Below are positions 1 to 64,000 of a DNA stretch of 64,000 bases, in pieces; positions within the stretch are counted from its first letter, which is position 1, and every line of letters begins with the position of its first letter. The notes under the pieces were generated by a model that was not told the origin of the DNA, searched no databases, and was given only the letters and a program-made list of their open reading frames with translations. The position numbers were made by a program, and so were the translations under genes. This DNA is from Humisphaera borealis (GTDB taxonomy: Bacteria > Planctomycetota > Phycisphaerae > Tepidisphaerales > Tepidisphaeraceae), in the NCBI RefSeq assembly GCF_015169395.1, contig NZ_CP063458.1, forward strand, positions 4,650,001 to 4,714,000, read 5' to 3'.

Positions 1-225
1 CCGCTGGCGCCGATGAAGGTCTCGGCGACACTGGGCAAGGACGGCTCGATCATACTGTCGGTCGATGACAAGGTTGTCGCGAGCGGCAAAGCGGCCGGAC
101 CACTCAGCAAGACGCCGATCGACGGATTGCAGGTCGGGAAGGATCTTGGCGGCTTGGTGGGATCGTATACGACGCCGTTCGAGTTCGGCGGGCAGATTGG
201 GGAAGTGACGGTCGACCTGAAGTAG
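1..225 (+). CDS. C-terminal end of a protein with a LamG/concanavalin-like fold (partial)
   Basis: The reading frame is open from the first base and stops at TAG 223-225, so only about 74 C-terminal residues are seen. They alternate short beta strands with glycine turns (for example SIILSVDDKVVASGKA and FGGQIGEVTVDL). That pattern is typical of the last strands of a LamG/concanavalin A-like module, often found at the end of planctomycete secreted hydrolases and sulfatases. The family call is an inference from strand pattern only. The upstream part and any catalytic domain lie outside the window. Confidence 0.5.
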   Translation, partial: PLAPMKVSATLGKDGSIILSVDDKVVASGKAAGPLSKTPIDGLQVGKDLGGLVGSYTTPFEFGGQIGEVTVDLK

Positions 226-242
226 GGTTTATGAGTCAGTTT

Positions 243-332
243 GGGTGGCACGGGCAAGCGTACTCGCTTGCCCGTGATGTACGTCGATTGACGTTCGACA
301 CGGGCAACGGAGTACCGTTGCCCATGCCACCC
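243..332. repeat. Composite palindromic intergenic repeat (GGGTGGCA type)
   Basis: An outer inverted pair GGGTGGCA (243-250) / TGCCACC (325-331) encloses two hairpins. One is CACGGGCAAGCG-tact-CGCTTGCCCGTG (249-276). The other is built on CGGGCAACGG-agta-CCGTTGCCC. Related copies with the same GGGCAAG..CTTGCCC core lie at 26861-26929 and 37745-37818. It sits between two convergent genes and could double as a transcription stop, but there is no T-tract. Confidence 0.75.
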
Positions 333-361
333 TGTGCCGGAAGTGTCGAGTAGGACGAACC

Positions 362-1321
362 CTACTTTGCGGCCTGGATTTTCTTCTCGATCTCGGCTGC
401 CTTGGCGAGCGCTTCTGGCATAGGCAGGCCGGCTTTCATGGGGCGCTTATGCCCGGCGTCGGTGAGGTAAGCGTCGAGCAGGATGCGGCCGCGTTCGCGG
501 ACGAGTTTTTCGACCTGCGAGAACTTCGACTTCGGGTCGCCAGGGTCGCCGTAGGTCTTGGTGTCAATTTCCACTGGCGGTGTCAGGCCGGCCAGGATTG
601 CCTTGGCCATGACGAGGTGGCCGTCGGCGTTGGGGTGGATGCCGTCGCCGCTGAACTTGAACTTGGGGTCTTTCGTTCGACCGTCGGCGATCGCCTTGGT
701 CATCGGGCCGTGCAGGTCGATGACTTCCCAGCCGGCCGACCGTTGCGAGAGGAGCCAGTCGCCGTACGCCGCCAGAACCTCGTCGTAGCCGGCGTACATT
801 TTGCCTTCGGTCGCCTGATCCTTCGGGACCACCTTGCCGGCGATCGGCATCGGATCGAAGACGGGCGGCGTGACATGTACCACGCGAGCGCCGATCGCCG
901 CCGCCTTCTCGCGCAGCTTCTTCATGCCGTTCTGAAAGGCGGCGAGGCGGTCGGGGGCGAGCGGCATGTAGATGCCGTCGTTCATGCCGTAGCAGGCGAA
1001 GATCAGGTCGGGCTTGGTCTTGGCCAGCACGCGGTCGAGGCGCTCGTGCAGATCAGGCCGAGGGAACTTGCCGCCGGCGTGGCCGGCTTCCGACAGGCCC
1101 GAGACGGTTTCGCTCGGCAGGCCGCAGTTGATGTACTCGATCTTCCGGTCGGGGTACTTCAGCCGAAGCGCGGTTTCGACCGCGTCCACGTAGTTGCCGC
1201 CGTAGGTGATACTGTCGCCGAGGAACAGGACGCGTTTGGCATCGCCGAGGGTTTCGGCGGCGTGCAGCGGAGCGACGAGCAGAATCAGAGCTAGCGCAAT
1301 GAGGGAGGCGAGGTGTCTCAT
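362..1321 (-). CDS. Secreted SGNH/GDSL-family hydrolase
   Basis: A 319-residue exported esterase-type hydrolase. I chose the ATG at 1321 rather than an upstream in-frame start. It is preceded by GCGGAGC and begins a clean signal peptide (MRHLASLIALALILLVAPLHA). The SGNH signatures are visible in order: the GDSI block with the nucleophile Ser near residue 37 (LFLGDSITYGG), the Gly/Asn block CYGMND, and the C-terminal catalytic GDGIHPN giving the Asp-His pair. Family members de-acylate or de-acetylate carbohydrates or lipids; the substrate cannot be read here. It lies downstream of the MFS transporter on the same strand, with about 120 bases between them, so linked expression is possible. Confidence 0.9.
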   Translation of the reverse strand: MRHLASLIALALILLVAPLHAAETLGDAKRVLFLGDSITYGGNYVDAVETALRLKYPDRKIEYINCGLPSETVSGLSEAGHAGGKFPRPDLHERLDRVLAKTKPDLIFACYGMNDGIYMPLAPDRLAAFQNGMKKLREKAAAIGARVVHVTPPVFDPMPIAGKVVPKDQATEGKMYAGYDEVLAAYGDWLLSQRSAGWEVIDLHGPMTKAIADGRTKDPKFKFSGDGIHPNADGHLVMAKAILAGLTPPVEIDTKTYGDPGDPKSKFSQVEKLVRERGRILLDAYLTDAGHKRPMKAGLPMPEALAKAAEIEKKIQAAK

Positions 1322-1439
1322 ATTTGCTCCGCGAGAGGGAACGACGAGCGGGACGGACAAGAATGAGGGGCTCCGGCAATTCAGCCGCAACGCGGCGGAT
1401 CAGCAACAGCCTGGGGCACAAGCCCCAAAACATTCTGAT

Positions 1440-3092
1440 TCAATGCTCTTCGACTTCCTCCGGCCCCGGCTCCGGCAGGAAGAAGCTGCAGATGAATCCT
1501 GCGAGGTACACGAACAGCGCTACGCCTGCGGCGGTGTATGCCACCTTCGTCGGCGCGGACATCGATTCGCCAAACAGGCTGGATCCGGCGATGGTCGCGG
1601 TGATCCACGCGAAGCTCGTTCCGATCATGCGCCCGCCGATGTTGGCGGCGAAGCTCTCACCCGTCCCGCGCAGGTGCATCGGATAGACGCGCGGGAGGTA
1701 GTTCCCCCAGAAGCTGAACTGGGCCACCGTGACCAGGCCGGCGACAAACATGCCGACCATGAACAGGGTGACTTCAAAGCCTCCGATGGTGAAGAACGTG
1801 AAGTTATGAATCGCTGCGTAGCCGAAGATGAGCGGCATCAGGATCAGTCCCGGCACTTGGAAGAGACGAAGCAGGGATCGGCGACTGACGATCACAACAG
1901 CCAGCATTGCGAGCAGGAACCGGCCGATCAATCCGCCGACTTCTTGCACCTTCGTGTAGTCGGATGCCATCCTTTGCTCGACCTGAGCGGTCTCCTTCTT
2001 CTTGTCGATCTGCAGCTTTGTGATCGGTGAGGGTCCTGCGGCCGGCTTGGTCGACGGCCCTGACGCGGCGGCCGTCGTCGGCAACGCTCCAGCAATTGCT
2101 GCCGGATGGGTGGCCGCCGCCGAAACATCCGCGACGATCGCGGCCGCCACGGGGGCGATTCCTGCTGCGTCGGGCAGCGTGGCGGGCTTTGTTGTCGGCC
2201 GAGTCGCGGCGACGGCAGCCTTGATCTTTTCGTCGATCGGCTTCACCGCCTCGGCAACTCTCCGCTGGACGTCGGGAAGCCCTGGCGCGATTTGCGGCAT
2301 CATCTGGATCGCTCCGAACGCCGCGCCGAAGCTGCACGCGAACATGATCGTGGTGATGACCGTCGTGCGGCGAAGCTGCGGGCTGAACAGTTCCGCGATC
2401 CTCGGCCGGCGTAGGCGGCCTTCAGCCTTCTTCTTCGCCCAGGCCGGGCTTTCCGGCAGGAACGGGCGAATCAGAATCAGCGGGATCGCCGGGATCAGCC
2501 CGCTCATCAGGGTGTATCGCCAGGCGGTGTCGTGGCTGCCGTGGATCGCCGGCAACTTGTCGGCATAGATAATCGCGAGCGTGTTGGCGACCGCGACCAG
2601 CAGTCCGCCAACGGAGCTGAACGCCTGGGTGTAGCCGAGAACCTTCTCGCGGCGCTCGGGATCAGGGAACAGCTCGGCCAGCCAGGCGACGGCGGCGACG
2701 AACTCCACGCACACCCCGATGAACACCAGGCAGCGGAGGAACAGCAGCATGTAGATGTCAGTCGCGAAGCCCGCCGCGAACGCCGAGCCGGCGTAAAGCA
2801 GGATCGACCAGGTGAGCACACGACGGCGGCCGAGGCGGTCCGTCAGATAACCACCGAGGAATCCGAAAATCCCGCCGGCGAACGCCGGTACGAAAAACAG
2901 CAACCCGACCCACTTCTGGAACTCCGGTGTTCCGGGCGCAGCTCCGATAAGTTGCTGCAGTGCGGGCCTGACGATGAGGGGCAGCATCAACAGCTCATAG
3001 ATGTCGAACGCAAACCCGATCGACGCGATGACACAGATGAGCCATTGGGTGCGGGTCAGTGGACTCTTACCCGGGGAGGAAAGTTCGGTCAT
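1440..3092 (-). CDS. MFS transporter with a long Ala/Pro-rich central loop
   Basis: A 550-residue multi-pass inner-membrane carrier. The N-terminal half shows the MFS motif after the second helix (GYLTDRLGRRR, around residues 85-95) and the sugar-porter-like PESPAW segment around residue 215. The six N-terminal helices are followed by a central loop of roughly 120 residues rich in Ala, Pro and Thr (about residues 280-400), much longer than the usual MFS loop. Six more helices follow. The C-terminus is acidic (PEPGPEEVEEH). The substrate is unknown; the resemblance is to sugar/organic acid porters. The SGNH hydrolase lies downstream on the same strand. Confidence 0.85.
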   Translation of the reverse strand: MTELSSPGKSPLTRTQWLICVIASIGFAFDIYELLMLPLIVRPALQQLIGAAPGTPEFQKWVGLLFFVPAFAGGIFGFLGGYLTDRLGRRRVLTWSILLYAGSAFAAGFATDIYMLLFLRCLVFIGVCVEFVAAVAWLAELFPDPERREKVLGYTQAFSSVGGLLVAVANTLAIIYADKLPAIHGSHDTAWRYTLMSGLIPAIPLILIRPFLPESPAWAKKKAEGRLRRPRIAELFSPQLRRTTVITTIMFACSFGAAFGAIQMMPQIAPGLPDVQRRVAEAVKPIDEKIKAAVAATRPTTKPATLPDAAGIAPVAAAIVADVSAAATHPAAIAGALPTTAAASGPSTKPAAGPSPITKLQIDKKKETAQVEQRMASDYTKVQEVGGLIGRFLLAMLAVVIVSRRSLLRLFQVPGLILMPLIFGYAAIHNFTFFTIGGFEVTLFMVGMFVAGLVTVAQFSFWGNYLPRVYPMHLRGTGESFAANIGGRMIGTSFAWITATIAGSSLFGESMSAPTKVAYTAAGVALFVYLAGFICSFFLPEPGPEEVEEH

Positions 3093-3300
3093 GAGGAGGG
3101 TTCCGCTGGGGCTTTCTCGGATACACAGACGATATCCGACGTGACAGTTTTCCTTGCAACCACGACGCCGGCGACGGGCCGGGGACTCTACAGGATCATT
3201 ACATCCGCAACCAGTCCGAACTTACGACCGAATCCGGTCGCTATCTGTACGCCAGCGGGTGGAGCGGACATCTGAGTCACTGTCGTTGGGAGACAACCCG

Positions 3301-3543
3301 ATGGGCCAAAAAGACGCACACAACACCGCCACCGTCCCATATCTCGCAACCGAGTCCGGCGTTGCCGGATTGACCCGGCGGATGTTCGCGCTGCGCAAAC
3401 TGCGCCTCCCCCGGCGGGCACCCAAGCCCCCACTGCCCGAACTGACCGACGCCTGGTTCGAAGACACCATTCGCGAGGTAGACGAGGCGTCGGCCCGACT
3501 CGAAAAGGCCAGGCTTTCCGTGCGGCGGTCGAACGCGGCGTGA
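3301..3543 (+). CDS. Small hypothetical protein (80 aa)
   Basis: A short gene starting at ATG 3301, with GGGAG (3288-3292) eight bases upstream, which favours this start over a longer in-frame extension. The product is basic in the middle (RKLRLPRRAPKPPLPE) and ends in a predicted charged helix. It has no signal peptide, membrane helix or recognisable domain. It is convergent with uvrA, whose stop lies 19 bases beyond. I do not recognise the family. The good ribosome binding site is the main support. Confidence 0.55.
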   Translation: MGQKDAHNTATVPYLATESGVAGLTRRMFALRKLRLPRRAPKPPLPELTDAWFEDTIREVDEASARLEKARLSVRRSNAA

Positions 3544-3562
3544 TGCCTCGGTTGGCATCCCA

Positions 3563-6500
3563 CTACGTCCCGCTCGCCACAGGTTTCCCCTTGCGGCCCG
3601 ACCGCACGGGCAGCGGCACAGCCGTCGGTAGCAGCTTTGTTGCCAAATGTTCGGCCGTATGGCTGCCAGTCACCTTGGCGACGGCCTCGGGCGTTCCCTC
3701 GGCGACGACGCGCCCGCCGCCTTCGCCGCCTTCGGGGCCCATGTCGATGATCCAGTCGGCGCACTTGACGACGTCGAGGTTGTGCTCGATCACCAGGATG
3801 GTGTTGCCCAGGTCGGCTAGCCGATTGAGCACGTTCAGCAGGTTCTGGATGTCGGCAAAGTGCAGGCCGGTCGTCGGCTCATCGAGCACGTAGAGCGTGT
3901 GGCCGGTCGGGTTCTTGCCGAGTTCACTGGCCAGCTTCACGCGCTGGGCTTCGCCGCCGGAGAGCTGTGTGCTCGGCTGGCCGAGCTTCACATAGCTCAG
4001 GCCGACTTCGTTGAGCGCCTTGAGCATCCGGTAGACCGGCGGAATGTTCTCGAAGAAGCCTAGCGCTTCTTCAGTGGTCATGTTCAGCACTTCGGCGATG
4101 TTCTTACCGCGGTAGTGAATCTGCAGCGTCTCGGCGTTGTAGCGGGCACCGTGACAGACTTCGCAGTTCACGTAGACGTCGGGCAGAAAGTGCATCTCGA
4201 TGCACTTGGTGCCCTGGCCCTGACAGCTTTCGCAACGGCCGCCTTTGACGTTAAAGCTGAACCGCCCAGCCTCGTAACCGCGCAACTTGGCCTCGCGCGT
4301 CGCGGTGAAGGCCTTGCGGATTTCGTCGAACACGCCGGTGTAGGTCGCCGGGTTGCTGCGCGGCGTTCGGCCGATGGGGGACTGGTCAATCTCGATGACC
4401 TTGTCGATCTTACCGATGCCGTTGACCGTCTTGTGGTCGCCGGCCTTGAGCTTGGACGCGTAGAGCTTGCGTTTCAGGGCCGGTAGTAGAGTTTGATTGA
4501 CGAGCGTGCTCTTGCCCGACCCGGAAACACCGGTCACGCAGACGAATCCGCCGAGCGGAATGCGGACGTCAACGTCCTTCAGATTGTTCTCGCGGCAGCC
4601 TTTGATTTCGATGCACGCCTTGTCCGGATCGACCGGCCGGCGACTTTCGGGCACCGGGATCTGCAGCTCGCCGACGATGTACTTCACGGTCGTGCTTTGG
4701 GTCTGCGATAGGACGGCGGGCATCGGCCCCTCGGCGATCACGTTGCCGCCGTGGCTGCCGGCGCCCGGGCCGATGTCGATCAGGTGGTCGGCGGCGCGAA
4801 TGCAGTCTTCATCGTGCTCGACCATGAGCACCGTATTGCCCAGGTCGCGAAGCCGCAGCAGCGTGCGAATCAGGCGGGTGTTGTCGCGCTGGTGCAGGCC
4901 GATGGTGGGCTCGTCCAGCACATAGCACACGCCCACCAGCCCGCTGCCGACCTGCGTCGCCAGGCGGATGCGCTGGGCCTCGCCGCCGGAGAGCGATCCG
5001 GTCTTTCGGCTGAGCGACAGATACCCCAGCCCGACATCGACCATGAATCCGAGCCGCGCCGCGATCTCGTGGACGATCGGCTCGGCGATCTTGGTGCCTT
5101 CTTCGGAGAGCTTGAGGTTCTCGAAGAACGTCTTGGCGCGTTCGACCGTCAGCCGGGCGACGTCGTCGATGCTGTAACCCGGGAGGACGAGAAGTGGCGA
5201 GTTCTGAGTGCTGAGTGCTGAGTCAGTGCCCGCCGTCGCCGCAGGCGACGCGTTCGCTGCGGGTGCGTCTTTTGCCTTGGTCGAGCCCTTCTTCGTCTTG
5301 GCTGCCTTTGTCTTGCCGTTTGCTGACTTTGCAGCGATGGGCGATGGCTCAACCGCGGCCACCGTCGCAAGCTCGGTAGTGACCCGCTCGTCCGTATCAA
5401 CTGCGTAATGGGCGATATCGGCCGGGGCATCCGTTGGCGGCGGGGGCAGAGCGGCGCTCCCAAGTGCCGTCGTCGTGTGAAGCCGAACTGCCAGTGCCTC
5501 CTGCTTCAGCCGTCGGCCGTTGCAGGTTTTGCAGGGCTGTTCGCTCATGTACCCGTGCAGGCGGTGTTTAACCCACTCGCTCTCGGTCGTCTCGAACCGC
5601 CGCTGCAGATTGGGTACGACGCCCTCGAAAGTGATGTCGATCGTCGCGTCACGTTTCTTGCCCGTTCCGAACATCAGTACGTCGCGGGCTTTCTTGGGGA
5701 TGTCCTTGTAAGGCCCGCTGTAGTTCAGCCCGAACGCCCGGCAGAAATCGCGCAAGGCACGGCTGTAGAAGATGTTCATCCGCTTGCCGTTCTTGCGCCA
5801 GGCTTCGATCGCGCCGCTCTCCAGCGAGATCGATTCATCCGGCACGATCAGGTCCGGGTCGAACAAAAAGGTGGTTCCCAGACCGTGGCAATCGGGGCAG
5901 GCACCGTGCGGGGAATTGAAGCTGAACAGCCGGGGCTCGAGTTCCGGCAGACTGACTTCCGGATGGTCGGCGCAGGCGAACTTTTCGCTGAAAAGCGTAT
6001 CGGTCCAAGTGCCGTCGGCGTTGCCGATCGCCGCCGTCGCCAGGCCCTGCGACAGCTTGAGCGCCGTTTCGACGCTGTCGGCGACGCGGCTGCGGATTTC
6101 GGGCTTGATAATGATGCGGTCGACCACCGCTTCGATGGTGTGAGAGAACGTCTTCTTCATCGCCGGAAACGCCGAAGGGTTCAGGTCCACAACTTCGCCG
6201 TCCACGCGTGCCCGCACAAACCCCTGCTTGTGAAGCGCGCCGAAGGTGTCTTTGTGTTCGCCCTTCTGCCCGCGAATCAGCGGCGACAGCACCATGAGCT
6301 TGGTGCCGGCGGGCTGCTTCATGATCGCATCGACGATCTGCGAAGCGCTCTGGCTGCTGATCGGCTTGCCGCAAACCCAGCAGTGGGGCGTACCAGCGCG
6401 GGCGAAGAGCACCCGCAGGTAATCGTAAATCTCGGTCGTGGTCGCGACCGTCGATCGGGGGTTCGACGAGGCCGAACGCTGCTCGATCGCGATCGTCGGC

Positions 6501-6751
6501 GGCAACCCTTCGATTTCGTCAATCTCAGGCTTCTGTAGCTGGTCGAGGAACTGCCTGGCATACGTGGAGAGTGACTCCATGTACTTCCGCTGACCTTCGG
6601 CAAACACGGTATCGAACGCGAGCGTCGATTTCCCGGAGCCCGAAAGCCCGGTAATGACCACGAGCTGATCGCGCGGGATGTCGACCGAGATGTTCTTGAG
6701 ATTGTGTTCGCGAGCGCCGCGGATCCGGATGTATTTTGACGTCATTGCCAT
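3563..6751 (-). CDS. uvrA: Excinuclease ABC subunit A
   Basis: The DNA-damage recognition ATPase of nucleotide excision repair. Two ABC modules are evident: Walker A motifs GLSGSGKST near the N-terminus and GVSGSGKST in the second half, with signature motifs [12 protein letters not shown] and [12 protein letters not shown] and matching Walker B segments ([20 protein letters not shown]). Zinc-binding Cys pairs are visible ([25 protein letters not shown]). The start is ambiguous: GTG 6763, ATG 6751 and ATG 6745 are in frame. ATG 6751 has AGGG upstream and keeps the conserved [16 protein letters not shown] beginning. Unusual: an insertion of about 95 residues (roughly 428-523), rich in Ala, Lys, Thr and Pro, interrupts the first module just before LPGYSIDDV. 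It includes a repeat-derived stretch described separately. Confidence 0.97.
5201..5230. repeat. Heptad-like GAGTGCT repeat inside uvrA
   Basis: On the plus strand the stretch reads gttctGAGTGCTGAGTGCTGAGtcagtgcc, a tandem of TGAGTGC units. On the coding strand it encodes part of [11 protein letters not shown] within the UvrA insertion. The unit is unlike the surrounding codon pattern and resembles the short imperfect tandem runs in intergenic DNA elsewhere in this window (44505-44560). It looks like an intergenic-type repeat caught in a coding frame. Confidence 0.6.
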
Positions 6752-6947
6752 GCCTGAAGACACCCTAACATATTGCGATCAGATGCGGCAAGACGTGCGC
6801 CGCTCACGGAGATTCGTAATAGGTCGGCAAGTATAGGTCGACACCGGGCTGACGTCTCGGTAGGTTGACAGCGACATCGATTCTTCTGGCGCAGACGCGG
6901 GCATGCCCACATGCCATTTCGAGAAGCCCGAACCGGAGACCGACACC

Positions 6948-8363
6948 ATGACTGAGAATCGCTCCATCTGGTCGCGTCGCGGATTGCTGCAAGCTGCGGT
7001 CGCCGGTGCTGTTGCCGCGCCCGGGTTCGCAAGCGCCGCCGATGCACCGCTGCCCGGCAGGTTTGCCGAGCCGGCGCGGGATCTCCCGATTGTTGAAGAT
7101 GCCGATGTCATCGTCTGCGGTGCCGGACCGGCCGGCGTGACCGCCGCGATCACCGCGGCCCGCGCGGGGGCTCGCGTCCGCCTGTTCGAAGTTCACGGCT
7201 GCCTGGGTGGGGTTTGGACGGCCGGGTTGCTCGGCTACCTGCTCGACTTCAACAAGCCCGGCTTCGCGAAGGAACTCGTTCGCCATCTCGACGACCGGGG
7301 CGCTCGTCGTGGCACCGGCGCCAGCAGCATGGGCTACGAGCCTGAGGAGATGAAGCTGCTGCTGGAAGATCTCTGCGTCGAAGCCAGGGTTAAGTTCCAG
7401 CTTCACACCCGCGTGACTGCCGCCTATCGCGACGGTCGGCGGTTGACCACCATCGTCACCGAATCCAAGTCCGGCCGACAGGCGTGGCGCGCGCCAGTAT
7501 TCATCGATACCACCGGCGACGGCGACCTGGGCGCGCTCGCCGGGTGCGACTTTGAAGTCGGCGAGTCCAAGGCCTGCCCGTGCCAGCCGATGTCGATGGA
7601 TGCGCTGCTCGTCGTCCGCGACGCCGCTGCACTAAACAGTTTCCTGCACAGCACCGGCCCGGGCGACGGGCGATCGACCAACGACGCCAAGCTCGCCCTG
7701 CTGGCCGAGATCCGCAAAGCCGGCTTCGATCCCTCCTACGGCAAGCCGACGCTTTTCCAGGTGCGCGACAACCTGCTCCTGGTGATGATGAATCACGAGT
7801 ATGGCGTGCTCGCGTACGATGCCGCCGCCGTTACCGATGCCACGGTCCGCGCCCGCTCGGAACTCAACAAAATCGTCAAAGGACTTCGCAAGCTCGGCGG
7901 GCCGTGGGACGGGGTCCAACTGGCGGCGACGGCCGAGCAGATCGGCATTCGCGACGGCCGGCGCATCCGCGGGCGGTATGTCGTGAGCAAGGACGACGTC
8001 GCCGGCGGGGCCCGCCATGACGATGCCGTGACGCGGGCCACGTTCTCGGTCGATGTCCATGCCCTTTCGACCGAGCACAACAAGTCGGCTCCGTACAGCA
8101 ACTTCGGTATCAAGACCAAGCCGTATGACATTCCGCTGCGGGCGCTGATCGCGCGGGACGTCGATGGGCTGCTGCTGGCGGGGCGGTGCATCAGCGGAGA
8201 TTTCATTGCGCATGCCAGCTATCGCGTGACCGGCAACGCTGTCGCGATGGGCGAAGCGGCGGGTGCCGTTGCGTCTGTTGCCGCCGCAACGAAGCGAATG
8301 CCTCACGAAGTCCCCTGGAGCGAAGGGGCGGCGGTCATCGCGAAACTTGGCATGCGGGGCTGA
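6948..8363 (+). CDS. Tat-exported FAD-dependent oxidoreductase
   Basis: A 471-residue flavoprotein starting at ATG 6948 with GGAG (6935-6938) nine bases upstream. The N-terminus has a twin-arginine signal (SRRGLLQ, followed by a hydrophobic Ala-rich stretch ending FASAADA). The dinucleotide-binding fingerprint follows directly (VIVCGAGPAGVTAAITAARAG), then CLGGVWTAG, as in the FAD_oxidored family (PF12831) common in planctomycetes. The C-terminus keeps the second FAD motif (GLLLAGRCISGDF...VTGNAVAMGEAAG). The reaction and substrate are unknown; a periplasmic role is inferred from the signal. The amidotransferase-like gene follows 69 bases downstream on the same strand. Confidence 0.88.
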   Translation: MTENRSIWSRRGLLQAAVAGAVAAPGFASAADAPLPGRFAEPARDLPIVEDADVIVCGAGPAGVTAAITAARAGARVRLFEVHGCLGGVWTAGLLGYLLDFNKPGFAKELVRHLDDRGARRGTGASSMGYEPEEMKLLLEDLCVEARVKFQLHTRVTAAYRDGRRLTTIVTESKSGRQAWRAPVFIDTTGDGDLGALAGCDFEVGESKACPCQPMSMDALLVVRDAAALNSFLHSTGPGDGRSTNDAKLALLAEIRKAGFDPSYGKPTLFQVRDNLLLVMMNHEYGVLAYDAAAVTDATVRARSELNKIVKGLRKLGGPWDGVQLAATAEQIGIRDGRRIRGRYVVSKDDVAGGARHDDAVTRATFSVDVHALSTEHNKSAPYSNFGIKTKPYDIPLRALIARDVDGLLLAGRCISGDFIAHASYRVTGNAVAMGEAAGAVASVAAATKRMPHEVPWSEGAAVIAKLGMRG

Positions 8364-8432
8364 TCGTGACGGAGGTTGGCAAGCCCGGTGGCTTGACTGC
8401 CTTGCCCCTCGTACCGATCATCCTGCCAACCT

Positions 8433-9269
8433 ATGAGCAAAGTCGTCGTCCTCCAGCACGTCGCCCACGAAGGCCCCGGCCGTATTCCCGCGGTGCTTCG
8501 CGATTTCGGAATCCAGACCGAGGTTCGCCACCTCTACAAGGGGGACGAAGTCCCCAGCGATCTCGACGAGATCCGCGCCCTGGTGGTGCTCGGCGGGTCG
8601 ATGGGCGTTGCCGACGTCGGATCAGAGAAGTTCCCCTTCCTGGCGAAGGAAGTCGACCTGCTGAAACGCCTGGTCGCCGCCGACCGTGCGGTGCTCGGCA
8701 TCTGCTTGGGTGCCCAGCTCCTGGCGCACGCCGCCGGCGCGAAGGTTTACCCGAACGTGAAGATGGCCCCCGGCGGCCCCGGTCAGCCGCCCAAGCCGGT
8801 CGAACCGACGGAGCCATTGCCCGAGTTCGGCTGGGCTCCGGTGAGTTTTCCGTTCCCCGGCGGGACCGAGCCGATCGTCTTCGGAATGACGGACGGCGCA
8901 CCGATGTTCCACTGGCACTACGACACGTTCGACCTGCCCAAGCTCCCGCCGCCGGCCGAGGCAAAGCCCGGCGGGCCGCCGCCGCCCACCGGCAACGCGC
9001 TGCTCAGCAGCACCGCCAAGTGCCGCAACCAGGCGTTCCGGTTCAAGAACCGGCTTTTCGGGTTCCAGTATCACTTCGAGTTCACCGAGAAGGACATCGA
9101 CCAGGTTCTTTCGACCAACCGAGCCGACGTGGACAAGCACATGGGCGACTACGGCGCGGCACAGATCCGTGATGAAACCAAGAAGTATTACGTTCGCTAC
9201 GCCCGGCTCGGCGAACGACTGTTGAAGAACTGGGTTCAGTTTCTTCGGGTTTACGAAGAAACGCTCTAG
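8433..9269 (+). CDS. Class I glutamine amidotransferase-like protein
   Basis: A 278-residue cytosolic protein of the GATase1/GMP synthase-like family. The nucleophile elbow is clear (VLGICLGAQLLAHA), with an oxyanion-type VLGGSMGVAD earlier. The C-terminal His/Glu region is GFQYHFEFTEKD. The order of motifs and the length fit stand-alone GATase1 proteins that hydrolyse glutamine or gamma-glutamyl compounds. There is no synthetase domain and no obvious partner next door, so the acceptor is unknown. An extra Pro/Gly-rich segment (PPPAEAKPGGPPPPTGN) sits before the C-terminal region. Confidence 0.85.
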   Translation: MSKVVVLQHVAHEGPGRIPAVLRDFGIQTEVRHLYKGDEVPSDLDEIRALVVLGGSMGVADVGSEKFPFLAKEVDLLKRLVAADRAVLGICLGAQLLAHAAGAKVYPNVKMAPGGPGQPPKPVEPTEPLPEFGWAPVSFPFPGGTEPIVFGMTDGAPMFHWHYDTFDLPKLPPPAEAKPGGPPPPTGNALLSSTAKCRNQAFRFKNRLFGFQYHFEFTEKDIDQVLSTNRADVDKHMGDYGAAQIRDETKKYYVRYARLGERLLKNWVQFLRVYEETL

Positions 9270-9353
9270 GTCCCGTGCAGGCTCACCAGCCGGCGTACGG
9301 AGCGGCCGACGCGGCCGGACGCTGATTCGGGTGATTACGCGTCGCACTTTCAT

Positions 9354-10850
9354 ATGCGTTGGCTCCTCGAGCTGCTCCGCGTGCTCCTTTTCCCGCGGCA
9401 CCGCCCGAAGGGCATGGTCCGGCCGTGGGCGCTCAGCGCGCCGGTGCTGGTGCTGATCCTGGCGTTGCCTCTCCTGCGTCCCGTTCGCCACCCCGACCCC
9501 CGGCAGATCTCCGACGACGAAATGGCATTGCTCGCAACGACCCAGGCCTGGGTCGAACACGAGACGCTTTCCATCGACGCGACCGATTTCAAGAACACCC
9601 GTACGAGGGTTGTGGTGGTCGATGCCGGGGGTGTCGCCCGGTCGTACGCGGCCCAGCCTCCGACGATGGGCGTGCTCCTGGCGATCAGTTACCGCGTCAT
9701 GCGGTACTACGGCCTGACGTTCGCCAGGGATGGGCCGACCGTCGCCTACCTGCTGACGCTTCTCGGTGTAACACTTCCGGCGGCCTGTGCGGCCGGCCTG
9801 ATCTACCGGATGGGCCGGCTCTTCGAATTGCCACGGCCCAAGCGTGCCTTGCTTGCCGCCGTGTGCGTGATCGCGTCAGGGCTCTTCACCTACGCGACCG
9901 TTTTGAATGTGCATGTCCCTGCGGCAACACTCATCCTGGCATCGGCGACGTGCCTCATTCACCTTTCGATTGCCCAGCGGAAGCCGATTACCCCGATCTG
10001 GCTTTGCTGTGCCGGATTCTGCGCGGCGCTGGCGGCCGTGATCGATCCTTCGTCGATCGCGTTTGCGCCGACGCTCGCCGGCGTGGTGCTCGTGTATCGC
10101 TGGTCCTGGTTGCAGCGTATCGGAGGACTGCTGTTGTTCGTCGCGGGTGCTGTGGGTCCGCTGGCACTGCATACCACGTTCGTCTGGCGCGGTAGCGGCG
10201 AGCTGTATCACGGAATGAACTTCACTGCGCCGCCGCGGACGTACGACGATGCCGACGACACGGACGTGCTCGACGACCCCGACGAACCTGGTGCCTTCTG
10301 GAAGCCCATCGGGCGTGCCCTGGGCACAGCGGGGTATCTGTTCTTCGGGGGGCACGGTCTGCTCAGCCATTTTCCGGTACTTGCCATCGGTGTGCTTGGC
10401 GTGACCATGATCATGCATCGCCACTGGCCGCAGGCGGCGAAGGTGCTTGCCGCGGGGACGCTTGCCGCGGCGGTTTACCTCATGGTCGCGTACACCATTC
10501 ACCGCCGTCCCGGCAGGGCCTGGGCCGATTGGATGTTCGCCGCCAAGTGGTTTGTCGTCTTTGCGCCGATGGTTTTGTTCTGGAGCGGCGCGTGGCTCCG
10601 TAAGGCACACCGAACCGGATCGTGGGTGGTCGTCGGCGTACTACTGGCTTTCAGCCTGGCCGTCGGCATTATCGGTGCGACCTATCCCCAGCCGCGACAG
10701 GGCTACAACGGCTACACCGCGTACCTGGCGGTCCGCCAGCTCTGGCAGGGCGACACGCAGCAGGCCGATTCGCCGGCCCTGCCATCCACGCGACCTTTTC
10801 CCATCGCAAACCCGGACTTGCCGGGGGCCGCAGACCGGCTCGCGCCCTAA
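9354..10850 (+). CDS. Multi-pass membrane protein of unknown function
   Basis: A 498-residue integral membrane protein with about ten hydrophobic segments. The N-terminal helix (VLVLILALPLL) is followed by a soluble stretch with acidic residues (QISDDEMALLATTQAW), then alternating helices. A periplasmic loop containing GSGELYHGMNF and an acidic DDADDTDVLDDPDEPG run precedes a GGHGLLSHFPVLAIG segment. The general layout recalls GT-C-fold or PMT/ArnT-like polytopic proteins, and an aspartate pair follows the first helix, but I cannot assign a family. The sulfatase gene follows about 170 bases downstream on the same strand. Confidence 0.75.
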   Translation: MRWLLELLRVLLFPRHRPKGMVRPWALSAPVLVLILALPLLRPVRHPDPRQISDDEMALLATTQAWVEHETLSIDATDFKNTRTRVVVVDAGGVARSYAAQPPTMGVLLAISYRVMRYYGLTFARDGPTVAYLLTLLGVTLPAACAAGLIYRMGRLFELPRPKRALLAAVCVIASGLFTYATVLNVHVPAATLILASATCLIHLSIAQRKPITPIWLCCAGFCAALAAVIDPSSIAFAPTLAGVVLVYRWSWLQRIGGLLLFVAGAVGPLALHTTFVWRGSGELYHGMNFTAPPRTYDDADDTDVLDDPDEPGAFWKPIGRALGTAGYLFFGGHGLLSHFPVLAIGVLGVTMIMHRHWPQAAKVLAAGTLAAAVYLMVAYTIHRRPGRAWADWMFAAKWFVVFAPMVLFWSGAWLRKAHRTGSWVVVGVLLAFSLAVGIIGATYPQPRQGYNGYTAYLAVRQLWQGDTQQADSPALPSTRPFPIANPDLPGAADRLAP

Positions 10851-11023
10851 TCCGCTCAGGCTCACGAGAATTATTCCCCTGCTCGACCGTTTCCACGAAC
10901 GGACTGGGCGGTTGAACATTCGGCGTTGGCGCGCCGGATCATCATTCCCGCCATACGTCTCCAAGTCCGAGCGCTTCAGATTTCAGACGCCCCGAAACTC
11001 AGATGCCAGAGTGAGAGCCGACT

Positions 11024-12367
11024 ATGAAAAACACCGTCATCCTCCTGATCTCGTTATTCATGTTGCCCCCGTTGGCGGCCTCGGCGGCGGAGAGCGGCAA
11101 GGCCGCCAGGCCGAACATTGTCTTCATCCTTGCCGATGACCTGGGCCTTGACGGCGTCAGTTGCTACGGAGCGGACAAGCGAAAGACGCCACAGATCGAC
11201 AAACTCGCGTCCACCGGCATGCGCTTCGAGACCTGCTACGCGGCCCCGCTCTGCGGCCCGTCTCGGTGCGCCCTGATGTCGGGGCGGTACGCGTTTCGGA
11301 CGGGTGGGCTCACCAACGGTTCCTGGCGGGCGGGCGGTCCGGGAGCCAAGTCCGCTGACGAACAACCGATCGCCAGGCTGCTGAAGCAGGGAGGCTACGC
11401 CACCGGCATGGCAGGCAAGTGGCGACAGGTCGGCGAGACGCCTGCCGATTGGGGCTTCGACGAGTACACGACCGATCCGACCGCCGGCGGCTGGTTCTGG
11501 CAGAACAAGCACACGACCAACGGCAAGGAAGTGACCGTCCCCGATGGAACGTATGCCCCGGACTACATCCAGAACTTCACCGTAGATTTTCTCAGGCGGC
11601 ACAAGGATCAGCCGTTCTACTTCTACTACTCGATGCACCTGGTCCACGGGCCCATTCTGCACACCGCCGACTCGGCCAAGGGAGCCAAGGATGGCGCGGA
11701 GCGTTACGACGACAACATCGCCTACATGGACAAGCAGGTCGGCCAGATCGTCGCCCAGCTGGAAAAACTCGGGCTCCGGGAAAAGACACTGCTGATGTTC
11801 TCCGGCGATAACGGAACCGCGCTGACGTTCCCCGCCACCATCGGTGGCCGGATGATTAACGGAAAGAAGGCGTCCATGCTCGAAGGCGGCTCGCGCGTGC
11901 CGCTGATTGCGAGCTGGCCCGGCGTCACACCCGCGGGCAAAGTGAACAAGGACATCGTGAACTTCACGGATATGCACGCGACGTTCCTGGAACTGGCGGG
12001 CGCGCAGCCCCCGGCAAACTTTAAGTTCGACAGCCGGAGCATCGCACCCCAGCTGCGGGGCGAGGCCGGCACCCCGCGGGAGTGGGCGTTCGTACAGCTC
12101 GGCGCCAAGTGGTTTGTCCGCGAGCAGGGATGGAAGCTGGATCAGGCCGGCGAACTGTTCGATATGAGCGATGCACCGTTCGTCGAGAAGCCTGTCGCCG
12201 CCTCGGCCGACACCGATGCCAGCAAGGCGGCCCGGGCCCGACTTACTGCGGTCCTCGCCGAACTCAACCCCGCCGCGGGCAAGACCGATGGCGAAGGCGG
12301 CGCAAAGAAGGGCGGCGCGAAGAAGAAGGCCGCAAAAAAGGCGGCCGGTCAGACGCCAAGCAAGTAG
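11024..12367 (+). CDS. Secreted type I sulfatase
   Basis: A 447-residue arylsulfatase-family enzyme with a signal peptide (MKNTVILLISLFMLPPLAAS). The N-terminal metal-binding motif NIVFILADDLGLDG and the formylglycine motif C77-G-P-S-R81 (LCGPSRCALMSGRY) are present, as is the C-terminal FSGDNGTAL metal site. It should hydrolyse sulfate esters, probably of polysaccharides, after Cys77 is converted to formylglycine. No maturase gene is in the window. The C-terminus carries a Lys/Ala/Gly tail (GGAKKGGAKKKAAKKAAG) beyond the catalytic domain, perhaps for binding anionic polymers or the cell surface. Confidence 0.93.
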   Translation: MKNTVILLISLFMLPPLAASAAESGKAARPNIVFILADDLGLDGVSCYGADKRKTPQIDKLASTGMRFETCYAAPLCGPSRCALMSGRYAFRTGGLTNGSWRAGGPGAKSADEQPIARLLKQGGYATGMAGKWRQVGETPADWGFDEYTTDPTAGGWFWQNKHTTNGKEVTVPDGTYAPDYIQNFTVDFLRRHKDQPFYFYYSMHLVHGPILHTADSAKGAKDGAERYDDNIAYMDKQVGQIVAQLEKLGLREKTLLMFSGDNGTALTFPATIGGRMINGKKASMLEGGSRVPLIASWPGVTPAGKVNKDIVNFTDMHATFLELAGAQPPANFKFDSRSIAPQLRGEAGTPREWAFVQLGAKWFVREQGWKLDQAGELFDMSDAPFVEKPVAASADTDASKAARARLTAVLAELNPAAGKTDGEGGAKKGGAKKKAAKKAAGQTPSK

Positions 12368-12462
12368 GCGCCGGCCGCCAACACTGATGCTTGTCGATGA
12401 TCCGAGCGTACCCGGCCTGGCGATCGCCGGTCGTGAACCGCTGATGAAGACCTGCGCGCATG

Positions 12463-12921
12463 TCAGGCTGCGGAGATCACGTCGCCGATGTGAATGGTGC
12501 CGCCGACAATGATTTCGGCCCGCAGGCCACCCCGGCCCTTCATGGCGGCGAAGACCGGTTCGCCGACGAGCCCGTCGAGGTATCGACAAGGTGCGCATAG
12601 CCGCTGGCCGCGGAGCAGCAGGGTGCCCAGGTGAAAGCGCCGTTCGAGCAGTTCCTCGAGCGCGACGCCGACCGTGACGACATTCCGCCGATGTCGGCCG
12701 TCGCTGAGATCGATCCCGGTTTCAGCGAGAATGTCGCCGATTGCTTCTGAAGCGATCAGCGTGATCTGGCGACCTTCGCCGGGCCAACGGCTGAATGCGC
12801 CGATGCCAAGTTGATATCGATCCCCTGCCAGGCCCTCGCCGGCGATCGCCTCGACGGAGCTCACCGGAACCATCGCCGCCTTGGCGGTGGGCGCGATGAA
12901 GATAGACGCGACTGCCGACAT
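12463..12921 (-). CDS. MOSC-domain protein
   Basis: A 152-residue protein made up essentially of one MOSC (molybdenum cofactor sulfurase C-terminal) domain. The fold signature is visible: GEGLAGDRYQLGIG, then the ITLIASEAI strand-helix, and the conserved Cys region LCAPCRYLDGL near residue 115. MOSC proteins handle molybdenum cofactor or deliver sulfur. The gene starts 13 bases after the lpxD stop on the same strand, so co-transcription is likely, although no functional link is obvious. Confidence 0.85.
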   Translation of the reverse strand: MSAVASIFIAPTAKAAMVPVSSVEAIAGEGLAGDRYQLGIGAFSRWPGEGRQITLIASEAIGDILAETGIDLSDGRHRRNVVTVGVALEELLERRFHLGTLLLRGQRLCAPCRYLDGLVGEPVFAAMKGRGGLRAEIIVGGTIHIGDVISAA

Positions 12922-12934
12922 TGTTCACCGCGGA

Positions 12935-13981
12935 TCAGACTTCGTCGCCGGCGTCGGAAAGCTCCTCGACGGCCTGTTCGAGCTTCTTGATGCGGTCTTG
13001 GATCGTGGGCAACTGCGTGAACAGGAAGTAAACGCGGCGGGCATGGCTCGCCGGCATGGCGGGGCTGCCGATGACCGTGGTCTGGTCGGGGACATCCGCC
13101 ATCACACCTGACTGCGCGGCGATCGTGACGCCGTCGCCGATCTTGATGTGCCCGGTAATGCCGACCTGCCCGGCGATGGTGGCGTGATGGCCGATGACCG
13201 TGCTCCCGGCAACGCCGACATGGGCGACGAGCAGCCCGTGGGGGCCGATCTTCACGCCGTGGCCGATCGCGACATTGTTGTCGATCTTCGTCCCCTGACC
13301 GACGACCGTATTGCCGACTGCGCCGCGGCTGATGGACGTGTTCGAGCCGATCTCGACATCGTCTTCGATGACGACATTGCCCACCTGCGGGATTTTGTGG
13401 TGCCGCCATACGCCGTCGGCGTCCTTGTGCGTGGCGAAGCCGAACCCGTCGGGGCCGATACTGCTGCCGGCGTGAATGATCACCCGGTCGCCGATCATGC
13501 AATCGTCATAGACCACGACATTGGGGTATAGGATGCAGTCGCGGCCGATCTTCGTCCGCGGGCCGACGAACACGCCGGGGTAGATCACCGTGCCGGCACC
13601 GACGCTGGCGGTCGGATCAACATGGGCCGAGGGGTGCACGCCGGCGTGCGGGTGCTTGCGGTGGCCGTGCAGCCTGACCAGCGCCAGCGACCAGGCGTAG
13701 TAGGGGTCCTTGGTCTTGAGAAGCATCAGGCCGGGGTTGGCCGGGCAGGTGACCGACGCAGCCACGATCGCGGCGGTCGCCTTGGTGGTGTCCAGCTGGT
13801 CGGCGTACTTGGGATTGGAGAGAAAGGTGACGTCGCCGGTACCGGCCGAATCGAGCGTACGGCAGCTTCGGATCAGGACGTCGGTCCCCGGTACGTCGGC
13901 CGGCAGTTCCGCACCGATCGCGGCCGCCAGTTCCTTCAGTGTGACGCCGGTGCCTCGCTCGGTGAACGCATCGTCGGTCAA
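12935..13981 (-). CDS. lpxD: UDP-3-O-acylglucosamine N-acyltransferase
   Basis: The enzyme for the N-acylation step of lipid A synthesis. The N-terminal uridine-binding domain (VTLKELAAAIG...FLSNPKY) is followed by a left-handed beta-helix of hexapeptide repeats (HPSAHVDPTASVGAGTVIYP and many more) and a C-terminal helix. The catalytic His region is IGPDGFGFA preceded by VIIHAGSS. The frame is open further upstream. I favour TTG 13981 because GAGGGAG sits eight bases before it and gives the usual length of about 348 residues. ATG 14053 and GTG 14125 are alternatives. It indicates an LPS-type outer membrane. Confidence 0.9.
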   Translation of the reverse strand: MTDDAFTERGTGVTLKELAAAIGAELPADVPGTDVLIRSCRTLDSAGTGDVTFLSNPKYADQLDTTKATAAIVAASVTCPANPGLMLLKTKDPYYAWSLALVRLHGHRKHPHAGVHPSAHVDPTASVGAGTVIYPGVFVGPRTKIGRDCILYPNVVVYDDCMIGDRVIIHAGSSIGPDGFGFATHKDADGVWRHHKIPQVGNVVIEDDVEIGSNTSISRGAVGNTVVGQGTKIDNNVAIGHGVKIGPHGLLVAHVGVAGSTVIGHHATIAGQVGITGHIKIGDGVTIAAQSGVMADVPDQTTVIGSPAMPASHARRVYFLFTQLPTIQDRIKKLEQAVEELSDAGDEV

Positions 13982-14177
13982 GGTGCAGTCTCCCTCGGGT
14001 AGCAAAACCAGTTGGGTCGCCGACAGATCACGGCCGGCTCTCCCGGGCGGCATTGTAGGAAAACCTTCGGGAAGTTGAACCTCGTCGGCTGGGCAATGCG
14101 CGGGGAACACGAAACGTCGCCCCACAAGTCATGACCCTACTCGAAGGCGCAATCGGAGATCGGTGCTCGCCACCCCC

Positions 14178-14205
14178 TCGACAACACGCCAACAGGCACT
14201 ATAAT
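14178..14205 (+). promoter_or_regulatory. Sigma-70 type promoter of tRNA-Leu
   Basis: TCGACA (14178-14183), a 16-base spacer and a perfect TATAAT (14200-14205) lie 12 bases before the tRNA 5' end. The match (11 of 12 bases) and position make it the obvious promoter of the tRNA gene. Confidence 0.8.
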
Positions 14206-14217
14206 CTCCCCTCCATC

Positions 14218-14299
14218 GCCCAGGTGGCGGAATTGGCAGACGCACTACTTTGAGGTGGTAGCGAGGCAACTCGTGCAGGTTCAAGTCCTGTCCTGGGCA
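14218..14299 (+). tRNA. tRNA-Leu (anticodon GAG)
   Basis: Acceptor arms GCCCAGG (14218-14224) and CCTGGGC (14292-14298) pair fully, with discriminator A at 14299. The anticodon stem CTACT/GGTAG encloses the loop TTGAGGT, giving anticodon GAG (Leu, CUC/CUU). The T-arm is GCAGG-TTCAAGT-CCTGT, and a long variable arm is present as expected for a class II tRNA. CCA is not encoded. Confidence 0.95.
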
Positions 14300-14304
14300 T
14301 AAGA

Positions 14305-14326
14305 CCCGCCGCAAGGCGGGTTTTTT
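14305..14326 (+). terminator. Rho-independent terminator after tRNA-Leu
   Basis: A perfect six-pair stem CCCGCC-gcaa-GGCGGG is followed directly by six T residues (14321-14326), six bases beyond the tRNA. The roughly 250 bases from here to 14584 show no convincing gene. Confidence 0.9.
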
Positions 14327-14584
14327 CATGCGCGGATCCAACGCACACGCCGACACTTACGCCCGGAAACCCTATCGCCCCGTTCTAACCTCGTCTGGAA
14401 GTCAACCCCGTTGCCCTTGGGTTTGTCCTTCTTACTCTCTCCGGCGCTGAACGGCGCTCTTGCATTGGGTACGCGGCAAGGCCAGTCGAATTCAACATCG
14501 GTAGCTAAGCCGACGCGCGGGCGAGATCGCGGCACGGCGCGCGGTACGAAGGGGCGGACGTGACGGCTCGGAACTGGCACATAG

Positions 14585-16531
14585 TCACTTGGCGTTCGGC
14601 TTGAGGGTATTCGAGAGCCGTTTCTGGTCGAGCGTAATGTCCTTCGTTGCTTTTAGACCGAGCAGGGGGCTACTGCTGACGGCATCCGACTGCGCGTGCT
14701 TCTCGACATCCATGAGCGTGTTGTCGCTGACTTCAACGGCGGTGCTGTGACTTAGCATGATGGCCTGCCCTGCGATTTCATCCGTTGGGCGTGCAATGGC
14801 GGTGGCGCGGATGGGCGAGTTGATGCGATTGTACTCGATGCGAGAGTCTTTGATGCCGATGAGGTTCATCGCGGGGCCGCCGCTGCGGGTGAAGGTGTTG
14901 CCGGTGATGATGAGACGCTCGATGGGTGGGATGCCATCCTGACCCTGGGCATTGTGGGCGCGGACGTCGATGGCGGGATGGTGCGGGCGCGGGCTCACAT
15001 CGACGAAGGTGTTGTCCGCGATCGTGATGTCGTTCGGGATGCCGCCGACGAGGCCCATCCCGGTGTTGAGGCTGATGTTGCTCCCCATGCGGATGAAGGT
15101 GCAGCCGCGCACGGTGCCGGGGCCGGACATGATAAGCAGGCGCTGAAAGTTGTCCTCCCAGCGACAGTTCTGCACCACCCATCCAGCGCACTCGTGATCG
15201 AGCCACTCGGCCTGCGCTGCGGCGAAGGGGGCGGCGTCGCGATCGAGGGTGAGTTGGAAATCCTGGTGAGCGGTAAGTTTTGCTTCGCCGAGAACGGCAC
15301 CCGTCTTGCGATGGATGAAGCGCAGTCGATCGCCCGCGCGGGCATTGGTAAGCGTGGGTCGCAGGGCGGCATTTGTTTCCAGCGTGACCTGATTGCCGGA
15401 GACCGCTTTGACCTTGCCCCAGATGCCGTGGAAATTCTGCAGGTCGTCCGCGGTGTGTCGGATAGACACGTTGTCCATCGTGGTGCCATGGCGCGTAGAG
15501 CGGCACAGAAAGCCGTCCGCGCCTTTCCATTGGCTGGTGCCGGGTCGCGGGCCGAAGTAGCAGTCCTTCCAAAGATGCGCGCCATGGCCGCCGCTCTCGC
15601 TCGGACCGCCTTTTGCCACGTAGACGCTCACGCCGTGCAGCGTGAGGTTTGCCGAGTCCTCCAGCACGATGGCTCCCGCCGAGGTGTAGAGGCAGGACAA
15701 GCCATCACCCACCCGTACCATACCGAGTTCGCCATACGCCCGCTCCCAGTTCGCATCGTGGATGCGCTCCATGAGGTCAGGCGCCTCCATGTTGATCCAG
15801 TAGAGCCCGTTGGCGGAAGGCGTGATGTCCTTGTAGCGGAGCTTGCGCACGCCGGCCTGCAAATCATAGAGCGGCACGCAGAAGCGACCATCGCGCTTGA
15901 AGGGAAAAAGCCGCTGCTCATCGCCGCCCTTGTAGCTCGTCGGCACCACGATGCCCGGCGAGGGTTGAATCTCAAAGCGGTTGCCCTTGCGGTCGATGCG
16001 CGTGATCCGGCCTTCAATGCAGCCCCGCGTGCCACGATCAATAATCGCGCCACGCAGGACGATGTTCCGGCAACTAAAGAAGCCGACACAGCGGTGGCCC
16101 GGGGGCATCTGCACGTCATCAAGGTCGAACCAGAAGGTTGCTCCCGTGGCATCGATCACGAGCGGATGCTCCGAGTCGCGCTGCATGCCTTCAAAATGGA
16201 GAGGATAGACTGTTTTCGCTCCCACCTTGCGTTCCTGACTGAAGCGGTAATCGCCCGGCGGAATCCGCACCTCCGCCGCACCGCTCTCGAAGGCCTTCAT
16301 CACCATCGGCATCACGCCCTTGCCCCGCTCACGTTGTGCTTCCTTTTCGGCATCGGTGAACTGCGGTCCGGCTGGCGCATCGAAGCTGAACGACGCATCT
16401 GCTGGCGGTGGCGATTTTGATTCTAATATCACGCGCTGATGCGGTGAGAGATGCTCATTGGCAACGGCGGCATCCAGCACTGCCAGCAACACAAGCAGCG
16501 GCGCGATCATAAGGGTGACGATGTGTTTCAT
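14585..16531 (-). CDS. Secreted right-handed parallel beta-helix protein
   Basis: A 648-residue protein. The upstream in-frame extension was rejected because ATG 16531 begins a clear signal peptide (MKHIVTLMIAPLLVLLAVLD). After an N-terminal segment the sequence becomes a series of short beta strands with Asn/Gly/Asp turns (for example NITIADNTF-type strands and LIITGNTFTRSGG). This matches right-handed beta-helix proteins such as polysaccharide lyases, epimerases and glycoside hydrolases. The VIDATGATFWFD segment and the NIVLRGAIIDRG strand are typical early coils. No catalytic residues can be assigned. Its codon choice looks a little different from its neighbours, and it sits between a tRNA and a decayed gene, so transfer is possible. 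Confidence 0.8.
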   Translation of the reverse strand: MKHIVTLMIAPLLVLLAVLDAAVANEHLSPHQRVILESKSPPPADASFSFDAPAGPQFTDAEKEAQRERGKGVMPMVMKAFESGAAEVRIPPGDYRFSQERKVGAKTVYPLHFEGMQRDSEHPLVIDATGATFWFDLDDVQMPPGHRCVGFFSCRNIVLRGAIIDRGTRGCIEGRITRIDRKGNRFEIQPSPGIVVPTSYKGGDEQRLFPFKRDGRFCVPLYDLQAGVRKLRYKDITPSANGLYWINMEAPDLMERIHDANWERAYGELGMVRVGDGLSCLYTSAGAIVLEDSANLTLHGVSVYVAKGGPSESGGHGAHLWKDCYFGPRPGTSQWKGADGFLCRSTRHGTTMDNVSIRHTADDLQNFHGIWGKVKAVSGNQVTLETNAALRPTLTNARAGDRLRFIHRKTGAVLGEAKLTAHQDFQLTLDRDAAPFAAAQAEWLDHECAGWVVQNCRWEDNFQRLLIMSGPGTVRGCTFIRMGSNISLNTGMGLVGGIPNDITIADNTFVDVSPRPHHPAIDVRAHNAQGQDGIPPIERLIITGNTFTRSGGPAMNLIGIKDSRIEYNRINSPIRATAIARPTDEIAGQAIMLSHSTAVEVSDNTLMDVEKHAQSDAVSSSPLLGLKATKDITLDQKRLSNTLKPNAK

Positions 16532-16730
16532 GGGTTGTGACGTGTGTGCGTATGATCGCCCGCTGGTTGCGTCCTGCCTCGCACGCCCGGCGAAGAAACA
16601 CGGAAAGCTCGTTCGCCTTCTCGAGCGCTGTTGATCCGCTGCCGAGCTACGCGGCGAAGTCGGGGCATCGGCGGACACCTTGCAAACCTCTGGCTTACGC
16701 TTGTCGAGCGACGACGGCAGTGCTCTCGTA

Positions 16731-16975
16731 GATCAACCGACAAGACCGGATGGTACGGACGAAATTGCGTCTCCGAAAGATTCTGAAGTGAAGCTGGTGG
16801 CAGTTCGCGAGCTACTGAAGGGTCAGGCCGACTGCCGCAGCCTGCTCATCGCGCGGCACGAGCAGTTCGCTCGATCACTTACGGAGAAGCTCATGACCGG
16901 GCACCAGAGTTCGCCGACCGCGCGGTGATCGACGGCATCATGAAGGACCTCGCGGCCACGTCCTGCCGCTCATGA
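16731..16975 (+). pseudogene. Remnant of a DUF1592/1588/1585-type protein (frameshifted DUF1585 end)
   Basis: One frame reads VDQPTRPDGTDEIASP, then SLLIARHEQFARSLTEKLMT (to about 16899). A second frame continues PEFADRAVIDGIMKDLAA (16904-16957) to a stop at 16973-16975. Put together these match the C-terminal DUF1585 pattern of planctomycete cytochrome-associated proteins (PDGT, FARSLTEKLLTYALGRELE-type motif, then ADR.A.D.I). The TYALGR segment is lost at the frameshift, and nothing of the upstream DUF1592/DUF1588 domains remains. The surrounding 16532-17021 stretch holds no other gene. Confidence 0.65.
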
Positions 16976-17021
16976 CACCGGGACCGATGCACCACGAAGC
17001 TGCCGATTCATTCACAGTCGC

Positions 17022-17510
17022 TTAAAGGTAACCGAACAGCCGATCGGCCCATCGGCGGAATTGCTGGGTTCCGCGGTGGTGGCCGTTGTACGCACGGCGC
17101 AGCGGCAGGGCGGGGATGAAGCGGTAGCCGGCTCTTTCGAAGCGGCGGCGAAGCTGGGCGAGGACTTGCGGTTTCACCGTCCGGTCGTCGTCCAGAATCG
17201 CGATCAGGTTGGCGAAGTTGCTGGCCCGGATCACCGCCGATGTCGGCTCGACTAGCACCGCGGTCGGCAACACCAACTCCCCGTGAAATGTCGCCTCACG
17301 AATTGCCGGCCACAGCTCGAGTGGGCAATCTTCGCCGACGATCGTCTGGACCGATTGTGCAAGGTTCATGAATCGCTCGGCGGATTCGATCGGGTCGAAG
17401 TCCGGCGGCTGCTGCAGTTCCCACGCATGATCGGCGCCGGCAAGAAGCTTCTTCGCGACCAGGTCGGCCAGCGCAGGGTCGGCGAAAGGATCGGGGTTGG
17501 GGTCGAACAT
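17022..17510 (-). CDS. Conserved-looking hypothetical protein (162 aa)
   Basis: A soluble protein without signal or membrane segment. It has an acidic Pro-rich N-terminus (MFDPNPDPFADPALADLV), a middle part with alternating helices and strands, and a basic C-terminus (QFRRWADRLFGYL). I do not recognise the family. The gene starts 43 bases after the YjbQ stop on the same strand, so the two may be co-transcribed. Codon use matches its neighbours, which supports a real gene. Confidence 0.6.
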   Translation of the reverse strand: MFDPNPDPFADPALADLVAKKLLAGADHAWELQQPPDFDPIESAERFMNLAQSVQTIVGEDCPLELWPAIREATFHGELVLPTAVLVEPTSAVIRASNFANLIAILDDDRTVKPQVLAQLRRRFERAGYRFIPALPLRRAYNGHHRGTQQFRRWADRLFGYL

Positions 17511-17553
17511 CGCATGTCGCCTGGCGGTCGCGCCTTGGGATCGAGCTTCAACC

Positions 17554-17976
<423 letters not shown>

Positions 17977-18057
17977 GGGGTGTGCTCAGGGTGGAGAGGC
18001 GCGGTTCCACCCTTTCCAGACGATACCTGCGCCGCAATTCGTTTGGAATGTGCCAAT

Positions 18058-19059
18058 TCATGGTCCGAACGTCGCGCCCGCCCGCGTCGCCGGCGATACG
18101 GCGTTGCGAAACAGGGTCTGGTCCTCATCGGCGGGCGTCCAGACCAGGAGAAGGCCGAGGGCGGCATACAGCGGCAGATGGCCGATGAGCTCTTCGCCGC
18201 GGAATACCAGCAGGCTCGCATTGAACGGCAGCCATGCCAGCAGGATGACAACCCGGGGGAAGTAGCCGAACAGCAGGAGCAGTCCCACCGTCAGTTCGAC
18301 GCCGCCGGCGCAGATCGCGAAATCGTGGTTCGACATCGGGATGTGGAGAAACCCGGTGAAGTTCACGGCGTTTCGTTGCAGGAACGCATCGGCCAGGGCC
18401 AGGTTCGCGAGCTTTTCGGTGAACGCGAGCGTGATCAGCGAGAGCGCCAGGCCGATGCGCAACGCAGGCATCGCGAAGCGGGCGTGTCGTCCGGAGGGAG
18501 CGAGGTTCGGCAGCAGCATGGCATCGGCACTCCAGGGTCCGCGCCCGGCGGCCCAGAAGAATGCCGCGATGCCAATGAACACAACGTTGTCAGCCATCGA
18601 TTCCGGCCCGCACAACCCCAGGCCCAAAACCCATATCGCCACCAGCAGTCCGGCGGCCAGCCGGGTGAAAGCGCCGTAGACGAATGCGATCGCCACCAGC
18701 ATCTGGCTTAGACCGATAACGAAAGTCCAGGGGGCGAACAGGACGTTGTTGGGTGCCAGAAGGCGGCCATCGATGCCGTTCTTGAACATCGGCACGCACA
18801 GGTGAACCGCCAGGATCAGGGGCGCGAGGGCATAAAACCGCGCGCGGCCTGCGGGGGTGGCACCGAAGTACGCCGGCCCGGGAATCAGGTCGCGCTTCCC
18901 GCGCCGCCGCCAGAGCAGGCCGGCGACGACGGTGACGGCGACCGCCACACCGATCGCCACGATCACTCCAGTTTCAACCAGGTGATGGCCCGAAGCCGGT
19001 AGCGTAGTGGCGTCGTAGAACCACTTCTCGTGTGCGATGGGAAGCGTGATGGAGTGCAT
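18058..19059 (-). CDS. DoxX-like multi-pass membrane protein
   Basis: A 333-residue inner-membrane protein with about eight hydrophobic helices. The N-terminal region is MHSITLPIAHEKWFYD. The second half resembles DoxX-type proteins: a helix with SLITLAFTEKLANL, then FLHIPMSNHDFAICAGGVELTVG, with a Glu in a membrane helix. DoxX proteins are linked to redox stress or respiratory functions, but this member is longer than the usual 130-180 residues. Function unknown. Confidence 0.65.
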   Translation of the reverse strand: MHSITLPIAHEKWFYDATTLPASGHHLVETGVIVAIGVAVAVTVVAGLLWRRRGKRDLIPGPAYFGATPAGRARFYALAPLILAVHLCVPMFKNGIDGRLLAPNNVLFAPWTFVIGLSQMLVAIAFVYGAFTRLAAGLLVAIWVLGLGLCGPESMADNVVFIGIAAFFWAAGRGPWSADAMLLPNLAPSGRHARFAMPALRIGLALSLITLAFTEKLANLALADAFLQRNAVNFTGFLHIPMSNHDFAICAGGVELTVGLLLLFGYFPRVVILLAWLPFNASLLVFRGEELIGHLPLYAALGLLLVWTPADEDQTLFRNAVSPATRAGATFGP

Positions 19060-19141
19060 GCGGGGATCAGTTTCAGGGAGCGCTGACCGTGCAGGACGAG
19101 GCCAATGCCTTGAAGCGTTCGATCCGGCGTTTCTGCCGATG

Positions 19142-19948
19142 TCAGTGCGTGCTGATCGATGCGCCCGCCGTCGCCGATCCTTTGTCCACCGCTGCCATTT
19201 CCGGACCCAATCGTCGCCGGAACAGGCTCACCGTCATCCCATAACACAGGTGAGCTAGTTCGGGGTCGTACCGGTGCCCCTCGTCGCGCAGGAACGCGTG
19301 CTGGCCATTGAACTCGTGCCAGGTGAAGTTCAGGTTCGCGTCGGCCATCGCGTCGTACACTAACCGTCGACCTTCGCGGGGGACGTGTGGATCCTGCCGG
19401 CCCCAGATCATCATGATCTCTCCCTTGATCTCCTTCACCCGGTCGAGCGAGTTGTCGTTCATCCCTTTGGCGAGCGACCGCTTGTGGATGTCGGTCGCGT
19501 AGAAGCAGACGGCCGCCTCGACGTCGGCGTTCATCGCCGCGCGGAACGCCAGGTGCCCGCCGATGCAGATGCCGACGGTCCCCAGTCGTCCGGTGCACGC
19601 CGGGTGCGTCTTGAGGTAGTCAAGTGCGGCCCGCGCGTCGGCGTCGTAGCTGGCCAGCTCCTTGGCGACCTTGTGCCTGTTGCCGCGATCGGCGCCGGCG
19701 GTGTCATACGGAATCACCACGCCCGGCTGCGACTCAAGCTCGTGGAATACCTCGGGCACGGCGACGACAAACCCGTGCCCGGCGAGCAACGCAGCCGTCC
19801 GGTGAATCGGACCGGTCACCTGGAAAATCTCCGAGAACAGCACAACGCCCGGATACCGCCGCGTCTGATCCGCCGGCCGCAGGATGTACGTCCGCATGGA
19901 GCCGTAGGGCGTGGTAAGGTCGGCGTGTTCGTTGTCGGTGATGGTCAT
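19142..19948 (-). CDS. Dienelactone hydrolase family protein
   Basis: A 268-residue alpha/beta hydrolase. The open frame extends further upstream, but ATG 19948 starts the recognisable domain (TPYGSMRTYILRP). The nucleophile elbow carries Cys (GTVGICIGGHLAF), as in dienelactone hydrolase. The acid is in MIWGRQDPHVP and the His in FNGQHAFLRDE, completing a Cys-Asp-His triad. The family hydrolyses lactones or related esters in aromatic degradation and general detoxification. No ring-cleavage genes lie nearby, so the true substrate is open. It is divergent from the hydroxylase at 20018. Confidence 0.88.
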   Translation of the reverse strand: MTITDNEHADLTTPYGSMRTYILRPADQTRRYPGVVLFSEIFQVTGPIHRTAALLAGHGFVVAVPEVFHELESQPGVVIPYDTAGADRGNRHKVAKELASYDADARAALDYLKTHPACTGRLGTVGICIGGHLAFRAAMNADVEAAVCFYATDIHKRSLAKGMNDNSLDRVKEIKGEIMMIWGRQDPHVPREGRRLVYDAMADANLNFTWHEFNGQHAFLRDEGHRYDPELAHLCYGMTVSLFRRRLGPEMAAVDKGSATAGASISTH

Positions 19949-20017
19949 GGGTGACAGTATACTGGTCTTACGCGTCGCCACGGTGCCGCGTGGCCGACCG
20001 ACGTTCGAGGGAAAGCA

Positions 20018-20734
20018 ATGCCGATCCGACTCGAAGAGTATGCCTCCATGTCCTGGCAGGCTGCGACATTCTGGATCTCGGTGATCAATGTCATCCAGTT
20101 TGCCGCGGCGCTGATCGTCGGCGAACTTCTGATTCGGCTCTATCGGTCCCGCCCCGTTACACCGCCACCCAAACCGCTCGAAGCAATCGAGGTCGTCCTG
20201 GCCATCGCCTGCCTCGTGCTGAACATCGTCGTCGGAGTCACCGGCTGGCTGCTGTGGCGAGCGGGATGGATCCGCGTTTCGGCAGAGACGGGATGGCGGG
20301 TGGTCCTCGATGTCATCGTTCTGCTGATCGCGATGGACCTGGCGATGTACGTTTTTCACCGCATCGCCCATCACCCGCTGCTATACGGGCCGCTGCACAG
20401 CGCGCATCACAAGTACGACAACCCGCGCCCGCTCGACCTCTTCGTGCTCAACCCGGTCGAAGTGCTCGGCTTCGGCGCGCTCTGGATCGGCGTCCTGATG
20501 CTCTACCCGGCGACCTGGATCGGCATCATCGTCTTCCTGACCCTGAACCTGATCTTCGGCACACTCGGACACCTGGGCGTCGAACCCTTCCCGGCATCAT
20601 GGTCTAAACTGCCGGTCGTACGGTTCCTCGGTTCGAGCACGTTCCACGCCGACCATCACCTCAACGGCAGGGTGAACTACGGCTTCTACAGCAACATCTG
20701 GGATCGCCTGTTCGGCACTGCCGGCCCGCGATGA
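20018..20734 (+). CDS. Fatty acid hydroxylase / sterol desaturase family membrane protein
   Basis: A 238-residue membrane enzyme with four to five helices and the di-iron His clusters of the family: HRIAHH, HSAHH and HADHH, in the usual order and spacing. GAGGGAAA before ATG 20018 fixes the start. Such enzymes hydroxylate or desaturate lipid chains or sterol-type substrates using O2. Substrate unknown. It converges tightly on the next gene, whose stop is one base away. Confidence 0.92.
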   Translation: MPIRLEEYASMSWQAATFWISVINVIQFAAALIVGELLIRLYRSRPVTPPPKPLEAIEVVLAIACLVLNIVVGVTGWLLWRAGWIRVSAETGWRVVLDVIVLLIAMDLAMYVFHRIAHHPLLYGPLHSAHHKYDNPRPLDLFVLNPVEVLGFGALWIGVLMLYPATWIGIIVFLTLNLIFGTLGHLGVEPFPASWSKLPVVRFLGSSTFHADHHLNGRVNYGFYSNIWDRLFGTAGPR

Positions 20735-20735
20735 C

Positions 20736-22835
20736 CTAAATCCACTGGCTCTTCGCCTGCCGCAATACCTTACGCGATTCCTTCAGCATCTCGCCGCGCG
20801 TCCGCGCCAATAGCAGCTTGATGTCGGCTTCACCCAGCCCCAACTTCTTACCGGCGCGATGCAGAATCTTCGCCTCGCCCGGCGTGATCTTTCCGTCGGC
20901 GAGCGCCGTGCGGGCCATGTCGGCCAGATGCCGGCGGGCTTCGCCTTCATTAGCGGGCGGCGTGAGGTCGAGCGAGCCTGCCTCGGCCGCGGAGATATAC
21001 TCCTCCAGCCGAATCTTCGGCACGCCGTAACGCCGGGCGGCGGCACGAAGGATGTCCCGCTCTTCGCCGGAAACGTTGCCATCGGCGGCGGTCATGTAGG
21101 CCATCCAGCGGAGCGTCGACGCCGCCGACGACCCGGTCAGATTGTCGAACTCACCCAGCCACGATTCCCCGGTCGGCGTCTCGCTACGGTCCTGCTGGCT
21201 TCCCGGCAGCCGGCGGAGCAAGTCCTGGCCGTGTTCCGAATGCAGCGGCACCATCTCGGCCAGCGCCCACTGCTGTGTGCCGAGGTTCAGCGGCGTTCCA
21301 CAGTGCCCGCAGTTGGCCGCCGATCCGCCGACCTCCGGCGCGCCGCACGACGGGCAATGTGCCGACGCGATGGACTGATCCGGGTTGGTCCGCGCCGCCG
21401 GTGAGCGGCCGAGCACGAACAGCGTATTGGTCACCGCCGACTTGTCGCCACGCCGCGGCTTCTGTCCCGGCGGCAGGCGTTTAAACGTGTGTCCCTGCCA
21501 GCGGACATTGACCAGCGCCAGATCGAGCGGCGGCTGATTGGCGTGCGGGCTGGCGTCCTGCCCGGTGTCCTGCGCATCGGCCGCGCCCGACGCCGGCAGC
21601 ACGCCCAGCAGATCGACCGCGCCGACGGCACACTCGCCGAAGTAGTGCGTGGGAGACGGTGCCAGCGGCGCCGAATCGGCCGCCGGCGATCGAAGCTGCG
21701 ACTCGTATTTCGCCACGAACGCCGGCAACGCCACCTTCGCCAGCGGCGTGGCCGACGCCAACCGATCCGCCGCCGCCCATCGCCAGTAGATGACCGAGGC
21801 GCGATCCTCCAGTTCCTGCGGGTTGAAGTCCTTGTCGCGCTCGCGGATCGCCGAAACACCGGGGATGCTGTGGCCCTTCCGCGGTTCCCACTCGTACTGC
21901 TGCGTGATCTCCGCCAGCACCCAGTCGTACTGGCCCGACCGCAGCAGGGCACCGCAGTAGGTGCAGTTGGCGGCCTGGTTCATCTCGATCGGCCCGCCGC
22001 AGTTGGGGCAGTTGCCCTCCATCAGCCCCGGCTTGGCCAGCTTCGTCTTGGCGCCGCGCCGGCGGAGAAACGACCAGACCTCGACAAACTCCCCGGCGGC
22101 CCTGGTTCCCGAGATCGGCCGGCCGGTCTGCAGGTCCACATTCTGGTCCGATGCCGATGCCTCGATGCGAACCGACACCTCGTCGAAGACCTCGCCGGAC
22201 TGGGCATTGGCGATATGGCTCCTGCGGACGACGACGTCCTTCATCTCGTTGCGATAGCCGAGCGCTCGCTGCTCGTCGAACTGGAGCGAGAACCGCTCGT
22301 AGACCGCGTCGGAGATGAACGCGCGAACGTCCGACAGGTTCTGGTTGCTCCATGCGTGCTGGATGCGCACGAACGCGCCGCGGACACGGTGCAGAAAGCG
22401 ATCGGTGTCGAACGCCGGATCGTTGGTGCGAATCGCCGTCGCGTATTGCGGCATGCGGGAGCGATCCTCCGCGGCCACGCCCCGGCGGATGATGGAACTG
22501 TCGTAGGAGTTCTTACCGGCGTAGGTCGAGTAGACAAAAAACCCGATGATCAGCAGCACCAGCGGGATGCCGACATAGGGGACTTCGATTACCAGTCGGA
22601 TGAGCTGAAAAAGCAGCCAGATCAGGGCCCCCGCGTCCCCGCCACCGCCGCCGCTGCCACCGCCACCGCTGCGTCCTCCACCACCGCCGCCGCCTCCACC
22701 CGAATATCCCTGCCCGCCGCCGGCGCGGGCCAGGGCGGGTTCGGCGATCGCCAGCGCAATCGCCGCGACGGCAGCGACCAGTCCGATCGGCCAGAGCCAT
22801 GCCCAATGTCGAGAATGGAGTCTCGGTTCCCGCAC
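20736..22835 (-). CDS. Membrane-anchored Tim44-like / zinc-ribbon / TerB protein
   Basis: A 699-residue multidomain protein. I chose GTG 22835 because AGGAGAGG lies eight bases upstream; an in-frame ATG at 22892 is possible. Order of parts: a helix near residues 14-35, a Gly/Ser-rich linker, a second helix ending VLLIIGFFVYSTY, and a Tim44-like domain (about 125-250, FLHRVRGAFVRIQHAW). A zinc ribbon follows near 275 (CPNCGGPI...CTYCG), then a second Tim44-like/beta region, another zinc ribbon near 493 (CPSCGAPEV...CGHCG), and a C-terminal TerB-like region (from about 572) with two repeats (AADGNVSGEERDIL, ALADGKITPGEAKIL). The Asp-rich TerB motifs suggest metal-linked stress sensing. The role is unknown. 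Confidence 0.75.
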   Translation of the reverse strand: MREPRLHSRHWAWLWPIGLVAAVAAIALAIAEPALARAGGGQGYSGGGGGGGGGRSGGGGSGGGGGDAGALIWLLFQLIRLVIEVPYVGIPLVLLIIGFFVYSTYAGKNSYDSSIIRRGVAAEDRSRMPQYATAIRTNDPAFDTDRFLHRVRGAFVRIQHAWSNQNLSDVRAFISDAVYERFSLQFDEQRALGYRNEMKDVVVRRSHIANAQSGEVFDEVSVRIEASASDQNVDLQTGRPISGTRAAGEFVEVWSFLRRRGAKTKLAKPGLMEGNCPNCGGPIEMNQAANCTYCGALLRSGQYDWVLAEITQQYEWEPRKGHSIPGVSAIRERDKDFNPQELEDRASVIYWRWAAADRLASATPLAKVALPAFVAKYESQLRSPAADSAPLAPSPTHYFGECAVGAVDLLGVLPASGAADAQDTGQDASPHANQPPLDLALVNVRWQGHTFKRLPPGQKPRRGDKSAVTNTLFVLGRSPAARTNPDQSIASAHCPSCGAPEVGGSAANCGHCGTPLNLGTQQWALAEMVPLHSEHGQDLLRRLPGSQQDRSETPTGESWLGEFDNLTGSSAASTLRWMAYMTAADGNVSGEERDILRAAARRYGVPKIRLEEYISAAEAGSLDLTPPANEGEARRHLADMARTALADGKITPGEAKILHRAGKKLGLGEADIKLLLARTRGEMLKESRKVLRQAKSQWI

Positions 22836-22920
22836 AGCAGCCGCCTCTCCTTCCACGCCGATCCGCCAATGAAAATGGCCGCGGGACGACATCCCGCGGC
22901 CATGTGTTGCGTCGGCGAGA

Positions 22921-24327
22921 CTACCTCACGCCCGCCGATCCGGTCTCGATCGGTTCGCTCACGTATTCCCGCGGGTCGGTGATCTTGCCCGTCAGCGCGC
23001 TCGCCGCCACGGTCAGCGGGCTCGCCAGATACACCGCGCTCTTGGTGCTGCCCATGCGGCCGGGGAAGTTGCGGTTCGTCGTGCTGATGCACGTCTCGGT
23101 GCTCTGAAGCCGGCCGAATGTATCGACCGGGCCGCCCAGGCACGCGCTGCAACCGCTCGGCCCGACCAGGCAACCGGCGTCCAGCAGCACCTCTTCGATG
23201 CTCTTTTCGCTCGGGCTCTTGGCTTCGCCGCGAAGGTTCAGCCGCTTCATGTCGGCGTGAACTTCCGTGCTGCCGGGGACGACGAAGGTCTTCACCTTCA
23301 CGTTGTTCCCCTTCAGGATGTTCGCCGCCATGATCATGTCGGTGATCTTGCCGCCGGTGCACGAACCGATGTAGGCGCGATCCACCACCACGCTGCGGCA
23401 GTTGTACGCCGTGTCTTTGTTGTCCGGGCTGTGCGGCTTGGCGACCATGGGCTCCATGGTGCTCAGGTCCCACTCGTGCTCGGTGATGAACTTGGCGTCC
23501 TTGTCATCCGTCACCACTTCCCAGTTCGGGCGATTGCTGCGAGCGCGGACGTATTCCAGTGTCTTCTCGTCCACGTCGCAGATGCCGCTCTTGCCGCCGG
23601 CTTCGATCGCCATGTTGGTGAGCGTCATGCGGTCTTCGAGCGTGAGCGAGTTCACGCCGTCCCCGCCGAAGTACATCGCGCGGTAGGTCGCCCCGTCCAC
23701 GCCGATCTCACCGATCACCGCCAGGATCAGGTCCTTGGCCGTCAGGTACGGCGGGATCTGCCCGCGGAACATGAACTTCATCGTCGGCGGGACCTTCAGC
23801 CAGGTCTTGCCGGTGCCCAGGACAAACGCCGCGTCGGAGTTCCCGACGCCAGTCGCGATCTGCCCGAACGCGCCGGCCGTACACGTATGGCTGTCGGTGC
23901 CCAGCAGGATTTCGCCGGGGCGGATGTGCCCCTCTTCCGGCAACGCCTTGTGGCAGACGCCTTTGTAGTTGGTCTTGGTCGGGTCCTTGTACGGACTGGG
24001 CATGTCCGGCGTCATCTTCACGAACTCGGGGTCGTAGTAATACTTCAGACCCTGTTCGGTGACGAAGTCGCGCAGCGTCTGCACATTGCGATGACACTTC
24101 TCGTCGGCCGTAAAGATGTAGTGGTCGGGGATGATGACCACGCGGTCCTTGTCCCAGACCTTGGCGTTGCGGCCGAACTTCTCGTGGAAGATGCCGATGG
24201 TGCCCGGCCCGCAGACGTCGTGGGTCATCAGGACATCGACATTCACCCAGACGTTCTCGCCCGGGTCCACACGGTCCCTGCCCGAATGCTTGGCAAGGAT
24301 CTTCTCGGTCATCGTCATGCCGGCCAT
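22921..24327 (-). CDS. leuC: LeuC-type 3-isopropylmalate dehydratase large subunit (aconitase family)
   Basis: A 468-residue hydro-lyase with the [4Fe-4S] ligand Cys residues in the expected places (DSHTCTAGAFG, IGSCTGGK, GCSACLGG). The start ATG 24327 has AGGAG eight bases upstream. It would isomerise 2- to 3-isopropylmalate in leucine synthesis with a LeuD small subunit. No leuD lies beside it in this window. Close relatives such as homoaconitase or 2,3-dimethylmalate dehydratase large subunits cannot be excluded. Confidence 0.85.
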   Translation of the reverse strand: MAGMTMTEKILAKHSGRDRVDPGENVWVNVDVLMTHDVCGPGTIGIFHEKFGRNAKVWDKDRVVIIPDHYIFTADEKCHRNVQTLRDFVTEQGLKYYYDPEFVKMTPDMPSPYKDPTKTNYKGVCHKALPEEGHIRPGEILLGTDSHTCTAGAFGQIATGVGNSDAAFVLGTGKTWLKVPPTMKFMFRGQIPPYLTAKDLILAVIGEIGVDGATYRAMYFGGDGVNSLTLEDRMTLTNMAIEAGGKSGICDVDEKTLEYVRARSNRPNWEVVTDDKDAKFITEHEWDLSTMEPMVAKPHSPDNKDTAYNCRSVVVDRAYIGSCTGGKITDMIMAANILKGNNVKVKTFVVPGSTEVHADMKRLNLRGEAKSPSEKSIEEVLLDAGCLVGPSGCSACLGGPVDTFGRLQSTETCISTTNRNFPGRMGSTKSAVYLASPLTVAASALTGKITDPREYVSEPIETGSAGVR

Positions 24328-24480
24328 CGAACTGCTCCTGCAGATAGCAAAGGTATGCCCCGTCGCCGTACGACGAGGCGGAAGGTCGAGTATAGCGGTC
24401 CAGGTCACGCCGTGCTATTCGAGGCAAGCGGTCCCGAGCAACCGGGGCCGAATCGCGAAATCCTGCCCCGAAGCGAGATC

Positions 24481-24602
24481 GCCGAACGAACCCACGGCTG
24501 AATGCGAACATGGAACGCCGAACGCCCAACATCGAACACCAAATCGTCGGGCGTGGATAGCCGAACGAACCCAAGCCGACATCGCCGAACGAACCCGAGA
24601 CC
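24481..24602. repeat. GCCGAACGAACCC repeat cluster, left of the IS
   Basis: Three copies of GCCGAACGAACCC (24481, 24560, 24584). About 90 bases ending in the last two copies (24515-24600) match, with scattered differences, a second block right of the insertion sequence (26415-26505). This stretch has no credible gene. Confidence 0.75.
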
Positions 24603-24619
24603 GCCCTTGTGACCGCATT

Positions 24620-24638
24620 CCGTGACACGGGTTTCCAA
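24620..24638. repeat. Left half of a hairpin repeat split by the IS
   Basis: CCGTGACACGGGTTTCCAA ends at the insertion point. Removing the IS and one TTTCCAA copy joins it to GCCGTG, giving a hairpin of the type seen intact at 42181-42228 (GTGACACGGCTT-tcct-AAGCCGTGTCAC). Confidence 0.65.
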
Positions 24639-26100
24639 CCACAACTGTCCGGCATTTCGACGCCGTGACATTCGCAAGATTTCGCTCTTGCGCTTTCTGA
24701 TGCCGCGTGGCATAGTTCGCGCCCGTGGCGGTCCGTCGTTCATCCCCGCAGCAGCAACCGACGCCGTCGGACCGACGTCTGGCCGTGCGCCGCTCCGGGA
24801 ATCTCCTCGACGAACATCTCCATCGTCTGGCGGCGCTGCCGGCTCACGGCAACACCATCCTCGGCCGCGACCAGTTGGTCAAAGGCCTGCTCCTGTCGTT
24901 CTTCGATCCCATGGCCCGATCGCTGCGACGCATCGAAGACTGCGGCGACTTCCAGGGCGATCTGCGACTCGACAAGCTGGCACGCTCGACCACCGCCGAC
25001 GCTCTTGCAGCGTTCGACCCTCAGCTGCTCGTGCCGCTGATCGACGACCTGCAGCAACGTGTCCCGAATCTCGGCGACGCCGACGGCCTCGAAGGGATCA
25101 CCCGGCAGATCATCGCCGCCGACGGCACTTACATGACCACGCTGTGCGATGTGGCCTGGGCGATGCGCCAAAAGAACCGCGACGGCGGCGTGCAGGGACA
25201 GGTCCGCGCCAACGTCCAGCTCGACGCCGGCAACTGGATTCCCCGCGTGCTGACCGTCAGCGGCGACGACGGGCATTCGGAGGCCGCGGCCTTCGCCGCC
25301 GACCTCCTGCCCGGCGTGCTGTACGTCGTGGACCGCAACTTCGTCGAGTTCGGCTTCCTCGGCGCCGTCCTGGACAAGGGCAGCGACTTTGTCGTTCGTA
25401 TCAAATCCAACCAACCGGCGATGACGGTGGTCCAGACCCTGCCGCCGTCGGCGGCGGACGTCGAGGCGGGCGTGATCGCCGAGGAAGTGGTGAGACTTCC
25501 CGGCCGCGACGCGCCGGCGGGCCTGTTCCGCTGCATCACCATCGAGAGCACCGACCGATCGGGCGAATCCCAGGCACTGCGGCTGCTGACCAATCTTCCC
25601 GCGGCGACGGTCGGGGCTCACGTCGTCGGCGCCGTTTACCGGCTGCGCTGGCAGATCGAGCTGTTTTTCAAGTGGCTCAAGACCTGGGCGGGAATGGACC
25701 ACCTGCTGAGCACCAGCCGCAATGGGATCACCACGCAGCTGTACATCGCGGTGATCGCCGTGCTGATGATGTACGTGCAGAGCGGCTACCGCGTCAGCGT
25801 CTACGCCCTGGCGGCGCTGGGCCGCGTGGCCCGGGGCCAGATGTCGATCCAGGAGGCGATGGCGGTGATCGCCAAACGCGAGCGAGAGCGTTCGCTGGAA
25901 CGAGCGCGTCAGGCCCGGCTGCGGGCACGCAAGAAGCTGGCCTGAAGCCACGACGTTCCCGCACACCCTGATCCGAGGGTGACGCCGCCGCATGCGCGCC
26001 ATCAGCCGCGATCGCAAGCAAAGCCGAGCGACTCTGGTGAAATGAGGATGTGCCAGGTCATGGCTCACGCTGGAATTGGTAAATTGCCGGACAGTTGTGC
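24639..26100 (+). mobile_element. IS4-family insertion sequence, complete
   Basis: Left end CCACAACTGTCCGGCA (24639-24654) and right end, read inward, GCACAACTGTCCGGCA (26100-26085) form a terminal inverted repeat with 15 identical bases. TTTCCAA lies just outside both ends (24632-24638 and 26101-26107), a seven-base target duplication. The element is 1462 bases with a single transposase gene that looks intact. Confidence 0.88.
24725..25945 (+). CDS. IS4-family DDE transposase
   Basis: A 406-residue transposase starting at GTG 24725. The DDE catalytic residues can be placed: D133 (IIAADGTYM), D203 (LYVVDRNFVEFG) and E312. The latter lies in the IS4 signature Y-(2)-R-(3)-E-(6)-K (YRLRWQIELFFKWLK). 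The C-terminus is strongly basic (RERERSLERARQARLRARKK). Length and motifs match an intact IS4-group enzyme, and the reading frame is unbroken, so the element may be active. Confidence 0.95.
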   Translation: MAVRRSSPQQQPTPSDRRLAVRRSGNLLDEHLHRLAALPAHGNTILGRDQLVKGLLLSFFDPMARSLRRIEDCGDFQGDLRLDKLARSTTADALAAFDPQLLVPLIDDLQQRVPNLGDADGLEGITRQIIAADGTYMTTLCDVAWAMRQKNRDGGVQGQVRANVQLDAGNWIPRVLTVSGDDGHSEAAAFAADLLPGVLYVVDRNFVEFGFLGAVLDKGSDFVVRIKSNQPAMTVVQTLPPSAADVEAGVIAEEVVRLPGRDAPAGLFRCITIESTDRSGESQALRLLTNLPAATVGAHVVGAVYRLRWQIELFFKWLKTWAGMDHLLSTSRNGITTQLYIAVIAVLMMYVQSGYRVSVYALAALGRVARGQMSIQEAMAVIAKRERERSLERARQARLRARKKLA

Positions 26101-26162
26101 TTTCCAAGCCGTGCGAGGTGCGTCACACGTCGAAGGCCGCTCATCCTCAATCACCGCCTTCC

Positions 26163-26505
26163 ACCGAACGAACCCGGCGTAACCCCGCCGAACGAACCCG
26201 GCGCGGTCGGACGACGCTCGATCAGGGCGACCCACACGCCTCGGGGACGCTCCGCTTCGCGTCGCGGCTAACCCGTCGCCGGAAGTCCGTAACCCGTCGT
26301 CCGAAGCGTGTAATCCGTCGTCGCGGAGCGCATGCAGGGTTCGTTCCGTACCACGAAAATGGTTAGCCGCGACGCGGAGCGGAGCGCTCGCGCAACCTCG
26401 CCGAACGAACCGAGGACTCGGCGCAAACACCCAACGTCGAATACCGAATCGGCAAACACAGATTGCCGAACGAACCCAAGGCGACATCGCCGAACGAACC
26501 CGAGT
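26163..26505. repeat. GCCGAACGAACCC repeat cluster, right of the IS, with an internal inverted REP pair
   Basis: Five copies of the 13-base unit, two of them with one changed base (26163, 26187, 26400, 26465, 26489). Between them lies an inverted pair. CTCCGCTTCGCGTCGCGGCTAAC (26250-26272, cited in part as GCTTCGCGTCGCGGCTAAC) faces GTTAGCCGCGACGCGGAGCG (26362-26381). A third copy of the latter family is at 31072-31100. No gene is supported in this stretch. Confidence 0.7.
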
Positions 26506-26860
26506 GATCGATCAGGCTGCCCACGTCGTCTCTTTCGCTTCCAAGTCTCCGCGTCACTTCAAAACACCAAAACCACCACCCCGGCCCGACCGACACCGAT
26601 CGTCCTGGGACGGCCATCTCCACGGAGTAAACGCTGAAGCCGACAGATCACACCCGCCGACCGGCGCATGGAGGAAGGACGCCGCCCGTCCCAGGGCGAC
26701 GTCTGATATTGTTCTATATATGTTAGGTCAATGGCCGCGGAAGACAAGCAAAATCCGCCCGGCGTCACGCGCTGGCAAGACCCCCTGGCGACCACGTAAT
26801 CCCGACCACGCCGCCCGCCCCCGGCCGATCCCGTGTGGCACGGGTAGGGTGTCGTGGGCA

Positions 26861-26929
26861 GGGTGGCATGGGCAAGCGTACCCGCTTGCCCATGGCGATC
26901 GCCGACCGACGCTCTCGTCACGGGCAACA
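26861..26929. repeat. Second copy of the GGGTGGCA-type palindromic repeat
   Basis: GGGTGGCATGGGCAAGCG-taccCGCTTGCCCATG repeats the hairpin of 243-332 with a few changes and ends with a CACGGGCAAC half-hairpin. Its right part has decayed. Confidence 0.7.
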
Positions 26930-27052
26930 TGCGTCGGCGCCAAGCCACCCGAAATCGTCCCGCCGCCAGACCCCCCGCACGACACCTGCGACCACCCAAT
27001 CCCGCACCCGCCGGGTTCGCAAGCGTCGCCAGAATCGAGTGGCCCGACCAAA

Positions 27053-27292
27053 AGCCTCGAAGAGGCGGCAGAGCCATAGCCCAGGATGAAGGTCGGTACG
27101 CCGACCGCAACCATGGGTCGATCGACCGATGGATCCCGAGTCCTGAGAGGGCGACAGAGCACCCGGCGTCGCCGCGGGGACGGCCCTTTCGCCCCTACAG
27201 GGCTCGATCCGCGTAAATCACAAACCCAGGGCTCGTCCCGGCTTCGCCGAGCCAGCGCCCTGGTCTATGGCTCTGCCGCCTCTTCGAGGCTC
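27053..27292. repeat. 240-base element with long terminal inverted repeats
   Basis: The left end GCCTCGAAGAGGCGGCAGAG followed by CCATAGCCCAGG (27053-27084) pairs with the right end CCAGG... read inward as GCCTCGAAGAGGCGGCAGAG, CCATAGACCAGG (27292-27261), with one mismatch over about 32 bases. The centre contains further short palindromes and no gene. It resembles a small non-autonomous element or a REP/BIME-type unit. Confidence 0.7.
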
Positions 27293-27497
27293 AAACACTC
27301 AACCGGACGTTGCGTTTGACCCACTGATGAACCATCCGGCAGGCACGATCGAGGCGTTCGAGGAGCTTCACGCAGCAAATGTTACAGTTTTGTGCGGTCT
27401 GAACAAGATGGCTATTGCTGCCTCTTGCGAACTCGTTGATGGCGCTAGCGCCAGCGGCTATTGTCCGCGCACCATCCGCGCGGGGTGTCCGGGCGGT

Positions 27498-27519
27498 TAG
27501 GATAAACAAACGGTTATCC
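27498..27519 (+). other. attI-like motif before the first cassette-type gene
   Basis: An inverted pair GGATAA (27500-27505) / TTATCC (27514-27519) frames ACAAACGG, and the right box is GTTATCC (27513-27519). The layout recalls the core of class 1 attI (CCTAAAACAAAGTTAGGC). It also has the same right box as the attC at 28007-28107. It lies five bases before ATG 27524. No integrase gene is found upstream within the window. Confidence 0.4.
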
Positions 27520-27523
27520 AGCG

Positions 27524-27988
27524 ATGGGCGTGATCTACCTCATCATTCCGCTGACCGAGTCCGTCGCGGAAGACGTCCGCGGGCAAGGGCTCACCGTGCC
27601 CCACACTCGTTCCGACGCCCGCAATCCCACCTTTCGCGAAATCCGAGCGGCCTGCGAGTCGCTGCCCGGGATGCGGGGCGAGTTTCGACCATCGGCCAAC
27701 GGCAAGTGGCAGCACGCGAACCTGCGAGGGCCGGATGGCCTAGGGAACGCAGACACTTGGACCGAACTTAGCGTGTCCGGGTACGACGGCCGCGACGATC
27801 AACCGCTCTCCGTCGGGTTCAGTAAAGGCTGGCCGTCGCTCATCCTCGTCGTCGTCCGCGAACTCGCAAAGGCGTGCGGGCCGCTCGTCGTGTACCCTGA
27901 CACCGGCGACGCTCCCGTCGTGGTGGAGGCGGAATCGTCCGTAGAAGTGCTGCTCAAAAGTTGGGAGCATACGCACGGTCAGTCATGA
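27524..27988 (+). CDS. Cassette-type hypothetical protein A (154 aa)
   Basis: A soluble 154-residue protein (MGVIYLIIPLTESVAEDVRG...) with alternating strands and helices. Visible segments are WTELSVSGYDGRDDQPLSVGF and a Leu/Val-rich helix SLILVVVRELAKACGPLVVYPDTG. It has no signal peptide or familiar motif; I do not recognise it. The start lies five bases after a GTTATCC box and the stop 18 bases before the attC site, the arrangement of an integron gene cassette. It could be translated from a distant promoter; none is evident. Confidence 0.7.
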   Translation: MGVIYLIIPLTESVAEDVRGQGLTVPHTRSDARNPTFREIRAACESLPGMRGEFRPSANGKWQHANLRGPDGLGNADTWTELSVSGYDGRDDQPLSVGFSKGWPSLILVVVRELAKACGPLVVYPDTGDAPVVVEAESSVEVLLKSWEHTHGQS

Positions 27989-28006
27989 TATGGCGGCCCG
28001 GCCGCT

Positions 28007-28107
28007 GGATAACCACACGTTGCAGCGGACCAGGCGGGCGTCGCGGTCCTCGTGATTCGAGAGGTGGTCGAGCGCCCGCCCGGCCGCTGAACCTCGGTCC
28101 GTTATCC
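28007..28107 (+). other. Integron attC recombination site
   Basis: Outer boxes R'' GGATAAC (28007-28013) and R' GTTATCC (28101-28107) are exact complements. Inner boxes L'' GTTGCAGCGG (from 28019) and L' CCGCTGAAC (28084-28092) pair, with one unpaired extra G in L'', the extrahelical base diagnostic of attC. Spacers are CACAC and CTCGGTCC. The terminal region holds a further perfect stem GGCGGGCG (28033-28040) / CGCCCGCC (28073-28080). The site is 101 bases long and lies between two same-strand small genes. The next ATG comes two bases after R'. Confidence 0.82.
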
Positions 28108-28109
28108 CC

Positions 28110-28649
28110 ATGGGTTGGCGACTCCGGACCATCCTCGCGGTTTGCGGCTCCGCGGTCGCCCTTTTGTACCTAGCGTCGGCGGGCTGCGGTCGCGGAGGAC
28201 AGGGCTACTTCTCCCCCGACACGCTTGACTGCCGCACGCACTCGGAGTGGCTCGTGCCGCTGACGCGCATCGCGGTCTACCGCGGCACGAGTTCAACGCA
28301 TCGGTACGCTGCCGTCGATTGGCTGATCGCGGAAGGGTTCTGGTCGAAGTCGGATTCATCGGACCCGCGATGGCTGCCCACGTTTCAATGGAACCAGCAA
28401 TGGATGGACGGCGAATCGCAATTCCATCGCGAGCTCGGCTGGCGCGGCGAAGAGTGGGTACAGTGGTCGAAGGAAAACCCGGAAATGGCGAAGGCGCTTT
28501 GGCCCAAGGTTCTCATCGCCCTCCGAAGAACCGGTGTGACCCACACGGCAGACGGCAGTGATCTCATGTTCGCCGCGCGGTTAGCCCGAACTGTCGAAGA
28601 GTTTGAAGAGCTGGTGGACGAGTTGGTGGCTGCGCGGCCACGAAGATAA
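28110..28649 (+). CDS. Cassette-type lipoprotein B (179 aa)
   Basis: The start ATG 28110 lies two bases after the attC right box. The N-terminus is a lipoprotein signal (LLYLASAGCGRGG, lipobox LASAGC), so the product should be exported and lipid-anchored. The mature part is rich in Trp and aromatic residues (SEWLVPLTRIAVYRG, FQWNQQWMDGE, WRGEEWVQWSKENPEM) and ends with an acidic helix (RTVEEFEELVDELV). I do not recognise the family. Its TAA stop lies inside the left box of a shortened attC-like junction. Confidence 0.72.
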   Translation: MGWRLRTILAVCGSAVALLYLASAGCGRGGQGYFSPDTLDCRTHSEWLVPLTRIAVYRGTSSTHRYAAVDWLIAEGFWSKSDSSDPRWLPTFQWNQQWMDGESQFHRELGWRGEEWVQWSKENPEMAKALWPKVLIALRRTGVTHTADGSDLMFAARLARTVEEFEELVDELVAARPRR

Positions 28650-28675
28650 CCCGACACCGCACTGGACCGCTATCC
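28644..28675 (+). other. Shortened attC-like junction
   Basis: AGATAAC (28644-28650) overlaps the stop of the previous gene, and GCTATCC (28669-28675) lies three bases before ATG 28679. Between them are only 18 bases ending CTGGACC, like the GGTCC preceding R' in the complete site. It looks like an attC that lost its inner arms, or an attC/attC recombination scar. Confidence 0.4.
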
Positions 28676-28678
28676 GCC

Positions 28679-29125
28679 ATGGAGCTGTCGCGAGTACTGA
28701 TGGCAATAGAAACCGCAAAACCGCTTGTATTTCCGGTCCCCTTTCCGGACGTGCCCATGTGGCTCTTCGCTTTTGATCTTTTGCCCGAAGCTGCGGCCAA
28801 AAAGCTCGGGCCGCCAATGCTTACCGACTGGATTGACGGCCTTGGTAATGCCGACTTTTGGGCTTTCGAGTTTCCATGTGGTTTGCAGGTTGCCTTCGAG
28901 TTCCTACATACAGCCACGTTTGGGCGAGTGGTTGCTGATTCGCCTGAAATTGATCATGTCCTGCGGCACATTCCGTTTTCCGGGGGGATAAAAGGGGACA
29001 TCACTCTTTTCAGAGATCATCCGCCGCCCTTTGGCGGGCGGCATGCCCGCAAAGCCTCCGGGTGCCATTCCCATGCCGCGCCATCGCTCTCGGCCGTCGC
29101 GAACGTTTCACGCGCGGGCATGTGA
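28679..29125 (+). CDS. Cassette-type hypothetical protein C with a repeat-derived end (148 aa)
   Basis: About 115 residues look like a genuine soluble domain (ELSRVLMAIETAKPLVFPV, WLFAFDLLPEAAAKKLGPPM, GNADFWAFEFPCGLQVAFEF). From about base 29022 the frame runs into an intergenic-type palindrome and then the 107-base repeat, so the last 30-odd residues (PPPFGGRHARKASG...) are repeat-encoded. The natural stop was probably lost when the repeat inserted. Family unknown. The start lies three bases after GCTATCC. Confidence 0.6.
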   Translation: MELSRVLMAIETAKPLVFPVPFPDVPMWLFAFDLLPEAAAKKLGPPMLTDWIDGLGNADFWAFEFPCGLQVAFEFLHTATFGRVVADSPEIDHVLRHIPFSGGIKGDITLFRDHPPPFGGRHARKASGCHSHAAPSLSAVANVSRAGM

Positions 29126-29207
29126 TTCGGCGACCCGCGATGCTCGCCCATGCCCACGCGGACAGCTTCTTTCGCTCGAACGAAACCCGGCTGGCGTGGG
29201 CATGGCA
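29101..29207. repeat. 107-base direct repeat, copy 1
   Basis: Starts GAACGTTTCACGCGCGGGCA and ends GGCGTGGGCATGGCA. It matches 29795-29902 at most positions, in the same orientation. Inside, CCATGCCCACGC and GCGTGGGCATGG form a long stem, and TTTCGCTCGAACGAAA forms a small inner palindrome. A fragment of the same family lies near 31040. Confidence 0.85.
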
Positions 29208-29291
29208 CTTGGGGGCAGAGGAAGCGGGACGGGTCCAATTCCTCGGAATCACTGGTTGGTAGTTGCACCCGTCCCTGTCCCGTTTTCTGCA

Positions 29292-29337
29292 GTTGAGCTC
29301 GGAGCGTGCGCCGCCGTTCAACGGCATTGTGTTAGGC
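29292..29337 (+). other. Partial attC-like right side before the HIT gene
   Basis: CCGTTCAAC, an eight-base spacer GGCATTGT and the canonical right box GTTAGGC (29331-29337) have the L'-spacer-R' order and spacing seen at 28084-28107. GTTGA (29292-29296) could pair with TCAAC, but no matching GCCTAAC left box is present. It may be the half of an attC disrupted by the repeat upstream. Confidence 0.4.
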
Positions 29338-29383
29338 GACTCGTCGCTTACACTCGAATAGGCGTCTCGCTTTACGACCTGTG

Positions 29384-29797
29384 ATGTCACATTCTTCCTC
29401 TTCGATGGACTTTTACTGCGATCAGGTTCTTTCAGGTCTTATTGACGTCGAGCGCATCGCCGAGACTGAGCAGGTTCTTGCCTTTCACCACACGCAGCCA
29501 TACTGGCCCGTGCATATCGTCATCATCCCCAAGCGCCATATCTCGTCACTCGCGGCTCTTGAGGCATGCGATTTACCAGTCGCCCACGCGATGCTTGATG
29601 TTGCAGCCGAGCTTTGCCGCCGGGTCACCGACGAGCACGGAGGATGCCGACTGTCGACGAACAGCGGCGATTACCAAAGCACCAAGCACCTTCATTTCTA
29701 CATCCATCACGGGCCACGGCTCAAAGACGAGCATGGTGCAACCATCGCCCAACCGGATGCTCTCGCCACGCCGGGCCCTCGCTCTGGAACGTTGTGA
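29384..29797 (+). CDS. HIT-family protein
   Basis: A 137-residue nucleotide hydrolase or transferase of the histidine-triad superfamily, starting at ATG 29384. The N-terminal CDQVLSGLIDVERIAE and the HTQPYWPVHIVIIPKRHI strand region lead to the triad KHLHFYIHHG (H102, H104, H108). HIT proteins cleave or transfer nucleoside phosphoramidates or dinucleotides. The C-terminal few residues run into the second copy of the 107-base repeat. It is the only member of the cassette row with a recognisable function. Confidence 0.85.
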   Translation: MSHSSSSMDFYCDQVLSGLIDVERIAETEQVLAFHHTQPYWPVHIVIIPKRHISSLAALEACDLPVAHAMLDVAAELCRRVTDEHGGCRLSTNSGDYQSTKHLHFYIHHGPRLKDEHGATIAQPDALATPGPRSGTL

Positions 29798-29902
29798 ACG
29801 TTTCCCGCGCGGGCATGTGATTCGGCGACCCGCGATGTTCGCCGATGCCCAAGCGGGACAGCTTCTTTCGCTCGAATGAAAGCCGGCTGGCGTGGGCATG
29901 GC
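29795..29902. repeat. 107-base direct repeat, copy 2
   Basis: GAACGTTTCCCGCGCGGGCA to GGCGTGGGCATGGCA, homologous to 29101-29207 and overlapping the last codon of the HIT gene. Ten bases later comes GTTATCG (29912-29918), similar to the right boxes of the cassette junctions. Confidence 0.85.
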
Positions 29903-29999
29903 ACCCGGCGACGTTATCGGGCGGCGTGTTGCTTCCGAGGTTTCTTGACTTGCCGCCGAAGCAATCGGACATCCTCCGCAACGCGAACCGGAGGTGTGG

Positions 30000-31016
30000 G
30001 TGATCGATCTGAGCTTCCTGCGGGGGACGGCGTATGCCTACGCCCTGGCAGACCGGGATAAACCGAAACCGGCGGTCAAGTACACCGTCGACCATAGCCG
30101 CGGCGAGCCTGTGGTCGCGAAGGTCGCGACGGCCAGGTCGGTCGTCGATGCCGATAAACCGCACAAGAAGGCCGTCAAGGCACAACCGACGACGGAGGCT
30201 CCGGAGAAGACCCGTAGCAAGCGAACCAACCGGGAGGGCGGGGTCGACCGCAAAGATGAGTATGCCGGCCCGGTGTACCAGGCCTCGGCGACCTATAGCC
30301 GTAAGGGCATCAATAGCACACATGACGCGGTAGCGCAGACCACCGGCGGGGCATCGGTACTGCCGGCGACGGAGCCAGCGTCTGAACCCGATGCGATTGA
30401 GCTCGAACCGACCCAGCCGAATCCGACTCAGCCCGATCCGGCTCAGCCCGACGCGGCAGAGTCGGACGCGGCTGAACCCGAGGCGACGGAATCAGAAGCA
30501 CAACAGGGACAGTCAGACCCCGGCGAGCCGGACGACGCCGGCCCTGGCGATGTCGAGCCTGATGCGACGGATTCCGCGCCGGTGGATTCCGAGCCTTCAG
30601 ATACCGAGCCGTCCGAACCCCAGCCTGGTGAGCCTGAAGCGACGGAGCCCGACGTCGGCGAAACCGACTTGGTCCCGGAACAGATCGACGAACCGCAGCA
30701 GCCACCGGAACCCGACACGACGGACGTCCCGGCGGATGAGCTGTTGCAGCCGCCAGAAGGTGATCCTGCGCCGCCGGAGACCGACCCTGCAGCGACCGAG
30801 CTTGGGGAGACCGATCCGGCGGACCCTGGCTACACAGACCTGACAGAGCCCACGGATGCCGGGCCGACGGACTCGATGGACCCGACGGACCCGATGCCGA
30901 CCGATCCGCCTGCGGAATTGCCGACCGACGAAACGGGTGGTTCGACCGATGGCGGCGACGGGTCGTCCGATGGACTCGGCGGTGCGGTGGGTGGCGTGCT
31001 GGATCTGCTGGGTTGA
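30000..31016 (+). CDS. Acidic Pro/Glu/Asp/Thr-rich low-complexity protein
   Basis: A 338-residue frame from GTG 30000 (GGAGG at 29990-29994). The first 110 residues are basic and ordinary (VIDLSFLRGTAYAYALADRD, KPHKKAVKAQ). The following 200 residues are a highly acidic string of Pro, Glu, Asp and Thr in irregular repeats such as TQPDPAQPD and EPSDTEPSEPQP, ending in Gly-rich GGAVGGVLDLLG. The open frame continues upstream in the same sense to about 29949 (HPPQREPEVW), so the gene may be the rear part of a larger one truncated by the repeat. Family unknown; the repeat composition suggests a cell-surface or stalk-like spacer. Confidence 0.5.
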   Translation: MIDLSFLRGTAYAYALADRDKPKPAVKYTVDHSRGEPVVAKVATARSVVDADKPHKKAVKAQPTTEAPEKTRSKRTNREGGVDRKDEYAGPVYQASATYSRKGINSTHDAVAQTTGGASVLPATEPASEPDAIELEPTQPNPTQPDPAQPDAAESDAAEPEATESEAQQGQSDPGEPDDAGPGDVEPDATDSAPVDSEPSDTEPSEPQPGEPEATEPDVGETDLVPEQIDEPQQPPEPDTTDVPADELLQPPEGDPAPPETDPAATELGETDPADPGYTDLTEPTDAGPTDSMDPTDPMPTDPPAELPTDETGGSTDGGDGSSDGLGGAVGGVLDLLG

Positions 31017-31035
31017 TCGCGGCTGCGCGGCGTGC

Positions 31036-31200
31036 CTCTACTCGCTCGAACGAAACCCGGATGGCGCGGGCGGAGCGCTCCCCTTCGGGTCGCGGCTAAC
31101 CGGAGGATGCGTTCCCTCGGGGTCGCGGTACGTCGAGGTCGCGGTACCTCGCAGACACGGTCACTCGGGGACGGATTCCCTTGGTGTCGCGGTCAATCGG
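31036..31200. repeat. Decayed REP-type repeats
   Basis: CTCGCTCGAACGAAACCCGG (31040-31060) is a piece of the 107-base repeat. GGAGCGCTCCCCTTCGGGTC, running into GCGGCTAAC (31072-31100), belongs to the family at 26250. Further GGTCGCGGT units follow. No gene is seen. Confidence 0.6.
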
Positions 31201-31202
31201 GG

Positions 31203-32336
31203 CTACTGGGCCATCCGGTAGAGTTCGAGCATCTCGGGTTCGCCTACTTTTCGAGGGTTGAACTGTGCGGTCCACTGGCGGGCGGCCATGGCGGCGAGTT
31301 CGGCGAGCCTGGTGGGGCTGACGTTGACCTCGGACAGGGTTCGGGGCAGGCCGCCGGTGGCGAGCATCGCTTCGACGCGGGCGGCCAGGGCGTGCGGGTC
31401 TTCGATGAGGTCGGCGTAGGGGCTATCGCCGTTGGCGGAATTGAAGCGGATGACGTGGGGGAGCATCATGCCGACGGCGCAGCCGTGGACGACATCACAC
31501 AAGCCGGTGAGGGGGTTGGCCAGCGAATGGGCCGCGCCGAGCATGCTGTTTTCGATCGCCGCGCCGGCCAGGTGAGCGCCCAGGAGCATCTGTTGCCGGG
31601 CGGCGACATCGGCGGGGTGGGTCATCGCGGTTTCGAACGCCGATTCCAGCAGTGTCCAGGCCTGTTTCGAGAGGGCTCGCGAGACGTCGTTCCGCTTGGT
31701 GCTGCCGGCGGATTCGACGGCGTGGGCGATCGCGTCGATGCCGGTGGCGGCGGCGACCTTCGCGGGCTGGGTGGCGGTCAGGTCGGGATCGAGCAGCGCG
31801 ATCCGCGGCAGTGCCGTCTTGTCGCCGCAGGCCATCTTCTGATGGGTGTCGGGGTCGGTGATCAGGGCGTAGCTCTGGGCGTCGGAGCCGGTGCCGGCGG
31901 TGGTGGGGACGGCGATAAACGGGAGCAGGGGTTTGGTGGTTTTGTCGTGGCCCCAGTAATCGGCCATGCGGCCGCCGTTGGTGAGGATGAAGTTGATCCC
32001 CTTGCCGCAGTCCATCGACGAGCCGCCGCCCAGGCCGATGACCAGGTCGGGGTTGAAGCCCTTGCACGCGATGACGCCGAGGCCGACGTGAATAGTGGTG
32101 GGGTTTTCGCCGACTTCGTCGAAGACGCGGACGGGGATGTCGGCCTTGTAGAGCGACCGGACGGCGCGTTCGACGTGTCCGGCGGCCTTGATGCCGGGAT
32201 CGGTGACCAGCAGAACGCGCGTGCCGCCATGCTGCCTGACCAGTTCAGGCAGCCGGTTCATCGCGCCCTGGCCGATGACGACTTGGACGCGTGAGCCGGG
32301 GATGTGCGGAGTGTGGACGCCGTTGGTGTGGGTCAT
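31203..32336 (-). CDS. Iron-containing alcohol dehydrogenase
   Basis: A 377-residue group III alcohol dehydrogenase. The NAD-binding motif GLGGGSSMDCGKG (around residue 100), PTTAGTGSD, and the metal-binding His positions in GIDAIAHAVES and AHSLANPL...DVVHGCAVG are in family order. It should interconvert an aldehyde and an alcohol with NAD(P)H. It ends a same-strand run beginning with the adenylate-forming ligase at 35810 and the aldehyde dehydrogenase, which together suggest reduction of an activated carboxylate to an alcohol. Confidence 0.9.
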   Translation of the reverse strand: MTHTNGVHTPHIPGSRVQVVIGQGAMNRLPELVRQHGGTRVLLVTDPGIKAAGHVERAVRSLYKADIPVRVFDEVGENPTTIHVGLGVIACKGFNPDLVIGLGGGSSMDCGKGINFILTNGGRMADYWGHDKTTKPLLPFIAVPTTAGTGSDAQSYALITDPDTHQKMACGDKTALPRIALLDPDLTATQPAKVAAATGIDAIAHAVESAGSTKRNDVSRALSKQAWTLLESAFETAMTHPADVAARQQMLLGAHLAGAAIENSMLGAAHSLANPLTGLCDVVHGCAVGMMLPHVIRFNSANGDSPYADLIEDPHALAARVEAMLATGGLPRTLSEVNVSPTRLAELAAMAARQWTAQFNPRKVGEPEMLELYRMAQ

Positions 32337-32440
32337 CGTGTCAGAAGGTGGTCGCCTTCAGCTGGCACAGGATCTCGCCGGTGTTCAGCCCGGTCGCCAA
32401 GTCACGCCAAACGGGGGCCAGACGCCCATGGCACAGAACG

Positions 32441-33883
32441 TCATGAGAACGCTGCGGCCAATTCTGCCTCGGCCAGGTTGAGCTGGAACGCACGCTGGCG
32501 ATAGAGCAGGTTGAACAGGTTGCCTTCGTGGGGCTGATCCCAGCTCAGTTTGAACGTTTCGATCGGCCCGATGTTGAGCCGGTCGATATGGCCGGCGGCC
32601 ATGCAGGCGCGAATGAACTTCTTGTCCTTACTGACGACCGTACCGACGAGAGTCTGACCGATCGCTTCGGGAATTTCTTCGGCCGGGCATTCGATGACGG
32701 CAGCGAACGGGAAAAGGTATTCCTTGGTCGCCAGCGGGTGGTCCTTGTCGCAGCGGATGATGGTGGGCAGCAACCAGGCGAGGCGGCCGTCTTTGACCAG
32801 GCGGGGGGTGCCGCGGATCTCCTGTGTGACGTCCTTGGCGCCTTCGATGTGCAGGCCGGCGTCGATGGCGCCGTTCATGCGTTCGGCCATCGTGGGGTTG
32901 GCGAACGCGGCGACCTCGGCCGCGGGATCATTGGCGGGCAACGCCTTGACCTTGGCGAGCTTGGCCGCGACGGCGTGGGCGATCTTGTCGGCGTTCTTGG
33001 GTGTGTAGACGGCCGACGCGTTAATGCACGAGCGACCGCCGTTGGCGGCGATGCTGGCGGCGATCAGGTCGACGTACTGTTCCCAGTTCTCGGCGGCATC
33101 GGGGCCGAGGATGACCTTGCTCCAGCCGGGGCCGTGCAGCTCGATGCGCGGGTCGTGGGCCCACATCTTGGTGGTGCCGGCGTCGCCGAAGAGCATGGCG
33201 CGGTCGACGGTGCTGAGGATGACGCCCGAGCCGCCGTGATCGGTCGGGTAGAACCCGAACGCCTCGGGCGGGAAGCCGGCGGCGATGAACGATTGGATGA
33301 TTCGCAGCGGCGACCAGGGCTCTTCTCGGCCGGGCTTCAGTACGATGGGCGTCTTCAGTGCGATCGCGGGAATCCACAGCGAGTGCACGCCGGGCGAGTT
33401 GCTCGGCAGGATCGCGCCGAAGGTCTTGGCCTCGCGGTACCAGGAGAGCATGCGGCCGTCGTCGTCGCCGAAGCCGCGGTCGAGGATCGACAGATCGAAC
33501 CCGCGCGTGAGGCCGGCGATGATCTGGTCCACCTCGTCCATGGTGCGGTGGATCTTTTTGGCATTCGTCCGGCAGTAGGTCTGCGGCATGCCGGTGGTGC
33601 TGGAGAGGGTATTGATGTACCCGTCGAAGTCCTGCTTCTGATCGCCGATGAGGACCGTGCCGGAGATGAAGATCTCGGCGGCCTTCTTGTACATCGAGAT
33701 CAGTTCTTTGACTTTGAACTGCTCGAGGACGTCGTAGTTCATCCGGTGGATGTCGCGCGAGATCAACCCGGAGTTGGCCTGCGACACCTGCGCGACCGGC
33801 TCGCCGGTGGCGTGGTGAACGATGGTGGTCTTGTCGACCGACTCGTAGGGCTTGCCGTGACGAAGGATGGGGATGTGTAGCAT
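32441..33883 (-). CDS. Aldehyde dehydrogenase-superfamily protein, possible acyl reductase
   Basis: A 480-residue protein from ATG 33883 (MLHIPILRHGKPYESVD). The catalytic Cys lies in NGGRSCINASAVY, and SNSPGVHSLWIPAIALKTPI matches the cofactor/oxyanion region of the superfamily. Divergence from ordinary aldehyde dehydrogenases and the presence of an adenylate-forming ligase next door suggest a LuxC-like or arylcarboxylate reductase component acting on an acyl group. This is an inference. The stop is 104 bases before the Fe-ADH start on the same strand. Confidence 0.8.
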   Translation of the reverse strand: MLHIPILRHGKPYESVDKTTIVHHATGEPVAQVSQANSGLISRDIHRMNYDVLEQFKVKELISMYKKAAEIFISGTVLIGDQKQDFDGYINTLSSTTGMPQTYCRTNAKKIHRTMDEVDQIIAGLTRGFDLSILDRGFGDDDGRMLSWYREAKTFGAILPSNSPGVHSLWIPAIALKTPIVLKPGREEPWSPLRIIQSFIAAGFPPEAFGFYPTDHGGSGVILSTVDRAMLFGDAGTTKMWAHDPRIELHGPGWSKVILGPDAAENWEQYVDLIAASIAANGGRSCINASAVYTPKNADKIAHAVAAKLAKVKALPANDPAAEVAAFANPTMAERMNGAIDAGLHIEGAKDVTQEIRGTPRLVKDGRLAWLLPTIIRCDKDHPLATKEYLFPFAAVIECPAEEIPEAIGQTLVGTVVSKDKKFIRACMAAGHIDRLNIGPIETFKLSWDQPHEGNLFNLLYRQRAFQLNLAEAELAAAFS

Positions 33884-33895
33884 GGTGTCTTTGTG

Positions 33896-33947
33896 GTGCA
33901 GGCTTTCCAGCCTGCACGAAGCTTGTGGTGCGGGCTTTAGCCTGCAC
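33896..33947. repeat. REP-like palindromes downstream of the RAYT gene
   Basis: GTGCAGGCT-ttcc-AGCCTGCAC (33896-33917) is a perfect hairpin. GTGGTGCGGGCTTTAGCCTG (33925-33944, extending to 33947) is the reverse complement of the unit at 33985. Confidence 0.85.
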
Positions 33948-33984
33948 ACTGAGCATTCCTCAGGAACGTATTGGGTCGAGCCTC

Positions 33985-34016
33985 ATTGTGGTGCAGGCTA
34001 AAGCCCGCACCACAAT
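33985..34016. repeat. REP-like palindrome flanking RAYT, left copy
   Basis: A 32-base palindrome with arms ATTGTGGTGCAGGCT and AGCCCGCACCACAAT. It repeats at 34656-34683 on the other side of the transposase gene, in the same orientation, and inverted at 33925-33947. Confidence 0.88.
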
Positions 34017-34034
34017 CAAGCCGCCACAGCAAAC

Positions 34035-34640
34035 TCACGCCTGCTCTAATGCCTTGCAGGACGCGGCATACCGACTGCCAAACTGCCAGTCTTCCGCTGT
34101 ATAGCATAGACCGGCCGTAACCGGATTCTCTTCGACGTAACTAGCGAATCGAGAAAGAGCCGCGACCGAACGGATCAGGTGATCGAAAGACTCGCGCTCC
34201 CAAAGTGGCCCGGTACGCCCGACTAATTGATTGATCCTTCGCGCCGTTCCACCCTTCCACGATTGCATGATCTGGTCAAAACGGTGGCTATCAAATGGAG
34301 CGAAAACGGCATGGGCATGATTCGGCATCACGCACCAGGCATACAACTCATACTTTAAGTCCTTGCCAGCGACTAAAGCGTCGGCAACTACAGAAGCGAT
34401 TTCAGGTCGTGCCAAGACACAACTTCCCAGCGTGATGGGCGGCTCGTACGCCTTGGCCAATCTAAGTTCATCGCTGTCATCCTCGCTCATGGTACGCTGA
34501 GGCGGCACAACCGCATCCAGAAGGCGAAAAGTGACGAAGTAGGTTCCCGCCGGCTTGTACAGGTGCGGCAATTCTCCACGGCTCTTCATCTTGACGAACG
34601 GCGTCCTTCGCGGGTCTACGAAATTCATAGAGTTTACCAC
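34035..34640 (-). CDS. REP-associated tyrosine transposase (RAYT, Y1/HUH type)
   Basis: A 201-residue single-strand transposase of the IS200-like RAYT branch. The HUH motif is H108-A-H110 in AWCVMPNHAHAVF, and the catalytic Tyr is probably Y168 in SYVEENPVTAGL. WKGGTARRINQL...GPLWERESFDH matches the family. RAYTs bind and process REP palindromes; here 26-32 base palindromes lie on both sides of the gene. The gene is complete and sits inside the ligase/ALDH/ADH run, splitting it. Confidence 0.9.
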   Translation of the reverse strand: MVNSMNFVDPRRTPFVKMKSRGELPHLYKPAGTYFVTFRLLDAVVPPQRTMSEDDSDELRLAKAYEPPITLGSCVLARPEIASVVADALVAGKDLKYELYAWCVMPNHAHAVFAPFDSHRFDQIMQSWKGGTARRINQLVGRTGPLWERESFDHLIRSVAALSRFASYVEENPVTAGLCYTAEDWQFGSRYAASCKALEQA

Positions 34641-34655
34641 GCGAAATTGAAGAAC

Positions 34656-34683
34656 AGGTGCAGGCTAAAGCCCGCACCACAAT
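34656..34683. repeat. REP-like palindrome flanking RAYT, right copy
   Basis: AGGTGCAGGCTAAAGCCCGC then ACCACAAT, identical to the core of 33985-34016. It lies 16 bases upstream of the RAYT start codon. Confidence 0.88.
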
Positions 34684-34697
34684 AGTGGCTTGCCGGC

Positions 34698-35810
34698 TTA
34701 GTACACGCCCTCCACCACGCTCACGCCCAGCTGCTGGAACGGCTGCACGTTACCCGTGCCGTCCCACGGATATGGCTCGCACGGCGGGCGGCGGATGGCC
34801 TGGTCACGCTCCATGAACCGCGGAATGAATGTTTCCTTGGTCAGCGTGGTCAGCATGACCCGGCCGATCTTGCCGTAGGGCACGTTCTCTTCCACGTTGT
34901 CGGGGTTGACGACTTCCGTCACCGCGCGGGGCTGCGGGGCGTAGTAGATGACTTCGTAGTTATCGACCGGGTCGAACGGCTTGTGCGTCGCCAGGCCCAT
35001 CAGCGTGTTGCCGTAGGTCGGAATGAAATCGACGCCGGGGACCAGTTCCTCGCGGCAGAACCGGTGGAACTGCGGGGTGAGTTCGGTGCCGCCACAGAAG
35101 ATGCCGGTGATCCCGTACTTCACCAGGTCGATCTTTTCGCACAGCGCTTCGAGCAGCTTCGGCGTTGCGAACATGCACTTGATGTTCGGGTTGGCGCGAA
35201 GGATCGTCAGCGACTGGTCGATCGCGTGGTTCTTGTAGAGGTTGGCTTCGTTGATTTCGCCGCGCTTGATGAGCTTGATCACCCAGCGGGGGTCGAGATC
35301 GATGCCGAACGAGATGCCGCCGCGGTGCTGGGCGAGGTGTTCGATCGCCAGGCGCAGCCGGCGGGGGCCGGAGGGTCCGAGCATGAGCCAGTCGGCGCCC
35401 TTTGGGAAGGTCTTGTCGTTGAGGGTCTTGCTGAAGTTTTCGTAGTCGATCTTCCAGTCGTCTATCTGCAGCCGGCTCTTGGGAACGCCGGTCGAGCCGC
35501 CGGTCTCGAAGATGTACATGCCACGGCCTTCAAGCCCGCGGGGCAACCAGCGGCGAACCGGGCCGCCACGAAGCCAGTCGTCCTCGAAGTGGGGGATCTT
35601 CTTCAGATCGGAATAGCTGCCGACCTCCTTGCGGACGTCGATCTTCCATTCCTTCTGCTTGTCGAGCCAGAAGGGGCAGCCGGTGTCGGGGCTGAAGTGC
35701 CACGCGATGATGTCGCGGACATGAGCGTCTAGCGCCTCGCGGGCCTGCTTGGCGCGGGCGTCGATCGACTCTGCGGGCTTGGTCGGGGCGGGTGCGGTGG
35801 CTGTTGGCAT
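34698..35810 (-). CDS. Adenylate-forming ligase (LuxE/PaaK-like)
   Basis: A 370-residue protein from ATG 35810 (MPTATAPAPTKPAESIDARA). FETGGSTGVPKSR is the Ser/Thr/Gly-rich ATP motif. FCGGTELTPQFHRF and FIPTYGNTLMGLA follow as in acyl-protein synthetase (LuxE) and phenylacetate-CoA ligase relatives, and GKIGRVMLTTLTKETFIPRF follows them. It lacks the full C-terminal domain of long ligases. It would activate a carboxylic acid as an acyl-adenylate for the reductase at 32441. A longer frame up to 35975 would add a hydrophobic repeat-derived N-terminus, which I reject. Confidence 0.8.
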   Translation of the reverse strand: MPTATAPAPTKPAESIDARAKQAREALDAHVRDIIAWHFSPDTGCPFWLDKQKEWKIDVRKEVGSYSDLKKIPHFEDDWLRGGPVRRWLPRGLEGRGMYIFETGGSTGVPKSRLQIDDWKIDYENFSKTLNDKTFPKGADWLMLGPSGPRRLRLAIEHLAQHRGGISFGIDLDPRWVIKLIKRGEINEANLYKNHAIDQSLTILRANPNIKCMFATPKLLEALCEKIDLVKYGITGIFCGGTELTPQFHRFCREELVPGVDFIPTYGNTLMGLATHKPFDPVDNYEVIYYAPQPRAVTEVVNPDNVEENVPYGKIGRVMLTTLTKETFIPRFMERDQAIRRPPCEPYPWDGTGNVQPFQQLGVSVVEGVY

Positions 35811-35890
35811 GGTGTTGAGAGGTTGAACTGGACAGGACGGTTCAGTGATCTGTAACAGACCGATGATACAACGGAACTCGAAACACAGAA

Positions 35891-35948
35891 GGGTTATCAA
35901 CCCAAGGGTTACCAACCCGAAGGCCATGAAGCCCAGGGTTACGAACCC
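35891..35948. repeat. Row of 13-base GGGTT..AACCC hairpins
   Basis: GGGTTatcAACCC (35891-35903), GGGTTaccAACCC (35906-35918), a weaker GGCcatgaaGCC unit, and GGGTTacgAACCC (35936-35948) follow each other at 15-base steps. They lie 80-140 bases upstream of the ligase start, in its 5' region. Confidence 0.7.
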
Positions 35949-36035
35949 AACTTGGCGGTCGGACCGCAGGTTCACCTGGCGCTTAGCATAGCGTGGCGGC
36001 CTGTTGTTGGTTCGGGTTTCACGACTTTCGGCGCA

Positions 36036-37721
36036 CTACTTCTTCTCCTGGATTGCGACCAGGTTGTGCATGCTCAGGATGTACAGGGTTCCGTTGGCGA
36101 TGACCGGACTTCCGTACACCGGGGCACCCATGTTGTGGACGCCGACTTCTTCCTTCACCTTGGAAGCCTTAAAGATGTGGATGTCGCCGTCGCCGTCGCC
36201 GACGTACACCTTGCCGTCGACCAGCAGGGGGGAACCCCAGATGTCGGCTTCAAGGTCGGCGGTCCAGTACTTCTTGCCGGTATTGGCGTCGAAACAGTGG
36301 AGGTAGCCGGAGAAGTCGGGGACGAAGCACAGGCCGTCGTGGATCGCGGCCGAGCTGATGCTGCGGTGGAACCGCTCCTGCTCCTGGATCTTGCCGTCGC
36401 CGTTCTCGTCGTTGGAATAGAAGTGCCAGACCACGGCGCTGTTGGGGTTGGGCTTGCCCTTGCGGCTGGGGGCCGAGCCGGCCGGCTGCACCAGTTCGGC
36501 ACCCGGCGCGGGCTGGCCCTGGCCGCCTTCGGGGGGCAGCTCGGGGCTGATGTCGCCGGTCTTGGTGATATCCACGCACCAGAAGTGCGCATACCCCGTG
36601 CCGTGTTCGGGGTCCTGGCCGTTGGCGATATACATCTTGTTCTGCCAGATCACCGGGGTGGCGATGAGCTCATTGCGCGTCTGGGGATAGATGCTGTCCT
36701 TGGGGTTGCTGTCGAACTTCCAGATAATCTTGCCGGTGGTGGCGTCGTAAGCGTAGATCCAGCCGTCGCCGAGCGGGGCGACGACCAGCGGCTGAATGGT
36801 GCCGTCGGCGCGCTTGATCTCGGTGATGCCCACGCTGGACCACTGGCCGTGCAGAACCTGGTCGCCGGGCGAGTTGTCGCTCCAGACCTTCTTACCCGTG
36901 TTCTTGTTGAAGCAGATGATCGCCGGTGCCTTGGGGGCGACGACGTTCTTGTGGGTGTCGTCCACGCCGTTGGCAGTGATGACGTAGATCAGATCGCCGT
37001 AGGAGGCGATCGCGGCGTTGGTCATGTTGTGCGGGAAGACGCCGTGCTCCTTCATCATGTCGATCTTCCAGACCTCGCGGGGTTCGGAAGCGGAGATGTC
37101 GAGGCAGACGACTTCACAGCGGTTGGAGCAGAACCAGATGCGGTCCTTCTCGCTGTAGATGGTTGAACAGAGGCCTTCTTCGGGCCAGTCGTTCACGCGG
37201 CCGGAGGGGAGCTTGGCGAAGTATTTCTGCCAGAGGAACTTGCCGGTCTTCTCGTCGAACGCCGCCAGCACACCGCCGTCGATGGCGCTGCCTTCGGCAT
37301 TGGTGTACTTCTTGTCGTACGCGGCTTCGTTGTTCGTGCCGACGATCACCATGCCGTTGGTGATGATGGGGTTGCCGTAGGCCTTGGAGCCGAGCTTGGC
37401 GACCCACTTGATGTTCTTCTTCGATTCGACGTCCCACTCGGTTGGCGGGTTCTTCTCGGCCGAGACCATGTTGCGGTGCGGCGTGCCGCCCCACATGGTC
37501 AGGTCGCCGGCAGGATACTGCGACGCCTTCTTGGCGAAGTCCGTAAGGTCCGCTGGTGCGGCCGCAGCGGCGGGGGCGCCGGTCGGGTTCACCAGCGGTG
37601 CCGGATCGGCCGCGCGAAGGCCGGCGGCGACAACGACCGTCGCCGCGATGGACAGCGCCGAGACGCGCAGGGCGCGACGGCCGATGATCTTCTTGAGAGT
37701 TGTGAGGTTGGTTTCAGTCAT
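36036..37721 (-). CDS. Secreted PQQ-like beta-propeller protein
   Basis: A 561-residue exported protein (signal region around VSALSIAATVVVAAGLRAA). It carries repeated propeller blades with the GxxxW/A-x-D-x-x-T-G-K-x-x-W pattern, for example FDEKTGKFLWQKYF, FNKNTGKKVWSDN, YDATTGKIIWKF and FDANTGKKYWTADL. The blades resemble BamB and quinoprotein folds, but the Cys pair and catalytic Asp typical of PQQ alcohol dehydrogenases are not evident. A scaffold or binding function is likely. A related, larger lipoprotein lies directly upstream. Confidence 0.85.
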   Translation of the reverse strand: MTETNLTTLKKIIGRRALRVSALSIAATVVVAAGLRAADPAPLVNPTGAPAAAAAPADLTDFAKKASQYPAGDLTMWGGTPHRNMVSAEKNPPTEWDVESKKNIKWVAKLGSKAYGNPIITNGMVIVGTNNEAAYDKKYTNAEGSAIDGGVLAAFDEKTGKFLWQKYFAKLPSGRVNDWPEEGLCSTIYSEKDRIWFCSNRCEVVCLDISASEPREVWKIDMMKEHGVFPHNMTNAAIASYGDLIYVITANGVDDTHKNVVAPKAPAIICFNKNTGKKVWSDNSPGDQVLHGQWSSVGITEIKRADGTIQPLVVAPLGDGWIYAYDATTGKIIWKFDSNPKDSIYPQTRNELIATPVIWQNKMYIANGQDPEHGTGYAHFWCVDITKTGDISPELPPEGGQGQPAPGAELVQPAGSAPSRKGKPNPNSAVVWHFYSNDENGDGKIQEQERFHRSISSAAIHDGLCFVPDFSGYLHCFDANTGKKYWTADLEADIWGSPLLVDGKVYVGDGDGDIHIFKASKVKEEVGVHNMGAPVYGSPVIANGTLYILSMHNLVAIQEKK

Positions 37722-37744
37722 GTCGAAAGTTCCGGTTGGTTCTG

Positions 37745-37818
37745 TGGCGTGGGCACGTACTCATGCCCGTGTCTGGCGCGCACCTCGTCGCACGGGCAAG
37801 AGTACTTGCCCATGCCAC
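37745..37818. repeat. Third copy of the GGCA..TGCC palindromic repeat
   Basis: TGGCGTGGGCA on the left and TGCCCATGCCA on the right enclose GTACTCATGCCCGTG and CACGGGCAAGAGTACTTGCC. It is related to 243-332 and lies between the two propeller genes. Confidence 0.7.
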
Positions 37819-37825
37819 AAGCGAT

Positions 37826-40672
37826 CTACTTCGCGTTGGCCGCCGGGGCGGCCGCCTTGTTGTCGGTTACCAGGATGTTGTCGTAGTACACTTCGCTCTT
37901 CTGATCGCCGACGAGCGATACCGTGAACAACCCGGGATTGCCGGTCCGGTTCGGGATGTCGTCGTCCAGCGCGACCTGCCATTCCTTGGGTTCATCCGTA
38001 CCCACCGGCCAGGCCTTGCCGCGGGCGACTGCCTTGTCGGCGTGCTGCGTGACTTCCAGCTTCAGGCGGTACCACTTCTTGGCTTCCCAGGGGAAGTCGA
38101 TGGTGGAGTGCTTCGATCCCGAGGGGTTGCGCGGATCAGGCAGCGCACTCGGCCAGATGTGAATCTGCAGGCGCTGCTGCATGCCGTTCAGCACCAGCAC
38201 ATACCGCTGATTGATGACCGCGCCATCGGGGACAACACGCCGCTCGGCGATGATCTTCTCGTTGGCCTTCACGTCGGCCTGCACCGTGTAATCGGCCATG
38301 TCCACCGCACCGAAGTTCGTCCGGGCGCGGTAGTACAGGTCGATGTTCATCAGCTTCTGGAGGACCTTGTTGTTCGCGTTGTCCGGGTCGACGACGACGG
38401 AGTACTTGCCGCCGGCACCGAGCCAGGTCAGCGGCGGCTTATCGACGGGGGCCGCTTCGAAATCGAACTTCCAGGGCAGCGGCGGGAAGACGCGCACGCG
38501 CGCCTGCGTCTTGACGCCGTCAACCGTCACGTCAATCGCACCGGCCTGGTGCGGGCCGGGCTTGGCGACGAAGGTGCCGTCGGCGGTGACTTCGCCGGTC
38601 AGGTTGCCGGCCAGTGTCGGTGCGGCGACCAGCGTCGCGGGTGCGGTGGCAGGCTTTTCGGGTTCCTTGTAGTCGGCGCTGCCGGCGGGGGCCGGTGCGT
38701 TGTCCGGGCGGGGCATGTTCCGCGGCGGGGGGGTGGCGGGAATCGTCAGCTTGCCGACCGCCCAAGTCGCCTTGTCGGGCGCGATCTCGCTCAGGAACCG
38801 GCCGTTGGCATCGAACGCACGCACCGTGAACTTCACCGATTCGCCGGCACGCAGCACGACGTCAGCCGGAATGACCTGCAGCGACGCGACCTTGTCCTGC
38901 TTCGCCGATTCTTCGGCCATCGGCGGGATCTGGCCGTACTCGGGCTTGGAGTCCTTCTTGCCGATGCAGTACAGCTTGGTCGCCGCCTGCAGGTAGACCC
39001 GGCCGTCGGCGATCGCCGGCGAACCGTAGATCACATACTCACGACCCAGCTTTTCGCTCAGATCGACCTTGCTCAGCGTCTCGGCACTCTTCTCGCCGGG
39101 CTTGAGAATCCAGAACTTGCCGTCGCCGTCGGCGGCGTAGAGCTTGCCGTCGGCGAAAACCGGGGAGGGCTTGCCGACCTGGCCGCAGTTCTTCTTCCAG
39201 AGCTGCTTGCCGGTCTCTTTGTCGTACTGATAGAGCTTGGCGCGATCGTCCATCACATAGAGGTACTTTTCGGTGACGACCGGCGTCGGGAAGGCCGCTT
39301 CAATGCCAGTCACCTTCCAGAGTTCCTTGGGGGAGCCCTTCTCGAGCTGGGCCATGTCGATACAGAAGACCCGCCCGAGCGCGTTCGAGTCGAAGTTGCC
39401 CAGGCCGTGGGTGCAGTAGAGCTTCGTTCCATCAACGACCACAGAGGTATTGAGCCCGCGCTTGGAAACCAGGAACGTCCAGGCCTTCTTGCCGGAGCGA
39501 GCCTGGAAGGCGTGAACGCCGCCGTCACCGGCCGCGAAGATCACCAGCCGCTGTCCGTTGACGACTGTCACCACCGGCGTGTTCTGCGGGGCGTCCACCG
39601 GAATGCCGCCGGTCGCGCCGGTCCAGTTCAGTGCGCCGGTGTGCTTGTTGAACGCGAAGATGCGGTGGGCGCTGCGGGCGTTGTCGCCAAAACCGAACGC
39701 GACCCCGGTGATAAACACCTGGTCTTCGTCCACCGCCGGCGACTGGGTGCGGCCGCCGAAGGTCGAGATCATCCCGAACTCTTCGGTCATCTGGCGCTGC
39801 CAGATGACTTTGCCGGTTTCGCCGTTGAGGCAGATCATCCAGCATTGGCTGCCCAGGGCGTAGACGTTGCCGGTGCTCGGATCGACGCACGGGCTGCTCC
39901 AGCCCAGGCGATGGAACGGCACTTCCGTCTGGGTCATGTTGTTGAGGTGACGCCAGAGTTCCTTGCCGGTGGTGGCGTCGATGCAGACGAGCGCTTCGCG
40001 GGTCTTGGGGCCGGCGGAGAAGGTGCGGGTGTCGCCTTCGCCGTAGGCCACTTCATCCGAGCGGCTCCACGTGTAGATCTTGTTGTTCCAGATGACTGGC
40101 GACGACATGCCGCCGACGGGCGACGTCCAGATCACGTTTTCGCCGGTGTCGGGGTTCCAGGTGTCGACCAGGCCGGTTTCACGGCTGATACCGTTCTGCT
40201 CGGGCCCACGCCACTGGTACCAACCCTTGATACGTGCCCCCTGCGGAGCGGTCGCGGGGTCGAAGCCCTTGGCGGCTTTCTCAGCCGGGACGACCTTGGG
40301 GGCGTCCTTGGCGTTGGGATTGGCGGCGGTGCCGGCGGCAGGCTGAGCGACGGGTGCCTTGGTGTCGGCGGCAGCGATGGCCGTGCCGGCAGCCTCGGTG
40401 ACGGGTTTAACTGGTGCGGGGGTCGGGGCGGGTTCGGCAGCTTTCGCTTCGGCAACCCTGGATTCCGGAGCCGGCTCGGACGCCTTTACCTGGGACGCTT
40501 TTGCTTCGGGCACCTTTCCTTCAGGTGACTTCGGTTCGACCGTCCGGGGTTCGGAGGTCTTCCCAGCGTCCGCGACCGGCGCGGCCGACGCCTTTCGGCC
40601 GCCACTGCAGCCAATTCCCACCGCCATCAGTCCCGCGACGCCGAGCGTCCAGAGTCCTCGTTTCATTTCCAT
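37826..40672 (-). CDS. PQQ-like beta-propeller lipoprotein (948 aa)
   Basis: A large exported lipoprotein with lipobox AVGIGC (Cys22), then an Ala/Pro/Lys/Glu-rich linker of about 140 residues. An eight-bladed-type propeller follows (IDATTGKELWRHLNN, LNGETGKVIWQRQM, YDKETGKQLWKKNC). A C-terminal region from about residue 600 has beta-sandwich character (LEVTQHADKAVARGKAWPVG, KSEVYYDNILVTD), similar to a carbohydrate-binding or DUF1080-like domain. A surface or periplasmic binding role is plausible. The smaller propeller gene follows downstream on the same strand. Confidence 0.85.
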   Translation of the reverse strand: MEMKRGLWTLGVAGLMAVGIGCSGGRKASAAPVADAGKTSEPRTVEPKSPEGKVPEAKASQVKASEPAPESRVAEAKAAEPAPTPAPVKPVTEAAGTAIAAADTKAPVAQPAAGTAANPNAKDAPKVVPAEKAAKGFDPATAPQGARIKGWYQWRGPEQNGISRETGLVDTWNPDTGENVIWTSPVGGMSSPVIWNNKIYTWSRSDEVAYGEGDTRTFSAGPKTREALVCIDATTGKELWRHLNNMTQTEVPFHRLGWSSPCVDPSTGNVYALGSQCWMICLNGETGKVIWQRQMTEEFGMISTFGGRTQSPAVDEDQVFITGVAFGFGDNARSAHRIFAFNKHTGALNWTGATGGIPVDAPQNTPVVTVVNGQRLVIFAAGDGGVHAFQARSGKKAWTFLVSKRGLNTSVVVDGTKLYCTHGLGNFDSNALGRVFCIDMAQLEKGSPKELWKVTGIEAAFPTPVVTEKYLYVMDDRAKLYQYDKETGKQLWKKNCGQVGKPSPVFADGKLYAADGDGKFWILKPGEKSAETLSKVDLSEKLGREYVIYGSPAIADGRVYLQAATKLYCIGKKDSKPEYGQIPPMAEESAKQDKVASLQVIPADVVLRAGESVKFTVRAFDANGRFLSEIAPDKATWAVGKLTIPATPPPRNMPRPDNAPAPAGSADYKEPEKPATAPATLVAAPTLAGNLTGEVTADGTFVAKPGPHQAGAIDVTVDGVKTQARVRVFPPLPWKFDFEAAPVDKPPLTWLGAGGKYSVVVDPDNANNKVLQKLMNIDLYYRARTNFGAVDMADYTVQADVKANEKIIAERRVVPDGAVINQRYVLVLNGMQQRLQIHIWPSALPDPRNPSGSKHSTIDFPWEAKKWYRLKLEVTQHADKAVARGKAWPVGTDEPKEWQVALDDDIPNRTGNPGLFTVSLVGDQKSEVYYDNILVTDNKAAAPAANAK

Positions 40673-40784
40673 AACCTAACCCTGTTCAAGATCAGAGGTT
40701 CAAATCCTCAGACGTTATATGGCCCGCACGACCGGAATCTAACGGGCGAACTTGCGTCAGGACGTGCAAAGTCAGCGGGCAACG

Positions 40785-40823
40785 CCCACGGCGGTGCCGT
40801 GGGGCCCACCGCGGCGCGGTGGG
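40785..40823. repeat. GC-rich double hairpin
   Basis: CCACGGC-ggt-GCCGTGG (40786-40802) and CCCACCGC-ggc-GCGGTGGG (40805-40823) follow each other between the propeller lipoprotein and the PaaK-like gene. Confidence 0.75.
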
Positions 40824-40844
40824 CGTCACGCTCACTTGTCGAAC

Positions 40845-42158
40845 TCACTTCCTGACGAACCGTTTCGCTTTCATCTCAAACCGCGGCAGCGAGCCGACTT
40901 CGACCGGCGTCACACCTGCTTTGAAATGCAGCTCATCGTGGATCGTCCGCGAGACCTTCTCGCAAAGCGAGCGAGCGTCGATGGTTGCCGATACCGGCTC
41001 TACTTCCAGTTGTACCGCCGCCAGCGGCCCGCGATCGAAGACCGTTAGACGAAATTCCGCCACTTCGTCGAACCGCCTCAGGATCGCCTCGACGGCGCTG
41101 GGGAACACATTGTTCCCGCGGACGGTGAACATGTCATCCACCCGCCCGAGAATTCCGCCTTCCAAGCGGGCGTAGTACCGGCCACAGGCGCATTTCCCTC
41201 GGGTCAGAATCACCTGGTCGCCGGTCCGGTAACGGATCAGCGGGCTCGCTTTTCGCAGCAGCGTCGTCAGGACGAGCTCGCCCGGAGTTCCGTCGGGGAC
41301 GGCTTGGAGGGTGGAGGGGTCAATCACCTCAGCCAGGTAGTGCTCTTCGTTGATGTGCAGGCCGCCGGGTTTCTCGTGGCATTCGAACGATACCGGGCCG
41401 ACCTCGGTCATACCGTGGTGATCGAACAGCCGCGCGCCCCAGGCTTTCTCGATCTTAGCGCGGACCTCGGGAATGTTCCCGCCGGGCTCGCCGGCCACGA
41501 TCAGGCTTTTGACGGTCGATGCGGCCAAGTCGATGCCGTGCCCGGCGGCGACCTCGGCCATGTGCAGGGCGTAGGTCGGCGTACAGCAAACGACGGTGAC
41601 GGCGTTCTCGGCGATCATCTGGAGTCGGCCCAGCGTGGAGGTTCCGCCGGCAGGGATCACCATCGCGCCCAGACGCGAGGCCCCGTCGAAAGCCACCCAG
41701 AAACCCAGGAACGGTCCGAACGAAAATGGAAAGAGGATGCGGTCCGACGCCCCGACGCCGGCGGCGGTGAAAATCGTGCACCAGCAGTCGGTGAGTGCTT
41801 GCCACGAGTCGGGTGTATCAAGCCACCGCATCGGCCGGCCGTGCGTGCCGGAGGTCTGGTGGAAACGGCGATAGTCTTCGACTGGTTCGGTGAGATTGGT
41901 GCCGTATGGCGGGTGGGCTTCCTGGTCCTTCTGTAACTCGGCGCGGGTGGTGAAGGGGAGCAACGCCAGGTCGCCGGCGTCGGGTTCGAAGTCGATGCCG
42001 TCGAGCTTTCGCCGGTAGAACGCGTTGGACCCACGGACTGAATCCAGCAGATATCGCAGCGACTGGCGCTGGGCCAGCGTTACCGTGTCGGACGGCATGC
42101 ACTCCAGGGGCGAAAAGTATCGCTCGGAGTAGGGTTGCAGGTCGGCGCTAACCGTCAC
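40845..42158 (-). CDS. Phenylacetate-CoA ligase (PaaK)-like protein
   Basis: A 437-residue adenylate-forming enzyme. The frame extends to 42218, but those bases lie in a hairpin repeat. GTG 42158 with AGAGG upstream is the better start. The ATP motif is QTSGTHGRPMRW, then HHGMTEVGP and the C-terminal YRTGDQVILTRGKCACGRYY with RVDDMFTVRGNNVFP. It should activate an aryl or acyl acid to an acyl-CoA or acyl-adenylate. It is the second ligase of this fold in the window. Confidence 0.88.
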   Translation of the reverse strand: MTVSADLQPYSERYFSPLECMPSDTVTLAQRQSLRYLLDSVRGSNAFYRRKLDGIDFEPDAGDLALLPFTTRAELQKDQEAHPPYGTNLTEPVEDYRRFHQTSGTHGRPMRWLDTPDSWQALTDCWCTIFTAAGVGASDRILFPFSFGPFLGFWVAFDGASRLGAMVIPAGGTSTLGRLQMIAENAVTVVCCTPTYALHMAEVAAGHGIDLAASTVKSLIVAGEPGGNIPEVRAKIEKAWGARLFDHHGMTEVGPVSFECHEKPGGLHINEEHYLAEVIDPSTLQAVPDGTPGELVLTTLLRKASPLIRYRTGDQVILTRGKCACGRYYARLEGGILGRVDDMFTVRGNNVFPSAVEAILRRFDEVAEFRLTVFDRGPLAAVQLEVEPVSATIDARSLCEKVSRTIHDELHFKAGVTPVEVGSLPRFEMKAKRFVRK

Positions 42159-42180
42159 TGATCGAATACCTCTTGCTGGA

Positions 42181-42228
42181 ACAAGCGTCCGTGACACGGC
42201 TTTCCTAAGCCGTGTCACTGACGCTTGT
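42181..42228. repeat. Intact 48-base hairpin repeat
   Basis: Arms ACAAGCGTC, GTGACACGGCTT / AAGCCGTGTCAC, GACGCTTGT enclose TCCT, nearly perfect. It is the same family as the hairpin interrupted by the IS4 element at 24620. Confidence 0.88.
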
Positions 42229-42241
42229 CAGGGACCTCATC

Positions 42242-44416
42242 CTACGGCGCGATCTTCCCGTCGTCCGCCTGCCATTCCCACTTCTCGCCGAAGAACCCGG
42301 CCTTGGGAAGGACGCCCCAGCTCGTCTTGGTCGGCGGGGTCTGGGTGTCGATGACCGCGTAGTCGGGGAGCTTCGGGGTCTGGCGGGCGTTGTTGAGGTA
42401 GTCGGCTTCGCGGAACGTGAAGCCGCTGTTGATCACGATGTACTTCGTCGGGTTCAGCGGGTTCGGGTAGATCATCACCGGCACATACCGGTCGCCGGCG
42501 AAGCCCTTGCCGTTGACGACCAGTTTCTCGCTCGTCCACTGGATCGGCAGCTTCGGCAGGACGCGGGCGATGAGCGGGTTGCTGCCGGGGTCGCCGAACA
42601 GGACGAGGTTGCTCGAAGCGATGTCGGCGTCGGTGATCTGGTCGGACGGCTTCACCCGGGCTTCACCGCGGAACTGCTTCCGCCATTCGCCGATCGCGCG
42701 ATCGCATTCCTTCGCGGCCCAGCCGGCGGTTTTCTCGCTCAGGCCTTTTCCGGTCGGCCGGACGATGACAAAACTGCTCAGGAAGGCGTCATCGATCGGC
42801 CCCTGCAGGCCGTGCCGCTTGCGCAGCCCTGTCGGCGGGTCGGTGTCGCGGCCCCATTTGCCGTCGGTCTTGCGCAGGGCATAGATGCCCAGCAGCGACG
42901 ACTGCTCGTCGAATGCCACCCGCTGGCCGTCGATATCGACGGTGATCGGCTTGTCGATCGCGAACGGACTTCCCTTCAACGGGAACTTGAAGAACAGGGC
43001 GCTGACGTTCTTCGTCGTCGCCTTGATGGCGGCGCCGCCGGCAATTTCGGCATCGACCGTCGCCTTCTGCCAGTGCTTCTCCAGGCCGGTGACCGTCAGC
43101 CAGAGCATCGAGTCGTATCGCAGCGTGTAGGTGGCGAACTTGACGCGCTGGGGAAGGAAGTCTTTCCCCTGCTTTGTCAGTTCTTCGACGCGGGCGTCGA
43201 GCTTCTTCTTGGTCTCCGGCTCGTACTTGTGCTCGGTGTTCGGGCCGATGAAGCGTTCGAGCTGGATGCCGGCTTTGGTCAGCGCCTCTTCCATGACATC
43301 GCCGGCTTGCTTCTGGCCGTCCTTGTCGCCGGCGTAGGCGATCGTCTTGGTGTTGAAGAAGTTTTCTTCGTGCTCGGTCGCGTTGTAGAGGCGATAGAGG
43401 ACCGACTCGTACCAGGGCGGCACTTCGCCGTTCTGGGCGAGCTTCAGGAAGCGTTGCGATTCGCTGAACCCCGCGCCAGGCGTGGCGACGCAGAATTTCT
43501 CGCCGTAGTGGGCCGCGAAGTGCCAGAGCGCGCCGCCGCCCATGGAAAAACCGGTCACCGAGACGCGTGCTTTGTCGATCGGATACTGCTCGGCGATGCG
43601 TTCCCAGGTTTCGAACAGGTCGATCTCGCCGGCGAGCTTGTTGGCGCAGCAATACCTGCCGTACAGCATCGCGACGAACTTGGTCTTGGGATCGCCGACG
43701 GTGGAGTTGCTGGAACTGGGGTCAATCTTGGTGCTGAGGAAGGCGAGTTCGGTGAGGTTTTCGTTGCGGCCGTGGCAGCTGAGCGCCAGCGGCAGCGGCT
43801 CGGCCTGCCCCGGCTTCCAGATTTCCGGAACGAACAGGATGTAAGGCTGTACCGATCCGTCAATCTTCGACACATACCCGCGCGGGCCGGACTGCGTCGC
43901 CCAAGGCGTTTGGCCGGCCTTGAGCTGCTTAGCGCGTTCCAGCCCCGTGGCGAGGACCGCCAGCGCCTGCTTGGCCGATGCCCGCAGGTCTTTACTCCCC
44001 TTGGGAGCGATGAACTCGTTGTACTTCAGGCCGTAGTGGATCGCGTTGTAGTAGATCTGGACGTCGGGCAGATACGCCTGCAGTTGCGGCTTCTGCTGGA
44101 GGGTGGCGGACAGCTCGTCGATCGCGGCTTCGAGTTCCTTCGCGCCCTTTTCGACGGCCGCCTGATCTTCCGGCGGCAGCGGCGTTCCGAGTGGGGGGAT
44201 CGGGCGGACGTCGTTGGGATCCTTCGGTGCCGGAGGTTTGGGAGCGGCGGCCGGCGTCGCCGGCTTTGGCGCGCCGGGAGCGGCGGGCTTGGTCGATGCC
44301 TTTGTCTCTGGCTTGGCGGTTGGTTTGGCCGCCGGCGTCGATTGCCCGAACGCCCATGCGCCGAGCCCCAGAGACAGACAACCTGCCGCCACGATCAGAT
44401 TTCGCTGTAAACGCAC
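42242..44416 (-). CDS. Secreted prolyl-oligopeptidase-type esterase
   Basis: A 724-residue exported protein. It has a signal peptide (LIVAAGCLSLGLGAWAFGQ), a Pro/Ala/Lys-rich linker and a helical region. An alpha/beta hydrolase domain follows with the nucleophile elbow VTGFSMGGGALW and the upstream oxyanion region ALSCHGRNENLTELAF. PNTEHKYEPE may provide the His. The C-terminal third (ITVDIDGQRVAFDEQ, LVLFGDPGSNPLIARVLPKL) looks like an extra domain of unknown role, typical of planctomycete esterases/peptidases of the S9 type. Substrate unknown. Confidence 0.8.
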   Translation of the reverse strand: MRLQRNLIVAAGCLSLGLGAWAFGQSTPAAKPTAKPETKASTKPAAPGAPKPATPAAAPKPPAPKDPNDVRPIPPLGTPLPPEDQAAVEKGAKELEAAIDELSATLQQKPQLQAYLPDVQIYYNAIHYGLKYNEFIAPKGSKDLRASAKQALAVLATGLERAKQLKAGQTPWATQSGPRGYVSKIDGSVQPYILFVPEIWKPGQAEPLPLALSCHGRNENLTELAFLSTKIDPSSSNSTVGDPKTKFVAMLYGRYCCANKLAGEIDLFETWERIAEQYPIDKARVSVTGFSMGGGALWHFAAHYGEKFCVATPGAGFSESQRFLKLAQNGEVPPWYESVLYRLYNATEHEENFFNTKTIAYAGDKDGQKQAGDVMEEALTKAGIQLERFIGPNTEHKYEPETKKKLDARVEELTKQGKDFLPQRVKFATYTLRYDSMLWLTVTGLEKHWQKATVDAEIAGGAAIKATTKNVSALFFKFPLKGSPFAIDKPITVDIDGQRVAFDEQSSLLGIYALRKTDGKWGRDTDPPTGLRKRHGLQGPIDDAFLSSFVIVRPTGKGLSEKTAGWAAKECDRAIGEWRKQFRGEARVKPSDQITDADIASSNLVLFGDPGSNPLIARVLPKLPIQWTSEKLVVNGKGFAGDRYVPVMIYPNPLNPTKYIVINSGFTFREADYLNNARQTPKLPDYAVIDTQTPPTKTSWGVLPKAGFFGEKWEWQADDGKIAP

Positions 44417-44439
44417 TCGGAAACTCCTCGCAGTTCGCT

Positions 44440-44660
44440 CCCTCTCCCCTGTATTCGGGGGAGAGGGTTGGGGTGAGGGGCCGAACGTCGGAGGATACTG
44501 AATGGAGAATGCAGAACGAGGAATGGAGAACGGAGAATGAACTGGCTCCTCAACCCTTGGTCATTCATCGTTTTGCATTCTTCGTCCTTAATTCTCCAAT
44601 CAAGCCTCTCGACGTTCGGCCCCTCACCCTGGCCCTCTCCCCCAAGTACAGGGGAGAGGG
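44440..44660. repeat. 220-base inverted-repeat element between divergent genes
   Basis: The left arm (44440-44490: CCCTCTCCCCTGTA... to CCGAACGTCG) pairs with the right arm (44610-44660: CGACGTTCGGCCCCTCACCC... to GGGGAGAGGG) over about 50 bases with few mismatches. The centre contains imperfect GGAGAATG-type units and their inverted partners. It fills the space between the divergent esterase and DUF4139-like genes and therefore lies in both 5' regions. Confidence 0.85.
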
Positions 44661-44792
44661 GACAAGACAAATTTTGTCGGGGAACCTTTCCTTCCGACCC
44701 GCGTCCAACGATTGTACCCGACGCCGCGCCCTTCGTTCATCCCGAGGGAAACACTTCGCGCGGCGAACGACCGACTTATCGAGGAAACGACC

Positions 44793-47045
44793 ATGCGGAA
44801 ACGAGCAACGACGGCGATCCTGGCGGCGGCGATGTCTGGACTTCTGGGGCTGTCGGCGATGACGAACGGTCAGGCTGCGCGTGAAGCCGCTCCAGCCGCC
44901 AATGCCGCCGCCGATCCGCAGGCCAATCTGCCCGTCCGCCAAGTGGTGCTGTATTCGTCGGGAGTGGGGTACTTCGAACACTTCGGCTCGGTCAAAGGCA
45001 ACGGTACGACCGAATTGCACTTCAAGACGCAGCAGATCAACGACATTCTCAAGAGCCTGGTCCTTCAGGATATGGACAAGGGGAAGGTAGGGGTGATCAC
45101 CTACCCGTCGCAGGACCCCATTGCCAAGACGCTCCGCAGCTTTCAGGTCGATATCACCAGCAACCCCTCGCTCGCCGAGCTGATGAACCAGCTTCGTGGG
45201 GCTTCGGTCACATTGTCGCTGGGTGCGGAGAAGGTGACCGGGACGATCGTCGGCGTCGAGCGCAAACCCCGCCCGGTCGGCACCGGCGATGGCGCGAAGG
45301 TGATCGAAGTCGCCGTGCTGAACCTGCTGACTGAAGGCGGCATTCGCGGCGTAGCACTGGACGAAGTCCGGTCGTTCGAACTGCAGGACGCCAAGCTGAA
45401 GGAAGAGCTGAACCGAGCGCTGGCCGCGCTCGCGTCGGCCCGCGACCAGGACAAGAAGCCGGTCAAGATCAACTTTGCCGGCGAAGGCGAACGACGACTG
45501 CGGATCGGCTATGTCGTCGAAACGCCGGTCTGGAAGACGAGTTATCGATTGATCCTGTCCGACAAGGCCGCCGGCGGGGCAAAGGAAGACGCCAAGCCCA
45601 ACCTCGGCAGTGGCGTGGGCGGTGCGGGCGCGGGCGCCGGTGCGGTGGGTGGCGGTGCGACCGCAAAGCCGGCGGGGTCGGGGGCGTTGCAGGGTTGGGC
45701 GATCGTCGAAAACCAGACCGACAACGACTGGAACGACGTGCAGTTGTCGCTCGTCAGCGGCCGGCCGATCAGTTTCGTCATGGATTTGTATCAGCCGCTC
45801 TATATCCCGCGACCGGTGGTCCAACCCGAGCTTTATGCCAGCCTGCGGCCACAGACGTATGACGGCGCGGTGGCAGCCAACAAGCCGCTTGCTGATTTCG
45901 CTGGTCAGGAACGAACGTCCGCCGCCGCGCCACCGGCACCCGCGGCAGCTCCCGCCATGGTGATGGCCCGAAAGTCGGCGAGCGACGAAAAGGCCAGGAG
46001 CCGGGACTACGCCCTTGCCGACAAACGCGCCGAACAGCTTGGCGACTTGGATGCCGCGTCCAGTGTGACGTCCATCGCGTCGGCGGCAAAGGTCGGCGAG
46101 CTGTTTCAGTACACCGTGGGCAACGTCTCGCTGCCGCGCCAAACCAGTGCCATGATTCCCGTGGTCACCGATCCGGTCGAGGTCGAGAAGCTGTCGATCT
46201 ACAACCTGTCGGTCCTGCCAAAGAACCCGCTGCTGGGCGCTCGCGTGAAAAACACCACCGGCAAGCACCTGTTGCAGGGACCGGTGACGGTGCTCGACGG
46301 CGGCAGCTATGCCGGCGACGCGCGGATCGAAGACCTTCCGCCGGGGCAGGAACGGCTCATCAGCTACGGCGTGGATCAGCAGATCATCGTGCAGGCGCAG
46401 AACAGCAGGCAGGAGAACACGATTGAATCGGGGAAGATCGTCGCCGGCGTTTTGGAACTGACCCGCAAGCTGGTCGCGACGCAGGATTACGCCGCCGACA
46501 ACAAGGGGGACAAGGCCAAGACACTGATCATCGAACACGCCCGCCGCAACGGCTGGAAGCTCGCCGAGCCCGCCAAGGCCGACGAGACGACCGACTCGCT
46601 CTACCGCTTCAAAGGAAGCATCGGCGCGGACAAGGCGACCAAGCTGACCGTGCGCGAAGAGCTGGTGACCCAGCAGCGGATGGCGATCCTGAGCATCGAC
46701 GACGGTTCGCTGCTGAGCTATCGCGAAACGGGCGCCATCGCGCCCGCCGTCCGCGAAGCGCTCACGAAAGCGGCCAAGTTCCGCCAGGCGATGGCCGAAA
46801 CGCAGCGTCAGATCCAGGACCGCCAGAACCAGGTGAACCTGATCACGCAGGAGCAAAACCGTATCCGCGAGAACATGAAGACGGTTTCGCAGAACACGGA
46901 CTATTACAACCGGCTTTTGACGAAGCTGAGCGATCAGGAGAGCAAGATCGAGACGCTGCAGAAGGAGTCGGAAGGCCTTCGACAGACGGTGGAGGGGCAG
47001 CGTAAGGAGATGGAAGACTATCTGAAAGCGTTGAGCGTCAACTGA
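44793..47045 (+). CDS. Secreted DUF4139-like protein with a C-terminal coiled coil
   Basis: A 750-residue exported protein from ATG 44793 (GAGGAA upstream; signal MRKRATTAILAAAMSGLLGL). A beta-rich N-terminal part (VRQVVLYSSGVGYFEHFGSV) and a central beta domain with LSVLPKNPLLGARVKNTTGK resemble DUF4139/mucoidy-inhibitor-A-type proteins. A Gly/Ala linker (GSGVGGAGAGAGAVGGG) and an Ala/Pro stretch interrupt the domains. The C-terminus is a heptad coiled coil (QDRQNQVNLITQEQNRIREN). Function unknown; envelope location inferred. Confidence 0.78.
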   Translation: MRKRATTAILAAAMSGLLGLSAMTNGQAAREAAPAANAAADPQANLPVRQVVLYSSGVGYFEHFGSVKGNGTTELHFKTQQINDILKSLVLQDMDKGKVGVITYPSQDPIAKTLRSFQVDITSNPSLAELMNQLRGASVTLSLGAEKVTGTIVGVERKPRPVGTGDGAKVIEVAVLNLLTEGGIRGVALDEVRSFELQDAKLKEELNRALAALASARDQDKKPVKINFAGEGERRLRIGYVVETPVWKTSYRLILSDKAAGGAKEDAKPNLGSGVGGAGAGAGAVGGGATAKPAGSGALQGWAIVENQTDNDWNDVQLSLVSGRPISFVMDLYQPLYIPRPVVQPELYASLRPQTYDGAVAANKPLADFAGQERTSAAAPPAPAAAPAMVMARKSASDEKARSRDYALADKRAEQLGDLDAASSVTSIASAAKVGELFQYTVGNVSLPRQTSAMIPVVTDPVEVEKLSIYNLSVLPKNPLLGARVKNTTGKHLLQGPVTVLDGGSYAGDARIEDLPPGQERLISYGVDQQIIVQAQNSRQENTIESGKIVAGVLELTRKLVATQDYAADNKGDKAKTLIIEHARRNGWKLAEPAKADETTDSLYRFKGSIGADKATKLTVREELVTQQRMAILSIDDGSLLSYRETGAIAPAVREALTKAAKFRQAMAETQRQIQDRQNQVNLITQEQNRIRENMKTVSQNTDYYNRLLTKLSDQESKIETLQKESEGLRQTVEGQRKEMEDYLKALSVN

Positions 47046-47055
47046 TCTGATGAGT

Positions 47056-47098
47056 GGTCGCACCGAAGGTTTACGTCGAGTGCACCTTCGGTGCGACC
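47056..47098. terminator. Bidirectional hairpin between convergent genes
   Basis: Arms GGTCGCACCGAAGGT (47056-47070) and ACCTTCGGTGCGACC (47084-47098) are fully complementary. There is no T-tract on either side, so it is either a repeat or a weak bidirectional stop. Confidence 0.55.
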
Positions 47099-47139
47099 GC
47101 TAATCGAGTAATCGAGGCAGGTACCCCTCGTTTTCCCAA

Positions 47140-47433
47140 CTAGCTAAACCGCTCCAACGCCTCCACGATCAGCGCTAGCGCCCCGGCGGCGATCGCCATG
47201 CCGACGACGATCCAGAGCGTCAGGACGGTTGCTTCGCGCGGCACCTGCCGCATCGTCCGGCACTTGATCGACTTATAGACGACCGCGATCGCTATGCAGA
47301 GGGGAAGCAGTAGCCACGGCCAGACCGAATCGTTCCACGCCGGCAGGGGGGTTAGGAATGGGACGTATTTGTAAGCCGTCCCTTCCGAGAGCGTCTGCAG
47401 GGCCGGGAACATCATGCCAGGGATTCCGTTCAT
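47140..47433 (-). CDS. Small membrane protein (97 aa)
   Basis: Two hydrophobic helices (SVWPWLLLPLCIAIAVVY and ATVLTLWIVVGMAIAAGALALIV) joined by a basic loop. Its ATG overlaps the stop of the preceding gene (ATGA at 47430-47433), indicating translational coupling. Family not recognised. Confidence 0.72.
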   Translation of the reverse strand: MNGIPGMMFPALQTLSEGTAYKYVPFLTPLPAWNDSVWPWLLLPLCIAIAVVYKSIKCRTMRQVPREATVLTLWIVVGMAIAAGALALIVEALERFS

Positions 47434-47978
47434 CGCTCCTCCAGCATTCGCCCGGCCCGGTGGGCCGAATCGATGATCACCAACAGGTTGAGCATGCCGG
47501 CGACGGCGGTGTAGAGAACCGCGATCTCATTGACCCGTGCGTGAGATTCGACCCCGGGGGTCACGATCTCGGATTGTCGGCTGTCAAACAGCCTTGCTTC
47601 GTCCACGGTCGAGGCCCGGGCGCTGAAATACGCGCCGACAAACCCCACCGGCCCATTGAAGAACTGCGTGATCGACCAGGGTTTGGCGCGGATTTCATCG
47701 CCTAAAGTTGCTTTGGGCGGAGGTGTCATCTGGTTGCGGGCGGCCTCGAGGCGAGCGACCTGGACCTCCTCGCGTTCGACGGTCGGCACTTCCAGCGACC
47801 GTACGCCCCCGACCAGCAGTCCCGATACGAAAAGCAGGACGATGGTGACGCCGACGGTGATGCCCCGTGTGCGCTGACCGATCAGCGCATAACCCAGACC
47901 GGGAAGCGCCCAGGCCGCCAGCGCGACAAGGAGAGGGTGCGGGGGCCTGTTGTGAGGCGGCGTTTCCGACGGGTTCAT
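47430..47978 (-). CDS. Membrane protein, DUF6677-like (182 aa)
   Basis: A helix after a Pro-rich N-terminus (LLVALAAWALPGLGYALIGQRTRGI), a second helix (TVGVTIVLLFVSGLLVGGV), a soluble loop and a last helix near VLYTAVAGMLNLLVIID. GLGYALIGQRTRG is like the short membrane signature in several planctomycete proteins. Role unknown. It is coupled by a four-base overlap to the next gene. Confidence 0.7.
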   Translation of the reverse strand: MNPSETPPHNRPPHPLLVALAAWALPGLGYALIGQRTRGITVGVTIVLLFVSGLLVGGVRSLEVPTVEREEVQVARLEAARNQMTPPPKATLGDEIRAKPWSITQFFNGPVGFVGAYFSARASTVDEARLFDSRQSEIVTPGVESHARVNEIAVLYTAVAGMLNLLVIIDSAHRAGRMLEER

Positions 47979-48219
47979 GAGGCGTGGTACTGTAGCGGGG
48001 GGCAGGGGTTCGGCAAGGCCGGAGTCGGCGGCATCGGATTCATCACGCCTGCGGGTGCTTGGCGGCAGCGAGCGATTACAATCGATCGGGTCTGATTTAT
48101 CGGACGTGCCGTTGTTGGCCGATAACGAACAATCGACCGCCTGCCGGTGGGCTCAATAGGTACGTTTAGCCCCGGGGAAGCCGCCAGAGACCGGGCCTTG
48201 AGGGAAGTGGAGTTTTCGT

Positions 48220-50106
48220 ATGTGTGGGATTATCGCTTACGTCGGCCAGAAGAATGTGCAGCCACTCTTGATTGAGGGGCTCAAGCGGCTGGAATACCGC
48301 GGGTACGACTCGTCGGGACTGGCTGTGATCGATGCACGCCGGCAGATGCACCTCCGCCGGGCCGTCGGGCGGATCAGCGTCCTCGAGGACCGGTTGGCCG
48401 AGGGCTCCCCGCTGCCGGAGGCCAACATCGGCCTGGCCCATACCCGCTGGGCGACGCACGGCCCGCCCACCGAAGCCAATGCCCACCCGCACGTGGATGC
48501 GGCCGGTCGAATCGCGCTGGTTCACAACGGCATCATCGAGAACTATGTCGCGATCAAGCAGCTCCTGGTGGAGAAGGGGTACACCTTCAAGAGCCAGACC
48601 GATACCGAAGTGCTGGCGCAGCTCATCGGCGACCTCTGCATCCAGATCAAAGAGCAAAACCACCTGCCGCCGGGGGCTTCGATCCTGCAGCGCGCCGTGC
48701 AGGCGGCTCTGAATGAAGTCGAAGGGACCTACGGGATTGCCGTCGTCAGCAGCGACGAGCCGCAAACGCTTGTCGTCGCCCGAAAGGGCAGCCCGCTGAT
48801 CATCGGCGTCGGTGACGACGAATACGTGGTCGCGTCCGATGCGTCGGCAATCATCGAACACACGACCCAGGTCGTTCACCTGAACGACCACGAGATGGCC
48901 GTCCTGCGCGCCGGGCCCGGTCGCGAGACGTCATTCCGGACGATGACGATCGGCGACATCACCGTGTCTCCCGTTGTCCAGCAGCTGGAGAACAAGCTCG
49001 AAGAGTATGAGCTCGGCGACTACGAGCACTACATGCTCAAGGAAATCTTCGAGCAGCCCAACGCATTGCGCAACTGCCTGCGTGGCCGGGCCGAACAGCG
49101 GGAAGGCCGAATCGTGCTCGGCGGATTGGCCGACCATGCCCGCGACCTGGTCAAGGCCCGTCGCTTCATTCTGACCGGACAGGGCACGGCGTGGCACGCC
49201 GCCCTCGTCGGCGACTACCTGATGGAAGACCTGGCCAAGGTGGTCACCGAAGCGACTTACGCCAGCGAGTTCCGCTACCGCAACCCGATCGTGGAAGAAG
49301 GCACAGTTGTCGTCGCGATCAGCCAGAGCGGCGAGACGGCCGATACGCTGGCGGCGCTGCGCGAGGCGAAGGAACGCGGCGCGATGGCGCTGGGGCTGAT
49401 CAACGTCGTCGGCAGTACGATCGCCCGCGAGACCGACGCCGGCATCTACCTCCACGCCGGCCCCGAAATCGGTGTCGCCAGCACCAAGGCGTTCACCTGT
49501 CAGCTGGCGGCGTTGACGATGCTGTCAGTGTATGTCGGTCGAAAGAAATTCATGGGACAGGGCCAGACGCAGGAAGTGATCGATGCCCTCTGCGCTGTGC
49601 CCGACCAGCTCGACGTTGTGCTCAAGACCAGCGAACAGGTACGCGACATCGCGGCGAAGTTCGTCGACCGCGAGAACTGGCTGTTCCTCGGCCGTGGCTA
49701 TCACTACCCCGTCGCACTGGAAGGCGCGCTCAAGCTGAAGGAAATCAGCTATATCCACGCCGAGGGCATGCCGGCGGCGGAGATCAAGCACGGGCCGATC
49801 GCGTTGATCAACGACGGCATGCCGGTCGTGTTCATCGCGACGCAAGGACTGCAGTACGACAAGGTCATCAGCAACATCGAAGTCGTGCGGGCACGTGGCG
49901 GTAAGATCATCGCCGTCGCGACCGAAGGGGACACCAACATCGGCCGCTACAGCGACGACGTCATCTACATCCCCCACACGATTGAGCCGATCCAGCCGCT
50001 GCTGAGCGTGGTCCCGCTACAACTGATGGCGTATCACGCGGCGGTCCTGCGCGGCTGCAACGTGGACAAGCCGCGGAACCTGGCCAAGAGCGTGACGGTG
50101 GAGTGA
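48220..50106 (+). CDS. glmS: Glutamine-fructose-6-phosphate aminotransferase
   Basis: A 628-residue enzyme making glucosamine-6-phosphate for peptidoglycan and LPS. The N-terminal glutaminase begins MCGIIAYVG (catalytic Cys after Met), with RYRG-type and HTRWATHG motifs. The C-terminal sugar isomerase domains show AISQSGETADT and the final LAKSVTVE. No glmS ribozyme or riboswitch could be recognised in the 240 bases upstream. Confidence 0.97.
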   Translation: MCGIIAYVGQKNVQPLLIEGLKRLEYRGYDSSGLAVIDARRQMHLRRAVGRISVLEDRLAEGSPLPEANIGLAHTRWATHGPPTEANAHPHVDAAGRIALVHNGIIENYVAIKQLLVEKGYTFKSQTDTEVLAQLIGDLCIQIKEQNHLPPGASILQRAVQAALNEVEGTYGIAVVSSDEPQTLVVARKGSPLIIGVGDDEYVVASDASAIIEHTTQVVHLNDHEMAVLRAGPGRETSFRTMTIGDITVSPVVQQLENKLEEYELGDYEHYMLKEIFEQPNALRNCLRGRAEQREGRIVLGGLADHARDLVKARRFILTGQGTAWHAALVGDYLMEDLAKVVTEATYASEFRYRNPIVEEGTVVVAISQSGETADTLAALREAKERGAMALGLINVVGSTIARETDAGIYLHAGPEIGVASTKAFTCQLAALTMLSVYVGRKKFMGQGQTQEVIDALCAVPDQLDVVLKTSEQVRDIAAKFVDRENWLFLGRGYHYPVALEGALKLKEISYIHAEGMPAAEIKHGPIALINDGMPVVFIATQGLQYDKVISNIEVVRARGGKIIAVATEGDTNIGRYSDDVIYIPHTIEPIQPLLSVVPLQLMAYHAAVLRGCNVDKPRNLAKSVTVE

Positions 50107-50276
50107 TCGAACGTCGTGAGAGATTTGCGGCTGCGCCGCGAGACAAGGGTGATCGGGGCGCGCTCCGGCAGGGCAGGTGAGTTTTTAGGATCCGCGCACG
50201 GAGTAAGGGGGCAAGGTGGTCCTTCCGACGCATGTCCCGCTTACTTCGTGCGTGGCTCCTTCAGAGAGTCGCACGG

Positions 50277-52484
50277 TCATTCGCCCGCCATGCGATCGGC
50301 CAGGATCTTCATCCAGTAGCCGCCGACGACCGACCGCGCCTGGAACCCGACCATCTTCCCGTTGGTCGTCTCGTGCCAGTCGCTGAGGGGTACTCGGCTG
50401 GGCGTTTCGTTGGCGTATTTGTAGACGGGCTCTAACAGCGCCTCGAAGTCCCCCTTGTCACCGGTCAGGCACGCCGTCCAGATAATCCAGTCGCTCTTGG
50501 TGTAGGTCTTGCGGCTGTCGAGCGGCAGGCCGAACGGCTTCTGCTGCGTGCGGTAGTAAGCCAGTTCCTTCTTCGCGACTTCGGGCGGAAACAGGTTCAG
50601 GCCCAGCAGGCGATCCCAGACCAGGTTGTACTTCTGGCTCCAGGTGCCCTTCTTGTCGAACGTCAGGCTGTAGTGATCGCCGTCGTCGGCGGCTTCGGCC
50701 CACTTTGTCGCCAGCTCCTTCGCGAGCTTCGCATACTCGGCGGCGACTTCCTTCTGCTCCAGGGTCTCGGCGAGCTGCGCATACGCGCCCAGCGCGACAA
50801 TCGCCTTGATCGACAGATTCGCATTGCGGGCCAGGTGCCCGGCGAAGTCGTCGGTGCAGAGCTGATTCTCCGGGTCGAACCCCTTGTCCTTCAAGTACGC
50901 GGCCCATTCGCTCAGGGCTTTCCAGTGTTGTGCGGCGTAATCGGGCACGCCTTCCACACGGCAGATCGCCGCGGCGAGCAGGATCATGTTGCCGCATTCT
51001 TCGACCGGCATGTCTTCCTTGTAGGTCTGGCCGTTGGCGAGCGGGTAGGTGCCCAGGTCGTGCGGGGCGAACGGCTTAGTCCACTTGCCGCTTTCGCGGT
51101 AGTAGAAGATGCCGTCGCACATGCCCTTGAGTAGTGTCGGGTTGTAAAGCAGAAACAGCGGCGCCGATGGGTAGGTCACGTCCACCGTGCCGATCGAACC
51201 GTTGGAGAAGTTCTCCTTCGACAGGAACAGTGGCGTGAACGATTCGCCGTCCAGGAACGGCAACGGATTGCCCTGCGGATCTTTCATCGGCTCGCGCGGC
51301 AGCGCGACCAGCTTGTGGGCCGCGACCGCCTGGCGATACGCGAGCGACACCAGGGCGGCGTACTTCGGTCCGCCGGACTTCATCGCATCGCCGATCACCT
51401 GCTCGTCGGCATAGCCGCAGTGGGCCTGGGCCTTGGCCCATTCTTCCTCGGCGGCGGCGAGCATTTTCTCGGTGGTGCTGCCCGGCATCCGCCGCCACCA
51501 GGGGCGAAGCTGCCGGCCGAAGAACTCGACGGAATACTCGTCGTCATACGCGACGATCAGGTGGCTGGTCAGTGCCGGCGAATCCTTCTCGCCGCCGACG
51601 GTTCCCAGGTCGATCGCCGCGGCCATCACCGGCCAGTTCTGATTGGCGGCGCGGGGCGTCGCTTCATCGTCCTTTTCCGGCAGTTTCCCAGCGACGAAGC
51701 CGTCTCGCGCCGCTTTGTCCGATGTGATCGCCGTCTTGACACCCGGCCCCTGCGGAACCGCCAGCAGCACGTTGCCCCAGTCGATGCGGACGTTATCCCC
51801 TTTGCGGCCGAGGATCTTCTGGTCCGCCGTACCGATCTTCATCGCCGCCAGGCCGTCTACCGCAAGCCGGCCCCAGGTGACGGGCTGTCGAACCTCGTGG
51901 ACCGCCCACTCGGCGGTGACGTCAAGGTAGACCTGCACATCGTGCTTCTTCTGGTCCGCCGAGCGGACCGAGAACTGCACGTAGGACGCCGGCCGAGCCA
52001 GCATCTCCATGTCGTCCATCACCAGCGGGGAAAGGAACGTGACGGTCAGTTCGACCAGCCCGGCATCAAAGGTGTAGATCGTCCGGGTGGGGAGCACGGT
52101 GACAGACGTCTGCTTGACCGTATCGACGCCCGGGTAGCCGCCGAGGAAGCGCATGGTCTTGCCGTCAACGCGAACCAATCCGCACATGCCGTGAACGGCA
52201 CCGGTCCAGTGTTTAGGCCAGTCGGCGTAGAGCTCGTTGGCGAAGCTCCAGCAACTAAAGTAGGGGTCGTGGGTGATCAGGGGCACGGCGGGGGCGCGAA
52301 GGGGGGCGGGCACCGCGGTAACCGGTTCGGCCACGTCGGGCCGGGTACCAGGCGCGCCTGAGGCAGGGTCCCCCTGCGAAGCCGTCTTCGGAGCACCGGA
52401 ACAGGCGACCCCCCAGCTGGCAAGCGCCCCCAGCAGAATCGTCAGCAGACAGACGGGAAGTCGATGCAATGGACGGCTGCGCAT
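50277..52484 (-). CDS. Glutaminase A-like lipoprotein (DUF4965/DUF5127/DUF1793 type)
   Basis: A 735-residue exported protein starting at ATG 52484, behind the strong site GAGGAGG. The N-terminus is a lipoprotein signal (LLTILLGALASWGVACSGAP). Visible family segments include PAVPLITHDPYFSCWSFANE near the start, SVEFFGRQLRPWWRR in the middle and the C-terminal alpha-toroid with DDFAGHLARNANLSIKAIVA and TPSRVPLSDWHETTNGK. The family contains fungal glutaminase A and many bacterial secreted proteins; glutaminase activity is not certain here. Confidence 0.85.
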   Translation of the reverse strand: MRSRPLHRLPVCLLTILLGALASWGVACSGAPKTASQGDPASGAPGTRPDVAEPVTAVPAPLRAPAVPLITHDPYFSCWSFANELYADWPKHWTGAVHGMCGLVRVDGKTMRFLGGYPGVDTVKQTSVTVLPTRTIYTFDAGLVELTVTFLSPLVMDDMEMLARPASYVQFSVRSADQKKHDVQVYLDVTAEWAVHEVRQPVTWGRLAVDGLAAMKIGTADQKILGRKGDNVRIDWGNVLLAVPQGPGVKTAITSDKAARDGFVAGKLPEKDDEATPRAANQNWPVMAAAIDLGTVGGEKDSPALTSHLIVAYDDEYSVEFFGRQLRPWWRRMPGSTTEKMLAAAEEEWAKAQAHCGYADEQVIGDAMKSGGPKYAALVSLAYRQAVAAHKLVALPREPMKDPQGNPLPFLDGESFTPLFLSKENFSNGSIGTVDVTYPSAPLFLLYNPTLLKGMCDGIFYYRESGKWTKPFAPHDLGTYPLANGQTYKEDMPVEECGNMILLAAAICRVEGVPDYAAQHWKALSEWAAYLKDKGFDPENQLCTDDFAGHLARNANLSIKAIVALGAYAQLAETLEQKEVAAEYAKLAKELATKWAEAADDGDHYSLTFDKKGTWSQKYNLVWDRLLGLNLFPPEVAKKELAYYRTQQKPFGLPLDSRKTYTKSDWIIWTACLTGDKGDFEALLEPVYKYANETPSRVPLSDWHETTNGKMVGFQARSVVGGYWMKILADRMAGE

Positions 52485-52670
52485 GTCAATCCTCCTCGGC
52501 CGAAGTGAAACGCCGACCGACGAAGACATCGACCGGCGTCGTGCGATCATACCGGGGTGGACGGATTCAGACACGCGGCGATGCCGATTGCCGTCCCAAC
52601 GCCGGCATCCCGACGCTTCCCACGCCGATTGAAGGTTCGCGCCTCAGGCGATCTCGGCTACACCACCGGA

Positions 52671-53099
52671 ATGGCCGGCGCCCCTGCCTCAATCCCCCAG
52701 CAGATCTTCTGGCTGCTGATCCTCTCAATGCCGGTCGCCTGCGTGGCACGGACGGTCGTTTTCGAAGAGGTTTTTCGCGAGCCTCGGGAGTTTTGTCGGC
52801 GGCAGTGCAGGGACTGCCAGGCCTTTCTGCTCCGAAAGTTCTTCTACCTTTTCACCTGCGAGTACTGTTTCAGCCATTATGTAGCGGCTGGCTTCGTCGC
52901 CTTGACCGATTTCAAGTTGCTGCTCAGCGATTGGCGGGGGTATGTGATCTCGATTTTCGCGACAGTGATCGTTGCGAACACCTATCTGAACCTCTATGCA
53001 CGGCTAAGAGTGGATATTACCCAGGCCAAAGTGGAGACGAGGCGACTCGAAACCGCTCTTGAAGGCCAAACCGCAACGGATGATCGCAAAGACGTCTAA
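52671..53099 (+). CDS. Small membrane protein with two Cys pairs (142 aa)
   Basis: Start at ATG 52671 (MAGAPASIPQQIFWLLIL); the open frame extends upstream, but that part overlaps the neighbour's promoter region. Visible are a first helix, Cys pairs CRRQCRDCQ and FTCEYCFSHY, a second helix near VISIFATVIVANTYLNLY, and a charged C-terminal helix. CEYCFSHY recalls the CPYC-type motif in DUF1360 membrane proteins. Function unknown. Confidence 0.6.
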   Translation: MAGAPASIPQQIFWLLILSMPVACVARTVVFEEVFREPREFCRRQCRDCQAFLLRKFFYLFTCEYCFSHYVAAGFVALTDFKLLLSDWRGYVISIFATVIVANTYLNLYARLRVDITQAKVETRRLETALEGQTATDDRKDV

Positions 53100-53475
53100 T
53101 TCAGCCGGCGCGGACAGCAAATCGCCTCGTCCGAAGCGGTCGTTGACCCCATGATGCCGTGGAATTTTTTGGCCTTGCGGAAGAGGCCGCTCAGCAGGGA
53201 TACGGAATCTAATATTTCAGAGAAATCGTGTCGCCGAGCATTGGTGGCACGTCGAGCGATTGCCGTGCCATAATCGTAAAGAATTGAAGATAAAGGCATT
53301 ACGATATTTGACCTCTGGGTAAATCCCCGAGAACGCATCGCATGTAACGCCGCTTGTCCGCATTTCTTGCGATCTAACAAAAAAAATTCTTCCCGATGAT
53401 GAAACACAAAGGCCGACCACTGGTATGTCAGAGCGAGATTCGACTCTATCAGGGACCACGAAGGAGCAACGCAAT
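53100..53475. other. Gap before the DUF1501 gene
   Basis: AT-richer than its surroundings. A minus-strand frame (53096-53299: MPLSSILYDYGTAIARR...) could encode 67 residues but overlaps the end of the previous gene and lacks a good ribosome site. The promoter for the 53476-63320 gene row probably lies here. I cannot pick it out with confidence. Confidence 0.35.
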
Positions 53476-54843
53476 ATGAACTTCAACCGGAAAACAGGCT
53501 GGTGCAACTCCCCCGATCACGTGAACCCCGGCGCCTCTCGGCGTGAGTTCCTTTACGTTGGCATGATCGGCGGGCTCGGCCTGACGCTCGGCGACTACCT
53601 GGGCATGAAGTCCAACGCTGCCATGGGCGCGTCGACCGGTGCGACCGTCGACAAGTTTGAAGATCCCAAGGCGACCGCCGACTCGGTTATTCATATCTTC
53701 CTGCCGGGCGGCATGGCCCACCAGGAATCGTGGGACCCCAAGCCGCTTGCTCCGGTCGAATACCGCGGCCCGATGGGCCAGGTCAAGACGTCGATCCCGG
53801 GCGAATACTTCGGCGAGACCATGCAGGCGACCGCGAAGATCGCCAACAAGATCGCTGTCTGCCGCGGCATGACGCACGGTGAGGCCGCTCACGAACGCGG
53901 CACCCATAACATGTTCACGGGCTACCGTCCGAGCCCGGCGATCAAGTACCCGAGCATTGGCTCGGTGGTGTCGCAGCAGCTGGGTGTTCGCAAGAACAAC
54001 ATGCCGCCGTACACCTGCATCCCCAGCCAGCCCAATGAAGACGCCGGCAGCGGTTACATGTCGTCGGCCTACGGCCCGTTCAGCCTCGGTGCCGACCCCT
54101 CGACAACTGGCTTCAAGGTTCGCGACCTCCAGCTCGCCAGCGGTGTGGATGACGCCCGCTTCGGCCGCCGTCGCGACATTCTCTCGGCCGTCGATTCGCA
54201 CTTCCGCCGGATGGAAAAGTCCGATGCCCTCGACGCGATGGGATCGTTCTACCAGTCAGCCTACGGCCTGATCAGCAGCCCCGAAGCCCGCGCCGCGTTC
54301 GACCTCGACAAGGAAGCGGATGCGCTGAAGGAAGAATACGGCCGCAACACCGCCGGCATGCGAATGCTGATGGCTCGTCGCCTGGTCGAATCGGGTGTCC
54401 GGTTCGTCTCGATGACCTACGGCGGATGGGACATGCACGCCGGCATCAAGAACGGCTTCGAACGCCAGATGCCGCAGTTCGATAAGGCCTATGCGGCCCT
54501 CATCACCGACCTCGACCGCAAGGGCATGCTCGATCGCACCCTGGTCGTCGTCAGCAGCGAGTTCGGCCGTACCCCGAAGGTCAACAAGGACGCCGGTCGC
54601 GACCACTATCCGAAGGTGTTCTCGATCGCGATGGCCGGCGGCGGCATCAAGAAGGGCTACATTCACGGCAGCAGCGACGCGATCGCCGCCGAGCCGAACG
54701 AAAAGCCCCTCACCGTCGAAGACATGGCTCACACGATCTATCACTGCCTGGGCATCAACGCGAGCAAGCGTCTGATGGCCCCCGGCGATCGCCCGATCGA
54801 TATCGTCCGAGGCGGTCATGTCGTGAAGGACCTGATGGCCTAA
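53476..54843 (+). CDS. DUF1501 protein, Tat-exported
   Basis: A 455-residue member of the DUF1501 family, abundant in planctomycetes. ATG 53476 has AAGGAG nine bases upstream. A twin-arginine signal (SRREFLYVGMIGGLGLTLGD) indicates folded export. The alkaline-phosphatase-like core motifs are visible: IHIFLPGGMAHQESWDPKP, GEAAHERGTHNMFTGY, SMTYGGWDMH and VVVSSEFGRTPKV. Such proteins occur beside DUF1549/DUF1553 cytochrome-like proteins, as here, and are thought to work at the cell envelope. The reaction is unknown. Confidence 0.93.
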   Translation: MNFNRKTGWCNSPDHVNPGASRREFLYVGMIGGLGLTLGDYLGMKSNAAMGASTGATVDKFEDPKATADSVIHIFLPGGMAHQESWDPKPLAPVEYRGPMGQVKTSIPGEYFGETMQATAKIANKIAVCRGMTHGEAAHERGTHNMFTGYRPSPAIKYPSIGSVVSQQLGVRKNNMPPYTCIPSQPNEDAGSGYMSSAYGPFSLGADPSTTGFKVRDLQLASGVDDARFGRRRDILSAVDSHFRRMEKSDALDAMGSFYQSAYGLISSPEARAAFDLDKEADALKEEYGRNTAGMRMLMARRLVESGVRFVSMTYGGWDMHAGIKNGFERQMPQFDKAYAALITDLDRKGMLDRTLVVVSSEFGRTPKVNKDAGRDHYPKVFSIAMAGGGIKKGYIHGSSDAIAAEPNEKPLTVEDMAHTIYHCLGINASKRLMAPGDRPIDIVRGGHVVKDLMA

Positions 54844-54935
54844 TCGAGAGCCAAGGGGCTCCGCCCCGGGTTCTTGCGTTCGGACGCTGATTCTTCTGCA
54901 ATGCAAGAATCGTAGACTTGAAGCCGTAAAAACAC

Positions 54936-55011
54936 GCGATCCACAGTCCGGCACGAGTTGCCACGCCGTCGCAAAGCGACACGTGCTGACGCGAATCGGG
55001 CTGTGGATCGC
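54936..55011. other. Stem-loop between the DUF1501 and PPC genes
   Basis: GCGATCCACAG (54936-54946) pairs with CTGTGGATCGC (55001-55011); inside are smaller palindromes (CGTCGCaaaGCGACACG). A short hairpin GGGGCTccgcccc follows the DUF1501 stop. The 326-base gap 54844-55169 has no gene; the structures may separate expression of the two genes. Confidence 0.55.
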
Positions 55012-55169
55012 TCGCTGTCAGGACTCATTTTCGAGTGCATCTTTCACGCGTCCTGGTGGATAAGAATTTCACTCCACGGCGACCCGATATCGGTGTAGTT
55101 CTGACCGGCGGTGACTGTCCGGCGCCTTAGCGCGAATCGACACTTCCTCCTCGCGGAGTACATGAACCG

Positions 55170-57581
55170 ATGATGACCCTGACCAAACTCCTCAAGGCAT
55201 GCGGCGCAGTCGCCGCCCTGGCTGTCTCGTCCGCGGCAATGGCCGCTTCGCCGGACCTGGCAATGGTCTACCCGCGGGGTGCACAGCGCGGGCAGGAAGT
55301 GGAGATGAAACTGTCCGGCCGCCGTCTCGCCGACGCCCAGGACGTGTTCATCTACCAGCCCGGCATCACGGTCACCGACCTGAAGGCCGGCGTCGACAAT
55401 GTTGTCACCTGCAAGTTCAAGGTGGCCGATGACGCTCCGTTTGGCGAGTACCAGCTCCGCGTTCGCACCGCGTCGGGCATCTCGGAACTTCGCACGTTCT
55501 GGGTGGGCGTGTATCCGATCGTTCCGGAAACCGCCGAAGTAGGCGCGACCGCCCGCACCAGCAATCCGAAGAGCCCAACCCCGCCCGAGAAGCTTCCCAG
55601 CACCTTCGCCAATCCGCAGAAGATCAAGAACAACATCACCATCGCCGGTGTGCTTGAGTTGGAGCAGGCTGATTTCTATTCGATCGAAGGCAAGAAGGGC
55701 GACCGCCTCAATGTTGAGACCGAGGCGATGCGTCTCGGCCAGATTCTCGACACCAACGTCACGATCTACAACAGCGAGCGATTCGAGATCGTCGGCAACG
55801 ACGACAACGCGCTGACCCGCCAGGATGCCTTCGTCTCCTGTACGCTTCCGGAGGACGGCACGTACATCATCCAGATTCGCGAGAGCAGCTACCTCGGCAG
55901 CGGCAACTCTTACTACCGAATGCACGTCGGCAACTTTCCGCGGCCCCGGGCGGTCTATCCCGCCGGCGGAAAGGCCGGCGAAGAGGTGAAGGTCAAACTC
56001 ATCGGCGATGCTGCCGGTGTGTTCGAGCAAACGATCAAGGTCCCGAACACGCCGGGACAGGACTATCCGCTGCATGCCGAACAGAACGGGCTGCTGGCAC
56101 CGTCGCCCAATCCGTTCCGGGTCAGCTCGTTCGGAAATGTCCTCGAAGGCGATTCGGCGAACGACGACGTTGCCACGGCGACCAAATACGACGGCGACCT
56201 TCCGATCGCGCTCAATGGTGTGATTGAAAAGAAGGGAGACGTCGACTACTTCCGCTTCAAGGCCAAAAAGGGTCAGCAGCTCGATATCAACGCCTTCGGC
56301 CGTCGGCTTCGCACGCCGTTGGACCCGATCATCGCACTGCACAATGACAAGGGGAGCCGCATCGCCGAGAACGACGACAGCGGCGGCCCGGACAGCTATC
56401 TGCGATTCAGCGTGCCCGCTGACGGCGAGTACGTAATCTCGGTGAAGGATCACCTCAAGAACGGCGGTCCGGAATTCGTTTACCGCATCGAGATCACCGA
56501 GGCCCAGCCGTCACTGACACTGTCCATTCCCAACATGGGCGTTAATTTCACGCAGGACCGCCAGTGGGTCGTGATTCCGCGGGGCGGCCGTTTCGGGACG
56601 ACCATCCGGGCGCTCCGAAAAGAGTTCGGGTCGGATCTGCAGCTGATCGCCAACAATCTGCCGCAGGGCGTCAAGATGCACGCCGAACCGCTGCAGCAGG
56701 GCATGGACATGTTTGCGGTCATCTTCGAGGCCGACAAGGACGCCCCAATCTCCGGCAAGCTCGTCGAGTTGACCGCCAAGCCGACCGACGACAAGGTGCA
56801 GGTGGCCGGCAAGTTCGAGCAGAAGGTGGAACTCGCACAGAGCGGCAACAACGCCCCCTACTATATCTCGACCGCAACGAAGCTTGCCGTGGCCGTCGCC
56901 GAAGAGGTGCCTTACACCGTCGAGGTGATCCAGCCCAAGGTTCCGATGGTGCAGAACGGGCTGATGGATGTGAAAGTCAAAGTGACACGCAAGGGTGACT
57001 TCAAAGGGCCGATCACCGTCCGACAGATCTGGGATCCGCCCGGTGTCGGTTCCGGCCAGGTGACGATCAAGCCGGAAGAGAACGAAGGCGTTCTCACCAT
57101 CAATGCACAAGGCGGTGCGCGAGTGGGCAAGTGGCAGACGGGCCTGCTGGCTTCGGCCGACATAACCGGTGCGACCTGGCTGGCGTCGAATCCGTACACG
57201 CTGGACGTGGCGAACCCCTATCTGGCGGCCACCGTCGATCGGGCGTCCGTGGTTCAGGGCAGCAAGGTGACCGTCACGGTGAAGCTCGAACAAAAAACCC
57301 CGTTCGAGGGTAAGGCCAAGATTCAATTGCTCGGCCTGCCGAACGAAGCGACGACCGTGGAAAAGGAAATCACCAAGGACGACAAGGAAGTCGCGTTCGA
57401 AGTCCAGACCACGGACAAAACACCCGCCGCCACTCACAAGGGGCTTCTGTGCCGGGTGACGGTCGTGCAGAACGGCGAGCCGATTCAGCACAACCTGGGT
57501 AACGGCGGCATCCTCCGCGTTGACCCGTTGAAGAAGCCGACGCCGCCCGCCGGTGGCAAGCCGGTCGCGGCCGTAAAGTGA
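55170..57581 (+). CDS. Secreted PPC-domain protein
   Basis: An 803-residue exported protein (signal TLTKLLKACGAVAALAVSSA). An Ig-like N-terminal domain precedes two PPC (bacterial pre-peptidase C-terminal) domains. One lies around residues 155-245 (DFYSIEGKKGDRLNVETEAM) and one around 350-435 (DYFRFKAKKGQQLDINAF, DDSGGPDSYLRF, DGEYVISVKD). A row of beta-sandwich segments then runs to a Pro/Gly end (KKPTPPAGGKPVA). It has no catalytic domain and is probably a surface adhesion or scaffold partner of the flanking DUF1501 and DUF1549 proteins. Confidence 0.88.
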   Translation: MMTLTKLLKACGAVAALAVSSAAMAASPDLAMVYPRGAQRGQEVEMKLSGRRLADAQDVFIYQPGITVTDLKAGVDNVVTCKFKVADDAPFGEYQLRVRTASGISELRTFWVGVYPIVPETAEVGATARTSNPKSPTPPEKLPSTFANPQKIKNNITIAGVLELEQADFYSIEGKKGDRLNVETEAMRLGQILDTNVTIYNSERFEIVGNDDNALTRQDAFVSCTLPEDGTYIIQIRESSYLGSGNSYYRMHVGNFPRPRAVYPAGGKAGEEVKVKLIGDAAGVFEQTIKVPNTPGQDYPLHAEQNGLLAPSPNPFRVSSFGNVLEGDSANDDVATATKYDGDLPIALNGVIEKKGDVDYFRFKAKKGQQLDINAFGRRLRTPLDPIIALHNDKGSRIAENDDSGGPDSYLRFSVPADGEYVISVKDHLKNGGPEFVYRIEITEAQPSLTLSIPNMGVNFTQDRQWVVIPRGGRFGTTIRALRKEFGSDLQLIANNLPQGVKMHAEPLQQGMDMFAVIFEADKDAPISGKLVELTAKPTDDKVQVAGKFEQKVELAQSGNNAPYYISTATKLAVAVAEEVPYTVEVIQPKVPMVQNGLMDVKVKVTRKGDFKGPITVRQIWDPPGVGSGQVTIKPEENEGVLTINAQGGARVGKWQTGLLASADITGATWLASNPYTLDVANPYLAATVDRASVVQGSKVTVTVKLEQKTPFEGKAKIQLLGLPNEATTVEKEITKDDKEVAFEVQTTDKTPAATHKGLLCRVTVVQNGEPIQHNLGNGGILRVDPLKKPTPPAGGKPVAAVK

Positions 57582-57655
57582 AGGTTGTCGAAGATCGCAG
57601 TCGTAACGTTCGAATATTCTGAACTTGAGAGTCCTGAAACTCCACGGAGGCACTG

Positions 57656-60175
57656 ATGCCCTCTCGCAAGTCAATGACCTGGCTCCTCGGATCGGCCGTC
57701 TGTGTGTCGCTGCTCGGCGGCGCGGCCTTGAACAGTTCCGCTGCCGACGACGCCAAGTCGCCGGTCCCCGCGGCACACCCCGCGACACCCGCCCCTGCGG
57801 TTGCCGGTCCGTTCCAGGTTTTCCCGCCTGACGTCTCGCTCGAGTCGTCAAGGGACTACCAGAGCATCGTCGTGCAGGTGACGCGTCCGGACGGCGTCAC
57901 TTTGGATGTCACCGCAGAGTCAAAGATCACGCTCGCTGATCCGTCGATGGCAAAGGTGGAAGGCGCGACCATTCGGCCAGTGGCCGACGGCACGAGCCAG
58001 GTGATCGTGACCTACCAGGATCACAAAGCCATCCTTCCGCTGACCGTCAAGCAGGCCAAGGACGATCGTCCCGTCAGCTTCCGGCTGGACGTGATGCCCG
58101 TGTTCCTCAAGGCCGGTTGCAACACCGGCGGATGTCACGGGTCGGCCCGTGGCAAGGACGGCTTCATGCTGTCGCTTTTCGGTTACGACGCCGCCGGCGA
58201 CTACGACCGAATTACCCGCGCGCAGACCACCCGCCGCATCAACCTCGCGGTGCCGGAAGAGAGCCTGATGATCACCAAGTCGCTGGGCTCTGTTCAGCAC
58301 ACCGGCGGTCAGCTGTTCAAGAAAGGCGACCACCTCCACACTGCGATGCTCCGCTGGCTTGAAGCCGGCGCCCCGGACGACGCGCCGCAGGTCGCCGAGC
58401 CGATCTCGCTCGAGCTGTATCCGAAACTGACGGTCATCGAGAGCGACTCGACCCAGCAGTTCGTGGCACGGGCCAAGTATTCGGACGGCACCGACCGCGA
58501 TGTGACCAACCTTGTGCTGCTGTCGAGCAACAACGACAACTCGGCTCCGATCGACGCCAACGGAAAACTGACCGCCAAGTCTCGCGGTGAGGCCTTCATC
58601 ATGGCCCGCTTCGCGACGTTCACCGTGGTCAGCCAGGCGATCGTCATCCCGCAGAAGCTCAAGTACGAGTGGTCGAACGTCGCCGAGTACAACTACATCG
58701 ACACGCACGTCCACAACAAGCTCAAGAACCTGCGGATGTTCCCCTCCGAGGTCTGCTCCGACGAGGTGTTCGCCCGCCGGGTGTTCCTCGACATCGTCGG
58801 CCTGGTGCCCAAGGCCGATGAACTGGCGGCCTTCGTTGCCGACAAGGACCCCAAGAAGCGTGAGAAGCTGGTTGACGAGCTGCTCGGCCGTAAAGAGTTC
58901 GTCGAACTCTGGGTCATGAAGTTCGCCGAGTTGCTCAAGATCCGCTCCGACAACCAGCAGGTCAGCTACAAGGCGGCGTTGCTCTACTTCAACTGGCTTC
59001 AGGACCAGATGTCGGCCAACGTGCCGATGGACCAGATCGTTCAGAAACTGATCGCCGCCGACGGCGGCACGTTCGACAACCCCGCGACCAACTACTACCA
59101 GATCGAACGCGACACCCTGAAGATCGCCGAGGACACCGCCCAGGTGTTCATGGGAATGCGCATCCAGTGCGCCCAGTGTCACAACCATCCGTTCGATCGC
59201 TGGACGATGGACGATTACTACGGATTCGCATCCTTCTTTTCACAGGTGTCGCGCAAGCCCGGCGAAGACCCGCGCGAACAGATCGTTTTCGACCGCGGCA
59301 ACGGCGAAGTGAAGCATCACATGCCCAACCGCACGCCCAAGCCCAAGTTCCTGGGCGGTGATTTCGCCAAGATCGAGCAGGGCCAGGATCGCCGGGAAGT
59401 GCTCGCCAAGTGGCTCGCTTCCACCGAGAACCCGTTCTTCGCCAAGAACCTGGCGAACATCGTCTGGGCCCACTTCATGGGCAAGGGCATCATCGAACCG
59501 GTGGACGACGTCCGAGTCTCGAACCCGCCGGTCAATCCCCAGCTGTTGGACGCCCTCGGTTCACGGTTCCAGGAGTACAAGTACGACTTCAAGCGGCTCG
59601 TGCGTGATATCTGCACCTCCCGCACCTACCAGCTTTCGACCCACGCCAATGAGACGAATGCCAACGACGAACGGAACTTTGCCAAGGCTCCGATCCGTCG
59701 TATCCGTGCCGAGGTGCTTCTCGATGTCATTGGTCAGGTGACCGAGACGAACGAAAAGTTCCGTGGCCTGCCGCTCGGTGCCCGCGCTGTACAGATCGCC
59801 GATGGCAATACCACCAACTTCTTCCTCACCACCTTCGGTCGGGCCAAGCGGGAAACCGTCTGTTCATGCGAGGTGGAGATGGACCCGAGTCTCTCTCAGG
59901 CGCTTCACCTGCTGAACGGTCAGACGACCAACGGTCGTATCCTGCAGGGCGGCGTTGTTCGGAAGATGCTCCTCGAGAAGAAGATGGAGCCGGACCAGAT
60001 CGTCGACGAGCTTTACGTCCGCTGCCTGTCGCGCAAGCCGTCGCCGGAAGAGTTGCAGACCCTCCGTGCGAACCTGCCGAAAGACCCCAAGGCGGACATC
60101 GTCGAGACCGAGAAGGTTCTGACCGACATCTTCTGGGCGCTGCTGAACGCGCCAGAGTTCATGTTTAATCACTAG
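57656..60175 (+). CDS. DUF1549/DUF1553 protein with Ig-like domain and Cys-His motifs
   Basis: An 839-residue exported protein. GGAGG precedes ATG 57656. After the signal (SMTWLLGSAVCVSLLGGAAL) comes a Big2-like domain, then the cytochrome-like segment C155-N-T-G-G-C160-H161 (LKAGCNTGGCHGSARGKDGF). A second Ig-like domain follows, then DUF1549 with a canonical C505-A-Q-C508-H509 (MRIQCAQCHNHPFDRW). DUF1553 ends the protein (AEVLLDVIGQVTET, AKRETVCSCEVEMDPSL). Family role unknown; heme binding at CXXCH is plausible. Confidence 0.92.
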   Translation: MPSRKSMTWLLGSAVCVSLLGGAALNSSAADDAKSPVPAAHPATPAPAVAGPFQVFPPDVSLESSRDYQSIVVQVTRPDGVTLDVTAESKITLADPSMAKVEGATIRPVADGTSQVIVTYQDHKAILPLTVKQAKDDRPVSFRLDVMPVFLKAGCNTGGCHGSARGKDGFMLSLFGYDAAGDYDRITRAQTTRRINLAVPEESLMITKSLGSVQHTGGQLFKKGDHLHTAMLRWLEAGAPDDAPQVAEPISLELYPKLTVIESDSTQQFVARAKYSDGTDRDVTNLVLLSSNNDNSAPIDANGKLTAKSRGEAFIMARFATFTVVSQAIVIPQKLKYEWSNVAEYNYIDTHVHNKLKNLRMFPSEVCSDEVFARRVFLDIVGLVPKADELAAFVADKDPKKREKLVDELLGRKEFVELWVMKFAELLKIRSDNQQVSYKAALLYFNWLQDQMSANVPMDQIVQKLIAADGGTFDNPATNYYQIERDTLKIAEDTAQVFMGMRIQCAQCHNHPFDRWTMDDYYGFASFFSQVSRKPGEDPREQIVFDRGNGEVKHHMPNRTPKPKFLGGDFAKIEQGQDRREVLAKWLASTENPFFAKNLANIVWAHFMGKGIIEPVDDVRVSNPPVNPQLLDALGSRFQEYKYDFKRLVRDICTSRTYQLSTHANETNANDERNFAKAPIRRIRAEVLLDVIGQVTETNEKFRGLPLGARAVQIADGNTTNFFLTTFGRAKRETVCSCEVEMDPSLSQALHLLNGQTTNGRILQGGVVRKMLLEKKMEPDQIVDELYVRCLSRKPSPEELQTLRANLPKDPKADIVETEKVLTDIFWALLNAPEFMFNH

Positions 60176-60211
60176 GTTCAGGCGTTTCCAGATTGAACGA
60201 AAATGCAAGCA

Positions 60212-60301
60212 CCGGACATCGCGCACGGAACATCGAACGTCGAGTAAAGCAGGAGTTTTTCTCTGCGTTCGGTGTTCAGTGTTTGGTGTCGGATGTCCGG
60301 T
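60212..60301. repeat. Imperfect inverted repeat before the cytochrome gene
   Basis: CACCGGACATC (60212-60222) pairs with GATGTCCGGTG (60291-60301). The interior has GGAACATCGAACG on one side and CGTTCGGTGTTCAGTGTTTGG on the other. It is similar in composition to 24505-24535 and sits between two same-strand genes. Confidence 0.65.
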
Positions 60302-60329
60302 GTTCGACTTTGTGAAGAGGACCTCAAAC

Positions 60330-63320
60330 GTGAAAATCAACCACCTGCTGCCGTCCGGATTCGCACTGCTTCTGAGTGGCATTCTCGCTCCTGGCGCGCA
60401 AGCACAGGAAAAGGTCACGTTCCAGGATCATGTCCTCCCGATCTTCCGGAACGCCTGCAATAACTGTCACGATCCGGAGAAGAAGAAGGCCGGTCTCGAT
60501 CTGACGACCTACTCCGCGATGATGGTCGGCTCCGACAACGGCTCGATGGTGGTGGCCGGCGATCCGGCCGGATCGATGCTGTTCAAGGTCGTCACGCACG
60601 CCGCCGAGCCCACGATGCCCCCCAAGCGGGACAAGCTGGCTCCGAAAGAACTGGATCTGATCAAGGCTTGGATCGCCGGTGGCCTGCTCGATACCAAGGA
60701 CGGCAAGCCGGCCGTCTCGAATAAGCCGAAGGTTGATCTCTCGACCGTTGCCGCGGCCGGTAAGCCCAACGGACCTTCGGCAATTCCGACGGGTCTCCCG
60801 GCCGAACCGGTCGTCCGCACGTCACGAGCCGGCGCTGTCGAGTCCCTTGCTTCCAGTCCCTGGGCCCCGGTCATCGCGGTCGGCGGGCAGAAGCAGATCA
60901 TTCTCTACCACAGCAAGTCGCTGGAAATCCTCGGCGTGCTGCCGTTCGAGGAAGGCGTCCCCAACGTTCTGAAGTTCAGCCCCAATGGAAATCTGTTGCT
61001 CGCGGCCGGCGGCGTGGGTGCCAAGCTCGGCAAGGTCGTCCTGTACGACGTCGCCACCGGCAAAAGGCTGACTGACGTCGGCGATGAGCTCGACGAAGTC
61101 CTCGCCGCCGACATTACCCCTGACCAGAAGCTGGTCGTACTCGGCGGCCCGAACCGCCTGGTGAAGGCCTATGCCGTTGCCGACGGCGCCGAGCAATATG
61201 TCGTCAAGAAACACACCGACTGGGTTACGTCGATCGCGGTCAGCCCCAACGGCGAGTATCTCGCGTCCGGCGATCGCGCCGGCAACCTCTACGTCTGGGA
61301 AGCCAAGACCGGCGGCGAGCTGTACAGCCTCACCGGCCACAAGGAATCGATCACGTCCCTGGTGTTCCGCGACGACTCGACCGTGCTGATGTCCGGCAGC
61401 GGCGACGGCTCGATCAAGCTCTGGAACATGACCGATGGCGCCAACCTGAAGACCTTTAACGGCCACAATGGCGGCGTGATGTCGGCCAACTTTGCCCACG
61501 ACGGCAAGATCGTCTCGGCCGGCCGCGACCGAAAGGTCCGTACCTACGACTCGACTGGCGGATCGGCCAAAGAGTTCGCCCCGGCGTTCAATGACATCGC
61601 CCTGCATGCCACCTTCGACAGCGAAGGCCAGCGGATCTTTGCCGGCGACTGGACCGGCATCGTGCGGGTTTGGAACGTTGCCGACGGTGTCGCCGCGGGC
61701 GAGCTGTCGCCCAATCCGCCTCGCATTGCCGATCGGCTCAGCGAAGCTGCCAAGAAGCTTGTCGAAGTCGAACCCGTGATCGCGAAGGCCGAGTCCGAGC
61801 TCAAGGTCGCCCAGGCCGCCGCCACTCAGGCCGCTGACGAACACAAGAAGCAACTCGCCGCAGTCGACAAGGCCAAGGCTGACATTGAAGCGGCCAAGTC
61901 GGCCCTCGCCGACGCCGAACGACAGATGACGGAAGCCGTCGGCAAAGCCGACAAGCCGGTACGTGACCTGATCGACCTTCGCAACAATGTTCAGCAGAAG
62001 GCGAACCAGGTCGCGTCGGCCGAGCAGGGCGTCCGGGAGTCCGAGCAGGCCGTTCGCGCCGCGACGGACTTGAAGTCGCTTGAGGCAGCCGTTGCACAAG
62101 CGCAGGCCCAGGTGGATGAGCGGACCAAGCAGATTCGCGACTCCGAAGCCGCTCTGAAAGCCAATGCCAATGACGCCGCCGCCAAGGCGACGCTGGCCGA
62201 AGCCCGGGTGAGTGTCACCCGCCGCACCGAGCGGCTGACCGAAGCCAAGAAGGCGCTCGCCGCCGGCCAGGTCAAAGCCAAGGCCGCCAAGCCCGATCCT
62301 GCTGTCATCAAGAAGCTGGAGCAGGCCAAGGCCGAGTTGAACAAGGCCAAGGCGGATCTGGCCCAGGCCGAGAAGGCCGACGGCAAGGCGGCCGCCGAGG
62401 CCGACAAGCTCGCCGCCGGTCGAGTGAAGGCCGGCGACACGCTGGCCAAGCTTCGGACCGATCTGTCGGCCGCCGAGGCCCAGGTTCAGGCCAAGGCCGA
62501 CGCCGCCAAGGCTGCCGCCGACAAGGTCGAGCCGGCTAAGAAGACCGTTGCCGATGCCACCGTTGGCTGGAACGCCGCCCGTTTCGGTGTCGCCAAGCTC
62601 AAGGCCCAGCAGGGTGCCACGACGCTTCACGAAGCACGCAAGCAGCTCACGGCCGCCGAGAAAGCCAAGACCGACGCCGAGCAGGCCGCCAAGGATGCCG
62701 CCGCCCTGATCGAAACCGGTAAGGCGAACCTGGCCGCGTTCCAGAAGGCCCGCGCCGAGTCGCCGGCCAAGGTCCAGAAGCTGACGGCGACGATTCCCGA
62801 GCTGCGCAAGAAGGTCACTGAAGTGACCGCGCCGTTCGAAGTCGCGACCAGGGATCTTGCCGAGCGTGAAGCGTTGGCGATCGAAACGGCCGACATCGTT
62901 CGCCGGATCGGGTCGCTCGCTCAGACGTCGAAGGAGAACAAGAATCTCGTAGACGCCGAGGGTGCCGGCAAGAAGGTGGTCGAACAGCTCGCCGCCGAGA
63001 TCAATGCCGCCAAGGAAAAGGTCAACCGCTGGACCGAAGCCAAGAACAAGGCCGCCGCCGAACTGGCAACGGCCGAGAAGGAGCTCGCCGCCGAACGATC
63101 CGCCACCGCGACCGCCGAACGAGACCAAGCCGCGCTAAAGAAGGCGATCGCCGACGCCCAGGCCGACCTTCCAAAGAAGGAAGCCGCGGCGAAGGAGGCC
63201 GTCAAGCCGATCGAAACCGCCAAGGCGAAGGTCGATCAGGCCAAGGCCGATTACGAGAAGCTGCTGTCGGAGGCCGACAAGCTCGACCCGGCCAAGACGG
63301 CCCAGGCCAAGAACGGCTGA
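60330..63320 (+). CDS. PSCyt1 cytochrome / WD40 / coiled-coil protein
   Basis: A 996-residue exported protein. GTG 60330 with AAGAGG nine bases upstream begins the signal (KINHLLPSGFALLLSGILAP). Residues about 25-115 form a planctomycete cytochrome C (PSCyt1) domain with heme motif C43-N-N-C46-H47 and TMPPKRDKL. A WD40 propeller follows (about 165-475; HTDWVTSIAVSPNGEYLASG, GHKESITSLVFRDDST). About 500 residues of Ala/Lys/Glu-rich coiled coil close it (KKQLAAVDKAKADIEAAKSA). It likely spans part of the envelope as a rod with a redox head. Confidence 0.9.
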   Translation: MKINHLLPSGFALLLSGILAPGAQAQEKVTFQDHVLPIFRNACNNCHDPEKKKAGLDLTTYSAMMVGSDNGSMVVAGDPAGSMLFKVVTHAAEPTMPPKRDKLAPKELDLIKAWIAGGLLDTKDGKPAVSNKPKVDLSTVAAAGKPNGPSAIPTGLPAEPVVRTSRAGAVESLASSPWAPVIAVGGQKQIILYHSKSLEILGVLPFEEGVPNVLKFSPNGNLLLAAGGVGAKLGKVVLYDVATGKRLTDVGDELDEVLAADITPDQKLVVLGGPNRLVKAYAVADGAEQYVVKKHTDWVTSIAVSPNGEYLASGDRAGNLYVWEAKTGGELYSLTGHKESITSLVFRDDSTVLMSGSGDGSIKLWNMTDGANLKTFNGHNGGVMSANFAHDGKIVSAGRDRKVRTYDSTGGSAKEFAPAFNDIALHATFDSEGQRIFAGDWTGIVRVWNVADGVAAGELSPNPPRIADRLSEAAKKLVEVEPVIAKAESELKVAQAAATQAADEHKKQLAAVDKAKADIEAAKSALADAERQMTEAVGKADKPVRDLIDLRNNVQQKANQVASAEQGVRESEQAVRAATDLKSLEAAVAQAQAQVDERTKQIRDSEAALKANANDAAAKATLAEARVSVTRRTERLTEAKKALAAGQVKAKAAKPDPAVIKKLEQAKAELNKAKADLAQAEKADGKAAAEADKLAAGRVKAGDTLAKLRTDLSAAEAQVQAKADAAKAAADKVEPAKKTVADATVGWNAARFGVAKLKAQQGATTLHEARKQLTAAEKAKTDAEQAAKDAAALIETGKANLAAFQKARAESPAKVQKLTATIPELRKKVTEVTAPFEVATRDLAEREALAIETADIVRRIGSLAQTSKENKNLVDAEGAGKKVVEQLAAEINAAKEKVNRWTEAKNKAAAELATAEKELAAERSATATAERDQAALKKAIADAQADLPKKEAAAKEAVKPIETAKAKVDQAKADYEKLLSEADKLDPAKTAQAKNG

Positions 63321-63350
63321 TCGCTAACAACAGACCTCGGGATGCGAATA

Positions 63351-63388
63351 GACGTGGTCCGCCCTGCCCGGGCGCACCACGTCTTTTT
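63351..63388 (+). terminator. Strong rho-independent terminator
   Basis: GACGTGG (63351-63357) pairs with CCACGTC (63377-63383), with inner pairing CGCCC/GGGCG, followed by TTTTT. It ends the DUF1501 to cytochrome gene row and insulates the aspartokinase gene. Confidence 0.88.
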
Positions 63389-63539
63389 CGTAGCGTCTGT
63401 GCAAACGGTGATCGCCGCGGGGGGGATTTGGCTTCCCGCTTCTGCTAATCCTCTCGCACCCGTTGAGTCCAGCCCCTTCCTCCCTATAATGCCCCCCTTT
63501 TCGACCGCCCCGTCCCTTCATCCGGATGGGTAGAACACT

Positions 63540-64000
63540 ATGGGCCTCATCGTACAGAAATTCGGCGGCACCAGCGTCGCCGACGCCGTCCGCATACACC
63601 GTGCCGCCCGCAAGGCGATCGACGCCAAGGAACGCGGCAACCAGGTCGTGGTCGTGGTCAGCGCCATGGGCGACACCACCGACGACCTCATCGACCTCGC
63701 CAAGCAGGTCTGCACCGTCGGCGATCGAGAGATCGCGCCGCCTAAACGCGAAATGGACCAGCTCCTGGTCACCGGCGAACAGGTCACTATCGCGCTGTTC
63801 GCGATGGCGATCTGCGCCCAGGGCCACCAGGCGATCAGCTTCACCGGCGGGCAGATCGGGCTGCTGACCGATGAATCGTTCTCCAAGGCCCGCATCCAGA
63901 GCATCAACAAGCAGAAGATCTTCAAGGAGCTCGACGCCGGCAAGATTGTCATCGTCGCCGGATTCCAGGGCGTCACGTCCGACGGCGACTACACCACGCT
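63540..64000 (+). CDS. lysC: Aspartokinase, N-terminal part
   Basis: Starts at ATG 63540 and runs off the window end after 153 codons. LIVQKFGGTSVADAVRIHRA is the ATP-binding start of the aspartokinase family, and VVVVVSAMGDTTDDLI and LLVTGEQVTIALFAMAI follow in order. It phosphorylates aspartate at the head of the lysine, threonine and methionine pathway. Regulatory ACT domains would lie beyond the window. Confidence 0.93.
   Translation, partial: MGLIVQKFGGTSVADAVRIHRAARKAIDAKERGNQVVVVVSAMGDTTDDLIDLAKQVCTVGDREIAPPKREMDQLLVTGEQVTIALFAMAICAQGHQAISFTGGQIGLLTDESFSKARIQSINKQKIFKELDAGKIVIVAGFQGVTSDGDYTT

Follow-up and report, generated by a model that had tools for sequence, protein, structure and literature searches.

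In Humisphaera borealis, an open reading frame for a Y1 transposase has a luxE-like gene on one side and a luxC-like gene on the other, and is bordered by palindromes that recur elsewhere in the genome. The question raised by this locus is whether the transposase mobilises these palindromes or simply lies among them. The window, that is, the whole 64,000-nucleotide stretch of DNA that was analysed (C1:4650001-4714000), belongs to a 7.19-Mb genome in one contig. The preferred reading, held at a probability of roughly 85%, takes the locus for a REP-RAYT unit (REPtron), placed between luxE and luxC, whose RAYT copies its REPs and which is a free-standing member of a clade with in-frame modules. 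Its features are the following:

34698..35975, minus strand: LuxE-like acyl-protein synthetase, upstream neighbour, assigned from sequence
34658..34682, minus strand: REP 5' of the RAYT, TTGTG-GTGCGGGCTTTAGCCTGCAC, in the gene's orientation
34035..34640, minus strand: RAYT, a TnpAREP-like Y1/HUH transposase, 201-aa ORF with H108/H110/Y168
33985..34016, minus strand: REP 3' of the RAYT, full palindrome ATTGTGGTGCGGGCTTTAGCCTGCACCACAAT, fold z -6.3
33923..33947, plus strand: REP, exact inverted copy TTGTGGTGCGGGCTTTAGCCTGCAC, 25 nt, 100%
33891..33917, plus strand: REP variant with the 4-nt loop TTCC, TTGTGGTGCAGGCTTTCCAGCCTGCAC
32441..33883, minus strand: LuxC-like acyl-CoA reductase, downstream neighbour, assigned from sequence

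The RAYT gene and its locus

The first-pass annotation had proposed a complete Y1 transposase, and the protein bears this out. H108, H110 and Y168 are invariant in alignment A2, so that the HUH motif and the single catalytic tyrosine are both present. In Pfam, PF01797 matches the ORF with 28.9 bits (cut-off 23), and the top-scoring NCBIfam model is NF047646 (REP_Tyr_transpos), with 77.9 bits against a cut-off of 80. The AlphaFold2 model (pLDDT 85) finds as its top PDB chain 4ER8, of the TnpAREP fold (E 9.7e-10), with IS608 and ISDra2 ranked lower, and TnpAREP is also matched by sequence at 1.1e-6. The 4ER8 chain is E. coli TnpAREP complexed with a REP hairpin. About a dozen Y1 proteins are found in the genome, and the RAYT of the window alone has REPs of this family alongside.

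Along the gene strand the order is luxE, a REP (34682-34658), the RAYT, the full REP (34016-33985), two REPs facing the opposite way (33947-33923 and 33917-33891) and luxC. The bordering palindromes, earlier described as near-identical, agree in every base over 27 nt (33990-34016 against 34657-34683, 100% identity); the gene-upstream REP has a single tagged arm, and the gene-downstream REP is the complete ATTGTGGTGC...GCACCACAAT palindrome. The inverted copy and the variant hairpin of the same annotation were also recovered, and the TTCC-loop form of TTGTGGTGCAGGCTTTCCAGCCTGCAC is common to other genomic copies and to the REPs of relatives. Folded as single-stranded DNA, three of the four hairpins of the locus do much better than shuffled sequences (z -3.5, -6.3 and -3.5), the copy at 33923 being weaker (z -2.0). 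The tagged strand of the REP reads TTGTGG-TGCGGGCTTTAGCCTGCAC.

Both neighbouring genes lie on the strand of the RAYT. A RAYT at the luxE-luxC junction is absent from all four relatives that keep both genes: in G045 and G033 these are directly adjacent (0-22 nt), and in G016 and G004 the junction holds Uma2/DUF820-like ORFs, a family named by sequence. The REP-RAYT unit was therefore gained in this lineage, and an ancestral position of the RAYT between luxE and luxC was rejected on account of these short or unrelated junctions. A reading of the RAYT in frame with luxE or luxC was likewise rejected, because its ORF has its own stop codons.

Dispersal of the REP family

Copies were counted by pattern searches and by reading stretches with their flanks, on both strands and with the TTCC loop form included. 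The pattern GTGCAGGCTNNAGCCNGCAC occurs at 31 places with up to two mismatches, against 2-3 for the reversed pattern, and a variable-loop pattern occurs without mismatch at 22 places, against none for its reverse. In total, the family has 36 copies genome-wide, so it is not confined to the locus. A guide-like tetranucleotide, which the first-pass annotation had suggested looking for, is there in every copy: the 5'-foot tag GTG+G (GTGG) is present in 36/36, and in 34 of them it is extended to TTGTGG. Convergent (head-to-head) pairs, as in REPINs or BIMEs, take up 26 of the 36 copies, with 26-33 bp from start to start. Tag and hairpin alone are no evidence, because GTRG-tagged hairpins in the whole window (17) are no more numerous than in shuffled sequence (15-21); the case rests on the repeated sequence. 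Among 60 relatives, the exact REP family is found in the congener G001 only and is absent from the other 59. G001, a 65%-complete MAG and the sole congener compared, carries these REPs though it gave no match to an orthologue of the RAYT.

The window holds a second family of tagged hairpins, GTGGCATGGGCAAG...CTTGCCCGTG, at 249, 299, 26867 and 37790, with no tie to the RAYT; the first-pass annotation had noted that the other repeat families differ in sequence. At seven loci (L016, L018, L026, L030, L019, L268 and L249 of G001) other REPs of the RAYT's family are enclosed by degenerate inverted repeats of greater length (GACGGTGTAGCGGG ... CCGCTACACCGACC), which may form a further nested element.

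The pairing of this REP with this RAYT can be followed beyond the genome. When 98 RAYT domains are placed in a tree, the protein of the window falls in a six-member set (SH-aLRT 99) that includes proteins of Armatimonadetes, Phycisphaerales and Pirellulales MAGs, of another planctomycete and of G005. The TTGTGGTGCRGGC class of REP borders five of these six RAYTs, spanning Planctomycetota and Armatimonadetes: the RAYT of the window, L087, L088, L065 and L085 are flanked by TTGTGGTGCAGGCTTCCAGCCTGC, by TTGTGGTGYAGGCGTCCCGCCTGC or by the form found in the window. L086, the sixth, is bordered by the related TTGTGGTGCAGACTTTCCAGTCTGCA. RAYTs of other clades have different bordering hairpins, for example GTGGCACGGGCGTCCCGCCCGTG; thus REP class and RAYT clade go together. 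Because the same palindrome class accompanies five of the six nearest kin, the RAYT and the REP of the window are probably a cognate pair. One clade-mate (L088, 5941-6549) has a His at the position of the catalytic Tyr, amid the same REP class, and is likely a dead copy.

By analogy with E. coli TnpAREP, the RAYT would recognise on single-stranded DNA the hairpin GTGC[GA]GGCT-loop-AGCCTGCAC only if GTGG stands at its 5' foot. It would then cut beside the hairpin by means of Y168 and carry out strand transfer, and pairs of REPs (REPINs) would in this way be copied to new sites. For a GTGG guide, analogy with the Marinomonas enzyme (PMC8266576) predicts a cut at CC or CA.

A second disperser has to be reckoned with. 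Eight of the 36 copies (four REPINs) are the cargo of separate, near-identical MITEs of about 120 bp:

MITE loci: C1:169.8k, 4232.4k, 4598.8k and 4762.2k (L012, L020, L021 and L025)

These MITEs have inverted ends of 19 bp, CAGGGCAATCGCATGTGCC, and lie between target duplications, read from the flanks and about 10 bp long, of which CGGTGTCATG and CGCCGACCGC are exact and two others agree at 8-9 of 10 positions. The MITE-borne copies spread via a different transposase. The RAYT of the window is therefore not the sole disperser, and copy number overstates its activity and is alone no proof of it. The first-pass proposal of the RAYT as a candidate source of repeats is supported by the 36 dispersed copies and the clade match, with these eight as a qualification.

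It could be argued from the MITEs that all the palindromes spread within such unrelated elements, and that the RAYT landed among REPs, or REPs beside the RAYT, without its being their mobiliser; about six further REP loci also have extended flanks in common outside the REPIN. This is unlikely, given that all four copies of this REP in the window are at the RAYT locus, within 800 bp of the gene, where about 0.004 would be expected from 36 copies in 7.19 Mb. Clade-mates elsewhere being bordered by the same REP class, and the guide tag being kept in every copy, also speak against it. Also to be weighed is an ordinary IS200-like insertion sequence, whose end hairpins resemble REPs and whose decayed ends, or MITEs, would be the dispersed palindromes. 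It accounts for the Y1_Tnp match in Pfam and for hairpins on both sides of the gene, but is very improbable. No second close copy of the RAYT was found in its own genome, which makes it a single-copy gene, unlike a multiplied insertion sequence; the next match there is 43% identical and lies within DinG, and the near-identical complete copies expected of IS200/IS605 were not found in this genome. The same REP stands on both flanks, and convergent pairs of it also occur far from any RAYT. The best NCBIfam model and the structure match, in which TnpAREP with its REP hairpin outranks IS608 and ISDra2, favour a REP-RAYT unit as well.

In-frame relatives within host proteins

Away from its own locus, the RAYT has its best matches mostly in open frames of 846-1366 aa. 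Pfam scans and direct reading identified in-frame RAYT domains in the DinG helicase, in AlaRS, ValRS, LeuRS and PurH, in a FabZ-like dehydratase and, at the C-terminus, in ThiE. More hosts are acetyl-CoA-synthetase-like, MoeA, UDG, radical-SAM and FMN-oxidoreductase proteins and several methylase/restriction proteins. In a phylum search, 32 of 141 matches lay within an identified host protein, which is not an unbiased rate because the query included embedded seeds. The catalytic H, H and Y are intact in all 61 embedded copies examined, in searches that favour conserved copies. REP-like hairpins, one orientation 5' and the inverse 3', stand on both sides of 27 of the 38 embedded RAYTs examined, and their translations are strings such as TGFQPV, TGVPPV and HGRDAHAT. 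On a tree of 98 proteins, 17 changes are needed to explain which RAYTs are free and which embedded, and 34 to explain the host labels, so host genes were entered many times. No intein or Hint domain was found by Pfam in the 53 long ORFs scanned. ThiE-RAYT fusions are found in four genomes (L084, L081-L083), where the C-terminal RAYT is bordered by hairpins of the GGACAGACATTCCTGTCTGTCC type, translated as GQTFLSA.

The insertion points lie between residues 204 and 210 of Thermus ValRS, in the loop after the TSATL motif of DinG, and in the linker joining the two domains of PurH. Filled and empty sites can be compared for two hosts. Within the bacterial family to which the genome of the window belongs, seven DinGs carry a RAYT and 15 do not, and two of the 15 (G002 and G023) have a translated REP pair in the same loop; at least four gains or losses are needed on the tree of the host part. 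The FabZ-like protein has an empty loop in G316 and G277, and a RAYT with both host halves in nine relatives; in a tenth carrier the sequence after the RAYT is masked by Ns. In FabZ-RAYT the RAYT part has a dN/dS of about 0.18, and FabZ one of 0.08-0.11; these values suggest constraint but are only indicative, as dS is near saturation. An AlphaFold model of this fusion gives a confident RAYT domain, the FabZ halves being unusable because the alignment is too shallow. Between L198 and L203 the FabZ-like halves are 96% identical and the inserted RAYTs only 70%, which suggests RAYT replacement or conversion of the host gene. A claim of essentiality for the FabZ-like host was given up, since another FabZ-like gene, free of a RAYT, is present in the carrier genomes that were checked.

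The AlaRS and ValRS carriers that were checked, draft genomes 88-96% complete, mostly have these proteins as sole copies. In drafts of this completeness, a single AlaRS was counted in G105 and in G125, and a single ValRS C-domain in each of G026, G354 and G370, always in the RAYT-bearing frame; in G051 a second short piece adjoins. The only AlaRS of G000 (L247, 1145-aa frame) is interrupted at three points by in-frame stretches of about 45-78 aa, possibly REP-derived, which leave four family-matching pieces.

Such fusions might be mimicked by assembly chimeras, or by open frames that run too long in high-GC MAGs. The carriers are mostly MAGs, and in one of them (G174 C30, L196) the RAYT-bearing AlaRS is split by a frame change near 27574, be it real or an assembly error. 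This explanation is scarcely credible for the set, as the Pfam domains of the host are read in a single frame before and after the insert in many unrelated genomes, the identical insertion site recurs across genera, and PDB homologues are without just the insert. Moreover, the single-contig genome of the window has two in-frame RAYTs itself (DinG and ThiE), and the carriers include a 4-contig genome (G219, L213) and isolate records (L127 and L147).

In the wider clade, REP-RAYT-REP modules have repeatedly entered host genes in frame. As the REPs can usually be read through with no stop codon, the RAYT would be built into the host protein as a domain, sharing its transcription and translation, and may still be active. 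On balance, these modules may well be mobile domain-insertion elements that enter loops of host proteins, sole AlaRS and ValRS included, and keep an active transposase as a domain that is shielded from loss, comparable to inteins but without splicing. The RAYT of the window would be a free-standing, operon-embedded member of their clade.

Known systems and significance

Rickettsia palindromic elements (RPE) are not known to encode a transposase, which is a difference from the clade of the window. Inteins and nested homing endonucleases are cases of a mobile endonuclease kept in frame in conserved, often essential proteins. They differ in that no splicing domain is seen here, and the insert is apparently retained as a domain between REP-encoded linkers.

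Among the closest known systems is that of E. coli TnpAREP and its REPtron (4ER8; PMC8266576), alike in the HUH motif with a single Tyr, the hairpin REP with a 5'-foot tetranucleotide, the convergent pairs and the single-copy gene. The tag is GTAG there and GTGG here, both within the GT[AG]G described at the 5' foot of REPs that flank RAYTs (PMC6006769). The E. coli REP is bulged, whereas the stem of the REP of the window is near-perfect, with one G.T wobble; the RAYT also has an extra N-terminal part of about 90 aa, and its relatives are embedded in host genes. The REPs of Opitutus terrae and other species share the GTGG tag and are translated in frame in ORFs, including DNA-repair genes and, in some species, tRNA-synthetase genes (PMC3733652). 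The inserts of Di Nocera et al. are REPs only (20-82 aa), apparently with no RAYTs described, whereas here the transposase gene is inserted with its REPs; the RPE treated there are alike as palindromic selfish DNA that conserved genes carry in frame. 'Unexpectedly long proteins' of TnpAY1 were discarded by Quentin et al. (PMC6006769) as fusions or annotation errors; these are alike in that Y1 is fused to other sequence, and may belong to this clade. In the model of PMC8049555, a REPIN landing in a gene destroys that gene. In-frame REPs are thus already known, and in-frame RAYTs are what appears to be new here, no report of them having been found in a literature search that covered few of the subscription journals.

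It has been a question in the field how RAYTs and REPs persist for so long without obvious horizontal transfer. That conserved genes have tolerated an in-frame transposase again and again suggests another route to persistence, and the embedded RAYTs suggest a natural source of enzyme domain insertions. The locus of the window is small and open to testing, with one probable cognate pair and the same GTGG guide throughout.
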